Below are positions 1-64,000 of a stretch of DNA of 64,000 bases, one piece after another. Within the stretch, counting starts at the first letter, position 1; every line of letters begins with the position of its first letter. The translations under genes and the position numbers were made by a program. The notes below the pieces were generated by a model, which ran no database searches, was not told the DNA's origin, and was given only the letters and a program-made list of their open reading frames with translations. Source of the stretch: Arctopsyche grandis (taxonomy: Eukaryota > Arthropoda > Insecta > Trichoptera > Hydropsychidae); assembly GCF_051622035.1 (NCBI RefSeq), contig NC_135362.1, positions 26,037,001 to 26,101,000 on the forward strand, given 5' to 3'.

Positions 1-856
1 TGAGGCAGTGGTTAAATTGAGTCCGAAATCAGAGCTGGAAACTTATAATCGCTGAAAACATACATAGCAGTGGAAGTACGTAGTGGAAAACAGAGTTTAC
101 ATGCAATTTGAGACAATTAAAGACGGGGTAGTACACATATTTGAGGGAAAACTTAATACCGAAGTATGGTAAGAATTGTAGAGGTATTTTGGATTAAAAC
201 GCTATTATTCAGACCAATTGTCTGATGGTCGGATTTCATTGTGTTACGATCCACGAAAGTCGGCCATCCCTCTGTTCCTCGGTGGTTGTTCTATGTATAC
301 TATAAAATCAATTATTTATTTTCATAATTTTTACGTTACTTCTGAATAGTTTGATATTTAAAGCATTATTTGATATATAAAGCATGATATCTTTTTGCCA
401 ATTAGGACTAAATCAAACGTGCTCATGAGCTCCCCCTCTCGAGAGCTGTTCGACTCCTTAAATTACTGGAACATTACTTGGACCTCTTCAATGCCATTTA
501 TGTTGAGTTGGTGTAAAACATCCTAAATAGCACGATATAATTTTTCATTATTTGTTTTTTGTATCTTATTTGTTTTTTTATTATATGTACATATTTCTTA
601 CTTGATTTTTAATTTATTTTTTTATGATTTTGATTTGTTTTAACTTATATTTTTATTATAACCACAGTGGTATTGATTTTTAAAAAAAAATATTTAAGTA
701 AAAACCTAACGTCAATTACTAGTCAACAGTTTGAATTGTCAACCACAGCTAGATAAGCCAGTCAAAATTACAATCAGATTTTTTCACACATTCCAAAACC
801 CTACCTCTCCTAAAAGTGGACGCTTTATTTAACAACAGATTTATAAAATAAATATA
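1..856. other. AT-rich stretch, no gene seen
   Basis: No reading frame or splice pattern here looks coding. The last ~80 bases lead into a LINE fragment and may belong to it. No recognised repeat end is visible. Confidence 0.4.
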
Positions 857-1000
857 GCGACGCTTGTGAGAAGCAAGCTAGAGTATAATGCGATTGTGTG
901 GAATCCGCATGAAGCAAATTACTCTTTAATAATTAAATTGGAAATTTATGTCCCTAATTATGTGTGAGGAACAACCATCATTTGATGGTTGTACTGCAGC
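857..1000 (+). mobile_element. LINE reverse-transcriptase fragment
   Basis: Translating from about 858 gives TLVRSKLEYNAIVWNPHEA. This matches the conserved motif after the catalytic core of Jockey/CR1-type reverse transcriptases (LVRSxLEYxxxxWxP). The frame then shifts and meets stops near 950-1060, so this is a dead, short remnant. The clade is inferred from one motif only. Confidence 0.6.
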
Positions 1001-1365
1001 TCGCACAGTTCTTTATCGAATGGCTCATATGCCAAAAGGTATCCGACTTCTCAATGAAATGTGATATTTTTCACCTCAGAGAGCGTAGGTTATTTTAGGA
1101 GATTATATGAATCTATTTGTCGGGTAGCCTGCGCTCATTATTATTTTAATAATTTAATGTGATGTATGAGTGGAATTTTAATCTTCTCTCTTCCATTTGG
1201 GTCTCGCAAGGATTTTTTGTATTTGCGGCTGGTTCTTATATATTGGTGCTGGCTATAGGTCCAAGACATTCCCTACTTTGTATTTTATTATTTGATATTT
1301 TTACTTCATCTGCTATTGTTTTTTTACGACAACGTATAAATTTATATTTTTTCCGTTTATACATA

Positions 1366-2931
1366 CAGGTATTCCTCGACTTACGACGGAGATACGTTCC
1401 TGAACCTCGGTCGTAAGTCGAATCCGTCGTAAGTCGAGGAATATATTTATATTTTTTTTTCGGTGATTTTACTTACTATCATTAATACAGTAATTCAAAT
1501 GAATTCATATTAAAAAAAAAAAAAACATCTACATCATCCGTACTTATTAATTATAAATTATACATCCTCATCACTTATCTTATAAGTACAATCCATTTCT
1601 TCATCTTCAGTTTGAGATACAGTCGTATGAGTTTTTGTGAAAAATGTGTCTAATTTTGTTTGAACAGTATCCTGTTTTTTTTCTCTATATATTTCTTGGT
1701 AGCATGCGAGATTTTCTTGAATCCTGCGGTTCACATTTAAAAATCTTTCACTGTCTGGGTCCATCATTTCAAACTTTTGTATTCCTTGATTAATTAAATT
1801 AAGAGCAGTGGCCATTTCTTTCAATACAAACTTTTTCAGCGGTTTCGCAGATGTGATTGATTCATTTTCATCAATATCCTCTTCTGCAATCATTTGAGTT
1901 TCAAGATCTAATAATTCTGCATTGGTTAGATCTTCTGAATCATTTTCAAGAAGTTGGTTGATGTCATCGTTATCTACGTCAAATTGTAGACGTTCACTAA
2001 ATTGTACGATTAGGTTAGTAATATCCTCGACATTTTTTTCTTTTTCGTATATGGAAAGAGAAACAGGTTCAAATCAATTGGTGAGTTTTTTCCATATTCC
2101 GTACATACATGCTGAAGTATGTAACTAATTTCCATCCCTTATCTATATCTTTTATAGCATGAAGGATATTTTAATTTTTCCAAAATTCTTGAAAAGTTTT
2201 TTCTTCTTCTATTGCTTCAATGCCTTCCGCAAATGTAATTTTTAAATAATGAGCTTTAAGAGACGCAATGGAATTCGCTTTTCAATCTTGTCATCGATCC
2301 AAATCACTAGTAATTTTTCCATTTGTTGAATGGGTCCGAGTCTTTTTTAATTTATTATTTTAGATTTGATTGACAGGGACCCTTTAACGGCTTTACGAAT
2401 TTTTTCTTTATCTTTTAAAATAGTGGAGACCGTTGAATGTGACAATTTCAATATTTGCCAAGTTCATCACTTTTTTACCACTATCATATTGTTTTATCAC
2501 TTCAAGTTTCATTTCTAAGTCTATCACCTTTCTCTTTTTTTTAACAAGAGTTTCTTTATCAGTCATTATCCCGTTTCTTGGTCACACATTATAAATGTTC
2601 TTATTAATAAAAATTTGAGCACTAATTAACACGAAATTGAGAAAATAAACATCCTAAAATAATAACGAATAGTTATGTAACAAACGGTAACGACCGTATG
2701 AGTTTGCGACTGCTGACGAATCCCAAAGGAATGAGTAATTTTTAAACCTCATAACTTAATTTTTAAAACTACTGCAATGTTTCATTTCTTCCGAAAGAGA
2801 ATTTCCCGTTTTCATAACTCACATCCGCTTGAGATTTATCAATCAATTTTTGAAAAATAATTAATTAATAAAAAATATATAATTTTTTTTTCGGTCGTAA
2901 ATGCGAACCGTCGTAAGTCGAGGACTACCTG
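1366..2931 (-). mobile_element. Tigger/pogo-type DNA transposon, degenerate
   Basis: Ends CAGGTATTCCTCGACTTACG (left) and, reversed from the right, CAGGTAGTCCTCGACTTACG form terminal inverted repeats. TA dinucleotides flank both (1364-1365, 2932-2933), as expected for Tc1/mariner/pogo insertion. The ends resemble Tigger TIRs (CAGGyATnCCTCG). The left end is itself a hairpin: the terminal sequence recurs inverted at about 1420-1441. The element is 1566 bp, shorter than an autonomous Tigger, and contains a broken transposase on the minus strand. Confidence 0.85.
1558..2566 (-). pseudogene. Tigger/pogo transposase remnant
   Basis: From an ATG at 2566 the minus strand reads MTDKETLVKKKRKVIDLEMK, followed by LEVIKQYDSGKK and VMNLANIEIV. 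This fits the N-terminal helix-turn-helix of Tigger/jerky transposases. The frame shifts near 2450, and KDKEKIRKAVKGSLS continues in another frame near 2340-2420. The C-terminal part is open at 1558-1893, with NLINQGIQKFEMMDPDSERF and the tail KLDTFF, typical of the transposase C-terminus. The central DDE catalytic domain is missing or unrecognisable, so the element could not move itself. Confidence 0.75.
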
Positions 2932-2933
2932 TA

Positions 2934-3742
2934 TATGTATATATTTTTATTTTTCTCATCTCTCTGTATTTTTTCGAGCATTGTGGCGCATCATAGACAT
3001 AGACATTAATACCACAATGGTCCAAGCGTAAACTTAAATGAATAAATAAATAAATAGAATTATCACGTCAGAAACTTCGACCCGTACAAATGGTTGTTTT
3101 GACGTTGATACGTCTGTGTGCAAATCCAACCGTGTTCCGCGCACCTGAAAGCCATCTAATTAGTCTAATAGCCGGTGATTATGTACAGACGGGCTGGATA
3201 CGGTAGTTACATGTGAGCAAAAACAACAACAACCGACTCAACAAGTGAAACGACCCAAAGTGTTATTGCATGTTGTTTCTGCTGTTTTTTTGCTATTTTT
3301 CATCTCGTTACAGACGGCTTTGCAGAAGGATCTGGCACGTCCTCACGACCCAATTTCGATCCTGCTGGTTGTGAAGTTGGCATCCAAAAATAAACAATTT
3401 CTTGAAGGGGTCGAACCCCGCGTATTGCGTATTGTGCGAGTTTTCAGCGAGGCACGTTTTCATTTTCATTTTTTTTTAACAACCTCTCTCATCTCCGTTC
3501 TCCGGGGTGTGAACTGGTTTTAGAAGCAGTGCTCACCCTTACCCGTTCCACATGTGTCAGTGGTGAATAACCGGTCAGTGAGGGTTATTTTATACAAGCT
3601 GGCGTTGCCTGGCGTAGTCGGGCATTTCCCGTATAACAATTCTAGTGTAAGATATATAGTATGAAATGATTATTTGAGTTATTCAAGTTAAGGGACTTAA
3701 TTTTTTTTATTTTTTATACATATATGTACATATGTATATTTT
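2934..3742. other. Intergenic, no supported gene
   Basis: A (AAAT)n-like tail at about 3034-3055 suggests a retroelement 3' end. A 54-base stretch after 3313 has a plausible acceptor (cgttacag) and moderate GC, but no confirmed exon partner; see the rejected list. Nothing else is recognised. Confidence 0.35.
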
Positions 3743-3795
3743 TATACCAAGAAGGCGTTTCAGGAAAACCCCAATGCGCCTTCCTGGCCAATTAC
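3743..3795 (-). repeat. Shared SINE/LINE tail hairpin
   Basis: Reversed, it reads as the hairpin CCAGGAAGGCGCATTGGGGT...CCTTCTTGGTATA. The same hairpin ends SINE copies at 8230-8287, 16136-16182 and 39566-39606, and a LINE fragment at 60267-60303. Confidence 0.7.
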
Positions 3796-3825
3796 AAAAA
3801 TCCATATAGCCAGCATACATCATAA

Positions 3826-4080
3826 CCAGCAGTTTAGCTTAGTGGAAGCGTATATATTTAGCACCACTAAGGTCAAAGGTTCGAGTCCTCGCCATCTGCT
3901 GGTTAGATTTGGGGGTTTTGTGACTCCAAATCAGAGTTTGCCAATTTTATCTGATCATTGCTGAAACGGTTCCTGAAAATTGGTATTAGATCTAATCCTG
4001 TTGTCACAAAATCTGCCTGTGTATAATTTGTAATAATTATACACAGTAATCTGAAATCTATAGATATCTCTATAGACATC
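3826..4080 (+). repeat. tRNA-headed SINE, family 1 (variant with short head)
   Basis: The copy starts CCAGCAGTTTAGCTTAGTGG and has a B-box-like GGTTCGAGTCC at about 3877. It continues into the family body (TTTGCCAATTTTATCTGAT, then GAAACGGTTCCT). The head lacks the ~40-base GATTGAAAAGAATTTATT segment of other copies. Flanking imperfect copies of 'ATAGAnATCTCTAT' mark its 3' part. Confidence 0.75.
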
Positions 4081-4500
4081 TCTATAATTTCGTATTTATT
4101 ATATGTATAAAAATTGTATACAAAAAAAAAATCTAAAAATAATCCATAGATGTCTCTATGATTATTATTTCTGATTAATTGTTATATGCTATATATTCTG
4201 ATGATATGTATGTATTACTGTATTTCTGATTTTCTGATTGTTTATGTATTTTGTATTTCGTTAACGTACACCCGTCGCATTGGAGCAAATCTGTAATGGC
4301 GAGTGTATATTGATTTGTAACAATAAAAATAATAATAAAATAATTATAACAAAGCATCATAGAGACATCTATGGAAAAAATTTTGATAAACTTTCATTTT
4401 CGGAGAATTTTATATGAATCGTCAAATTTCGAGATGCTGAAAAACTTGAAAATTTGCTAGACATTTATACATTCGGTACATTTTTATTTTTATATTTTAG

Positions 4501-4690
4501 CCAGCAGTATGACTTAATGGTAGCGTGTATGTTTAGCACCAAGTGATCAGTGGGTTCGATCCGCTATACTGCTGGTTAGATTTGGATATTTGTCAGTCTA
4601 AGTCGATCGTTTCTTATCAGAGTTAGACAGATAATTGCTATATACTCATCTGTAGAAAAATTGCTAGGTAAATTCTCACCTTATATAATG
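4501..4690 (+). repeat. tRNA-headed SINE, family 1, 3'-truncated
   Basis: It starts CCAGCAGTATGACTTAATGG and has the B-box GGGTTCGATCC. The body diverges after GTCGATCGTTTCTTATCAG. It retains an uninterrupted GACTTAATGG in the head, which is the empty site for the mini-MITE inserted in the copy at 20353. Confidence 0.75.
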
Positions 4691-5439
4691 TTAAAAGTTG
4701 GGGATGAGTATGAAGCTGTACAAGCATTTTACCAATTATGATCATAAAATAAAATACGCCATCACGAGATGGAAACACTATATGATTCAATCAATCAGTA
4801 TTCGAGAAAATTTTGACGAGAATGTAATATTGTGGCTGAAAACGTACATAGTTCAAATTCCACAATGAAAAAGGTTGGCCGCTCTTTATATGGTAAATAC
4901 AATATATCGAACGCTGCGAGAAAAATGAATGCTGATTTTTCATGTGTTTTATGTTTGTTTTTTTTTTTTATTTAACTTCACGTTTTCCAATAATTACATT
5001 TCTATTCAAATTTACAATCGAAAATTAAAATGGAAACCGGTTCTACCTACTACATACATATAACTCGTGGTGAATATTTGCCTCCAGTGTTTTAACCCTT
5101 AATTATTTCCGATACATTCTTGTAGGGATAATATAATACACACACCTACCCTTATGCATATGTATAACAAATGTACAAAGGTTCCATCCATAAATTACAT
5201 GACCCTTTTCCATCGTTGAAGTTATTCAAAGCGTGTATTCAAGAAAAATATTTTAAATCATCCTATCGAGACTACATAAGTACGGTATATGAAACACAAT
5301 ATACCTGTCGGTCTAACAAAACACACATTAATATAAATAAGTATGGTATAATTAATGTAACATTAAATAGTTTATAAAATTTAGCGGCTCCAAATTGAAA
5401 ATTGTAGATTAGAAATCAAACATCGAGCTTTTAAAGCTT
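4691..5439. other. AT-rich stretch, nothing recognised
   Basis: No coding pattern or recognisable repeat end. Scattered TACATATGTA-type words, common throughout the window, are present. Confidence 0.35.
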
Positions 5440-5640
5440 TTTTGTATGGCTGCCCTATAATTTCGAACATGAAGATTCTACGATCCATGATAAGGTACTG
5501 TGGAATAGTATACCAAATTTGATTGTTCTATATTGAAAGCTATGGAATTGATAAGCGTTTTTGAATGGAAGTCTTTGAATTCCAGGCTCCGAGCCCTTCC
5601 AAAACCCATCTAGTGTCTGTTAAGATATATTAATACCAAA
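5440..5640 (+). repeat. Interspersed repeat F
   Basis: The segment around ATACCAAATTTGATTGTTCT...TTGAAAGCTATGGA recurs in diverged form at about 33500-33600 in a WDR83 intron. Its type is unknown and its boundaries are approximate. Confidence 0.4.
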
Positions 5641-5754
5641 TTTTGTGATCATGGGTCAAAAATTGTGGATCTATGTACATGCATATGTATATAGCATTCA
5701 AAAATACAAACAAACGGTGACCCGACAAAGCCGCGCACGACATTTCCGGTAATT

Positions 5755-5950
5755 GTATTATTACGCACATTGCGATCGCCCAAAAGACATTTTTGCCATG
5801 AAAATCACAAATATGGAATATTTGGCACTCGAGTTCTCGTTAGTATGATAGTTATCGTTAGTATGATGGACTTTTCGGCTGCTAGATGTCCCGTTATAGA
5901 GATTTTAGTGACTTTTGGGCGAGCGCTTTGTGAGAAATAATCACCGAACC
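5755..5950 (+). mobile_element. MITE-A
   Basis: A ~196-bp element beginning GTATTATTACGCACATTGCG and ending AATAATCACCGAACC. Its two ends are inverted versions of each other (GGTTCGGTGATTATT...GCGC). Diverged copies lie at 32124, 39054, 39285 and 43571. It has no coding capacity. The superfamily is unknown. Confidence 0.7.
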
Positions 5951-6091
5951 GACAAGGCAGTGCTGACTAATCCGCTCCAACAATGCCGCATAAAATGAAA
6001 CTACAAAATTTAATAAAAAATAAGTCTATTTGGGAGACAGTAGGATAGGAAAAAAAGGTACATTTGAAAAGCACGTATAAGCACTTTGAGC

Positions 6092-6364
6092 CAACAGCAT
6101 GGCTCAGTGGTTGGTTGAAGCACCGATAGGTCGCGAGGTTCGATCCCGTGAGCTGACCGCGATTGAAAAGAATTTATTTTGAATATAATCTTTAATGCTG
6201 CCGGTCAGACTTGGATATTTGTGACTCAAGTCGATCGTTTTCTATTGGAGTTTGCCAATTTATCTGATTTCATTGTTGAAGCGGTTCCTCCATCAAATTG
6301 ACAAAAAATATTTGAATATGATTTCAAAAATTTATTATCTATAACATAGATGTCCCGCTAATTT
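6092..6364 (+). repeat. tRNA-headed SINE, family 1
   Basis: The copy has the head CCAACAGCATGGCTCAGTGG with A-box TGGCTCAGTGG and B-box GGTTCGATCCC. The body GACTTGGATATTTGTGACTC...GTTGAAGCGGTTCCTC follows. It ends with ATAACATAGATGTC and has no tail hairpin. Confidence 0.8.
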
Positions 6365-6371
6365 TCTTATA

Positions 6372-6655
6372 TAATAATAATAATAATAATAATAATAGCT
6401 TTTATTCCAGACGATGAGGAGAATAGTGCAATCCCCAACGCCCATATAAATAATATATAGATAATAAAAAAAAAAAGTATTGAAAAATAGTAAACAAAAA
6501 ATAAATAAATAAATACATAAGTAAATATATAAATATTACTGATAATAAATAATAATAATAATAAATAATAATAATAATAAATAATAATAATTATAATTAT
6601 AATAAATAAATAATAATAAATAAGTCTAATAATAATAAATAATAATAATTTTATG
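6372..6655. repeat. (TAA)n microsatellite cluster
   Basis: A clean (ATA)n run lies at 6372-6398. A longer imperfect AAT/AAAT repeat lies at 6540-6655, with a retroelement-like AT spacer between them. Confidence 0.9.
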
Positions 6656-7018
6656 TCTATTCAAGGCGGTCGGTGTAGCAGTTCCATCCATCGAACATAC
6701 AATGAAGAATGCAAATGAGAAGATGCAGCAGCAAGAAGACAATTAGGCGACAAAAATATACGAAGACGTAGAGAGGCCGCTCTCATCCTGAGAATGGCTT
6801 CAAAATGAGGCACATGCCCTTCTACAAACATTTGCGACGCGCTACAGCTCCTAGGTAACCCGAAAAGAGCACGGTAACAGTTGTTGTATTGTACCTATAT
6901 ATAATATATATGTACATACGTATAGTATTTGTATTATGATTACATATATGTCTGGTCACAGAGACTCGTTAGAGTATTATGTAATGTCACTGTGGTTAAT
7001 ATGTAAATAAATAAATAA
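6656..7018 (+). mobile_element. Retroelement 3' end, family 2
   Basis: A short open stretch ends LGDKNIRRRREAALILRMAS then stop. A 3' UTR with GTCACTGTGG and an (AAAT)n tail (7001-7020) follows. The same 3' UTR, from TAGTATTTGTATTATG to GTCATTGTGAC, recurs at about 9770-9912. The tail and recurrence indicate a LINE or SINE 3' end. The clade is unknown. Confidence 0.55.
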
Positions 7019-7890
7019 ATAGTACAGAAGATTCGTTAACTTTAACTGTATGCAACCAAATGCAATCATTTTAAGTGGGCTGTACACCCGAAACCTTAAT
7101 TTTGTTACCGTTCCTTTCTTCGATATATGTATATATTGAGTGAATTCGACAATATATATATATTGAGTGAATGCGACAGTTGCGCTTCGACCAGATAAAA
7201 CGTATTTTAAATTGACAAAATCGAGGTTTCGTATTCTCCTATTTTCTCCTCCAAAACTGGACCAATTTTTAAAAAAAATTCATCATCGGTATGAGAAAGA
7301 TACTTTCTGTGCATCTATCGGCGTATTTTTTTTTAAATCGACCGTTAAATAAGCACGCTGGACTCGTTTCGTGGGTGTAAAAAAGAGGCGATTTTATAGA
7401 TGTTTGGCGGCTCCTAGCTCAATTTATATTTATACAAATCGTATCCCGTTCGGAACTGGATACTTCCGCCACTGACGCAAAGAGTAATTTTGAAAGCAAG
7501 CAATGAATACACAAAGCATATTTCGACAAGAGCGTTTTGAATATCCTTTAACATGAATTTCTCCTTTATTCGACTGAGAAAGTTCGTGACGTCAAGTTTC
7601 AGCAAAACTTTAGAACGCTGCACTCGACGAATATCTCTTCAATAGATACGTACTTGGATATATCTATACATCTCTCGAGATCTAACCATTCATATGTATG
7701 TGATTTTGTTTGAACATATGTACATACCTGCAAGCAGCGAACAAATAGTCCTTACGAAGCAGAGTTAGATAAACTTTTGGGATCTGCAATCTACAATCGC
7801 CGAGTTATAATAATTACCACCGACTTCGGTAGTTCTAGATTTGCTTTAACCCACATGCTTACTATAGGTATAAAACTTAAATAAATTTAG
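7019..7890. other. Intergenic, no gene seen
   Basis: Only short frames are present. A TATATATTGAGTGAAT(T/G)CGACA unit is directly repeated at about 7129-7180. Nothing else is recognised. Confidence 0.35.
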
Positions 7891-8287
7891 CCAGCAGCAT
7901 AGCTCGGTCGTTAAACTTCTGCTTAACTTCGAGAGGCGCCGAGTTCGATCCCATGAGCTGACCTCGATTGAAAAGAATTTTTCTGAGTATATCTGTAGTG
8001 GTGCTGGTCAGACCTGGATATTTGTGATCCAGGTCGATCGCTTCCTATCAGAGTTTGCCAATTTTTTCTGATTTCATTGTTGAAACGGTTCCCGGTAAAG
8101 TTGGCTAAATACCCTTCCTACCTACTATGTCACCACTATTTGAGATTGATTAATTTACAATAAAATTTATGTACAATTTATATGTGCCTCGTAATTCAGC
8201 GACTTGTATAATAAAAAAAAATGCTGCAATTTTTGTAATTGGCCAGGAAGGCGCATTGGGGTTACCTGTAAGGCCTTCCTGGTATAT
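7891..8287 (+). repeat. tRNA-headed SINE, family 1, near full length
   Basis: This is the most complete copy. It has the tRNA-like head CCAGCAGCATAGCTCGGTCG with B-box GAGTTCGATCCC and the body. Its tail ends in the hairpin GGCCAGGAAGGCGCATTGGG...GGCCTTCCTGGTATATAC, which runs into a (TA)n tract. It serves as the reference for fragmentary copies. Confidence 0.85.
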
Positions 8288-8295
8288 ACAAATGT

Positions 8296-8298
<3 letters not shown>

Positions 8299-8366
<68 letters not shown>
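8299..8366. repeat. (TA)n microsatellite
   Basis: Uninterrupted TA dinucleotide run directly 3' of the SINE tail. It probably grew from the tail. Confidence 0.95.
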
Positions 8367-8374
<8 letters not shown>

Positions 8375-8426
8375 TTAAATGGTCCAATTTGAACAATTCT
8401 GTATACATTTACATACATATATTCAG

Positions 8427-8987
8427 CCAGCAGCGTGGCTCGACGGTTGCATTGATTCTAAAGCACCAAGAGATCGCCGGGTTGTATCCCGTGAGCTGAC
8501 ATCGATTGAAAAGAATTCATTCTCAGTATAATCTAAATGCTGCTGGTCAGACTTGTATATTGGTGACTCCAATTCGATCGTTTCCTATCAAGTTTGCCAA
8601 TTTATCTGATTTCGTTGTTGAAGCGGTTCCTCCATCAAATTAGCAAAAACCATCCTGCCCTCTATGTCAGAGTCACGCAAACTTTCGGTATTCACGGAAC
8701 ACGTTGTTTGCGTCTCATAGAGTTTGTCAGCTACGTACATACATACATATGTACTTTATCAGCAGTCGCTAGCTAGTCCCTACATACATAGGTAACAAAA
8801 CGTTAACTAACATCGGTTTTCTCTCTCACACGCGATCTCGCTCGCACGCATTCGATCAAAATGATGCTTACGCTACTACAAGTCACTAAGTTGCCATGCT
8901 CTGCTCTGTCACCACTATTTTAATGATTGGATGATTTCAAAATTGCATTATCTATAACATAGATGTCTCGCTGATTATTATATACTA
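8427..8987 (+). repeat. tRNA-headed SINE, family 1, interrupted
   Basis: The head and body run from 8427 (CCAGCAGCGTGGCTCGACGG) to about 8672 (CTCTATGTCAG). The missing 3' portion resumes at about 8906 (CTCTGTCACCACTATTTT...ATAACATAGATGTCTC). The ~230 bp between (8673-8905) is an unidentified insertion. Confidence 0.7.
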
Positions 8988-9240
8988 GTGAATAGCCCGA
9001 TGAAATATCATCGCATGGGTATAAAATTATTATATACCCGTATAAAACTAAAAAAAAAATCCGGAACCGGAACCATTATTTTCGTAGACTCTCATAGATA
9101 GTTTTCAATTCTTTATTTGTAATAATTTTCAATTCTTAAAGTTAACGTTAACAAAATGTAATATTTTCCGATTATACACAAATGGTCATTGACCTCGTAA
9201 CGTTGAATATTATTATTACACATAAAAAATTACGTGCATA
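8988..9240. other. Repeat-derived AT-rich DNA
   Basis: It includes ACTAGTGAATAGCCCGATGA near 8986. ACTAGTG-type words also occur at about 15585, 18566 and 43062 and look like ends of an unidentified dispersed element. Confidence 0.35.
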
Positions 9241-9259
9241 TACATATGATGTGTATTTA

Positions 9260-9480
9260 CAACACGTATTCTGGGCGAGGATATGGCATGCGACGCGAGC
9301 TCGTGAGGGCCATTGCGTTTGGATCGGAGGGTCCGAGGTTCGATTCCCGGCGCCCGCGGTGAATGAAATCAATTTTTTTCTCGAATATCGTCAAAATATA
9401 AATAATTTAAATTTAAATTATAATTATAATTTAATTGAAAATAAATACATAAAAAATGGTTCAAAATCTCGCTAAATGAA
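9260..9480 (+). repeat. Second tRNA-like SINE head
   Basis: GAGGTTCGATTCCCGG at about 9329 is a near-perfect Pol III B-box with a GC-rich tRNA-like context upstream (GGCATGCGACGCGAGCTCG). It differs from family 1. No complete cloverleaf can be drawn, so I call it SINE-like rather than a tRNA gene. Confidence 0.45.
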
Positions 9481-9559
9481 ATTATTAAATTACGTATTTT
9501 TATATGGCGAGAAGGAATATTTCAATTAATGTTTAAAAAAAAAAGGCGAAATGAAAAAT

Positions 9560-9912
9560 TGGATTTGGCGTGATGTCCGAGACCATTAGCTCAATTTAGA
9601 TCCATATTCAGGCTATTTGGGGTGATCGGTTCGAGTCGCGACAAAGTCGTCTCGTCGAAAAATGAATTGATCGATTTTTATCGATTCGTTCATTATGTTC
9701 GGCGAGAGTTAGGACACACACACACACACACACAACCACACACACACAGATTACCGTCTTTATATATATGATAGTATTTGTATTATGCTTATATGTCTGT
9801 TATTATATATTGTATTTGTATTATAATTATATGTTAGATCACAGAGACGCGTTAGAGTATTCTGTCATGTCATTGTGACAAAAAATATATAAAAAAATAA
9901 TAAAAAAAATAG
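9560..9912 (+). mobile_element. SINE-like piece with retroelement 3' end, family 2
   Basis: A B-box-like CGGTTCGAGTCGCG lies near 9628 and a (CA)n run at 9714-9745. After the run comes the same 3' UTR as at 6905-7018 (TAGTATTTGTATTATG...GTCATTGTGAC), then an A-rich tail. Confidence 0.5.
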
Positions 9913-10491
9913 CAATATGATATATGGTGATATATGTATGATATATGGAGAAATGGGTGGATTCGTACCATTTATGGGTATGTATGGCTCGTTGATTCAG
10001 ACCGTGTCGTCGTAAAGCGAATCGGTCGTATAACAGATCAACGACGACTCCTTCAACGGACTGTAAAACGGAAATGTTCGTTATCGCGTTACTTCAACCC
10101 GGTTCCTTTTTCAACGTTTTTCCAATCCGTTCAATGCGACGTAGAAATATATGTATATGTATATACGTAGTGTGGGGGATGAGGGTTAGAAGATTTCTTT
10201 GATAAAAGGACCACTGTTAAAACTTATGGAGTGTATCGGCAGAAGAAAGCTTTCGAACGATGTATTTGTGAATCTATGTATGTTGTTTTTGTATGATAAT
10301 AATATTTTAAGATTCTTTTGAAAAACTAATGACCTGGTGGCAGCGACTTTACTCAGTATATTGAAAGATGTTGAATGTTTTGGGGGGTTGAATTGGGGAG
10401 CAGCGTGGTAAAGGGAGGAGGGAGAGTCAGAAAGCAATGGGAATCCACTACAAGAGAATAGTAGCAATAGCCTCGGGTGCGGTTCATTGAT
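9913..10491. other. Intergenic, no gene supported
   Basis: Open frames on both strands lack recognisable protein motifs or splice signals. Nothing is identified. Confidence 0.35.
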
Positions 10492-10605
10492 CAATTCCGT
10501 TTCAAAACCACCCATTGAAATATCAACGGGCACAAAATTACTTTTATACAAAATCAGTATTGTGCCCGTTGTTTCAACGGGTGGTTTCGGAAAGGAATTG
10601 ATACA
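10492..10605. repeat. Short fold-back element
   Basis: Two arms of ~48 bases (CAATTCCGTTTCAAAACCAC at 10494 and its inverse GGTGGTTTCGGAAAGGAATTG ending near 10605) flank an ~18-base loop. It looks like a small palindromic MITE. Confidence 0.65.
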
Positions 10606-10659
10606 CGAATTGAAATAAAGTTATATCTATATATACATACATATACATATATATAAAAA

Positions 10660-11045
10660 TCAATGTTAGTCTGTTTGTCTGCCATGTATGCGTTCCTATA
10701 CCATTCAACCGATTGCGATGAAACTTACAAGAGCTATTGTGTGCATGTCCGCGATGGTTTCTGTAAAAAAAATCTCCCAAAAACTGGAACGGGAATGAGT
10801 GGCATTGCATGGCAAATAATTTCAAATCAGTTCGCAAACTACGTTGTTAGGGTAAAATAAACAAAAAATTGAATAATTGAAAAAGTATTCGCCGCCTTCT
10901 ATTGTTTTTTTTTAGTCAAGTCAAGTTCGCCGCCTGCGTTATTCCTACAAACTGGAACGGGAACGAGAACGGGAACGGGAATGGGAACGTGAACGGGAAT
11001 TGCATGTGTTATTGTGGCATTGCAACGCATGCCGGGTTCAGCTAG
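10660..11045 (+). mobile_element. Helitron-like non-autonomous element
   Basis: It begins near AATCAATGTTAGTCTGTTTG and ends CATGCCGGGTTCAGCTAGTG. The CTAGT end resembles Helitron 3' ends (CTRR), although no clear sub-terminal hairpin is evident. The internal CAACCGATTGCGATGAAACT is a phrase I associate with dispersed arthropod Helitron/RTE-type elements. A degenerate GGGAAC hexamer array lies at about 10951-11000. The class is inferred. Confidence 0.4.
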
Positions 11046-11609
11046 TGTTATATATATATATATAAATATAATGTGAACAACCGTCTCGTTCTCCGACGAA
11101 AGGGTCTCTTAGAATGTATTCGTTGGGGGGGGGGGGGGGTGGCCTCATGTTGAGGGCTTTAATGGTCAAATTCCTTGACCTTTAAAGCGGGCTTTAAATA
11201 TATAAATATTATGTAAGGTAATGTATAGGCGTGCGCGCGTATTGAGAGTAAAAAGTCGAGTGCGCTCACTATACGCTCGCCGTTCACTCGCGTCGAAATG
11301 TGAATGAATGTGTGTGAGACTTTTCAGATGTGTGTATGTGTGTACGCATCCCACGCATCTGACGCTGACGTCACCCATTCTAACTCAGGCGCTCAATATC
11401 AGGAGCACATTCCAGACACTTCAAACCACCCCTCCCCCACTCACTTCCCCGCTACCCCGCGTCTTATCGACACGATCGGTCGTCACGCCACATCCCTATG
11501 CATAACGTACGTATGTTACTGGTATTCTGAAATTTATTTTTTTGAAATCTCCATACTTGACCACGCACTCACCTATGTACGTACCCACAAACATATGCAT
11601 TTTTATTAA
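11046..11609. other. Intergenic, GC-rich patch, no gene supported
   Basis: A 14-base G run lies near 11127-11140. From about 11225 to 11480 the DNA is GC- and CpG-richer (gcgtgcgcgcg, ctgacgtcacc, cacgatcggtcg) and could be a promoter or 5' UTR. No linked exon is visible. Confidence 0.3.
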
Positions 11610-11790
11610 GGCTGCTGACCAGACTTGCATATTTGTGACTCCAAGTCGATCGTTTCCTATCAGTTTGCCAATTTATCTGATTTAATTGTTGAAGCGGTTC
11701 CTTATCAAATTGTCAAAAACCATCCTATCCACTGTATCACCAGTATTTGAATATGATTTCAAAATGTATAACCTATAAGTTTATGTACAT
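11610..11790 (+). repeat. SINE family 1, 5'-truncated
   Basis: It starts at GCTGCTGACCAGACTTGCAT and runs through the body to ATGATTTCAAAATGTATAAC. The tRNA-like head and tail hairpin are absent. Confidence 0.75.
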
Positions 11791-12839
11791 ATGTACATAC
11801 AAGTATAATATCATAGAAGTTGCTCGGGGGCAACCCAAAAATGCAATCATGGGAAAATATAAAATTGGGTCCATCAGCTATGCTTGAAAAATTAATTTAA
11901 TTTATTTTATGCTGTTTTTATCTCACGAAGACGTATTTTACATCACAATTCGTACAAGTTTGGTTTATTTCCTTCTTTGAAAAATGTCTCCATAAACATT
12001 CTCAATGTGCTCAATACACTTCGAATGTACCCAAATTTGTTTCCTATATGTACATTTAAAAACTATCCTTTAGAATTTTTTAAATATGTCTTCATGAAGT
12101 TAAAACAATATGTGTAGATACATATGTATGTTAATCTATTATTAAAATTAAATAATAAGTTTTTTATATATTTTTTTCTAATTAGAGAAAAACACTTCAA
12201 GAACAAATATACGAACCCATTAATGAAATCGACTTTAATTCTAAATTACCGACTGAAAGCCGTTTCAGGAAATAGAATTGCGAAAGCAGGCGATTACCTT
12301 GCTTCGTCTAATCCAGCACTAATTCATCCCATAACCATCTTCATCTAGATTAAATGTCTTTAAAACTTCTACAAAATTCAAAGGCATAATTTTACCGCAC
12401 CTCATAAGCGCATTTATAAGGAAATTGTATGCTTTTTACTCACAACACATACATATCGTATATAAATGTATAAATATGTTCAAATACATTTGTCGTCTCT
12501 GGGCAATATTGAAAGATAATGAGGATGTTTTTCCTTAGAACGAAATACAAACATTTCCGTTGGCTGGATAACGTTTCCTGAACACCAAAGAGTGAATCCA
12601 CTTGAACTCTATGTATATTTTTAGGACTCTGAAAGAAAAGGGCTCTTAAAAAATAAAGGTGAAGTCTTGCACCCGAACGGAAGCACTCTTAATTTAAGAC
12701 TCGTATTGGAAATGGAATAAATTATAAGCACCTACATATATTATTTGTAAATCGTACGAAAATCCGAAAAACATTATAATTTATAAATTTTACATTATAT
12801 GGTTTGCCCATCGTGTGACGATTGATGGTATTGTAACGT
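11791..12839. other. AT-rich intergenic DNA, nothing recognised
   Basis: No frame with domain features and no repeat ends recognised. Confidence 0.35.
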
Positions 12840-12990
12840 GGAGATTACACTGAGCAACAAAAAATCACGTTTTTGAGTTAACAGATGGGAGACTAACCAA
12901 TCTTTACTAACTTTGACCCACTGAATTCGAATATGATAATGATTTTTGTTGGTTGGTGATCGTTTACGAGATATGACCGTTAAAAAAATG
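12840..12990 (+). repeat. Interspersed repeat E, copy 1
   Basis: ACTGAGCAACAAAAAATC...CCCACTGAATTCGAATATGA...GTTTACGAGATATGACCGTT has a diverged copy at 33712-33850 in WDR83 intron 4. No TIR or poly-A is seen. The repeat type is unknown. Confidence 0.6.
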
Positions 12991-13014
12991 CGATCGCCTA
13001 GATCGATGTTCGTC

Positions 13015-13180
13015 AACCGCTGATTGGCTGATCGCACGTTCACCAAGGTCTCAGCCAATCAGTAAGCCGTATGCAACAGCCAATAAGATCTCGCGACTCA
13101 TTGGCCAACAATGGCTCAAATGCTGGCTATTCGACGGGTCAATAATAAACTGCCACTACCACTGCCAATCCGCTACTTAT
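13015..13180. promoter_or_regulatory. Cluster of CCAAT boxes
   Basis: CCAAT/ATTGG cores occur at about 13022 (GATTGGCTG), 13053 (AGCCAATCAG), 13078 (AGCCAATAAG), 13101 (ATTGGCCAAC) and 13164 (TGCCAATCC), five within ~150 bp. CCAAT is the NF-Y core. Whether this is a working promoter, or a repeat with internal symmetry, is unknown, and no adjacent exon is identified. Confidence 0.25.
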
Positions 13181-13891
13181 GTATTACGGATTAGATATAT
13201 TTTAATATACATATTATACATTAAATACAAAGATTTTTATTTAAATACTCATTATTAAAGAGCGCACCAGAGTGCACCGTTCATTGTTCAATTGTTGTAA
13301 ATGCATTGTTAAAGGTTCGCCGAACCTTTTTTTTTGCACTCTAATTTTGTAAATAGAGCCAAACCGCCCCGATTCCTAGAAAAAGCATGTTAACTAACCT
13401 CTACTATATTTTGTTTATAAAATTAAGACAATATATCAAAAAAACCTAATTAAGAAATCACCAATTCTCTCCGTAAACTTTGATCATGAGTATGGCAAAG
13501 TGCTCAATCTGCCAAAGTGAGAGGGGGGCGAAAAGGGAAAAAGCGATCAGAACACTGTGGACAAATGTGCCAGTGTGGACTATAGACGTCACCGTGAACG
13601 AAGACGCAGTATTTTCAAACATGTCTATTACGATTATTTTTCACCATGGTAATGGCGGACGTCATTTCCACTTATATTGATGACCAAACGGAGCAAAGTT
13701 TGAAAATGATCGGATAAGAACCCAAACTTCGTCAGATAACAAAATCGATTCTGAACTAAGAAGAGGTTAGTAAAAATAATTGTCAACGTCATGTTATAGA
13801 CATCAAAACTTACAGTAATATTATTAAAGACCTTGCATTGAATTATATTGTAATAATATTATACATAAAGTAAAATAAGAAATAATTAAAA

Positions 13892-13950
<59 letters not shown>

Positions 13951-15835
13951 ACGTCCTTACAATGTTACAACACATTGCACGAATGCGACAGCATGCTCAG
14001 TTCTCGCTACATTGGATCGACTATAGGTCATATACATATGTACATACTGTTAGTATATAAAACAATATTTTCCGTTCGAACCAGTTAAAAATGACTTAAC
14101 TCGTTTCGGTTAAGGTAATCCAATTACTTTCGAGCGCAAACTCAAGCAATGTGCTGAAAATTTTTACGGCGTGAAAAATATTGGAGCGTATGCATAATTT
14201 AAAAATGTAATTTAGATTTCTCTGGCGATTTCATTCATCATTTTCCGCCATTAAAAACCTGGAGTAGATTTAAAAACAAATTTAATTTTGAAATTTTGCG
14301 ACGTATATTTTACTTCATTTATGTACATATACATATATGATATAGTATGTATACCTATATATTATTATAATCCATTAACTTTTGGCATATTTTTATAAAG
14401 ATTGTATATTAACGATAGTATCGATTTTTAGAATGTTGACTAAATTTTAATCGTATTGCAAAATCAGCACACCATTGTTGAGACTTTCCATTGTGGGTAT
14501 TTGAATTTAATTTTATATATTTTTTTCTGTCGAAAGGTAGATTCCATATTTAATTTTAATTATTTTTTTCATTATCCCTAAGGAGGGATTGCGAGGAAAC
14601 TTTTCCCGAAGAAAATCGATTCCAAAATGTATTGTTGTTTGAAAATAGCTCCTGGTTGGCGGAGAAAGCGTCTGTTTTTGAATTCAAATCTTAAAATTAC
14701 ACAATAGTGTCTGTGCTTACAAAAGAAGATTAATCCTAAGTGAATGGAGATCTTTTTCAGACCTCAAATTAAACGGTGTAATAATGAAAACCATTCGTTA
14801 TCAGGAAAACAATGAGCGATGTATCAAATACTACATATATTTGATATACATTTGTACGAATATGTATGTAGTTAGCTTCCGATTTAAAACTCAGCACATT
14901 TCCAATTAACCCTTTTAAACGGAAAAAAAATATATTATGGCCAGTACACTATCTCAATAAATATTTTTCAATAGAAAATACTCAATATAAAATAGTATTA
15001 ACAGTGGAAAAAAATCCTAAATAAAAATACGTACTTTTGACTTTTGATTTGAACTGGACGACTACTTAGAGAAATTTTAAATCTGAAAAGTACTTCAACT
15101 GAAAGATAAAATATCCGACTATAGATTCCAATATTCATTTTGAACAGGAAATTGACAGATTTTGAGACATCGACCGAACAACACCAAGATATAGAAAAAT
15201 CGCGCGATTTAAAAAACACATATACGTACATATCTCCGAATCTCGAGCCAATCAACATTTTTTATTACCAGATACGTGTTCACTGGGCATAGATCTATAA
15301 GAAAAGTCATATCTCGTCTCTGAACCATTTTTCGTGTCGAACAGTGTAATCTCTCAGTGCTGAGAGTACACGCCGTATATAAATATGTTACGTGCTTCAT
15401 TTTGAGCCGACTGGTCAACGGATCAACATTAAACTACCTTAAAAACATTTTACGGATTAACGGATCAACATTAAACTACCTTACTCACTGCGTCTTTTAT
15501 TTTGATCTATGGAATTTTTTCTTCACGTCCACGCTACATTATATGTATGTACATATATAGGTATAGATATAATATACAACATACTAGTGGCTTCGCTCGG
15601 TATTTGTAATATTACCCGCTTAAACATAGCTAATGTAATAGTAAACATTTTATTAAATTTATTTGAATAGTTTTATTTTATTTAAATTTATTTTAATGGT
15701 TTTATTTTATTTAAATTTATCTGAATATTCATTTGTTTTTTTATTAAATTTAACGTTCTCAAACCTTAAATACTTACATACAAATTCTCTTTCGAAATTA
15801 TACATTACATATAGATGAGTATAATCTAAATACAT
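13181..15835. other. Intergenic AT-rich DNA
   Basis: No gene supported. It holds a (TA)n run at 13902-13947 after an A run, and an ACTAGTGGCTTCGCTCGGTA repeat-end word at about 15583. A 20-base direct repeat, AACGGATCAACATTAAACTA, starts at 15418 and again at 15459. Confidence 0.4.
13902..13947. repeat. (TA)n microsatellite
   Basis: Pure TA run following a poly-A stretch. Confidence 0.95.
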
Positions 15836-16182
15836 ACCGCTGGTCAGACTTTGATATTTGTGAGTATCGTTTCTTATCAGAGTTTGCCCATTTTATCTGA
15901 TCATTGTTGAAACGGTTCCTCAAAATTGGCAAAAAAATCATCCTACCTGTTGCCACAAATCTTATGTATTTAATCTATGTACAATTTGTAAAAATTATGT
16001 TCAATCTAAAATCCATGGATGTCTCAATGGATTAATTAATTCATTCATTAATTCGTTGTTAAATTCGTGTTCTGCAGCTTCTCGAAATACAGTGATTTAT
16101 GTAATAAAAATGCTGCATTGTTTGTAATTAATTGTCTAGGAAGGCGCATTCGGGTCTTCCTGTAGAGCCTTCCTGGTATATA
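15836..16182 (+). repeat. SINE family 1, 5'-truncated, with tail hairpin
   Basis: Body from CCGCTGGTCAGACTTTGATA through the tail (GTAATAAAAATGCTGCATTG) to the diverged hairpin CTAGGAAGGCGCATTCGGG...GAGCCTTCCTGGTATATA. A (TA)n run (16211-16271) follows. Confidence 0.8.
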
Positions 16183-16204
16183 TCTATGTAAGATAAATAA
16201 ATAA

Positions 16205-16210
<6 letters not shown>

Positions 16211-16271
<61 letters not shown>
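16211..16271. repeat. (TA)n microsatellite
   Basis: Pure TA run ~25 bp after the SINE tail. Confidence 0.95.
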
Positions 16272-16275
<4 letters not shown>

Positions 16276-16735
16276 GTCATGTCCCATCGCACCATGTCGC
16301 GGCAATATGCACGCAATCTATGAAATTTTAGTACCGCCAAAAATCAACCACAATTCCGCTTCACGTAAACGCGGACAGATTCAATATTTTTCTATATATA
16401 TAAATTAGTCCAAGACTGTTATACTTTTGCATAATTTCTACAAAAGTTTCAAAACTTGCAAGCGAAAGCGCCATTAATGATATTAAGTTTGAAAATTTCT
16501 AGCAAATCCTCACGGCGTATAACCACCAGTGATTTTCAACTTTTGTCGTTTGAGTTTTACGACCGAGAAAGCTACTCGCATATACATTATAATGTAATAT
16601 TATTTGTATGTAAATTTCTTCGCTTTTAATTTACATATATAGAACCATTTTATTCAGAGCAACAGGTGGTTCGTTTTCTGCTTATGAATTTTCTATCTAT
16701 TCCAAAAATTGAATTATTATTTTTGTTTATTTCAG

Positions 16736-19700
16736 ATACGTCAGTTGGACTGCTTATATTATGCGATATCACAAAAGTGGACCAGCCGAACCGCTCCCGC
16801 TTCCTGGAGTACCATTTTCTCACTACTACGCCCAGGAAAATTCAGACGAAGGCATCATCATGGAAACCGATGTGACTGTTAAAGAGGTAAGCTGTCAAAG
16901 ATTTCACTACCCGTATTTATGCATGGTTGCCTTTGAAATACAAATATCACATATCTATTATTAAAGCAAGTTCAACGATACTCATATGAGGCATCTACAC
17001 GCTCGAGTGTTCAGACCCGCACATTCGCCGAAGTATTCGCCGAACCCTCCGAGTTCGGATAGTTCACTGCATGCGGAGACACATGTCTCAAGTAGGGTTT
17101 CTGGACTTGACTTGACCCGGCCGGGTAATGATTTAAAACCCGGATTCGGGATCTGGGATTCAAAACCCGCCGGATCCAGATATTTAAAATTTCAAGTAGT
17201 AACGTAAAAATTTAAAATGATTTTCAGTCGATACATTGAAAATATCCAAATATGTATGTGTATTTATAGATTCTGCGTGTACATGATTCATTTATGATCT
17301 TATTTGTTCGAGAATAGTGATTTTACGACTTGTGAGTTCTTAGAAAACTGCGAACGATGGAACGGATTTCGCAAATACTGAAAATAAATACCAAAACGAT
17401 ACGGCGTACTGACATTTGAGTAAATTTAGAATTTCACCCATATACATAGATACATACATAAGTATAGTGTACATATTTTTAGAATTTTGCCTTAGACTAC
17501 TCTAAGACTTCAGAGTGTAAATATCGTTTCAACATTATCATCATCATATTGACCTGTATTTATTTATTAATCGATTTTAACTTCAGTAAACAAATAGCCT
17601 GATTAAAATTTGTTATTAATTTTTATAACATACAATATTTCATTATTTTTTACTGTCGACATTTCACATTACATTACATAATTTTTTTTTTAAATGATTT
17701 TGGACCCGGATCTGTCGGGTTTTGAAAACCCGGGTTTTTAGAAACCCTAGTCTCATGTCACATTTCTCAAACTCGATTTATTTGAATCATAGTAATCAAT
17801 CATTCGATATGTTATCTCATATGTATGTGATGTTATACGATCTGAACCCGTGCTTAGCTGCACGATTCGCAATAAAATCCAACGAATAAAATGTTTATTT
17901 CCTTTGTATTGTATAGAGCACACACACTCGACAAGAAATGGTTTGTTTGTATAACCCAAAAGTCAACCCGGAAAGAATTCCGGTCGCGCTCTACGATCCG
18001 CAATATTTTTCAGACGAAACTGGTGAATGTGCGAAAAAAATACAAGGGATATAACCAGTTACTTTTACGTCACTGTGACATTTGCGAAAATACGACATAA
18101 TATTTGAGAAAAATATGTTTTCGTGTTATTTATGTAACCACTTGAAAAATCAGATATGTAAGCTTGAATTATATAATTGAAATTATGAAAATATGTACAT
18201 ATGGGTCTACGTGACGAGCCAGAATGTTAAATTACAGAAAACACAAATATCGGAAGGCAAAGATCGAAAATCGAAAGATCTTAAGTTGAAAGATCAAAAA
18301 AAAGGGTGCATGGTAAACGGTACATACTCACGTACATACTCACTTAATTTGCGCGAGCAGGGTACAACAGGAACAAGAGGAACAGGCTTTTCCTCCCGTA
18401 TTCTGCGCGCGCACATTAATATATATGTATATGGTAAAGTAGTCTAGCATATTTTGGATAGGTTTGATTTAGATTTTTTATAGTTCATATTTTATATTCA
18501 CAATACTTCTTTGGTATATTCTAATAGCTATTGATTCGGTGATCATAGTCTATTTTATACATTACTAGTGGTGCTACCCGGCTTCGCTCGGTTCCACTTT
18601 TGATATAATAAAAGTAACTTGAAATGGAAATGCAGTCTAGTAGCGTGAATACCGACGAACATTGAAAAAAATATTCATTTATTTTTTTATCAAATTTATT
18701 TATATTTACTATTAGATTCGCCATTTATATTACAAATACTGAGAGAAGCCGGGTAAAACAACTATTATATTATATATGTATGTATGTATATTGTTTTTAA
18801 CTCAAGACACCTGGAAGGCGACGAGCTAAAGAAAAACTATGCATGAATAAATTTGATTTAATTAATACTTCAAGTATCATCGTCTAATTTATTAAATGAA
18901 AATCGTCTAATTTCTCAAAAATGAACACTTCGAGATCAGGTGATCAGCGCTAGTAAACCAGTGGTCGACGAGCGCCAATCACCTTTGCTCTACTTTACAA
19001 TATTGTATAAATATAATGGTGCTAGTATAGTATGCGGTCTACCTTAGCATGCGATCTACCTTTGAATTGCAGTCGACTATTTTTTTATTTGTATCGTAGC
19101 AACAAAAACATATCTCAGCAGCCAACACCTATTTATTTAAGGGTCAGGATAGATTAGGTTAAGTTAAGGTTGGCCCTATTAATTTAAGATTTGGTTAAGA
19201 GATATGTGTATATATATAATTTTTGTATAACTATAAATGTAATTTTTGTTTTTTAAAGGGCCAACCTTAACTTAACCTAACTTATCCTGACCCTTAAATA
19301 AATAGGTGTTGGCTGCTAAGATATCTTTTTTTTTAGTTTTATTTCATCAATATTTTCACAAAAAAAAACATATCTTAGCAGCCAACACCTATTTATTTAA
19401 GAGTCAGGATAGTCTAGGGTTAAGGTTGGCCCTATTCATTTAATATTAGGTTGTTAGGGTCGGTATTATTCAGTCTCAGTGTCACACGCGGGAACTGAGA
19501 CAGTGAGATCGCATATTAAAGTAAAAACGTGAAGGTAGATCGCATACTAAAGTAGATATGTGCAGGTAGACCGCATACTAAACTAGCACCAATATAATTG
19601 TATTTGGAATCTAAAAATGGATTTTCCAGTAATAAAAATAGATAAATAAATTAAGTAACTGATCGTCCATTCACCCTACATGTTGAGAATTGTATTTGAT

Positions 19701-22700
19701 GGCATTCACAACTCTATTTCACAAAAATTGATTGAAAAAAGTCGATGAAGTACTCCTCCGCTATACTTCAACCGTTGGTTACAATAAAAAATAATCCAAA
19801 GAAATAAAAAGGCGTGGTTTTCTACTGAAATGCGGAAACTAGCGTGTCGTTGGTGAAATTGCATCGCGATCCGTTGCTGCAAAGTACTGACACGTGCGAT
19901 TCCAGACACATAAAAAAAATAAAAACCGAACACGTCAAAAGCAGTCGAATAGTGTTTTTATTGAAGCGACTGTAGAAATTGTATAATATGTATGTACCCA
20001 CTTAAAAGTTTGTATGCTCGAATCGTATGAAATGAACTTAAGTACTGTTTCAATACATTAGTTCCAGTCTCTAGCATACAAATATGTAGGTAGAAAATGT
20101 GTACCAATCATAAACATATTTATTTAATCGAATAGTATCCGGAGTAAGCAAATTAGCTTTCAAATGGATCTAAGTCTATAAAAAAATAGAGTTGAAGAAT
20201 TTTGTATTATATAAAAAATGGTTGCTTATATGTAAAACGTGCATGTGTATTTACTTTTAAACAATAAGACAAAGCTAAACGACAACCACACGTGCTATAA
20301 AGTAGCAACACACACTTTTCATTACCACTTCGGTAACCATATTGTGACTAATAGCCAACAGTGTGGCTTAACCGCTTAGCTGCCCAAAGCGCCTTAAGGC
20401 GCAAACAGCCGTATCTATTACACGCTCAGCGCGTCGGCTGGGCGTCTAAGCGGTTAATGGTAGCGTATGTGTTTAGAGCACCAAGTGATCAGTGGGTTCG
20501 ATCCGCTATACTGCTGGTTAGATTTGGGGGTATTTGTGACTCCAAACCAATCGTTTCTTATCATAGTCTGCCAATTCTATCTGATCATTGTTGAAATGGT
20601 TCCTCAAAATTGGCAAAAAATCATCTTTCCTGTTGTCACAAAATCTTCTGTATTTATTGTATGTACAATTTGTAAAAATTATGTACAAATCTAAAATCCA
20701 TAGATGGCATATATGTACATACATAGGTCCTTTTTCGTTGAGTATTTCTGCCTATATGTATGTATATATGCATATGTACTCTTCTGGCACCTGCCAATAG
20801 AAAAACGTCCACTTATTCAAAGGTTTCCACTTGTCCAGACATTTATGGTATACATTTTACCACACCATTTCAAATCCTCCCCCTATTTTTGTGGATCGCC
20901 TCTTGACGAAAATGCAAATAAAGTAACCTACAAAAACTTTGTTTTTACAATTCCCTATAAAAAAGTTGTATCTACATAATTCTATTTTTGAAGATTTACC
21001 ATGCAAGCCCACAGCATAGCTTGGTAGTTGCGTTAATGCTTAGCACCGAGAGGTTGCCGGGTTCAATCCCGTGGGTTGATCTCGATTGAAAATAATTTAT
21101 TCCGAGAATTATATGTAGTGCCGCTGGTCAGACTTGGATAGTTGTGACTCCAAGTCGACTCCAAGTCAATTGTTTCCTATCAGAGTTTGTCAATGCATCT
21201 GAATTCATTGTTGAAAGGATTCCTTATCAAATCGGTAAAAACCATCTTGGCCACTATTTGAATATGATTTCAAAAAATTGTATACACATTTACAAATTAA
21301 ATACCACAAATTCCACTCAGGGACAACCCGTAATGACATCATGACAAATAAAAAAATAAAGATAAAGTTTCATTTTCACTACTGGCGATTTCATTTTACA
21401 TGCGATTTCATTTTACGGCGACTTTTTACTGGCGATTTCATTTTACGTTTCCGTCGTGCAATTGTAATATTTTTGACTGGAAAAATATATTATGGTCGTG
21501 CGTTCACCGATGATGTCGTTATTACTACCAATTTCGTCGTTAATTTTGTGAATTACATACATATGTTGAGCTGATAATTCTCACGCATAATAAAACATCT
21601 TATATTTTATTTCAATCAAAACGACGAATATACTAATACAGATACAATACAATAATACAATTAATACAAACATAATCCACAGTGATATCTATGGAGAAGT
21701 TTTTGCAGAATTATATTATTGAAATTGGCGAACCTCAAGACGATGAATAACTTGAGATTTGCAAGAGAGATTGGAAAGGAAATGCCAATTTACAGGAACC
21801 GTTTCAATGAAAATCAGAAAAATTGGCAAACTCTGAAAGGAAACGATCAACCTGGAGTCACAAACCAAGGTCTGGCCTATATTGTATGCGTATAGCTCAG
21901 AATATAGAAGAATAGAGTTACAAAAGTTTGTCGAAAAGTCTTCGTTTACATTATGAAAAAACAAATGCATAGTTCCAATTATTATTCTCAAAGTAGAAAG
22001 TTTAAACACAGTTTAGGCTTGATAATATGTAAATTTTACGTATTAGACGAGCATCCAATTCTGTCCGGAATAAAAAAGTCACCAAAACTTACTTACATAG
22101 CATCCCCACTACCTGAAATTAGCATCTTTGGAATTGAGATAGAGGCAATCGGACACGATGCTACAATTACTAAAGCATTGTCTAACTTGTAAATACGAGA
22201 TCTGCATACATTAGCACACCGGAGCCTTCCGTGACCTGACTTGTAGATTAGAGGCGGGGACCCGAACCATTTTAAACCTCAAGTCCTTCCTCGGAAACCG
22301 TCCCTTTTGATTACTCTCGCGAAAATATATATATGCATGTGTAAGTGTGTACTATGCATGTCCCGAGATTGGATTGTTCCATTGCACTCCGACATTTCGC
22401 GGGTTTATATTTGTTTGTTTTTATTAGGCGAGGAAAAAGACGTGTCACACGGCACGTGTCGGAAGTAGGGAATTCGCAAACTAGATAGCGTACGCATGCC
22501 TAGAATAACAAATGGGATGTTTGTGGTGTGATCTAAAAATACTGTGAATACAAATTTAGATGTGTGTTAAATGTATATGTACATAAGACTTAGTTTTCAA
22601 TCCCAGAAGAGTGCACGTATATATGATTAAGTTGGCATTCTTGGGTCGAGTGTATGTTTAAGTTGGTGTTCTGCGTAACACCGCGACTAAACGACAGTTC

Positions 22701-25700
22701 ATGTCGGCGCATCGAGATATAAACATGGTTTAAAGTGCTAAACGATTTCACTGGTAAACCCTTACCACGTGTCCCTTCACAAATTGAATCTGTATGCCGT
22801 ATTGTGTGATACAATATAAACAATGCGATACTTTTTGAACTTAATGTACAGTCACTTCTTACTTTTTGAAGTAAAAACTTCCTTAAGCATTGTAGAGCGA
22901 TTTCGATTTATGTATGTATGCGGCTGAACTTGTTACAAAACATTGCATTCCAGACTCATCTGCGCGATTGAATTATAGTGGAAAGGTAGCCAAGGCCACG
23001 TCCCCTCTGCCTTTCTTCCTCTCAAGCCATTATCTCACAAATCTAACCTGTTTATTATCTGGTATATATTTAGTTTTAACCCAATTTGCCGAAATTCTGA
23101 GAGGCCTTGTGTATGTAGGTTATTGAAACTACTTTAAATAATATTTTATTGGTTTATGACCTGGTCTTCGTCTATTACTAAATCTCAAAGCCACCGCTAA
23201 GTGCTGTACTTTTTTTTCGTTGTTCAAAGAAATATACGCCTATTCCCTAAGAAAGTTTGGATATACACATTTTTTTGATCTTTCATAGAAAATTTAAATT
23301 AATAATTGTTAGTTTTGAGGAAAAAGCCGGTTGATCGAGCCAAAAAAACCTGGTTTTCAGTGTTTTGAACAATGGTAAAAAAACGATTTTTCGGTTTCCG
23401 GTTTTAGCCAAATTGGAAGCCCTACTTGCAAAGACTACTGAAATTAAATATACATATGTACATTCGCTGTACTTTTTTAGTACAACTTATATACATGTAT
23501 GTATGTATGTATTTCGCCAGGGTTCATGTTGGTTCTGTCCTACTTACTTTGCTTTTATTTCGAGCTGATGAAGCAGTATGTCGTACACACGACGCCATAT
23601 TGATAAATATAAGTCGGCAACCTTCTGACACAATTCCCGTTGTCTTTTTAAACTTTTTTTTTGTTTTAATCCAGCTTTCTCCAAACACTAAACATACAGG
23701 TAGACATTACTTACTACTCGGAGAGCCACAACGAACTAAGCATTCGTTAAGCATCACATGTACAAGATGTTACCTTAACCATTCTTCAACTCATGCATGC
23801 CAACCTAATCATTCATATTGTATTATTCTAAGCTAGAAAACTAAATCCCACCAGTGGCGTAGCTAGAAATTTTGGGCCCTGATGCAAATATTACGCAAGG
23901 GCTCCTTGATATTTTTTTGAAATACGAAATGAAATAAATTTATGTACATATTTTACATAATAAATATTCATATAATAGAGAAAATAATAAAATATTTTAG
24001 AAATAATCTCACCAACTTTAATTTTTCTTTCTTGCTTTCATAATCACTAATTAAATTTTTAACTTCTAATTTTGCCGCTTATTTATGTTCAATGGCCAAC
24101 AGTGCAAAATTATTTTGTCTTGATTGTCCGATAGAGTTTCTTTCGTTGTTTTTAATCATTTTTAATTTACTGAAAGATCTTTCAATACTCGCCACTGTTA
24201 TTGGTAAAGTAAAAAATAACATAAACACGACATAAGCTTCGGAAAATTCACTTTCCAAACAACTGTATTTTGTTATAAGTAAATATGAAAATTGTTTTAT
24301 GGTCATGTTTTCAGTGAAATTGTTTTTCAATAATGAAATTACTTGAATGAACTAGTCATAAAATTGATCTGAGAAAACTTCTGGATATTTTTTCCTTAAT
24401 TTTAAACAATTTTCTAAAATATTTTAATTATGATGAATTCATAATATTACGAGGTTCAAGAAAACTGAAATAGTTTTTCACTGACTGCATTCCTTGAAAG
24501 CGACTTTTAAGTTGAACGTTTTACCTTGTTAATAATGTTATAAAATACATTTAGTCTGAATAGTTATTCACTGTTGAATCTGTAATCGGATGCTAACTCA
24601 TCAGAATGACGTTTAATGATATTTTGACGTTTGTTTTCAAAGTCATCATTTGAGCCCCACTTCCTGCTTCTGATTTTATTTCTTCGTATTGATAATACGT
24701 AATTTACTAACATTATCTAAATCACCACTAACATATATGTATACGATTTGACACCAAAGTGGCTTCGTCTAAATTAAAATATCGTTTCTGCAATATTTTC
24801 GTACTCGAACCTCATTTGTAATTGACCATACATAACTAAATGTGTCATACGCAGCTTAGCTTATATTTGGCATCAAATATGATCCATATTTACTTGGCTT
24901 TTGTAAGAATACACGAGAAAGTATTTTGTCATTTTCTGTTTTGATCTGTTACAATATTCAATATATTTAGATATAAAATAATACTTTTTTTTATATTGAG
25001 TGTTAAAAAATTTGGGCCCTTGTCGAGCATGGGCCCTGATCATTGATGTATAATACACTAGATCCGCCCTCACAGTTTATCTCAGTAGGTAGGTAGGTAC
25101 CGCTGCGTCGTAGGGAAAACCCTTTTTTTTTCTAGTTAAACCCCCCGCGCCCCTCAGTTAGTGAAGACAAGATCTCCGATCAAAATCACACGTCAGGGCC
25201 CATCTATGTGTATTATATATCTATGGCCCTGATGCTTTGCATCACTCCGCGCAATGGTAGCTACGCCACTGAATCCCACATGCATGTATGGATAATATTT
25301 ATGGACTCATTTGTGCGTCGTTTCTTTTCAGATCCGCGAACCGGGATGTCCCTATCTGACTGATAAGTCTCAACTGAGGGTCCAAATCGAATGGGACGAG
25401 AGCTATCTCCTATTCCAAGCGACATATCACAAATACGACGACGTGTGCCGGATTCACAACTTCCAAATGAGGTATGCACTCTTCATTCGACCATTCACCG
25501 TCACTTGGCCGTCATTCAGTAGACTTGACATGCTCCACTTGTGTTTTCAGACGCGAGATAGCAACGCTTCAAGCTGAAAACTACAGTCTGGAGAGGCAGC
25601 TGTTCAGCTACCAGCGCAGCATTGCATGCGCACATTCTAGAGGCACGTATTCAGACGACCTGCCAACACCTGATGGTATTTGCGGTCTTTCTAAAAATCG

Positions 25701-25884
25701 AAATTCACCCCAACGAGGGCTTCCGATACCCGATCCAAACCAAGCTGCCGATTTCGAACCGTGCGTTTCAGACAATCAAACTGAGGTTTCTATTGCAGGG
25801 AATCCGGACGAGGAGCACTGCTGCGGCGAGGAGAGGTGCTCTCTTGGAGAGAGGAGTCTTTCCACGGAAACGGAATACGCCTGA
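16736..25884 (+). CDS. Unrecognised multi-exon gene with coiled-coil segment (5' end missing)
   Basis: Three exons join in frame: 16736-16886, 25332-25471 and 25551-25884. Acceptors are tttcag, ttttcag and ttttcag; donors are GAG|gtaag and GAG|gtatg. Phases fit: the first exon begins with the third base of a codon, exon 1/2 is phase 0 and exon 2/3 phase 2. The protein includes YVSWTAYIMRYHKSG, LPLPGVPFSHYY, LRVQIEWDESYLLFQATYHK and RREIATLQAENYSLERQLF. The last reads as a short coiled coil. I do not recognise the family and assign no function. Upstream exons are needed but not found. The frame stops at TGA 25882-25884, after TETEYA. It would stay open, if that TGA were sense, to a second TGA at 26020-26022, giving QSLWDTIAGLVCALGDLF. 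The 8.4-kb first intron is full of transposons, including an hAT element ending 60 bp before the second exon. Confidence 0.7.
17093..17749. mobile_element. hAT-like non-autonomous element
   Basis: Ends TAGGGTTTCTGGACTTGAC and, reversed from the right, TAGGGTTTCTAAAAACCCGG are inverted repeats followed by CCGGG-rich subterminal repeats. An 8-bp near-perfect target duplication flanks it (GTCTCAAG 17085-17092, GTCTCATG 17750-17757). Length 657 bp, no coding. Eight-base duplication points to hAT. Confidence 0.75.
18204..18420 (+). mobile_element. MITE-B, single arm
   Basis: GGTCTACGTGACGAGCCAGA through GGCAAAGATCGAAAATCGAA to the central TTTTCCTCCCGTATTCTGCG is one arm of the fold-back element also seen whole at 27461 and 35613. 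The second arm is absent here. Confidence 0.8.
18421..19017. other. Intronic AT-rich DNA
   Basis: Contains ACTAGTGGTGCTACCCGGCT (18566), the same repeat-end word type as at 15583. No other feature. Confidence 0.35.
19018..19590. mobile_element. DNA element with GGTGCTAG ends and 8-bp target duplication
   Basis: Ends GGTGCTAGTATAGTATGCGG and, reversed from the right, GGTGCTAGTTTAGTATGCGG are near-identical. Subterminal GCATGCGATCTACC motifs are repeated. A perfect 8-bp duplication AATATAAT flanks it (19010-19017, 19591-19598). The interior has three ~70-bp copies of CAGCCAACACCTATTTATTT...GGTTGGCCCT in the order forward, inverted, forward. Length 573 bp, non-coding. The 8-bp duplication suggests hAT, but the ends do not start CAG. 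Confidence 0.75.
19599..20352. other. Intronic AT-rich DNA, nothing recognised
   Basis: Short frames only; no repeat ends recognised. Confidence 0.35.
20353..20712 (+). repeat. SINE family 1 with nested mini-MITE
   Basis: The head GCCAACAGTGTGGCTTAA is split at TTAA by an 82-bp insertion and resumes TTAATGGTAGCGTATGTG, then B-box GGGTTCGATCC and the body to ATCCATAGATG. Removing the insertion restores a head like that at 4501. Confidence 0.85.
20372..20453. mobile_element. 82-bp TTAA-flanked MITE (piggyBac-type target)
   Basis: Inverted ends CCGCTTAGCTGCCCA and CCGCTTAGACGCCCA (right end reversed) are flanked by TTAA on both sides (20368-20371, 20454-20457), the piggyBac target duplication. 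The insertion is inside a SINE whose uninterrupted relative (4501 copy) has a single TTAA. It has no coding capacity and must rely on a transposase elsewhere. Confidence 0.8.
20713..21005. other. Intronic, nothing recognised
   Basis: No feature beyond TACATATGTA-type words. Confidence 0.35.
21006..21345 (+). repeat. SINE family 1
   Basis: Head CCCACAGCATAGCTTGGTAG, B-box GGGTTCAATCCC, and body with a local duplication of GACTCCAAGTC. No tail hairpin. Confidence 0.75.
21346..21667. other. Intronic DNA with short internal repeat
   Basis: ACTGGCGATTTCATTTTAC occurs about three times between 21380 and 21450, forming a small tandem array. No gene. Confidence 0.45.
21668..21882 (-). repeat. SINE family 1, minus orientation, partial
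   Basis: Reversed, the sequence gives the body GTGACTCCAGGTTGATCGTT ... GAAACGGTTCCTGTAAATTG and the ATAGATATCACTGTGGATTA 3' part. Head and tail hairpin missing. Confidence 0.7.
21883..23851. other. Intronic DNA, no gene or known repeat
   Basis: Short open frames lack domains. No inverted or tandem structure was noticed. It lies inside the first visible intron of the unrecognised plus-strand gene. Confidence 0.35.
23852..25271 (-). mobile_element. hAT transposon, degenerate
   Basis: Inverted ends CAGTGGCGTAGCTA match between left and right (right reads TAGCTACGCCACTG). A perfect 8-bp target duplication AATCCCAC flanks the element (23844-23851, 25272-25279). Both are hAT hallmarks. The 1420-bp interior holds a minus-strand remnant of the hAT dimerisation domain. 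GGGCCCTGAT lies inside both ends. The insertion is intronic, 60 bp upstream of a coding exon. Confidence 0.92.
24079..24330 (-). pseudogene. hAT transposase C-terminal (dimerisation) fragment
   Basis: The 83-residue frame contains FTLPITVASIERSFSKLKMI and NNFALLAIEH, the typical hAT C-terminal dimerisation motif (LPxxxxxxERsFSklk...NLaLLsIe). The upstream catalytic region is frameshifted beyond recognition. Confidence 0.85.
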
Positions 25885-26022
25885 GGGAAGCGAGAGGGGC
25901 GACAGGTCGTGGGGGCCTCCGCCCCATCAGAGCCCCATCGAAGGCAGTCCCTCTGGGACACCATTGCTGGTCTCGTCTGTGCCCTTGGCGATCTTTTCTC
26001 GCGATCTAACAAGCCACCATGA
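25885..26022 (+). other. Open extension downstream of an in-frame TGA
   Basis: In the same frame as the last exon of the unrecognised gene, 45 codons follow the TGA at 25882, ending at TGA 26020-26022. They include RRQSLWDTIAGLVCALGDLF then SRSNKPP. The residue mix looks protein-like and GC content stays at exon level. Options are readthrough, a CGA-to-TGA change, a base-call error, or chance. Confidence 0.4.
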
Positions 26023-26203
26023 CAGGCAGTTTAGAGTCTTAAGCTAGGACCTCTCTTGAAAAATGTTTCAACAACAAAACCATACTTCGACCTACGTACA
26101 TACATGCATAGGTATATACAGTGCATTCATCACACGAAGGCTGCTTGTGAAACGAATACTATCGCAATGTACACATATGTATTTGTTTTTTATACATTCA
26201 AAA

Positions 26204-27092
26204 GGGTACTATTTATCGGCCCGGCAAAAGAGCCCTATTTCAAGACAAATTATGTATTTATCACGACTTTATATGCAAATGACTATCTCAACATTTCGCC
26301 ATGCAAATAAAAAGAGTGCCCCTCTCTAAAATAGCTCTAACGACGTATTCGCTGTCCACCCGGCAAATCAAACGTCAAAAGGTTTGTTCATACCTATCCA
26401 GCACGACCCGAATCCTGCAAGTACGGACAGTATTCTTTAGTACATTCTATATGGACGCGCATGAATGCGTAAATGCGCATGCGCGAATCAAGTATGAATA
26501 CGTCCATATAATGTACCAAAGAATAGTATCCGCACTTGCAGGACACCTGCAGGATACGGGTCGTGCTGGATAGGTATGAACAGGCCTAAATGGGTTGTCA
26601 GTAACAAAAATAAAATTTGACAAAAATAAATACCGACCCTAACAACCTAATCTTAAATTAATAAAACCAACCCTAACTTAACCTAAACCTTAAATAAATA
26701 AGTGTTGGCTGCTAATATATTACGATGTGTTTGGATGGATATTATGATGTGTGGGCCATGAAGAGAATGGGAATGGACAGGAGCGGGGCGACGCGCTATC
26801 ATCCAATTGACAAAAATTATAATTTCACTGATAGGGGCCAGTGAAAATGTAATTAGATATGATTTCACTGAACTATATATATTCACTGAACCCAGTGAAA
26901 ATGTAACTGGTTAGGATTTCACTGAAACGTAAACTTTTATTTTTGTTACTGGCAACCTATTTGACGTTTGATTTGCCGGGCTGACGCCGAATCTGTCGTG
27001 CGAGCTATTTTAGATATGTTAATTTGACATTAAATGTCGTTTTGACATATGTCGTGTAATTTATTTTACAGCCGCGCCAAAAATATTATCCC
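26204..27092. mobile_element. MITE-C with nested insertions
   Basis: Ends GGGTACTATTTATCGGCCCG and, reversed from the right, GGGGATAATATTTTTGGCGC match the two ends of the intact copy at 56252. The 9-bp flanks CATTCAAAA and CATTAAAAA differ at one base. The copy contains an extra ~85 bp near 26230-26312 and a palindromic element at 26386-26581. It lies just 3' of the unrecognised gene. Confidence 0.75.
26386..26581. mobile_element. Palindromic MITE nested in MITE-C
   Basis: Arms of ~80 bp start GTTCATACCTATCCAGCACG and end with its inverse CGTGCTGGATAGGTATGAAC. A short AT/GC centre (CGCATGCGCG) separates them. Length 196 bp, non-coding. It interrupts the MITE-C phrase GTCAAA...GGGTTGTCAGTAAC that is continuous at 56360-56380. 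Confidence 0.85.
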
Positions 27093-27250
27093 CATTAAAA
27101 ACCTGCCCAATGGTATTATTTAAATACGCCTACGTGAGATAGAACTGTATAGCACTGTATATCCATAATTTTACTTTTATTTTCTTATTCTCATTATGAT
27201 TCAGCTTTCTTTAATAACTATATGAAAGAAGTATAACTCTACAACCGTGC

Positions 27251-27824
27251 CAGTGGTAGATCCAGGAAATTTGCAGGGTGGGGGCCATTTCTAATTTTTA
27301 ATACACACATTTTTTTTTCAATAATAAAACGTACATTATTAATTTATTGTCATATAAGCTTATTAGTTTGAATTACGTTTTTAAACGCCGAATGTGAATT
27401 TTAATTATTATGTATATGTATAATATTGTGTAGTCCTCTATAATCTGTAATACAAAACTGGGTCTACGTGACGAGACAGAATGTTAAACGACAGAAAACG
27501 CAAATATCGGAAGGCAAAGATCGAAAATCGAAAGATCTTAAGTCGAAAGATCAAAAAAAAAAACGCGCGCGCGCACATTAATACGGGAGGAAAAGCCTAT
27601 TCCTCTTGTTCCTGTTGTATCCTGCTCGCGCAAATTAAGTGAGTATGTACCGTTTACCATGCACTTTTTTTTTTTTTGATCTTTCGACTTAAGATCTTTC
27701 GATTTTCGATCTTTGCCTTCCAATATTTGCGTTTTCTGTCGTTTAACATTCTGTCTCGTCACGGAGACCGATGCATAATATTATGTAGTCCTTTAGGGTG
27801 GTGGCCATCTTGGATCCGCCATTG
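27251..27824. mobile_element. hAT-like element containing MITE-B
   Basis: Ends CAGTGGTAGATCCAGG and, reversed from the right, CAATGGCGGATCCAAG are inverted repeats. The 8-bp flanks AACCGTGC and TACAGTGC match at six positions. GGTGGGGGCCATTT and its inverse lie just inside. The interior is non-coding and is interrupted by MITE-B. Confidence 0.65.
27461..27769. mobile_element. MITE-B fold-back element, complete
   Basis: GGTCTACGTGACGAGACAGA at the left and its inverse TCTGTCTCGTCACGGAGACC at the right cap long arms containing GGCAAAGATCGAAAATCGAA. Length 309 bp. Flanking DNA shows a local rearrangement: ATAATATTGTGTAGTCCT is repeated on the far side. Confidence 0.85.
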
Positions 27825-30800
27825 TACAGTGCTGATATATGTATGTAATCTGTAATACAAAACTACATACATATGTCACTTCCAATCCAAAAATATATTC
27901 AGTGTAACCAACACATCTTCAAAATGTATCTAATATAAATTTATTTATGTACATTAAAAAGACGGCTTTCGTTTATATATGTGTGTCCATTGTACATACA
28001 TAATCTTATATACTAAAATTAGACTTATATATATGTACTAAAAACATATTACATCATGGAATCAGAACTACTACAATACAATATGTGAACTGACAAACGG
28101 GCTAATAGTTTTATTTTGCTTAGTTTGAACATGTATTAATATTATATTTCGTTTTCAAGTGCATACATCTGTAATTACACGTTGACCTGAAAGAATTACA
28201 TAAGTACTTTTATATTTGTTCATCGCTATATTTGGAAAGCTTAAACCTAAAATGTGTAACACATGATATTTTTTATAAAATATTGTCCTTTCAGACCAAA
28301 AACTATATATGTATTTAGTGCATACTGTGTAATCATGTCTTCATACGTGTTATAAAATGTCAATTCAAATTTGGTATACAAATTTCTTATAAAGAAAATA
28401 TATATTATATAATTATACTGAGTGTAAAAGTATTAACCGCCGGATATATGCGTACTTTTAATGAAACTATAATAATAACAAAAAAAATCATTTAAAAAGT
28501 TTAATTCATTTAGTAATCGTTAATTTGATTAAAACTGTAATGTAATAGCTTTAGTGTTCTATATATTACAGTATTTGTCTTTCAACAGGGTCTCTCATAC
28601 ACATTCAAACACAAAATATATATATATATAGGGTTTTAAAAATTATATTTATTGATAAAAATAGACTTAAAATGAAAAATCCTTCCGAACCCTCAGACTG
28701 CATGTTTTATTTGATATATTTGATGATTAAATTATGACATACTTTCATCGGTCCATATTGAACGCTGCTTGTCAAATTTTAAATTACATATTGGGCTTAT
28801 TGTAATGATTTAATTAAATTCAAGATCAGCTTAACATATATAACTCAACCTTGCTTTTTCCTAGGGATCAATGTATAAGTAACATAATGAAAAATATATA
28901 TACATATATAATTAAACGACTTTGTAAATATTTTCTATATTATCATTTAATTTACTTTCCAAAACTATTTATATTCAATTAAAGTTTTAATTAGTATAAC
29001 TAAAACGACTGTTTTAAATATATAAAGTGTAATATTTATCATTGAATGATGTTGTAACTCTATATTTTCTCACTGGGACCAACTAATCTTATCTTTTATA
29101 CTTTAAACATATCTTTTATTTATTAAAATGTATTGATTGCCACAATTTTATAATTAAATTTAACTGGTTCGCAGTTCTAAACATCAATTTCAATTTCTTT
29201 CATTGTTTATTTGTGTATTCTGAGATACATAACAAAATTTCTTCATTTTCTATGTATTTCCTAGGAAAATGTTTAGTGAAAAAATCATTAGCAATGACAT
29301 TTAAAAGATACTGTCAGAAAATATCACATACATGTATATTTAAATCATTATTAAATTTAAAACGTGATAATCTTACGAAAATATGAAAGTGACAATGCTT
29401 TTCTAGGGACATATTGATGGTTTAATATCATTTATGAAGTCGGGAAAAATTTAGATACAATAAATGTATTGTATCTATGCATATATTTACAAACCTTTCA
29501 ATGCATTTTGAATTTGGAATTTTTAAATAAGACAAGTCACTTTTTTCAACTGTACTATAAATTTAATCACATTCATAATCAATAATATAGTTTTATAGAT
29601 GTGTGTTCCTAGAAGAATATCATTCATTCATGTCTTAATAAATTATATAACATGATCTTTGGTCAGTATTGTAAATTAAAATCAATTAAATACATACTAT
29701 TTTACATATATATGAATCTGCCTAGAGTCTAGTCTCTGGACAACAGTCATTTATATATTTATTATTATTATAATAAAAATAATAGCGTAGTAAAATTCTA
29801 AGCATTGTATGTCGCATAGTGCAAATTGTTTAGCTTTTGCTGAAAATATCAATATTTAACTAAAAATACATATTTATATGAAAACCCTTATAGAAAATTT
29901 ATTTCTTTATCATATTATATTATATAATTAAAAATATATACATATTTGTTGATTCGCGTAGATGAATTTTAATATTTGTAAGCTTGATTTGAAATAATTG
30001 CACCATTTAAAAATATCTATTTGAATGTTACATATCAATTATACACGCTCACACTCACATTTATAAACAAACATATATATGTAAATCCAATATTACAATT
30101 GCATGTTTAAATTATATAAATAAGAAAGGTACACATTTTAATATAATTTTGAATATTAAACGTGCGACCGAAAAAAGACATGTACACGTGTAAATTATAA
30201 TGTAACATATTATGTTACATTACACTGTATGTATGTTTCACATTAAACGTCTTCAATTTAGTCGCATGCTTTATATATTGTATATATAATAAATTATATA
30301 TAATGCCATCTATTTCATGGATTCAATAGTTTCCTTAGCTTAAGTTTAAGACATTCGAATTATCAAAACTTGAATTGTGCAATGTGCACTTTACGATGAT
30401 CAAATTTGCTATGTATATTAATATATAGTTTATCATCGATTTGAAAAATGTGTGTATAATATATAAATAACATATGTATGTATATCATATTTTTATTATA
30501 AATATAATTTTTAGTCACATACTTATTCAGAATGCCTATCGGCTGCTATTTCATGTTAGAATTTTTGTATTTCAAATTCAAGTACATATTTAAGAAATCG
30601 TAGAATCAAATCTGAACGTATTGAAAGCAACCAACCAGTGTTTAAAAAATAAAACAATATTATGAAAATGTTGAAAATATGTATATAATAATCATCAAAA
30701 AAGTGTAAATATTGTAGATGGCCTAATTTAAAGTCTATGTGTATCTTGTGAGGGAAGCAAATTTTATTTCCAAGTGTCATACACATCTATGTGTGCCTTT

Positions 30801-31003
30801 AATGTCTGTGTTCTGGACTGACAGATAACTATCGCTTTCTGAAAAAAAAATCATTCGTTTTCTTGGTAAAGTTTTAAAAAAAAAGCAATCTTATAATTAA
30901 ATTTAACATTTTTCCGTTTATTTTTGATAAATGTGCTACCTTTGTCGATATGAAAAATAATAACTATAACACATAACTATTTACAAAATTTACTATTAAC
31001 TAC

Positions 31004-31083
<80 letters not shown>

Positions 31084-31298
31084 TTCTCACATAATATAAG
31101 TTGTAAATCTTACTGTATGCTTTTCTATGAAGATCGATGTTTTATCATATACTAACAAAATAAAGTGTGTTGATAATCTTGAATGCGTTAATTTTCATTA
31201 TGTACTTCAACTTTAAATATAGATTTTACTTAACATAAAATTCAAATAACTAATGATTATTGCATGGTAAATAATAATTATAGTATTTGCCCTACTCA
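27825..31298. other. Long AT-rich stretch, mostly unique
   Basis: About 3.4 kb of AT-rich DNA lacks recognisable transposon ends or coding frames. It could be a long 3' UTR or downstream flank of the plus-strand gene ending near 26.0 kb. An AATAAA lies near 31158. That link is inference. A (TA)n run lies at 31007-31078. Confidence 0.35.
31007..31078. repeat. (TA)n microsatellite
   Basis: Pure TA run of ~36 units. Confidence 0.95.
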
Positions 31299-31400
31299 GG
31301 GACGGCCCGAGAGGCGGATGAAACGGGCGGTCGCCCAGGGCGCTAGCCCCAAAAGGGGCGCCATTTACTCATCCTCATTTAGTTTTAAGCAATATTATAG
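31299..31400 (+). mobile_element. hAT-like terminal fragment
   Basis: CAGGGACGGCCCGAGAGGC followed by GGGCGGTCGCCCAGGGCGC resembles the ends of hAT elements (CAGGGGCGG...GGGCGCC). No matching right end was found, so it is a truncated remnant or a misread GC-rich patch. Confidence 0.4.
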
Positions 31401-32123
31401 AATTAATTCAAAAAAATTTGAAAACAGGAGTGCTTTTTATTACATACCTCCTTTACGTTTCACTTATGATTATTATTCAGGAAAAAGTTTGCCTCTTATC
31501 CGATCGTTTTCATACTTTGCCATATTGCTCATTTTGGTCATCAATATAAGTAAATGGAGCCTTCGCCATTACGATAGAGATAAAATATCGTATAAGAAGC
31601 ATTTCAGGTCCGAAGATTTTTAATCTCGGTGACAGTTGGTAGTCATTAATTTTATACATAGATGGCGGTAGTAAAAAAAATATTGGTGTTTTTATTCAAA
31701 ATAATAATTTTATATACAAATTATACAAGAGGTGTGTTTTTAAAGTAAAGCACTGCTACTTTTTTCTGATATCGAGCCTGACTCTGTTAATAGTGGTACC
31801 ACCTTAGGGTTTCAAAGATCATTTTTGTTAAAAATTGAATTTTAACTAGGGGAAACATTCCAGTTGTAAACCATTCCTGCTGGGTCGTTAGCCATTTAAA
31901 TTTAAAATAAAATATAAAAAAAATTACGCAATATCTTTTAATCCCTCGATGGTGCTCTATTTCACTACTTAAAATATGAACTGATAGCAATATATAAATT
32001 TGCTATCTGTTTATTTCTATGAATGTATTATTTTAATTCAAATGACGAGCAACTGTAGAATTTCCTCTATAATCAACTGCCTTCCTCAATCTATGAAAAT
32101 CTAGCTCGAAAATTTTTGTAATT
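31401..32123. other. Intergenic, nothing recognised
   Basis: Short frames with no domain. It precedes the WDR83 promoter. Confidence 0.35.
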
Positions 32124-32305
32124 GGATTATTAGTCACATTGCGATGGTCACTTTGATGAAAATTTTTGCTATAAAAACCACGAATGCGGAATATTTGGCA
32201 TTCAAGTTTTCGTTAGTATGATGGACTTTTCGGCTGCCAGATGTTCCGTTATAGAGATTTTAGTGACTTTTGGGGGAGCGCTTTGTGACCAATCATCACC
32301 GAACC
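32124..32305 (+). mobile_element. MITE-A, upstream of WDR83
   Basis: Starts GGATTATTAGTCACATTGCG and ends CATCACCGAACC, matching the copy at 5755. It ends ~230 bp before the WDR83 start codon, so it lies in the probable promoter region. Confidence 0.7.
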
Positions 32306-32532
32306 AAAATTTCATTGTCGCAAGTTTTAGCCGGAAACCATACTTTTTCGACCAAACGGTTTGACAGCTGTCAAATGTCATTTGTATGTAATTTTTAACA
32401 TAACCTACGATTACAAACATTTCGTCCTGTTCTTTGAATAAATCTTTAACCAACTGTGAATTTATAATTTTTTATTAGCAATTATTATATTTTCATGAAT
32501 ATAAAAATTGATTTGTTTAATTATTTAAAAGT

Positions 32533-35260
32533 ATGGACCTGATATGCGAGTTGGCGATAGATGCCAAGCAAGGAGCCTTGCGTGCCGTAAGATTCAATGG
32601 TAAGAAATGATTTCTGTTCGTACAATCAAGAACCATCAGCAGAATCCATTATACAGCATGGGGTGGAAAGAATTTGATGATTTGACACATAAAAATGAAT
32701 ACTTTCATTAATTTTCAAATTACTAATCGTCCACCCCGTGTACATATGAACTTATCCTCGTACAAATCCATCACCATATTTACGATCACATTCTCTCCAG
32801 TCGATGGCTCTTATTGTTTGACTTGCGGAAGTGACAAAAAGATCAAACTATGGAACCCGTATCGAAAGCTAATGTTGAAGTGTTACGGCGGCCATGGCAA
32901 CGAGGTTCTGGATGCAGCGGGATCCTGCGACAGCAGCCAGATCGTCTCGTGCAGTAGCGACAAATCAGTGATACTTTGGGACGTCAGCACAGGACAAACT
33001 ATCAGACACATACGCGGACACGGCGGTAGCGTTTGTTGCGTCAAGTCAGTACCCAATCAATACCATATAAAATAAAAATAGTCGACAAAAACTAATCATA
33101 CTCTCTGTAGATTCAACGAAGAATCTACAGTCGCCATTTCAGGTTCGCATGACAACACCGTCATGTGTTGGGACATGAGGACTAGAAAAAGCAGCCCGAT
33201 TCAAGCAAGTTTACCGACGCATTATCACTTTGTAATATTTGACGGTATTCTAAATTTTATTTGTATTTTGTTACAGACTTTGAACGATGCCAAGGATTGT
33301 ATAAGTTCGATTCAAATTTCGGATCATGAAATATTGACAAGTTCTTTTGACTGTCACACCAGGATTTACGATTTGAGGAATGGACAGATGTACTCCGATT
33401 TCATTGGCGGTGTGTTATATAGTATATTAACACTAAAAAATATACCTAGCTTTATCTGAAGACATTTGCACATATATATATGCATATATAATATCGATCT
33501 CAGGCTCCAAAGTCATCCAAAACACATATATGATCTAGGCTAGGGTATTATATACCAAATTTAATGGTTCTACATTGAAACTGTGGAGTTGCATGGCAAT
33601 CAAAATCACCTAACTTATAGTGTTTACACTCTGAGACTTTTTATCGAATAGCCCAGGTTCATATTATCCAAAAGAAACCCACCATCAATTTCAAATAATC
33701 CATCTAAACATACTGAGCAACAAAAAAAATATATCAGAGTGGAGACTAATCATTGCCTACTAAGTTTGGCCCACTGAATTCGAATATGATATTGATTTTC
33801 GTTGGTTCGCTCTTGTTTATGAGATATGAGCGATTAAAAAATTGCGCAGTTTTTTGGCTTTTGTTGTTTTTAACTCAAAATCTAGTATTGCTGTGTTCAA
33901 AGTGATTATCGGAATCAGGACCGCTCTTTAATTTTATCAACATTTGTATAAATCATATTGATAAAAAAAAAAATTCATTCAAGTAGTGCAAAAATCTTAT
34001 CTTGTGATAAATATTGTATGAGAAATATAGTGTTGAAAATTTTAATCACAATAAAAATTAATCAGAAAAACAGACAAAAAACCAAAACGTTTGGTTCTGA
34101 ACAGGACCAGATGACAAGAGAGACTGGACGTTTTCAAGTTCATTCATGAAAATATAGTGTTTTTACTCCCAATCCCACATCTAAAACATTGTTTTTTCGA
34201 TGACCAACCAATACTCAACATCCTTGAAGAAATACATCTGGCAGTTGCAAAGATAATAGAACATAAAAGACCTAGCTCTATGCGAACCAAAGCTATACCT
34301 GCTATCCCGTTATATCCCTGAATTATAATTTGGGTGTGTTACAAGTTGCAACTTGCAACAGTAATCCACAAGTATACAAGACAACCTAAACACATTTTTA
34401 AAAGTACAATGTCTTGTTTCGTATTTTTTAAGGAACATAATTTATTGACTCCCATTTATTTCGGCCGCCTGTGTGTGTTGCACACATTTGGTAGGCGCGT
34501 AATCAATATTCAGATGTTGTTTCTATTGATTGTGATTTTCTATTGCTTTAAAATACTTATTATTAATTATCTAGCAAATTTTTTAAGTCAAAAATATTAT
34601 TCGTGTATTTATTTGGCCAGTTTTTTATGTCACCGTGCTTATACGAATTGGTTTTCTACTTCAATGTTTTATTTTTATCTAAACGTACAAACTCGAGCGG
34701 TAATTTTAATGTTGTATAGTGTTGGGTGTATATGTATAATAGATAAAAACACTTTATAATTTTATATATTGTAATTTTTATTAATTTGTAATGACTTTTT
34801 TTTTTCATCTACTTTTAGCTTCAATTACATATGCTTCTTTAACACACGATGGACAATGTATAGTTATATCTTCAGCTGATAGTACAATAAGACTCATAGA
34901 AAAACAAACAGGAGAACTTTTAGCAACGTAAAAAATATATTTATATAATAATTATTATACATAATATAATGTTTGGATCAAATTTATCGGGATCAAATGA
35001 TTTTTTTTAGGTATTCCGGCCACAAGACTGAAGACTATTCAATAGAAAATTTAATCAGCAACACAGATTCGAACATCATGTCAGGATCGGCTTCTGGTGA
35101 AATTTGGTGTTGGGATTTGATGACGTCGAAAGTCGTCAGGCGCTACTATCATTCAGCGGACTCGGTGGTACATTCTTTGACTGGGCATCCAAACAAAGAC
35201 ATATTCATCAGTGCGTCTAAAGGAGAATTTAAATTGTGGACTCCTCCAGAAGATAAATAA
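32533..35260 (+). CDS. WDR83: WD repeat-containing protein 83 (MORG1)
   Basis: Six exons give a complete 298-residue protein: 32533-32599, 32801-33044, 33111-33204, 33277-33409, 34819-34927 and 35011-35260. All phases agree. It is a seven-bladed WD40 propeller. Blade-ending motifs visible are KIKLWNP, SVILWDV, TVMCWDM, TRIYDL, TIRLIEK, EIWCWDL and FKLWTP. The N-terminus (MDLICELAIDAKQGALRAV) and CLTCGSDKKIKLWNPY match the family, whose human member is ~315 residues. WDR83/MORG1 is known as an ERK-pathway scaffold and a spliceosome-associated protein. The third intron (33205-33276) uses a GC donor (CAA|gcaagt...ttacag). A GT donor three bases later would break the frame. Intron 4 (1.4 kb) holds repeats E and F. 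The stop overlaps an AATAAA, and ANKRD49 ends 21 bp downstream on the other strand. Confidence 0.95.
33490..33850 (+). repeat. Repeats F and E in WDR83 intron 4
   Basis: 33500-33600 (TATACCAAATTTAATGGTTC) is related to 5440-5640. 33712-33850 (ACTGAGCAACAAAAAAAATA ... CCCACTGAATTCGAATATGA) is related to 12840-12990. The rest of the intron (33851-34818) is AT-rich with no recognised element. Confidence 0.55.
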
Positions 35261-35281
35261 ATATGTTCTACAGTAAAATTA

Positions 35282-38266
35282 CTATTCATCTATATGTTCA
35301 TCTATATATGGATTGACGGTGAATTCTTGCGATTTGATGTAAGTAATAGCCGGAGCTGCCATGTCGAACAAGTACTCGTGAACTCCGGACCTTCGCGCGA
35401 TATCCTTCGGCACATCTCCTGTCTTGTTTAACACAAACGGGTCGATATCGGGATGAAGCAATATCAACTGCACCATTTTCCAACAGTGACTCAAAGAAGT
35501 TGCGATGTGTAACGGCGTTTGATCTACAATTCGAATTAATAAAATCTTATATACAGACATAAAAGTTGTTTCATTTGAATATGTATCAGTAGTCAGTGCT
35601 GTCATCTGGAACGGTCTCCGTGACGAGACAGAATGTTCAATTACAGAAAACGCAAATATCGGAAGGCAAAGATCGAAAATCGAAAGATCTTAAGTCGAAA
35701 GATCAAAAAAAATGGTGCATGGTAAACGGTACATACTCACTTAATTTGCGCGAGCAGGATACAACAGGAACAAGAGGAACAGGCTTTTCCTCCCGTATTA
35801 ATGTGCGCGAGAATACGGGAGGAAAAGCATGTTCCTCTTGTTCCTGTTGTATCCTGCTCGCGCAAATTAAGTGAGTATGTACCGTTTACCATGCACCATT
35901 TTTTTTTGAGCTTTCGATTTTCGATCTTTGCCTTCCGATATTTGTGTTTTCTGTAATTTAACATTCTGTCTCGTCACGTAGACCCCATTTGGAAACCCCT
36001 TATTCAAATATTTGTTTTGAAACTGAATGACACGTAAATTGAGGGGATAAAACAGAGCTTGCAGTTTACCATAGACGGTGTTTTTCCTGTTGAAACAAAG
36101 CAACTGCTTTTGTCTACTACTGTAAACAAAAGAAGACAGTTGGAGCTGTGTATCCAAAAGGTTGCTCAAAAAAGCGTTTTAAAACTAGACTCGCACTCAA
36201 GACTAAATGAGATAAATCTATTCCTCCAAATATTGAGTAAACTATTCAATCCATCTGTAGCAGGTACAAAATCTAATACTAATGTTAAAGAAACAGTTTT
36301 GTTTTTTAGAAACCTGCCATTGTTTAATGTATTCACAGAGGCTCAATGTTTGAAAGGATATCAGCACTTTTTTAGACAAGTAATATAGAGAATTTAAAGT
36401 GAATCCACTCCGGATATATTGCTATTATTGATGGCAACAAAAATTAAATATGAAGAGTTTGGTTGCGCCATTCTGAAATCTATTTGGTGTCCCGTCAATA
36501 GTGTGGATGCTGAAAGGTATTTTAGTAAATACAATATAATTGTTACCGATCGTTGCACGAATCTCAAAAAATAATCTGTAGAAATATGCTCCATGATGAT
36601 TTTTAATAAATTTTAATTGGTATTTTATTTTTATATTCATGTTTTTTTCATTGTAATTTTAATTCCAAAACATTTTTGAATTTTTCTATTATTTTTTAAT
36701 TGTCTTTAAATTGTATATATGTATATAAATTTTATTAAAATTCATCGAAATTTTTTATTATTTAAAATTAAACTCTTCATAAAAATAGATGCTAAAATTG
36801 AACATTTTTAATGCCCTAAAACGCTAAAATGCAAAATGAAAATGCTAAAATTGACAAAAATAGATGCCCAAAATACGTGTCTCTACTAATAAGTATTGAA
36901 TCAACCTCCGGAACTGTGAGCATTGACGTCAGCGCCTGCGGCAAAGAGTCGGCCTATACAATCTGGATGATTCCAGTGGCACGCTGAGTGCAATGGCTGC
37001 CAGCCCATTTTAGTTCGAGCCGACACGTTTGCACCATACGATAGTAATACATCTATGATATCTAAGTGGTTGTTATAGCAAGCTCTGTAAATAAATAAAC
37101 AAATTAATCAAATTCATAACAAAATTCAATATTTTACTAGCAACATTGTTAAAAACCTATGCAATGGAGTGTATGAGTCATCGTCGATGACGTTGTTGAG
37201 TTCGGAATTACTTTCAAGCAGACTTCTTAAGACGTCGACCTTTCCATTTTCAGCAGCCCATAGTATTTCCTTTTCCGGAGTTTCTGAAACAGATGAATAT
37301 ATTTTTAATAAAGCAAATAAATTATATTGAATTTCATTGAGACATCTATGGATTTAGACTTGTACATAAATTTTTACACATTGTACATAAATCAAATTCA
37401 GATATTTGTGACAGCGCATAGGATGACTTTTGCCAATTTGAGGAACCGTTTCAACAATGAAATCAGATAAATTTGGCAAACTCTGATAAGAAACGATCGA
37501 CAAATATCCAAGTGTAACCACCAGTATTAACCCTTTGCCCGCGGCAATAAATATAGCGAACAAGCCCTGTACGCGACACCTTTTTCGCGAATTTGGCAAT
37601 CGAGTTTTCGACCTTAAATACAGATTTTAATATTTAATCAAGTAACCAGATATGTTAATTAACACAAAGTATTATTTTAAACAATAAAATACATAATATA
37701 TCTCGTAGTTTTGGATTAATTGTCAAATAATCATTCTTTCTAATTGTATGAATACGTGACGTCACATAAACGAGGTTTCAGTATGATTCCACAAAAAACA
37801 AATTTTTAACTGGTATATATTCATTTTAAGCAAATTGAATAGATGGCATTCAACTCTCAGTAATATAGTCAACCAATTTTGAATCTTAAAACAGTTGAAA
37901 TAGGCGCATATAAGCCTCAAAATCCCGTGCAAAGTTCATAAATTCTATGGAAGACAGCAGCGCTACAGACTTGTCGCCCAAAGCTTCCATAAAAGACGGC
38001 CGCAGACCAACGGTTAAAGATTAGCACGGGATCGAACCCAGTAATGTCTCGGTGCTAAACGTAAACGCAACTTTGCTGGCTTTGAATGTACCGTGTGGAT
38101 TCGTCTCTTCGGTAACACCCTGGTCGGCATCAGCGTCGTCCCAACCAGAGACGAACATGCCTCTAGTTTCTGGAGAATTCTTCTTCTTCTTGATCTCCTC
38201 GCTGAGGCGGGACATGTTGCTTGGATTCAACACGTCCCGTTCCTCATCAGAACTTATGTCACCCAT
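35282..38266 (-). CDS. ANKRD49: Ankyrin repeat domain-containing protein 49
   Basis: Four minus-strand exons give a complete 240-residue protein: 38092-38266, 37157-37283, 36906-37084 and 35282-35523. The human protein is 239 residues. Splice phases (1, 2, 1) all agree, and each donor is GT and each acceptor AG. The N-terminal region is acidic (MGDISSDEERD, GWDDADADQ). Then comes ETPEKEILWAAENGKVDVL, then ankyrin units DDDSYTPLHRACYNNHLDII, MGWQPLHSACHWNHPDCIGR and DQTPLHIATSLSHCWKMVQL. The C-terminus KDIARRSGVHEYLFDM matches the ANKRD49 signature DIARRTxxYxYLFE. In mammals ANKRD49 is reported as a nuclear protein with a role in male germ cells; its role here is inferred by family only. The 38092 donor was chosen because it alone gives a phase matching exon 2. 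The last intron carries a MITE-B and an hAT remnant, and the first a SINE. Confidence 0.93.
35613..35984. mobile_element. MITE-B fold-back element, complete
   Basis: Long arms begin GGTCTCCGTGACGAGACAGA and end with its inverse CTGTCTCGTCACGTAGACC. Length 372 bp. Flanks CATCTGGAA (before) and CATTTGGAA (after) may be a 9-bp target duplication. It lies in the last ANKRD49 intron. Confidence 0.85.
36059..36610 (+). pseudogene. hAT transposase C-terminal remnant
   Basis: The first frame (36059-36388) includes LELCIQKVAQKSVLKLDSHS and FLQILSKLFNPS. After a stop the theme resumes at 36431 with KIKYEEFGCAILKSIW, then NSVDAERYFSKYNIIVTDRC and TNLKK. That is the hAT dimerisation motif (C-P-x-N-S-x-x-E-R-x-F-S). 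Stops and a frameshift at 36570 make it dead. No element ends are clear. It lies antisense in an ANKRD49 intron. Confidence 0.8.
37336..37530 (-). repeat. SINE family 1, minus orientation, in ANKRD49 intron 1
   Basis: Reversed, it gives CTGGTGGTTACACTTGGATA, TTTGCCAAATTTATCTGATT and GTTGAAACGGTTCCTCAAAT, ending with ATAGATGTCTCAATG. Head and tail are missing. It is followed by TTAACCCTTTGCCCGCGG, which could be another TTAA-type element end. Confidence 0.75.
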
Positions 38267-39053
38267 ACTTTCACCTGCGATAAAAAAGTAATTAAATATC
38301 GAATATATTGAAACTGGTTAAGATGTTTGCGTTTTACTTCAGTTTGAAAAACATAATGTTTTAAAGATGTATGTTTTTTTACACATACAAATTCCGAAGC
38401 TACGAACAATAGAAAATAACCTAAAAACGTAATCTGATCGAACGACATGAATATACATATTTTATCTCACCAAAATCTTACAAAACGAATGATTTGAGTA
38501 ATACAATCATGCATTTAAAAAATGGTTAAAATAATCACCACAATTATAAAAAAATAACAGCCAAACTTGAACTGTCAAACTGACAGTAAATCACTCTTGC
38601 CAACAATAATTCATATCAGCAAAACTTGCAGATTTTTCATCAATTTTGCACGCGTTTATAATTGAAATCCAGTCAGTAAAGTAAGATGTTAGTCATATAG
38701 TCTTCTCAAAAATTAAACATATTGAGAACTATCTAAATATATGTATTTGTATAAATTACGCGAAAGCTTTCAACAAAAATGTACAGTTTGTACATATTTT
38801 AACACCTTGTGGAAACCTAAGGGAAACGCTACAGTTATTAGCTAAGAAGCTTATTGAAAAGATTAGCTAATTTGAAAAAAAAATCAGTTTTTAAAAATCA
38901 ATAAGATTGCTTGATGATATTTCCAAATAATTTTTGTATCCTCAATTTTAAATGATGGCTCCTGTTTGTTATTAACTACTAGCACTATGTTTACTAATTC
39001 ACAATCAATTAATGTAATGTTTTTCTACCTACTTATTGTTTTAGTTTGTAAGT
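38267..39053. other. ANKRD49 5' flank
   Basis: A possible 5'-UTR acceptor (tttatcgcag, minus strand) lies near 38276, 10 bases before the ATG. No upstream exon is defined. No other gene is seen. Confidence 0.35.
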
Positions 39054-39249
39054 GGATTATTGCGCAAATTGTAATCGCGCGCACAACATTCGTTGTCACA
39101 AAAATCGTAAATACTGAATATCTGGCAATCGAGTTTTCGTTAGTATAATATTTCACGTGTCTTGCTTTCGATTGATGGAGTTTTCAGGTGCCAGATCGAG
39201 ATTTAAGTGACGGGCGCGGGATCACTTTATGCTGAATAATCGCCGAACC
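39054..39249 (+). mobile_element. MITE-A
   Basis: GGATTATTGCGCAAATTGTA at the left and TGAATAATCGCCGAACC at the right. About 196 bp. Confidence 0.75.
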
Positions 39250-39284
39250 ATTTTGGTCACAGGCAAACTAAAAGAATGCTAAAA

Positions 39285-39462
39285 GGATTATTACGCACAT
39301 TGCGATTGCACAAAAAAAAACAATCTTTGCCACGAAAATCGCGAATGCGGAATATTTAGCACCCGAGTTTTCAATAGTATGATGAACTTTTGCCAGATGT
39401 TCCGTGATAGCGATCTTAGTGACTTTTGTGCACAAGCGTTTTATGCGCAATAATCACCGAAT
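39285..39462 (+). mobile_element. MITE-A, second of a close pair
   Basis: GGATTATTACGCACATTGCG at the left and GCGCAATAATCACCGAATT at the right. Same orientation as the copy 35 bp upstream. Confidence 0.75.
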
Positions 39463-39565
39463 TAAAAGACTATATCAAATAAGTAAATACACTAGTTAAT
39501 CAATAAATAGCACAGTTTTCTCGAAATTTTTATTTTATTTTATTTTTTTACTATTTTTAATTTAT

Positions 39566-39736
39566 ACCTGGAAGGCCTAACAGGTAACCCCAATGCGCCT
39601 TCCTGGCCAGAAACACTCACATAGAGATCTATTGTCAAATATGTAAATTTGCAGCATTTTTAAAAAATTCAGTGAAATTCTGATCGACCTGGAGTCACAA
39701 ATCAGAAACATTATATGCTAACCACTAGTGTATTCT
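39566..39736 (-). repeat. SINE family 1, minus orientation, internally deleted
   Basis: The tail hairpin comes first (ACCTGGAAGGCCTAACAGGT...GCGCCTTCCTGGCC). After it come TTTGCAGCATTTTT and part of the body GATCGACCTGGAGTCACAAA, ending at the head-side CTGCTGG. Most of the body is deleted. Confidence 0.7.
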
Positions 39737-39804
39737 GCTGGTTAAATAAACATTATACTATTTTGCTTGAGAATCTAAATAATAAACAAATAAGAAAAAA
39801 TCGG

Positions 39805-40066
39805 TAAACGGACTACTAGTCATATGTAAACCAGTCACAGAACAACCGGTCGTTCTAGATCGGTCACACGTGATCACCCGTCACACTAAAACTGGTCACA
39901 CCCTAAAATCGGTAAATCAGTTTTCTCGTGACCGATTTTAGGGTGTGACCAGTTTTCTCGTGACCAGTTTTAGGTTGTGACCAGACGGGTGATCACGTGT
40001 GACCGATCTAGAGCGACCGGTTGTCCTGTGACCGGTTCACATTTGACTAGTAATCACCGAACCAAA
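39805..40066. mobile_element. Palindromic repeat upstream of first ZAD gene
   Basis: The arms contain CAACCGGTCGTTCTAGATCG / CGATCTAGAGCGACCGGTTG and ACACGTGATCACCCGTC with its inverse. They are joined by a GTGACCGATTTTAGGGTGTG repeat. About 260 bp. The right end TAATCACCGAACC is shared with MITE-A. It ends ~115 bp before the ZAD start codon. Confidence 0.75.
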
Positions 40067-40182
40067 AAATCATTTGTTATCGTTTTGGTTTATAGCTGTA
40101 AGCCGTGTTTAATTTGGACCAATAATTAATCAGAGGATCATGGGCTCAGCTTCTTGTAAATTGTCATAAAGCTTTTTGCGAG

Positions 40183-42169
40183 ATGGAGTGCAGACTTTGC
40201 CTTTGCCCTGTTCCAGCCGAGTCTTCCGTCTCCATTCATGACAAACCTCAATCCCTGGTCGAACGCATTTGGACTAGCTGTCAGCTACGAGTCGGTTCGA
40301 TTTCTTTTAACTTATACCATCTGATTAGTCAGTCTCGTTACTTCTACATCATTTGCAGGTTGAGATTGATGACGGATTGCCTGATACGATATGTCCAACG
40401 TGTGACAGTAATTTGGAATTACTCGGTAGCTTTCGAAAAGTTTGTATTCGAAGTGCTGAAACATCCAAACCGAAATTAAATAAATGTTTGCAGATCAAAC
40501 CGGAAGAAACTTTGCTTGAAGATTTAGTATGGGAGAATGAGCCGGGTGTTAATTCCTCAGAAAATAATGACAAAATAAGTAAAGAGAAATCGAATGCTTC
40601 AAAAGTAAGCGATTCCTAAAAAAACATTAATTTAATTAAAAATATAAATTCACCGTTATTGGTGTCTCATCTCACTATAAAAATATCACACACTTGTATG
40701 ACGTTTGATTTATTTTACAGATCCACTCAGGAAAAGCTACTTCTGATCACAATACGGAAATAATAATCGATATTGAACCTCCATTACCGGAAACTGCAGA
40801 TAAAATATTTTCCACACATTCTATTATGTTCAAATGTAACATTTGTTTAAAATCATTTGCTAGAAAATCTTACCTTGTGGACCACGAAAGATCTCATACT
40901 GGAGAAAAGCCACATAAATGTGATATATGTTTAAAAACGTTCACTCAAAAGTCAAGTCTTTCCACACATAAAAGATCTCATACTGGGGAAAAGCCATACA
41001 AATGTAACACATGTATAAAATCGTTTGCTACAAAATCTATCCTTGTGGCACATGAAAAATCTCACACCGGGTTAAAACCGCATAAATGTGATATTTGTTT
41101 AAAATCATTTACTCAAAAGTCTTACCTTGTGGGACATATCAGTTCTCATAGTGGTGTATTTCCACACAAATGTAAAATTTGTTTAAAATCATATACAAAA
41201 AAATCGAACCTTGCAATACATGAAAGATCTCACGCTGAACAAAAACCGTACAATTGCCTTGTTTGTTTTAAATCATTTGTTATGAAATGTGAGTTTGTGA
41301 GACATGAAAGATCTCATACTGGGGAAAAGCCTTACCAATGTGATGTTTGTTCAAAATCGTTTACTCAAAAAGGTAGTGTTGCTGTACACATGAAAACGCA
41401 CACCGGAGAAAAACCTTTCCAGTGTGATATTTGTTTAAAATCATACGCTATAAAATATGACCTTGTGAGACATGAAAGATCTCACACTGGAGACAAACCT
41501 TACAAATGTAACATTTGTTTAAAATCATTTGCTATAAAATCTTATTTTTTGAGACATGAAAAATCTCATACTAGAGAAAAACCATACAAATGTGATATTT
41601 GCCTCAAATTATTTGCTCAAAATAATAGTTTGGATGTACACATGAGATCTCACTCCGGCATAAAACCGTTCAATTGTAAGATTTGTTTGAAACCATTTGC
41701 TAAAAAATCTTACCTTGTGGTACACGAAAAATCACACACTAGGCAAAATTTATTCAAATGTGATATTTGCTTGAAATCATTCACTCAAAAGTCTTACATT
41801 TCCAGGCATATGATGTCGCATACTGGGGAAAAGCCGTTCAAATGTAGCATGTGCTTAAAATCCTTTGCTACAAAATCTGAATTCGGAAGACATGAAAGAT
41901 CTCATTCCGGGGAAAAGCCACACAAATGTGATATTTGCTTCAAATCATATACTCAAAAGTCTAGCCTTTCCGTACATAAATTGTCTCACAGTCGAATAAA
42001 GCCACACAAGTGTGATGTTTGCTTAAAATCATTTACTACAAAATCTGACTTTGTGAAACATAAAAGATCTCATACTGGGGAAAAGCCATACAGTTGTAAT
42101 ATTTGCCTAAAATCATTTACTCAAAATTCTGGCCTTTCCACGCATAAGATATCTCATAAAACCACATAA
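40183..42169 (+). CDS. ZAD-domain C2H2 zinc-finger protein 1 (16 fingers)
   Basis: Three exons (40183-40290, 40359-40604, 40721-42169) join in phase 0 to encode 600 residues. Donors are CGA|gtcggt and AAAA|gtaagc; acceptors are tttgcag and ttttacag. Exons 1-2 encode a ZAD dimerisation domain with paired cysteines MECRLC near the start and ICPTC after the first intron. A linker follows, with DLVWEN and the conserved EIIIDIEPPLP. Exon 3 encodes 16 consecutive fingers at 28-residue spacing (CxxC, HxxxH) with TGEKP-type linkers. ZAD zinc-finger proteins are insect nuclear DNA-binding proteins, some acting in chromatin or oogenesis; the target of this one is unknown. AATAAA overlaps the stop. It is the left-most of three tandem paralogues and the most diverged. 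Confidence 0.93.
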
Positions 42170-43401
42170 ATAAAGATTATTTAAAGGTTTTATGACGCCA
42201 TCTTGTGAGTTGGGACCGATTTGGCCACGTTGGTGGCTGCTACTTTACTTCCGTCACATCAAATAGTCATGTTTACAATAATACCGTGATTTCATTCCTT
42301 TCGTCCCACAATTTGTTTAAGATTAATTGCCAAAAAATCTGGCGAACTTTCTTAAATATATACAACAGTGGCTGTTCGTAGGCAATATTTTGCATGTATG
42401 TACCTGTATATAGGTTCTTCATACAAAACCGATTTGATTGGCTGCTGCAGTACCTCAATTCGTATGGACCATGCCTTAAATATATTCTACACACTATTGT
42501 AAATGTATAGAATCTATACATCTAATAAATATATATAAACTATGTATATTGGTCACATTTTTCATTTGTTCTATTCATTTACTTTATATGTTGATAGAAA
42601 TTAGCGGAGTGTTGGGGCGGAGCTCAGTACAATGGAGGAATGGGGTTTAACTAGGTATTGCATCACCAGTAAATCGCCAAAATTTCGCCATCAATGATTA
42701 CCAGAAATTACATATACAGGCATATTATTGCATTAAAATCGATGCAAATGGGGCGTATTGTGGACTAGGTAGTCTGGATTTTTGTTTATTTTCAGTATAA
42801 AATGTCTAAAATTTTGAGCAGGATAAATAGAAGGTATGCAAGGCAGTAAACTCGTCATATTTATCTTTTGTTATAGGTCTTGAAATGTTAAACAGTGGTA
42901 ACATAGTAATAGTAACTCATTAATATTAGTAATAGTTATCTTGTACAACCACTGATGTATTCGTAAGAGTGGCTACACTGATGCATGCTTAAGAGTGGCA
43001 ACACAGACCAACCAAGTCATAATAAATACGACCAGACGGTTGTTTCAATTATTATTATAAACTAGTGTCGGGCCCGTTGATTTCATTACAAATTATTACA
43101 AATGGACTCATTTATTTATTTTTAATTATTTACGGTTCTGTCTAGGTTAACTTTTTAGGAAAAGTACCCACATACAGTTGTCTAATCCACGTAATTCTTT
43201 TCATGTACCCGTAATGGGAGAAACTATTTACCGTTTAACTTGAATTTGCATGTGTTTAATTATTTAACTTCCAATTCTTCAACGTTTTTTTATAGAACTA
43301 CTTTTTTTTAGAACTGTTGAATTCAGATATTTTATATATGTTGACTACACCAAAATTGTATTCCGTGAGTGACCAAGAGATGCCAATGATTTCTTTATTT
43401 A
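42170..43401. other. Intergenic, nothing firm
   Basis: Contains an ACTAGTGTCGGGCCCGTTGA repeat-end word at about 43062. No gene. Confidence 0.35.
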
Positions 43402-43550
43402 TTTAAATCAATGATTTCTTCCCCAACAGTGAAGTTTTTTTCATATATATTTTTTTAAGAATGGTAAAAACTGCACATAATTGCCAACGTAGGTGGATGA
43501 TAATTTCTTAAATTATGTACATAAGATGTAAATAATAGATTAATAAAAAC
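43402..43550 (+). repeat. Segmental-duplication copy upstream of ZAD gene 2
   Basis: The stretch AAATCAATGATTTCTTCCCC...GTAGGTGGATGATAATTT matches 50089-50250 upstream of ZAD gene 3, with modest divergence. It marks the left part of the duplicated unit. Confidence 0.75.
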
Positions 43551-43657
43551 ATATGATTTCTGGGGTAAACGGATTATTTCGCGCATACGACAAACATTGC
43601 CACGAAATCATTAATACGGAATATCTGGCTCTTAAGTTCGCGTGTGTAGTTCTAGAT

Positions 43658-44615
43658 CAGTGATTCTTAACCTTTTCAATGAGCCGCACCCCTTTGAATC
43701 TGAAAATATGTTCCCGCACCCCCTTGAAAAATGAGTTTTGGAATCTTTAATTTAGAAAAATACATTTATTGCAAGCTTTTTTTTCTTAGCGCACAGATAT
43801 GCCACTTGATAGAACACTTTTAACAAGGACTTATGAATTTTTGCGCCACATAATTTTGTGTTTGTACCACTAACATCAAATCGAGCCTTCTTTGACTTCA
43901 ACATGTTCAGACTATGGCCTGCACCTTCACCACCATGCACATTGTTGAAATGTTCCAACAACTTTGATGGTTTAAAATTGGAGTTTGACAACATCTTGGA
44001 ACATAAGATGCATTGAGGTCGTTGTGTATCATCTTTTTATGTTGTACAAGTGAATCCGTAACCAACTTAATTGTCTTTCCACTGGCGTTTTTTTGACATG
44101 GCGGGGTTTACTACGGTCAATTAAATAATAATTAGAAATAATGTAAATTCTTACGTTTGTGTGATCATTATATCCTATTCGGGCTTTAATCACTGAACAA
44201 TTAAGTATATATCTGTTTCTGCTTTAAAATGGTAGATAACGTTAGCAATCAAACTTTCGTGTGTATACACATGCTAGTCTCAAGAAAATTTTTGCTATAC
44301 TGCCACTGTCGCACAAACAATTGTAAACAGTATACCAGTAGAGACGACGGTGTGCAAATTCTGAGAAAACTTTCGTTATTATTTGCGAGAATTGAGGATA
44401 GAGCAAGATGCGATATCCTGACATAAATTATATTATTTTAGTTACAAGGACTCATGCCCTTTCGTCACGAAAAAAATTGGCCGATGACATCGAATATAAA
44501 AATAGTTTTCAAATATCACAAAACTAAATTTATTTTGTTAGAAACTACTCCCGTAGCCCCTGATATACCTTCTCGCACCCCATGGGGTACCTGCACTCCC
44601 AGCTAAAAACCACTG
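43658..44615 (-). mobile_element. hAT transposon, truncated, nested in MITE-A
   Basis: Ends CAGTGATTCTTAAC and, reversed from the right, CAGTGGTTTTTAGC are inverted repeats of the CAGTGGTTCTCAAC hAT type. The 8-bp flanks TTCTAGAT and GTCTACAT match at six bases, consistent with the hAT nTCTAnAn preference. CCGCACCCCC/GGGGTGCG blocks lie inside both ends. 958 bp; only the BED-finger part of a transposase remains. Confidence 0.85.
43752..44030 (-). pseudogene. hAT transposase BED zinc-finger remnant
   Basis: The minus strand reads RPQCILCSKMLSNSNFKPSK then LLEHFNNVHG. This is a C-x2-C...H-x4-H BED finger of the ZBED5/SCAND3-like hAT type. The frame continues to KSLLKVFYQVAYLCAKKKK, where the catalytic domain normally starts, then stops at 43752. 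Confidence 0.8.
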
Positions 44616-44908
44616 GTCTACATACATAGATGGATGAAATTTTCAGGTGCTAGGTGTTCCATGATCGAGATTTAAGTGACGTGTGTGAGATAATTTTGTG
44701 CGGAATAATCACCGAAACGATAATTATATAAATTATGTACATATGATGTAAATAAAAGTTAAAAAAAAAGATGTGTTGCTATTGTAGTTTATAGCTGAAA
44801 ACTGCAAGCTATTTAAACCAAATCACAAATGACAAATTGACAGTAAATATCACACTTACGCATTTACATCATACATTTGCTTTTCTTGTTTTGTGGCTTT
44901 TTTGTGAG

Positions 44909-46775
44909 ATGGAATGTAGACTTTGCCTTCGTTTCTCTCCATCTGAGACTTCTGTCTCCATCTATAACAATCCTTATCCACTGGTTCAACGCATTTGGAC
45001 CTGCTGTCAGCTGCAGGTCAGTTTCGGTTTCTTTTGACTTGTAACATCTGATTAGTAAGTCTCATTTCCGCTTCACCATTTGCAGGTTGAGAGAGATGAC
45101 GGATTGCCAGATACGATATGTCCAGCGTGTGACAATAACCTAGAATTGCTTGGCAGTTTTCGAAACGTTTGTATTCAAAGTGACGAAAAATCTAAACTGA
45201 GGATAAATGAGTGTTTGCAGATCAAACCGGAAGAGATTTTGCTTGAAGATTTAGTGTGGAAGGATGAATCCAGTATCGATTCGCCGGTAAACGTTTGTAA
45301 ATCTCTCGTCACTGACAAGTCAAATAATAGAGAATTAGAATGGATCGATTCTAAGCAAAACGTCCATTTAATTGAAAATACAAATTCACTGGTAAAGTGA
45401 TATCTAATACCAGTGTAAAAATATCACACATATGAAATGATATAACATGCGTTTTATTTTACAGATGCGTGGAGAAAAAGTTGCTTCGCGTGGTTCTAAA
45501 TCGGAAATAATTATCGATATTGAGCCTTTATCATTACCAATAACTTCAGATAAAATATGTTCCACACATTCTAATATTAACAAATGTAATATTTGTTCAA
45601 AATCATTCGCTATAAAAGATCACCTTGCGGAACATGAAATATCTCATACTGGAAAAAAGCCGTACAAGTGTGATATTTGCTTGAAATCATTCGGCCGAAA
45701 ATCTTATCTTGTGAGGCACACTAAAAGATGTCATAATGGGGTAAAACCACACAAATGTAACATTTGCTTGAAATCATTCCTTAAGAAAGCTCACTACGTG
45801 CGACATGAAAGATCGCACTCCAGGGAAAAGCCCTACAAATGTGATATTTGCTTAGAATCGTTCTCTCAAAAGCATACTCTAACGGCACATATAATATCTC
45901 ATACTGGAGTAAAACCACACAAATGTAACATTTGCTTGAAATCATTCCTTACGAAATCTCACTACGTGCGACATGAAAGATCGCACACCGGCGAGAAGCC
46001 CTACAAATGTGATATCTGCTTAAAATCGTTCTTTGAAAATTCTACTCTCACCACACATAAAATATCCCATACTGGGGTAAAATCACACAATTGTAACATT
46101 TGCTTTAAATCATTCGTTACAAAATATAACTACGTGCAACATGAAAGATCGCACACCGGCGAAAAGCCGTACAAATGTGATATATGCTTAAAATCGTTCT
46201 CTCACAAGCCTTCTCTCAAGAGACATATAATGTGTCATTCTGGGGTAAAATCACAAAAAAGTAACATTTGTTTGAAATCATTCCTTACAAAATCTAACTA
46301 CGTGCAACATGAAAGATCGCACACCGGCGAAAAGCCGTACAAATGTGATATATGCTTAAAATCGTTCTCTCACAAATCTTCTCTCAATAAACATGTAATG
46401 TCTCATTCTGGGGTAAAATCACACAAATGTAACATTTGCTTTAAATCATTCGTTACAAAATATAACTGCGTGCAACATGAAAGATTGCACACCGGCGAAA
46501 AGCCGTACACATGTGATATATGCTTAAAATCGTTCTCTGACAAGTCTTCTCTCAGGACACATAAAATATTTCATACTGGGGTAAAACCATACAAATGTAA
46601 CATTTGCTTGAAATCATTCCTTACAAAATCTAACTATGTGCAACATGAAAGATCGCACACCGGCGAAAAGCCGTACAAATGTGATATCTGCTCAAAATTG
46701 TTCACAAGTACGTCTAACCTTTCAAGGCATATGAGCACTCATACTAGGTTAAAACCACACAAGTGTAACAAGTGA
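44909..46775 (+). CDS. ZAD-domain C2H2 zinc-finger protein 2 (C-terminally truncated)
   Basis: Exons 44909-45016, 45086-45391 and 45465-46775, all phase 0, encode 574 residues. The ZAD domain has MECRLC and ICPAC, and the linker DLVWKDESS and EIIIDIEPLSLP. There are 14 fingers. Finger 9 reads QKSNIC, so its first zinc-binding cysteine is serine. Odd- and even-numbered fingers form two alternating sequence classes (LTKSNYVQHERSH versus CDICLKSFSHK), so the array grew in two-finger, 168-bp steps. The protein ends HKCNK-stop in the first cysteine pair of the next finger, and eroded finger sequence continues to ~47200. The start is the ATG giving MECRLC, homologous to its two neighbours; an in-frame upstream ATG at 44837 lacks family support. 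Confidence 0.92.
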
Positions 46776-47200
46776 TGAAATCATTCGTTACACCACCGAA
46801 AATCCTAACAATTGTTATATTTGTTTAAAATCGTTCTCCCAAAAGTCTACTCTCACGGCACATATAATATCTCATACTGGGAAAAAAACTATACAAATGT
46901 GACATTTGTACAGAATCGTTCACTCATAAAAGTTATCTAATTATACACATGAATACGCATACCGGAGATAAACCACAAAATTTCGATGTCTACTTAAAAA
47001 CGTTCACTACGAAATATGAACTTATGAAAATTCTTACTTGGAAAAAGCTGAACAAATACGAAATTTGTTTAAAATCTTTTCCTGAAAAATCTTACCTTGC
47101 TTAAATTTGAAATATACACCCCATATAGGGTGAAAACCACACCGGTGTGACATTCGCTTAAAATCATTTGTTGTAAAATTTATACATATGTGAAACTCTA
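46776..47200 (+). pseudogene. Eroded zinc-finger tail of ZAD gene 2
   Basis: Shifting frames still read NCYICLKSFSQKSTLTAH, HTGEKP-like and KPHRCDIRLKSFVVK. They correspond to the last fingers of ZAD gene 3. Several frameshifts and stops make it non-coding. It may now be 3' UTR. Confidence 0.85.
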
Positions 47201-47412
47201 GGGTTATCAGCGCCCCTAATGCAACTTTCTACTCGGCGCCCTTACAATTTTTCCAAAAAAAAAAAAAATTAAAACCGTTACAATTTGTTATTCATATATG
47301 TATAACCTATTCATCATATTGTACTTTCATGTATACAGAACAATAGCTCTGACCAATTTATCCAGTTACTGAAAGGGCATAGAAACTACATATGAATGTT
47401 GAAAAATAAATT

Positions 47413-49541
47413 TGTGGGTTGACGTTATTTTACTGCAAGATTTTGAGACAAAATCGTTTTGATGCCAAACTCGATAATGATTTAGATTTTAATTTCAAAA
47501 GTGTGTATTCTTTTTAGAATGCGGTTAATGATAATATATTACATCAACCATTGAGACCGTCTCTTCCATCGCCAATTAAGACGAAAATGAGAATAAATCT
47601 AAACAAACAGCGAAGGAATGAGGGCCGCATATACAAGAATAAGATGAGGCAAAATCCTGCACGCACTCTAGGTACCATGTGTAAATGTCCTATGAAATGC
47701 TACATAAAAATTCCTTTGGCAATGAGAATTACCATTTTTAACGCTTTCTGGGGTCTTGAAGATTTTAACCAACAAAATGCATACCTTTTTTCAAACATAC
47801 AATGTATTAACGTTAAAAGAAGATATGGATGTACTAGGGCCGACGAGTCTTACAGGCAAAAAAGTTTCATTTTTAAACTGAAAATCAGCGGAGAAGATAT
47901 TCGTGTATGTAAGAAATCATTCCTAAGTATACACGGTCTTCAAAATAATCGGGGACGTATTAATAAAATTCAAATTAAAATTAAAGTATGCCGGGTTCCT
48001 ACAACAGACAAACGAGGTAAACATACCAATAGACCCAATAAGATAAGTGGAGCTCGTTTGGCTAGCATCCACGATCATATTGCTGCCATACCAAAATATC
48101 AGTCCCACTACAGTCGTACTTCCAATCCTGATAAAGCATATTTAAATTGTGATATAAATATTGCGTCTCTTTATAATACTCATTACCTTAAATACTGTGA
48201 AGAAATAAATTGTGAACCTGTATCTGTAGATAAGTATAGACGAGTATTTTGCCAAGAGTATAACATCGGTTTCAAACTTCCGAAATCCGATACGTGTAAA
48301 ACGTGTGACACACGTGATAAAAAAATGGGAAATGAAACTGATGAGGAACAAAACAGACAGTTGAGTATTGAGAAGGAACTTCATCTCAGATATGCCGAGA
48401 GCATGAAAACAAAAATGAAAACTTTGTCTTTATTAGCCAAAGAAAATTCTGACGTTCATGTAATAACTATAGATTTACAGCAAACCCTGCCCACTCCTAA
48501 ACTTACATGCGGGCCAGCATTCTATCTACGAAAGCTATGGACATTCAATGTTGGAATACACGATTGTGGCCAAGATGTGGGCTACATGTTTCTGTGGGAT
48601 GAGTCACAAGCAGCAAGAGGAAGTGATGAAATTGGAAGCTGCATACTGAAGTACTTGAAATTAAGAAATTTAGAGGGTAAACGTTTAATTATATTTTCTG
48701 ATGACTGTTGTGGTCAGATTAAAAATTGGAATATTACATCTCTATGGACATATTTAGCCTCTTCGGGTAATTTTGACGAAATTGAACACAATTTTTTAAT
48801 CTCTGGACATACAAACTTGCCGTCTGATAGGAGTTTTGGAAAAATCGAAAAATACCTTAGGGCACGAGAACCAAACATTTACTCACCAGATCACTGGAGA
48901 GAGGTTATCGAGAAGTGTAGTAAAAATAAAAAGTTTATTGTGACGAAAATGGAAATAAACGATTTTTTTAGCCTTTCAAACCTTAAAATCAATATTAATA
49001 CTAATAAGAAAGTTTGTGAAGATGGAACTCTATTAAAATTTGCAGAGGTAGTTTGTTTTCATTTTGCAAAAGATTTTCCTCTACAAATGAAAATTAAATA
49101 TAGTGAAAATGCAATTTATACTGAAGTAAACCTAAAACAAAAAGAACGATCTGTCCAAGATGTAAATTTAATTCCTAAATACAGCGCACCTCGAAAAATT
49201 AATAGTAAAAAAGTAAAAGACGTTTTAACACTGTTGCCTTATATACCAGTCACACACCATAATTTTTATAATAATCTCATCGCTGAACCTGAGGAGCCCA
49301 CAGAAGAAAAAAATGAACTGATAGGGTAATCGTTATTTTTTGCTTTTATTTTATATTGGTCTTTAGTGCCACTTTCATTTTATTTTATTAGTACCACTTG
49401 TGCTCATTTCATATTCATATAAAATTTATATTAATTAAACTAAATTTAATGTATAATGTACAAATTAATGATGACAATGTCATGTCATATCTTTGTATGT
49501 AATTATTAAAAAAAATTGGTGGAAAATAGTGTCAACCCACA
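47413..49541 (+). mobile_element. DNA transposon encoding a DUF7869-like protein
   Basis: Terminal inverted repeats TGTGGGTTGAC (47413-47423) and GTCAACCCACA (49531-49541) are perfect for 11 bp and continue imperfectly (ATTTT). The flanks share ATT on both sides, a possible 3-bp target duplication. The 2129-bp body is almost entirely one long open frame with no internal stop, unlike every other element in the window, so the insertion looks young. Superfamily not assigned. Confidence 0.7.
47587..49329 (+). CDS. DUF7869-like protein, putative transposase
   Basis: One exon from the first in-frame ATG (47587) gives 580 residues. The frame is open upstream to an in-frame TAG at about 47516 (ctttttag), which could instead be an acceptor for a 5' exon. 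Features in order: a Cys cluster CKCPMKC near residue 25, KSDTCKTCDTRDKK near 240, TIDLQQTLPTPKL (D at residue 296), LWDESQAARGSDEIGSC, IIFSDDCCGQIKN (D at 372), then SGHTNLPSDRSFGKIEKYL (D at 414). These blocks are the signature of a family I know from many arthropod and cnidarian gene models, associated with DUF7869. The evenly ordered acidic residues suggest an RNase-H-like (DDE/D) nuclease fold; that is inference. Many relatives have a Cys before the third Asp (CDRDFG), where this copy has Ser. The flanking TIRs argue that it is the transposase of its own element. Confidence 0.8.
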   Translation: MRINLNKQRRNEGRIYKNKMRQNPARTLGTMCKCPMKCYIKIPLAMRITIFNAFWGLEDFNQQNAYLFSNIQCINVKRRYGCTRADESYRQKSFIFKLKISGEDIRVCKKSFLSIHGLQNNRGRINKIQIKIKVCRVPTTDKRGKHTNRPNKISGARLASIHDHIAAIPKYQSHYSRTSNPDKAYLNCDINIASLYNTHYLKYCEEINCEPVSVDKYRRVFCQEYNIGFKLPKSDTCKTCDTRDKKMGNETDEEQNRQLSIEKELHLRYAESMKTKMKTLSLLAKENSDVHVITIDLQQTLPTPKLTCGPAFYLRKLWTFNVGIHDCGQDVGYMFLWDESQAARGSDEIGSCILKYLKLRNLEGKRLIIFSDDCCGQIKNWNITSLWTYLASSGNFDEIEHNFLISGHTNLPSDRSFGKIEKYLRAREPNIYSPDHWREVIEKCSKNKKFIVTKMEINDFFSLSNLKININTNKKVCEDGTLLKFAEVVCFHFAKDFPLQMKIKYSENAIYTEVNLKQKERSVQDVNLIPKYSAPRKINSKKVKDVLTLLPYIPVTHHNFYNNLIAEPEEPTEEKNELIG

Positions 49542-49989
49542 ATTTTTTATATGCACCATTTTATGTTTAAAAACTAATTTAAAATGTATAATTTTAAAAC
49601 TTATTAAAAATATTGACCTGATCGTGATATTTTATACAAAAAAAACCTCAAATTCGTATTTGGGTATGGCTTCCAGGTAAGACCCAAATGAAATGCAAAA
49701 AAAAACTTTCCGTTTTTCTTTTGCTTGACCGTTCATCATTTGTTTTCCTTGTTCTAATAATTTGTCTAAAACTATACCTATTCAGAATTTTCTGATCGAA
49801 AACTAAAAAATTTATATGTACATATATATAAAAAATAAAAATAAATAAATATGTAAAAAGAATAAAATAAATAAATGTAATAATTTTGATGATTTTTTAT
49901 AGATACCAACCTTTTTATTTTCGAATTTGTACGTAAACTTTTGTACAAAAACTACCTTTTTAATTTTTAAAAAATATATACAAACTTGT
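49542..49989. other. Intergenic, AT-rich, nothing recognised
   Basis: No gene or repeat ends. It lies between the transposon and an hAT end. Confidence 0.35.
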
Positions 49990-50084
49990 TTGAATTGGAT
50001 TCCAATAAGAATTTCTTTCATCCGGCCCTCCATACGTTTAAAATTCTGAACTGGCCTATATCTCAAAAAGGTTGGAGACCCCTG
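49990..50084 (-). mobile_element. hAT terminal fragment
   Basis: Reversed, it begins CAGGGGTCTCCAACCTTTTT, the common end of an hAT group, followed by GGAGGGCCGGATGAAAG. The other end was not located; a long deletion or a boundary further left is possible. Confidence 0.6.
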
Positions 50085-50389
50085 ATCTAAATCAATAATG
50101 TCTTCACCTAAATTGAAGTTTTTTCATATATATATATATAGATATTTTTTTTTTGTAAGAATAGTAAGCAAAAAATTCATAAGACCTGCACATAAATGCC
50201 AACATGGATGGATGATGGTTACATAAATTATGTACATAAGATGTAAATAAAAGATAAAATAAAACAAGATTTGTTGGTATTGTAGCTTATAGCTGAAAAC
50301 TCACGCAATTTAGACCAAATCATGCATGATAAATTGACAAGAGATATTACACTTTCGCATTTACATCATACATTTGCTTTTCTTGTGCG
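50085..50389 (+). repeat. Segmental-duplication copy upstream of ZAD gene 3
   Basis: It matches 43402-43550 and then 44733-44908 upstream of ZAD gene 2 (for example TTATAGCTGAAAACT and CATTTACATCATACATTTGC). The ~1.15-kb MITE-A/hAT block present at gene 2 is missing here, so this is the unoccupied arrangement. Confidence 0.8.
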
Positions 50390-52426
50390 ATGGAGTGTAG
50401 ACTTTGCCTTCGTTTCTCTCCATGTGAGACTTCTGTCTCCATCCATAACAATCCTCATCCACTGGTTCAACGCATTTGGACCTGCTGTCAGCTGCAGGTC
50501 AGTTTCGGTTTCTTTTGACTTGTACCATTTGATTAGTAAGTCTCATTTCCGCTTCATCATTTGCAGGTTGAGAGAGATGATGGATTGCCAGATACGATAT
50601 GTCCAACGTGTGACAATAATCTAGAATTGCTTAACAGTTTTCGAAACGTTTGTATCCAAAGTGGCGATACATCTAAACTGAGGCTAAATAAGTTTTTGCA
50701 AATCAAACCGGAGGAGATTTTGCTTGAAGATTTAGTGTGGAAGGCAGAATCCAGTGTCGATGCGCCAGTAAACGTTTGTAATGCTCTCGTCGCTGACGAG
50801 TCAAATAATAATAGAGAATTAGAATGGAGCGATTCTAAGCAAAACGTCCATTTAATTGAAAATACAAATTCACTGGTAAAGTGATTTCTTATATCAGTGT
50901 AAAATTATCACACATGAAATGATAACATGCGTTTTATTTTACAGATGCGTGGAGAAAACGTTGCTTCGGGTGGTTCTAAATCGGAAATAGTTATCGATAT
51001 TGAGCCTTTACCATTACCAACAACTTCAGATAAAATATGTTCCACACATTCTAATATTAACAAATGTAGTATTTGTTCAAAATCATTTGCTAGAAAAGCT
51101 CACCTTGCGGAACATGAAAGATCTCACACTGGAGAAAAGCCGTACAAGTGTGATATTTGCTTAAAATCATTCGCTCGAAAATCTAACCTTGTGATGCACG
51201 CTGAAAGATCTCATGCTGGGTTGAAGCCACACAAGTGTGACATTTGCTCAAAACTATTTGCGACAAAATCTGAACTCGTAAAACATGATAGATCTCATAC
51301 CGGGGAAAAACCGTACAAATGTGACATCTGTTTGAAATCGTTCACTCAAAAATCTAGCCTTTTGGTTCATGAACGATCTCATACTGGCGAAAAACCGTAC
51401 AAATGTAACATTTGTTCAAAATCTTTCGTTGCAAAATCTGACGTTGACAGACACAAAATAACCCATACTGGGGAAAAGCCGTTCAAATGTGACATTTGTC
51501 CAAAATCATTCACGCAAAAAAGTAGTCTAATCGTTCACGTGAAATCGCACACTGGAGATAAACCACACAAGTGCGATGTTTGTTTAAAAACATTCGCTAC
51601 AAAATATGAACTTGTGAGACACGGAAGATATCACACTGGGGAAAAGCCGTATAAATGTAATTTTTGTTCGAAATCGTTTGCTACTACATTTCAGCTTACG
51701 ATACACGAAAGATTTCATACTGGGGAAAAGCCATATAAGTGTGATATTTGTTCCAAATCATTTCCTTCAAATAGTGGTTACGATGCGCACATGAAATCGA
51801 AACATTGCGGAATAAATTGTCTAATTAGGAAAAAGTCGTGTGATATCTGCTCAAAATTGTTCACAAATACGTCTAACCTTTCAAGGCATATGAGCTCTCA
51901 TACTGGGGTAAAACCACACAAATGTAACATTTGCTTGAAATCATTCGTTATGAAAGCTGACTATGTGCGACATGAAAGGTCTCACACCGGGGAAAAGCCT
52001 TACAAATGTGATATTTGCTTAAAATCGTTCTCTCAAAAGTCTACTCTCACCGCGCATAAAATATCCCATACTGGGGAAAAACCATACAAATGTGAAACTT
52101 GTTTGAAATCATTCGCTACAAAATCTTACCTTGTGAAACATGAAGGATTTCATAGCGGGCTGTACAAATGCAACATTTGTTCAAAATTATTTTCTACAGA
52201 ATTAACCCTCATGAAGCACAGAAGGACCCATACTGGGGAAAAGCTGCACAAATGCGAAATTTGTTTAATATCTTTTGCTGAAAAATCTAACCTTGCTTTA
52301 CATTTGAAATCCCACATCGGGTTAAAACCACACCAATGTGACATTTGTTTAAAATCCTTTGTTGAAAAATATATGCTTGTGAAACATTCGAAATGTCACA
52401 TTGAAACAACCATAAAAACATCTTAA
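50390..52426 (+). CDS. ZAD-domain C2H2 zinc-finger protein 3 (16 fingers)
   Basis: Exons 50390-50497, 50567-50875 and 50945-52426, all phase 0, encode 632 residues. The ZAD domain begins MECRLCLRFSPCETSVSI and continues after the intron with DDGLPDTICPTCDNNLELL. The linker carries DLVWKAESS and EIVIDIEPLPLP. Sixteen fingers follow; fingers 9-10 are separated by an irregular spacer (MKSKHCGINCLIRKKSCDIC), unlike the regular TGEKP linkers. It is very close to gene 2 through exons 1-2 and both introns, so the two separated recently relative to gene 1. AATAAA overlaps the stop codon. Confidence 0.93.
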
Positions 52427-53272
52427 ATAAAAAAACTTTCACATCTTTCTAATATTTAATTTCCGCCATCTCACTTCAATACCATCTTTGGTATAAAAAT
52501 GATCGAAAAATAAATGCATTGAATTTTCCTAATATCAACGTATAAAAGTATTGTTTATTTACCTTTTTAATGCTGACAAACGCCAAGTGGCGTTTTGCCA
52601 ACAAGTCCTTGGGCCTGAAAAACGCCGATAGGCGTTGTATTTTGAGCATGTACAAAGTAAACAAGAATACTACCCGCTAAGCCTTCACAGGTAGCATTGA
52701 ATAAAAAATGCCTTGAACATGGGTCGTGTAATCCGTGTCATTCATTTATCAATGTTTATAAAGACTGGTTTACACCGGAATTTCTGAATTTATAACCATA
52801 GCAGAATTACCCGATGGAAATCCCTAACTGCCGAGTATTTTAGATTGTGGCTTGGCATTTAGATTGTGAGCATTACATTTTAACAACAATGAAGATGGAA
52901 ATAGTTTTGGAAAAATACATTCATTAATAGACTTCTTTTGTTTATTTTATATTGATATATTAGTCTAAACACACCTTTACAAAACTCGATATCATCGGCG
53001 GTAGTTATCTGGGGTTTGTTTGGATTAGTTTCAATTTTTATACCTGCTTTCTATTGAATTTTTAAATAATTCTAGTTGGCAATGTTGGCGAAATTTTCAG
53101 TGTGGCGGGCTTTCAACAGAAAAGACGTCAGCGCACAAAGGCTTAAGTACTATTTTATTTTAAATTTTTTTTTTACATTTATAAATCTATTATAATGTCA
53201 GTTTTGAACGGAACTAAACTAACCACTGACTTTGCAGCCAACAATCTGAACAAATACATAAAATCTGGTTCT
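52427..53272. other. Downstream of ZAD gene 3, no gene
   Basis: Two small hairpins, AACGCCAAGTGGCGTT (~52579) and AACGCCGATAGGCGTT (~52621), sit close together and may be part of a MITE. Nothing else is recognised. Confidence 0.4.
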
Positions 53273-53991
53273 TGGCAAAAGAAGTGCCCGAATGGTACCC
53301 AAAATAATGCAAAAACCTTCAGTGGCGACAGTAGGGGTGGAGTCCCCTATAAATAATTTTTCATTGATTATTCATATTTGTTAATTGTTATGACTTACGA
53401 GAGAGAAGCGCCAAAACAGAAGCTAAGTTAACGCGTTGTTTCTGGATTGCATCTCCATCTGACTGAATCAGTAAACTTTCTTACCTTTAGGCACATATAC
53501 TGATTTCTCAGGAATTCGAACGAAAGTCAGTTATGGCTCATGTTTGCTACGTTGGGGGCAACACCAAATTATTCAAATTGAAAAACGCTAATTCGACATA
53601 TTCGTTGTATGACGATCCTCGAGCGGTTACACACCTCATTGAAATTTCTGTATATATACAGTTTTCTGTATTTATACAGCTACCGCGAAATCCGTCTTGT
53701 GCAGCTATATACAGCATCAAACATGAGCCATAATTGACTTTCGTTCGAATTCCTGAGAAATCAGTATATGTACCTAAAGGTAAGAAAGTTTACTGATTCA
53801 GTCAGATGGATATGCAATCCAGAAACAACGCGTTAACTTAGCTTCTGTTTTGGCGCTTCTCTCTCGTAAGTCATAACAATTAATAAATATTAATAATGAA
53901 TGAAAAATTATTTTTAGGTGACTCCACCCCTACTGTCGCCACTGAAGGCTTTTGCATTATTTTGGGTACCATTCGGGCACTTCTTTTGCCA
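53273..53991. mobile_element. Large fold-back element, ~280-bp arms
   Basis: The left arm begins TGGCAAAAGAAGTGCCCGAA and the right ends TTCGGGCACTTCTTTTGCCA. The arms stay complementary over roughly 280 bp, for example GCGCCAAAACAGAAGCTAAG / CTTAGCTTCTGTTTTGGCGC and GAACGAAAGTCAGTTATGGC / GCCATAATTGACTTTCGTTC. A ~150-bp unpaired centre remains. Length 719 bp, non-coding. No convincing target duplication. Confidence 0.9.
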
Positions 53992-56251
53992 TTTCAATGT
54001 CAGCATACAGCGTCCGATGTATCTTTTAGTGCATACAACATTTCAGCATTCAATGCTTCGTGTCATTACTGACGAAACACATTGATTGAAAAATTCTTTT
54101 ACGAGTGACGTTTATGTATGTACATATGTACATATATGATGAATTACAGAATGCACCTGCATGATTTTTTGTATCGTCATTACATAAATACATTATCTTA
54201 TACATAAACATGTCGAATTATACGGCTTAGATATGCTTCCGCGATAAGTACGAGAGAATCAAACGTGCGTAAAAATAAAAACAAAAGTGTGAACTGATAT
54301 TTTTATTTATCTTATTTACAATTAACATTTCTCCATATGCACCAGATATATTACTGTTATATCATATATCATATCATTATAAGCGATAAATTTACAAATG
54401 GATCGTTCTAAAATAACATCCAGTAAAAATCAATATTGTTTTTTTTTATGCATATGTATATTAGAAAAAAAAAGATTATAAAGGAACTAACTGTAAAACT
54501 AAAGGAAATAATACTTATTTTGATTATTTTTATAATTTTAAAATTCATACACTTAACAACTTATATTAATCAAATATAATATAATAAACTAAGGCGTGGA
54601 AAATAGCAAGAAAATAATTCTCTTGTCGTTTCAACAGATTGCGTTATCGCAAAAATAATATGATTCACACGTTTATAATTAGTTCAAAATAAAAATTATA
54701 TATAAATATATATTTTAAATGTAGATATTACGTATTTTCATACATTTATTTTAAAATGAACAAATCCTGTACAAAGAAATAAGCAAAACAAATGAATCGC
54801 ATTCAAAAATATCAACTAACAAAAGAAAAAATGTGTTACAAAATAAAAATCGAAAACATTTGGAATGACTATTTTGAAAATATGCATTTGTTTCGTAAAA
54901 ATAGCACAAAAGCGAGACAATATTTCACATATCTATAATAATAACATAATAAAACATTCAATTGTCATATCAAAATGTTAATTCTCACAATTTAAGCGAG
55001 AAAAAATATACAATGATATGAATACTAAACAAATTTATATATATATTCAATCCCAAAACTATTTATTACATATAATAATAATATTTATAATGGCAAAATC
55101 AAGTGAAATCACACCATGCAATATATTGTGCTGCACAATCTTCACCGTTGGTGATTTTTTTGTTGTTGTTTTAAATCGTATCGTAGTGTTCAAATATTAC
55201 ATGATATAAAGATTTTTATTTTGTAATAATATGAATAATAGTTTAGTGCACTAAATAAATAACGTATATAATAGTATATCTGAAAAAAGCAGTCTTACGT
55301 GTAAAAGTTTCGTTTAGTTCATATATATATATATGTATGTAATATATATGCGTTACATCAGATAAATATAGCATCATACACTTTCATGAAACACTGAATT
55401 TGACTATACATATGTATATAATAAAATGGATTTACATTTAGACCATATCGGGAAAGAAAATTTTTATATATATAAATCAATCAAAATCTAACTTACATCT
55501 TTAATTGTACAAAAACTTTAATATTCCCCCCTCGTTGCTAATCTTTTTTATTTTTATTTATTTATTTTTTGTTTATTATCTACATATATTAACTAAATGA
55601 TTTTTACATTTCAATTGGCATTTTATATATATATATGTATATACAACAAACGCGTGCGGGGGACCGTTGAATTATTACACGCAATAAAAAACTATGCAAA
55701 ACAACGGCCGATTGAAAAAATCAGTAACAATTTGTTATTATCATTATAAAGTGGAAAATTTTTCATCTGAATCAAACAATATATTATACGATGATAAACG
55801 ACCCCCGAGCATATTAATTAAAATATGAAATATACATTTAATATTCAAGAAGTAAATTTATCATACTGACATCAGATATGTACGATAAAATAATAAAATT
55901 TTCACTAAAACTTAAATAATATAATGACTGGATTTTCGTTCACATTTTTAATACTAAAAAAAAATACAAATATGATTTTTTTTTATACTGAAAAAAAAAA
56001 TGAATGGCATTGCTTTGTGTGTGTGTTTAAATATTGCCGAAATTGATATGAAATTTCGAACTTTCCTTTGATGATTTGAATGAATCATTAAGCTACGTTT
56101 TCACAGGCAACCTATTGGCACTCTATGCAAGCAACTAGCCAATAATAATAAAACGAATTGACGCTTTAGCAAGCTCCACCGGCATTTCAAACAGCAACGC
56201 TCGACAATATACCCACATTAGAGCACCAATTAATGATTAGGTATTCGCAAA
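53992..56251. other. AT-rich stretch, no gene; possible GOLPH3 3' flank
   Basis: Mostly low-GC unique sequence with few transposon marks. It could include a long 3' UTR of the minus-strand GOLPH3. No proof is visible. Confidence 0.35.
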
Positions 56252-56621
56252 GGGATAATATTATTGGCACGGCTGTAAAATAAATCACACGACAAATGTC
56301 AAATTAACATCTCTAAAATAGCTCGCACGACAGAATCAGCGTTCGCTCAGCAAATCAAACGTCAAATGGGTCGTCAGTAACAAAAATAAAATTTGACGTG
56401 TCAGTGAAATCATAACCAGTTACATTTTCACTGGGTAATCGTAATACCTTAGCAGCCAACACTTATTTATTTAAGGGTTAGGTTAAGTTAGGGTTCGCCT
56501 TATTCACTCAAGATTAGGTCGGTATTTATTTTTGTTACTGGCAACCCATGTGACGTTTGAAAACCGAATCTGTTTTAGAGAGGGAAATTCTTTCTATTTG
56601 CCGGGCCGATAAATGGTACCC
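56252..56621. mobile_element. MITE-C, intact copy
   Basis: 370 bp bounded by GGGATAATATTATTGGCACG and, reversed from the right, GGGTACCATTTATCGGCCCG. A perfect 9-bp target duplication ATTCGCAAA lies on each side (56243-56251, 56622-56630). The duplication size fits Mutator-like elements. The interior carries GTTAGGTTAAGTTAGGGTT, also seen in the element at 19018. Confidence 0.85.
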
Positions 56622-56630
56622 ATTCGCAAA

Positions 56631-57248
56631 ATGCTAACACACTGGCCGTACAAACGTAACTACATATGTAGATTAAAAAGTATTAAATACATAATTATTT
56701 CAATATATATATAATATAATATTTTAAAAAAATTGCCACAAAGTAGAAAAGTAAAGTAATACAATATAATTTATATTAATGCTCTGATTGCTGTTTTGCG
56801 CTATGGGAAAAACGTCATTATAAAATCACATTAAATTTGAAATAAAGAAAATAAAAACAAAATAGTATATATATGTAAATAAATTATCTTAATAAAATCT
56901 TACGAAACAAAAAAAAAATAAAAATAAAAATCCATCACATACGTATCAAGTAAATTTGATATACAAACATGACAATTGTCAAAAATATGAAATTCAAAAA
57001 ACCAAACGGCAATTACTACATACATACACGTCAGAATTGTTAAATCTTGTAAATTTGTTTGTTTTCCATTTCTTCTTGTTTGTATCAGTCTGGGACAGTG
57101 TGTGAGACAGATTACAAAAGTGGCGTTGATACGATCCAATTTTACCCACATAGATTGTTATAGTTCCGAGGGAGAGACGCAGCGGGTTGGTGCGGGCGGA
57201 TGAGAGACGGAGACGTCACTACCACCAGTAGCTGCTGCCGACCGGCCG
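56631..57248. other. GOLPH3 3' flank / 3' UTR
   Basis: AT-rich, directly downstream of the GOLPH3 stop on the minus strand. AATAAA-like hexamers on that strand occur (for example TTTATT at 56878-56884 on plus). No other gene. Confidence 0.4.
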
Positions 57249-61653
<4,405 letters not shown>

Positions 61654-62760
61654 TGGTTATTTCTATCATCTCGGATTCGGTGGACGATCCGCCTCCACTC
61701 TTCCCGGTTCTGTGCCAAGTTGAAAGCGGCGTTTAGGGATGATTCTGTCAGTTAGATCTGACCATTTTATGGGAGCCTGTCTTCTCCCTCGCTTTCCTTC
61801 TAGTGATCCGGTGACTAACAACTTCTCTAGACTCTCCACATCCTTCCTGGCAATATGGCCAAAGTAAGAAGGAGTTCTTTTCCTACACGTTGTGGAGTCT
61901 CTCTTCGAAACTGCCAGCCTTTTCAGGATCGAGATGAATCTGCAGTCCCTTTCTCTATATTTTAGTGTCCATGTTTCGACTGCATACAATGCAGTGGGAT
62001 TCCAGTTTTTCTCATTATATAGAACAAAACAGTTTTTTCATATCTTTGTCAGACTGATTATCACCTTTTTCGCCATTCCTATTCTCCTGCGGATTTCTAA
62101 TTGGCATGCCCCTTCTCTCGAGGTCAAGGCACTTAAGTAAATACAATCTTTAACTTCCTAATAGGATTTTCTTTACGGTCGCTTTCCTCGAGTCTGAGGG
62201 TAGCTTTCCCGTCTTCTAACTTCCATAATCCGGCTCGTAATGGTTCTCGACACCCAGCAGCTCGCAGTGAATCGAAATACAGTTTTTCCGTGGCAACCTG
62301 ACCTGGTCACTCCATCTTGTTAGGAATCATCCTCTTCCTCTGCTTCCCTCAATGCTTTCAAGAAAGTTTCAGGCTGTCTTAGTCTCACTTCACGGTGTGC
62401 CCAAAGAACTGGAAGATACGCCTAAGACAAAAGGATGAGAGATATTGCCAACCCTCAAATCTTGCAGGATGGAGGCATTGCTTCTCCATAAAGTCTTTTG
62501 AAGCATTGGAAATTATGATAGACTTGAATTTGTCAACAAAGAGGTTTACGGCGAAAACACACTGAGTGGTATGGGACGTTACGTCCCTGGCTGGTAAACA
62601 GTGGGTGTTCCATGATCGTAAACAGTGGGTATTTCCCAAACCGAAGTTTCGGGTGTAGTTGCACGTGCAGAATGCATATGTTTGGGAGGTCACACGTGTA
62701 TGCATATCCAACCGACCAGTTTCTCCTATATTTCTTGAAATATGGGATCACTGTCAAGCA
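61654..62760 (-). mobile_element. LINE remnant (C-terminal reverse transcriptase part)
   Basis: On the minus strand, YAVETWTLKYRERDCRFISI, TTCRKRTPSYFGHIARKDVE and LEGKRGRRQAPIKWSDL are the typical C-terminal motifs of endonuclease-reverse-transcriptase LINEs. Further upstream (62380-62450) FCLRRIFQFFGHTVK repeats the FGH motif, so two fragments or a duplicated segment are present. Frames are broken throughout. Confidence 0.75.
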
Positions 62761-63187
62761 TGGATAAATACAAGGATAAAATATCACCGAAAACACTCCA
62801 TGGGATGATTTTTGGGATTGCGTACCATGTATATGGGCTAGGGGTGCTGTTTTTTAACTCTCTGTTTCTACTCTACGAGGTACATAGTTTAACCATTTCA
62901 TCCTCATTGCTGGTTATTAATGTTGTGTTGTCAGCGAGTCTTATATTAGAAATCTTGCTGCCACCTTTCCATCCAATCAGTATGTATTCGCCATATATAT
63001 ATATAAAAAAGATGATACTTCAAATGTACATATATATGAATCAGTATGTATTCGCCATATATATATATAAAAAAGATGATACTTCAAATGTACATATATA
63101 TGAACATAATAAAAATAATATAAAACCTTCCCGAATTTAAATCCTATTGAGCGATATGGAAACCTTACAACAAGGAACTCTGAGATC
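62761..63187. other. Intronic or flanking DNA, no gene
   Basis: A plus-strand open frame from 62742 is inflated by a 64-bp tandem duplication and has no recognised domain. Confidence 0.4.
62975..63102. repeat. Exact 64-bp tandem duplication
   Basis: AATCAGTATGTATTCGCCAT ... CAAATGTACATATATATG occurs twice head to tail (62975-63038, 63039-63102) with no differences seen. Confidence 0.95.
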
Positions 63188-64000
63188 AGGGTTGCCAGAC
63201 GTCTCTATTTGAGCGGGACTGTCCCGAGTTCAACAGACAAATCCCGAGTCCCGCATTGCCTCTGAAAATCCCCACTTCACAAAATTTGTATATGTATAAA
63301 AATGTACGTAATTAGAAATGGTTTGAATTCAAAATTAACAAATTTCCATTCATTTAAGTCTTGTCCTTAAACCAAAAATGAAAATTTTCTTCAATTGAAG
63401 AATTGATAATATTATTTGAAATGTTGACCTTCTATACGAAGATGTCTGTTTATTAAACAAATTTTTACTGAAGCAAACGAGAAAAAAAAAAACGATGTAT
63501 GAGAAATGGATCATTCCGCTTGCAATAATTTTTATAAAATTGTGGCCCACATCCTCTCAATTCTACATTCCATTGCAATTTGCGAAAGAATATCTTGTCT
63601 AATAAGTGCAACCCAGAGAAAGGAGAGAAACAGATTATTGTTAGAAACCGTAGAAGCTGAATTAATGCAATTGTAATGACTAAAGAAATTTTTTATCGAG
63701 CAAAGCTGGCGAACATAATTTGAAATAAATTAAAATCTAGAAAAACTTTTAATAAAATAATGATTTTTTTACATATAAAACAAAATGTAATTCCTGTTAA
63801 TTGTATCAAATATATTTTATTAATTGTGGATTATTAAGTGACTATTTTTTATAGGGTACGATTTAACTGTACATTGAGAAAAATACTATGTACCTTAAAA
63901 AAAATCTCGAATTGTTGTGCATTATAAAGATGAAAGATCATTCGAAAAAATAGATTTTAGCATTAGAATAGATACAAAAAAGTGGCAACGTTGCAGTCTG
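63188..64000 (+). mobile_element. hAT-like end, element probably runs off the window
   Basis: CAGGGTTGCCAGACGTCTCT...GCGGGACTGTCCCGAG resembles an hAT terminus with GC-rich subterminal repeats. A partly inverted sequence, GGCAACGTTGCAGTCTG, sits at the very end of the window but is not an exact match. No coding remnant was recognised between. Confidence 0.4.

Follow-up and report, generated by a model that had tools for sequence, protein, structure and literature searches.

A probable relic of a DUF7869-encoding, terminal-inverted-repeat transposon family between zinc-finger paralogues of Arctopsyche grandis

The open frame and its surroundings

The window analyzed here is a 64-kb stretch of DNA (G000:C8:26037001-26101000) from an assembly of 475.7 Mb in 189 contigs. 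As the original prediction had stated, it holds a single uninterrupted reading frame located between two zinc-finger paralogues and directly after an eroded zinc-finger array. In an ORF scan of the window, this frame is open over 603 codons from 47518 to a stop codon ending at 49329, its first ATG lies at 47587, and an AG following a T-rich stretch stands directly 5' of position 47518. The assignment of the encoded product as a DUF7869-like protein was borne out by a Pfam profile search, in which it matched DUF7869 (PF25273) with an E-value of 1.2e-10 and a score of 41.7 bits, above the gathering cut-off of 26 bits. The ordered acidic motifs and the two Cys clusters that had been read from the sequence are likewise present in the window protein. 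The features considered below are as follows:

47196..47305, no strand assigned: unrelated dispersed repeat adjoining the left break (five other genomic matches)
47302..49570, + strand: TIR transposon copy encoding a DUF7869 protein, truncated so that neither true terminus is left (from homology limits and the absent terminus)
47413..47433, - strand: inner left subterminal site holding the left 11-bp repeat; two mismatches to a 21-base pattern
47505..47517, + strand: likely 3' splice site, T-rich then AG (splicing predicted from sequence); would have joined a first exon, lost here
47518..49329, + strand: putative transposase second exon, open frame, with the DUF7869 match at residues 346-478 (ORF and Pfam)
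48466..48498, + strand: TIDLQQTLPTP, putative first catalytic Asp (D319 of the frame)
48697..48726, + strand: SDDCCGQIKN, putative second catalytic Asp (D395)
48802..48840, + strand: SGHTNLPSDRSFG, putative third catalytic Asp (D437)
49521..49541, + strand: inner right subterminal site holding the right 11-bp repeat; one mismatch to the 21-base pattern
49563..50095, no strand assigned: unrelated dispersed repeat adjoining the right break (genome-wide matches)

The putative Asp triad is kept in the window copy, and from these motifs the transposase of the family is probably of the DDD type. A genome search with the window protein returned 26 matches, the window included, several of which are pieces of one copy. 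The DUF7869 cut-off was passed at two places, the window and a 618-codon frame at locus L003 that is 26-27% identical to the window protein and scores 29.8 bits.

Termini of the family and the place of the 11-bp repeats

The original prediction took a perfect 11-bp inverted pair, TGTGGGTTGAC, for the ends of an apparently intact element. The pair is indeed exact (47413-47423 and 49531-49541), and, with one mismatch allowed, the window contains no further match. At least two such matches also arose in 11 of 100 shuffles, so that the pair alone does not stand far above chance; we count it as real because the repeats recur at homologous places in other copies. Genome-wide, the 11-mer occurs at 144 places, vs 59 for a reversed control.

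A genome search with 47393-49561 yielded 33 matches, the window included, many of which reach the query edge, 20 bp past the right 11-bp repeat, while three left-side matches start 11-13 bp outside the left one; alignment of the copies confirms that conservation extends tens of bases outside both repeats. Ten larger stretches were then compared, nine around near copies and one around a distant relative (L064), and outside the window-homologous part the copies lead to a common terminus, GAAGGCCTCGGGGCAAGATAGTGYCAACCCTCA. This family terminus is a 33-bp sequence starting GAAGGCCTC, which, at up to three mismatches, is found at 81 genomic places (41 forward, 40 reverse) vs none on either strand for the reversed control. 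By our own count of the match list, 35 of these places are of the window-family type and 46 are variant, the variant reading mostly GAAGGGCTC...ACCATCA and often occurring in pairs that span 79-158 bases end to end. Such pairs of the variant terminus GAAGGGCTCGGGGCAAGATAGTGTCAACCATCA lie on many contigs and are suggestive of a MITE family sharing these ends. The 22-base core of the terminus is absent from the 64-kb window at up to three mismatches.

Measured from the terminus to the equivalent of 47302, three left arms span ~440-570 bp and another, which contains an internal repeat, ~1.1 kb; right arms span ~170-200 bp in three copies. Target-site duplications (TSDs) were assessed in six short copies of 601-771 bp with both ends within one locus. 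Five carry an exact 4-bp duplication (AATT, AAAT, AAAT, ATAT and ATAT), and the sixth is without one, its flanks being AAAC and ATAC. AWWT adjoins 20 of 24 distinct termini vs a background of 6.6% of window positions, a sample in which all loci were chosen by likeness to the window copy and two termini (L040, L042), which lie in repeated zinc-finger loci, are only partly independent; the remaining four flanks are AACT, GTAC, AAAC and GTAT. The 4-bp AWWT duplication is thus a property seen on other copies of the family, the window copy being without ends.

The 11-bp repeats fit into this scheme as internal sequence. A 21-base subterminal pattern was read off the family copies, and its terminal matches hence arise by construction. 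Within 46700-50200 of the window it has two sites, with two and one mismatches, vs 0.25 expected, and both contain the 11-bp repeats. All seven other copies examined possess the terminus and one or more inner sites (0-0.23 expected per stretch). In six of the seven, a site coincides in position with one of the 11-bp repeats; in copy C13 there is no such site at up to five mismatches. By sequence comparison, the 11-bp repeats are parts of subterminal sites that resemble the terminus and face it, and such sites are likely bound by the transposase. The wider point is that inner subterminal repeats can mimic the ends of a transposon if a single window is considered in isolation.

These observations bear directly on the proposal that the locus is an intact, recently active small TIR element ending at the 11-bp repeats, a reading that draws on the exact inverted pair and the open frame and that we now regard as very improbable. 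Other copies continue through both repeats to termini that the window lacks, and the copies bearing the sites belong to larger elements whose termini and TSDs are different. Copies of the same genome therefore end elsewhere, an outcome that the original prediction had itself named as counting against its boundaries. The ATT on both outer flanks is present as described, but it is element sequence and not a target duplication, since identical or similar bases stand there in other copies.

A truncated copy and the state of its frame

Homology to the family stops on both sides of the frame. The left limit falls at 47302-47307 in each of the four near copies retaining the left side, and the right limit falls at 49568-49571 in five of the six copies having the right side and at 49590 in the sixth; the family's own terminal inverted repeats are not present at either end of the window copy. 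On the left, a query of 47190-47420 identified five non-family places with similarity to portions of 47196-47305; four of these end at 47303-47305, where transposon homology starts. On the right, a query of 49540-50230 gave 78 matches, the window included, many starting at 49557-49563 (query position 18-24) and extending to ~49804, then piecewise to ~50100. Two different dispersed repeats thus adjoin the fragment. The description as a TIR transposon accordingly holds for the ancestry of the copy but not for its intactness, as both termini and the first exon are missing.

The nature of that first exon is suggested by other copies. The left arm of copy C8, translated by eye, has a 42-codon frame ending at a GTATGT donor, which is also found in the left arms of C3 and C13 and reads ATATGT in that of C1. 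Nothing comparable to this arm is present where the window would be expected to carry it; small left-arm matches occur elsewhere in the window, far from the copy.

We consider it highly probable that the window copy is a truncated relic of a two-exon, DUF7869-encoding family of cut-and-paste DNA transposons. Pieced together from the arms of several copies, an intact element would measure ~2.9 kb and would be bounded by the 33-bp terminal inverted repeats starting GAAGGCCTC, with the core GCAARATARTGYCAACC recurring at subterminal places that are likely transposase-binding sites; no full-length intact copy was seen among the family copies examined. The transposase would be encoded by a short first exon of ~42 codons that is joined by splicing to the 603-codon exon, would bind the terminal and subterminal sites and cut by means of the D319, D395 and D437 triad, and the element would insert at AWWT with the 4-bp duplication seen in the short copies. 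The window copy would have lost its left arm, including the first exon, together with its right end, with other repeats now adjoining both breaks. It would be immobile by itself and, if expressed, could at most supply protein in trans, which the altered SDDCCGQI motif makes doubtful.

Persistence of the open frame in a copy without ends could instead reflect domestication, whereby the termini are gone and the host maintains the frame by selection, perhaps from the ATG at 47587 or through a new 5' exon. The frame has remained intact despite ~4% window-specific divergence (3.3-5.1% across trios of copies), and all three Asp motifs are retained. A rough neutral model, for which indel ratios had to be assumed, puts the probability of an intact frame at 8e-5 to 8e-4 for 4% divergence and at 0.009-0.03 for 2%, such that much of the divergence may date from a coding lineage or from host selection. 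Pairwise pN/pS for the window copy is 0.40 vs C3 and 0.41 vs C13, the two of three comparisons near 0.4 that favor a host gene, and 0.81 vs C10; among the copies themselves the ratio is 0.49 (C3, C10), 1.01 (C3, C13) and 0.88 (C10, C13). However, the frame was selected for study because it is open, and window-specific differences, scored at sites where two or more of eight copies can be compared and give the same base, are spread evenly over the three codon positions (7/239, 10/238 and 10/238; 9/460 outside the frame) with no positional bias. Two single positions in the frame (48927 and 49138) correspond to a gap common to two copies. The trios also indicate at most weak constraint, with 14 nonsynonymous and 6 synonymous changes on the window side in the trio with C3 and C10 (164 codons), 11 and 8 with C3 and C13 (123 codons), and 5 and 2 with C10 and C13 (70 codons); the window side has no stops and the other sides have 0 to 2.

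A further argument against domestication comes from the second Asp motif, a conserved motif in which three codons are altered (SDDCCGQIKN in the window, SDNCGGQNKN in C13). L003, L004 and L008 read SDSCGGQN, and the window's three changed residues are absent there. The SDNCGGQN-type motif is not wholly invariant, with SDNCGVLNKN in C3 and CAGQNKN in a broken piece in L013. In the third motif, the window's DRSFG corresponds to DRDFG in both C10 and C13 and to NRDFG in C3, and the variable position also varies in L003 and L008. Taken together, we judge domestication to be unlikely, and neither it nor recent activity, both of which the original prediction had drawn from intactness, finds good support. 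We read the pattern instead as coding constraint during the active life of the transposon, followed by relaxed decay. Quite unlikely, too, is a composite in which DUF7869 is the DDD catalytic domain of Sola2-like elements with inverted arrays of subterminal sites, and the host has retained the copy without its ends as a DNA-binding protein whose catalysis is altered.

Relatives and neighboring repeats

Among known systems, the relic's family resembles Sola2 in its TSD and may be called Sola2-like in its features, a likeness drawn from published descriptions. A 4-bp AWWT TSD is given for three Sola2-type families of Dictyostelium fasciculatum (PMC3627910), like the AT-rich AWWT duplication of the window family, and Sola elements are described as having a DDD transposase, 4-bp TSDs and lengths of mostly 2-9 kb (PMC10741241). 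For the window family, the corresponding Asp triad is predicted from motifs.

Pfam lists DUF7869 proteins as being of unknown function, whereas the present analysis connects the domain to an element family for which termini and a TSD are defined. The domain is abundant in arthropod gene models. With DUF7869 linked to a transposon family whose ends are defined, such gene models become recognizable as transposase-derived.

Several loci elsewhere carry traces of the family. A 471-codon open frame at L011:1438-2850 (G000:C8:11665048 region) has the family's N-terminal domain, 31% identical to window residues 47-191, and, after it, a Gln-rich stretch that lacks the catalytic motifs; from its sequence, it is a candidate host gene derived from the window transposon family. 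At L040, L041, L042 and L065 (G000:C9:4942308, 4948401 and 4935878), the same right-end fragment lies next to AAAT, at three places ~6 kb apart inside apparent zinc-finger coding sequence, and this zinc-finger locus seems to have been duplicated together with the transposon fragment. Within the window, 53273-53546 and 53718-53991 form an inverted repeat with arms of 274 bases that are 97% complementary and a 171-base spacer, possibly a foldback element.
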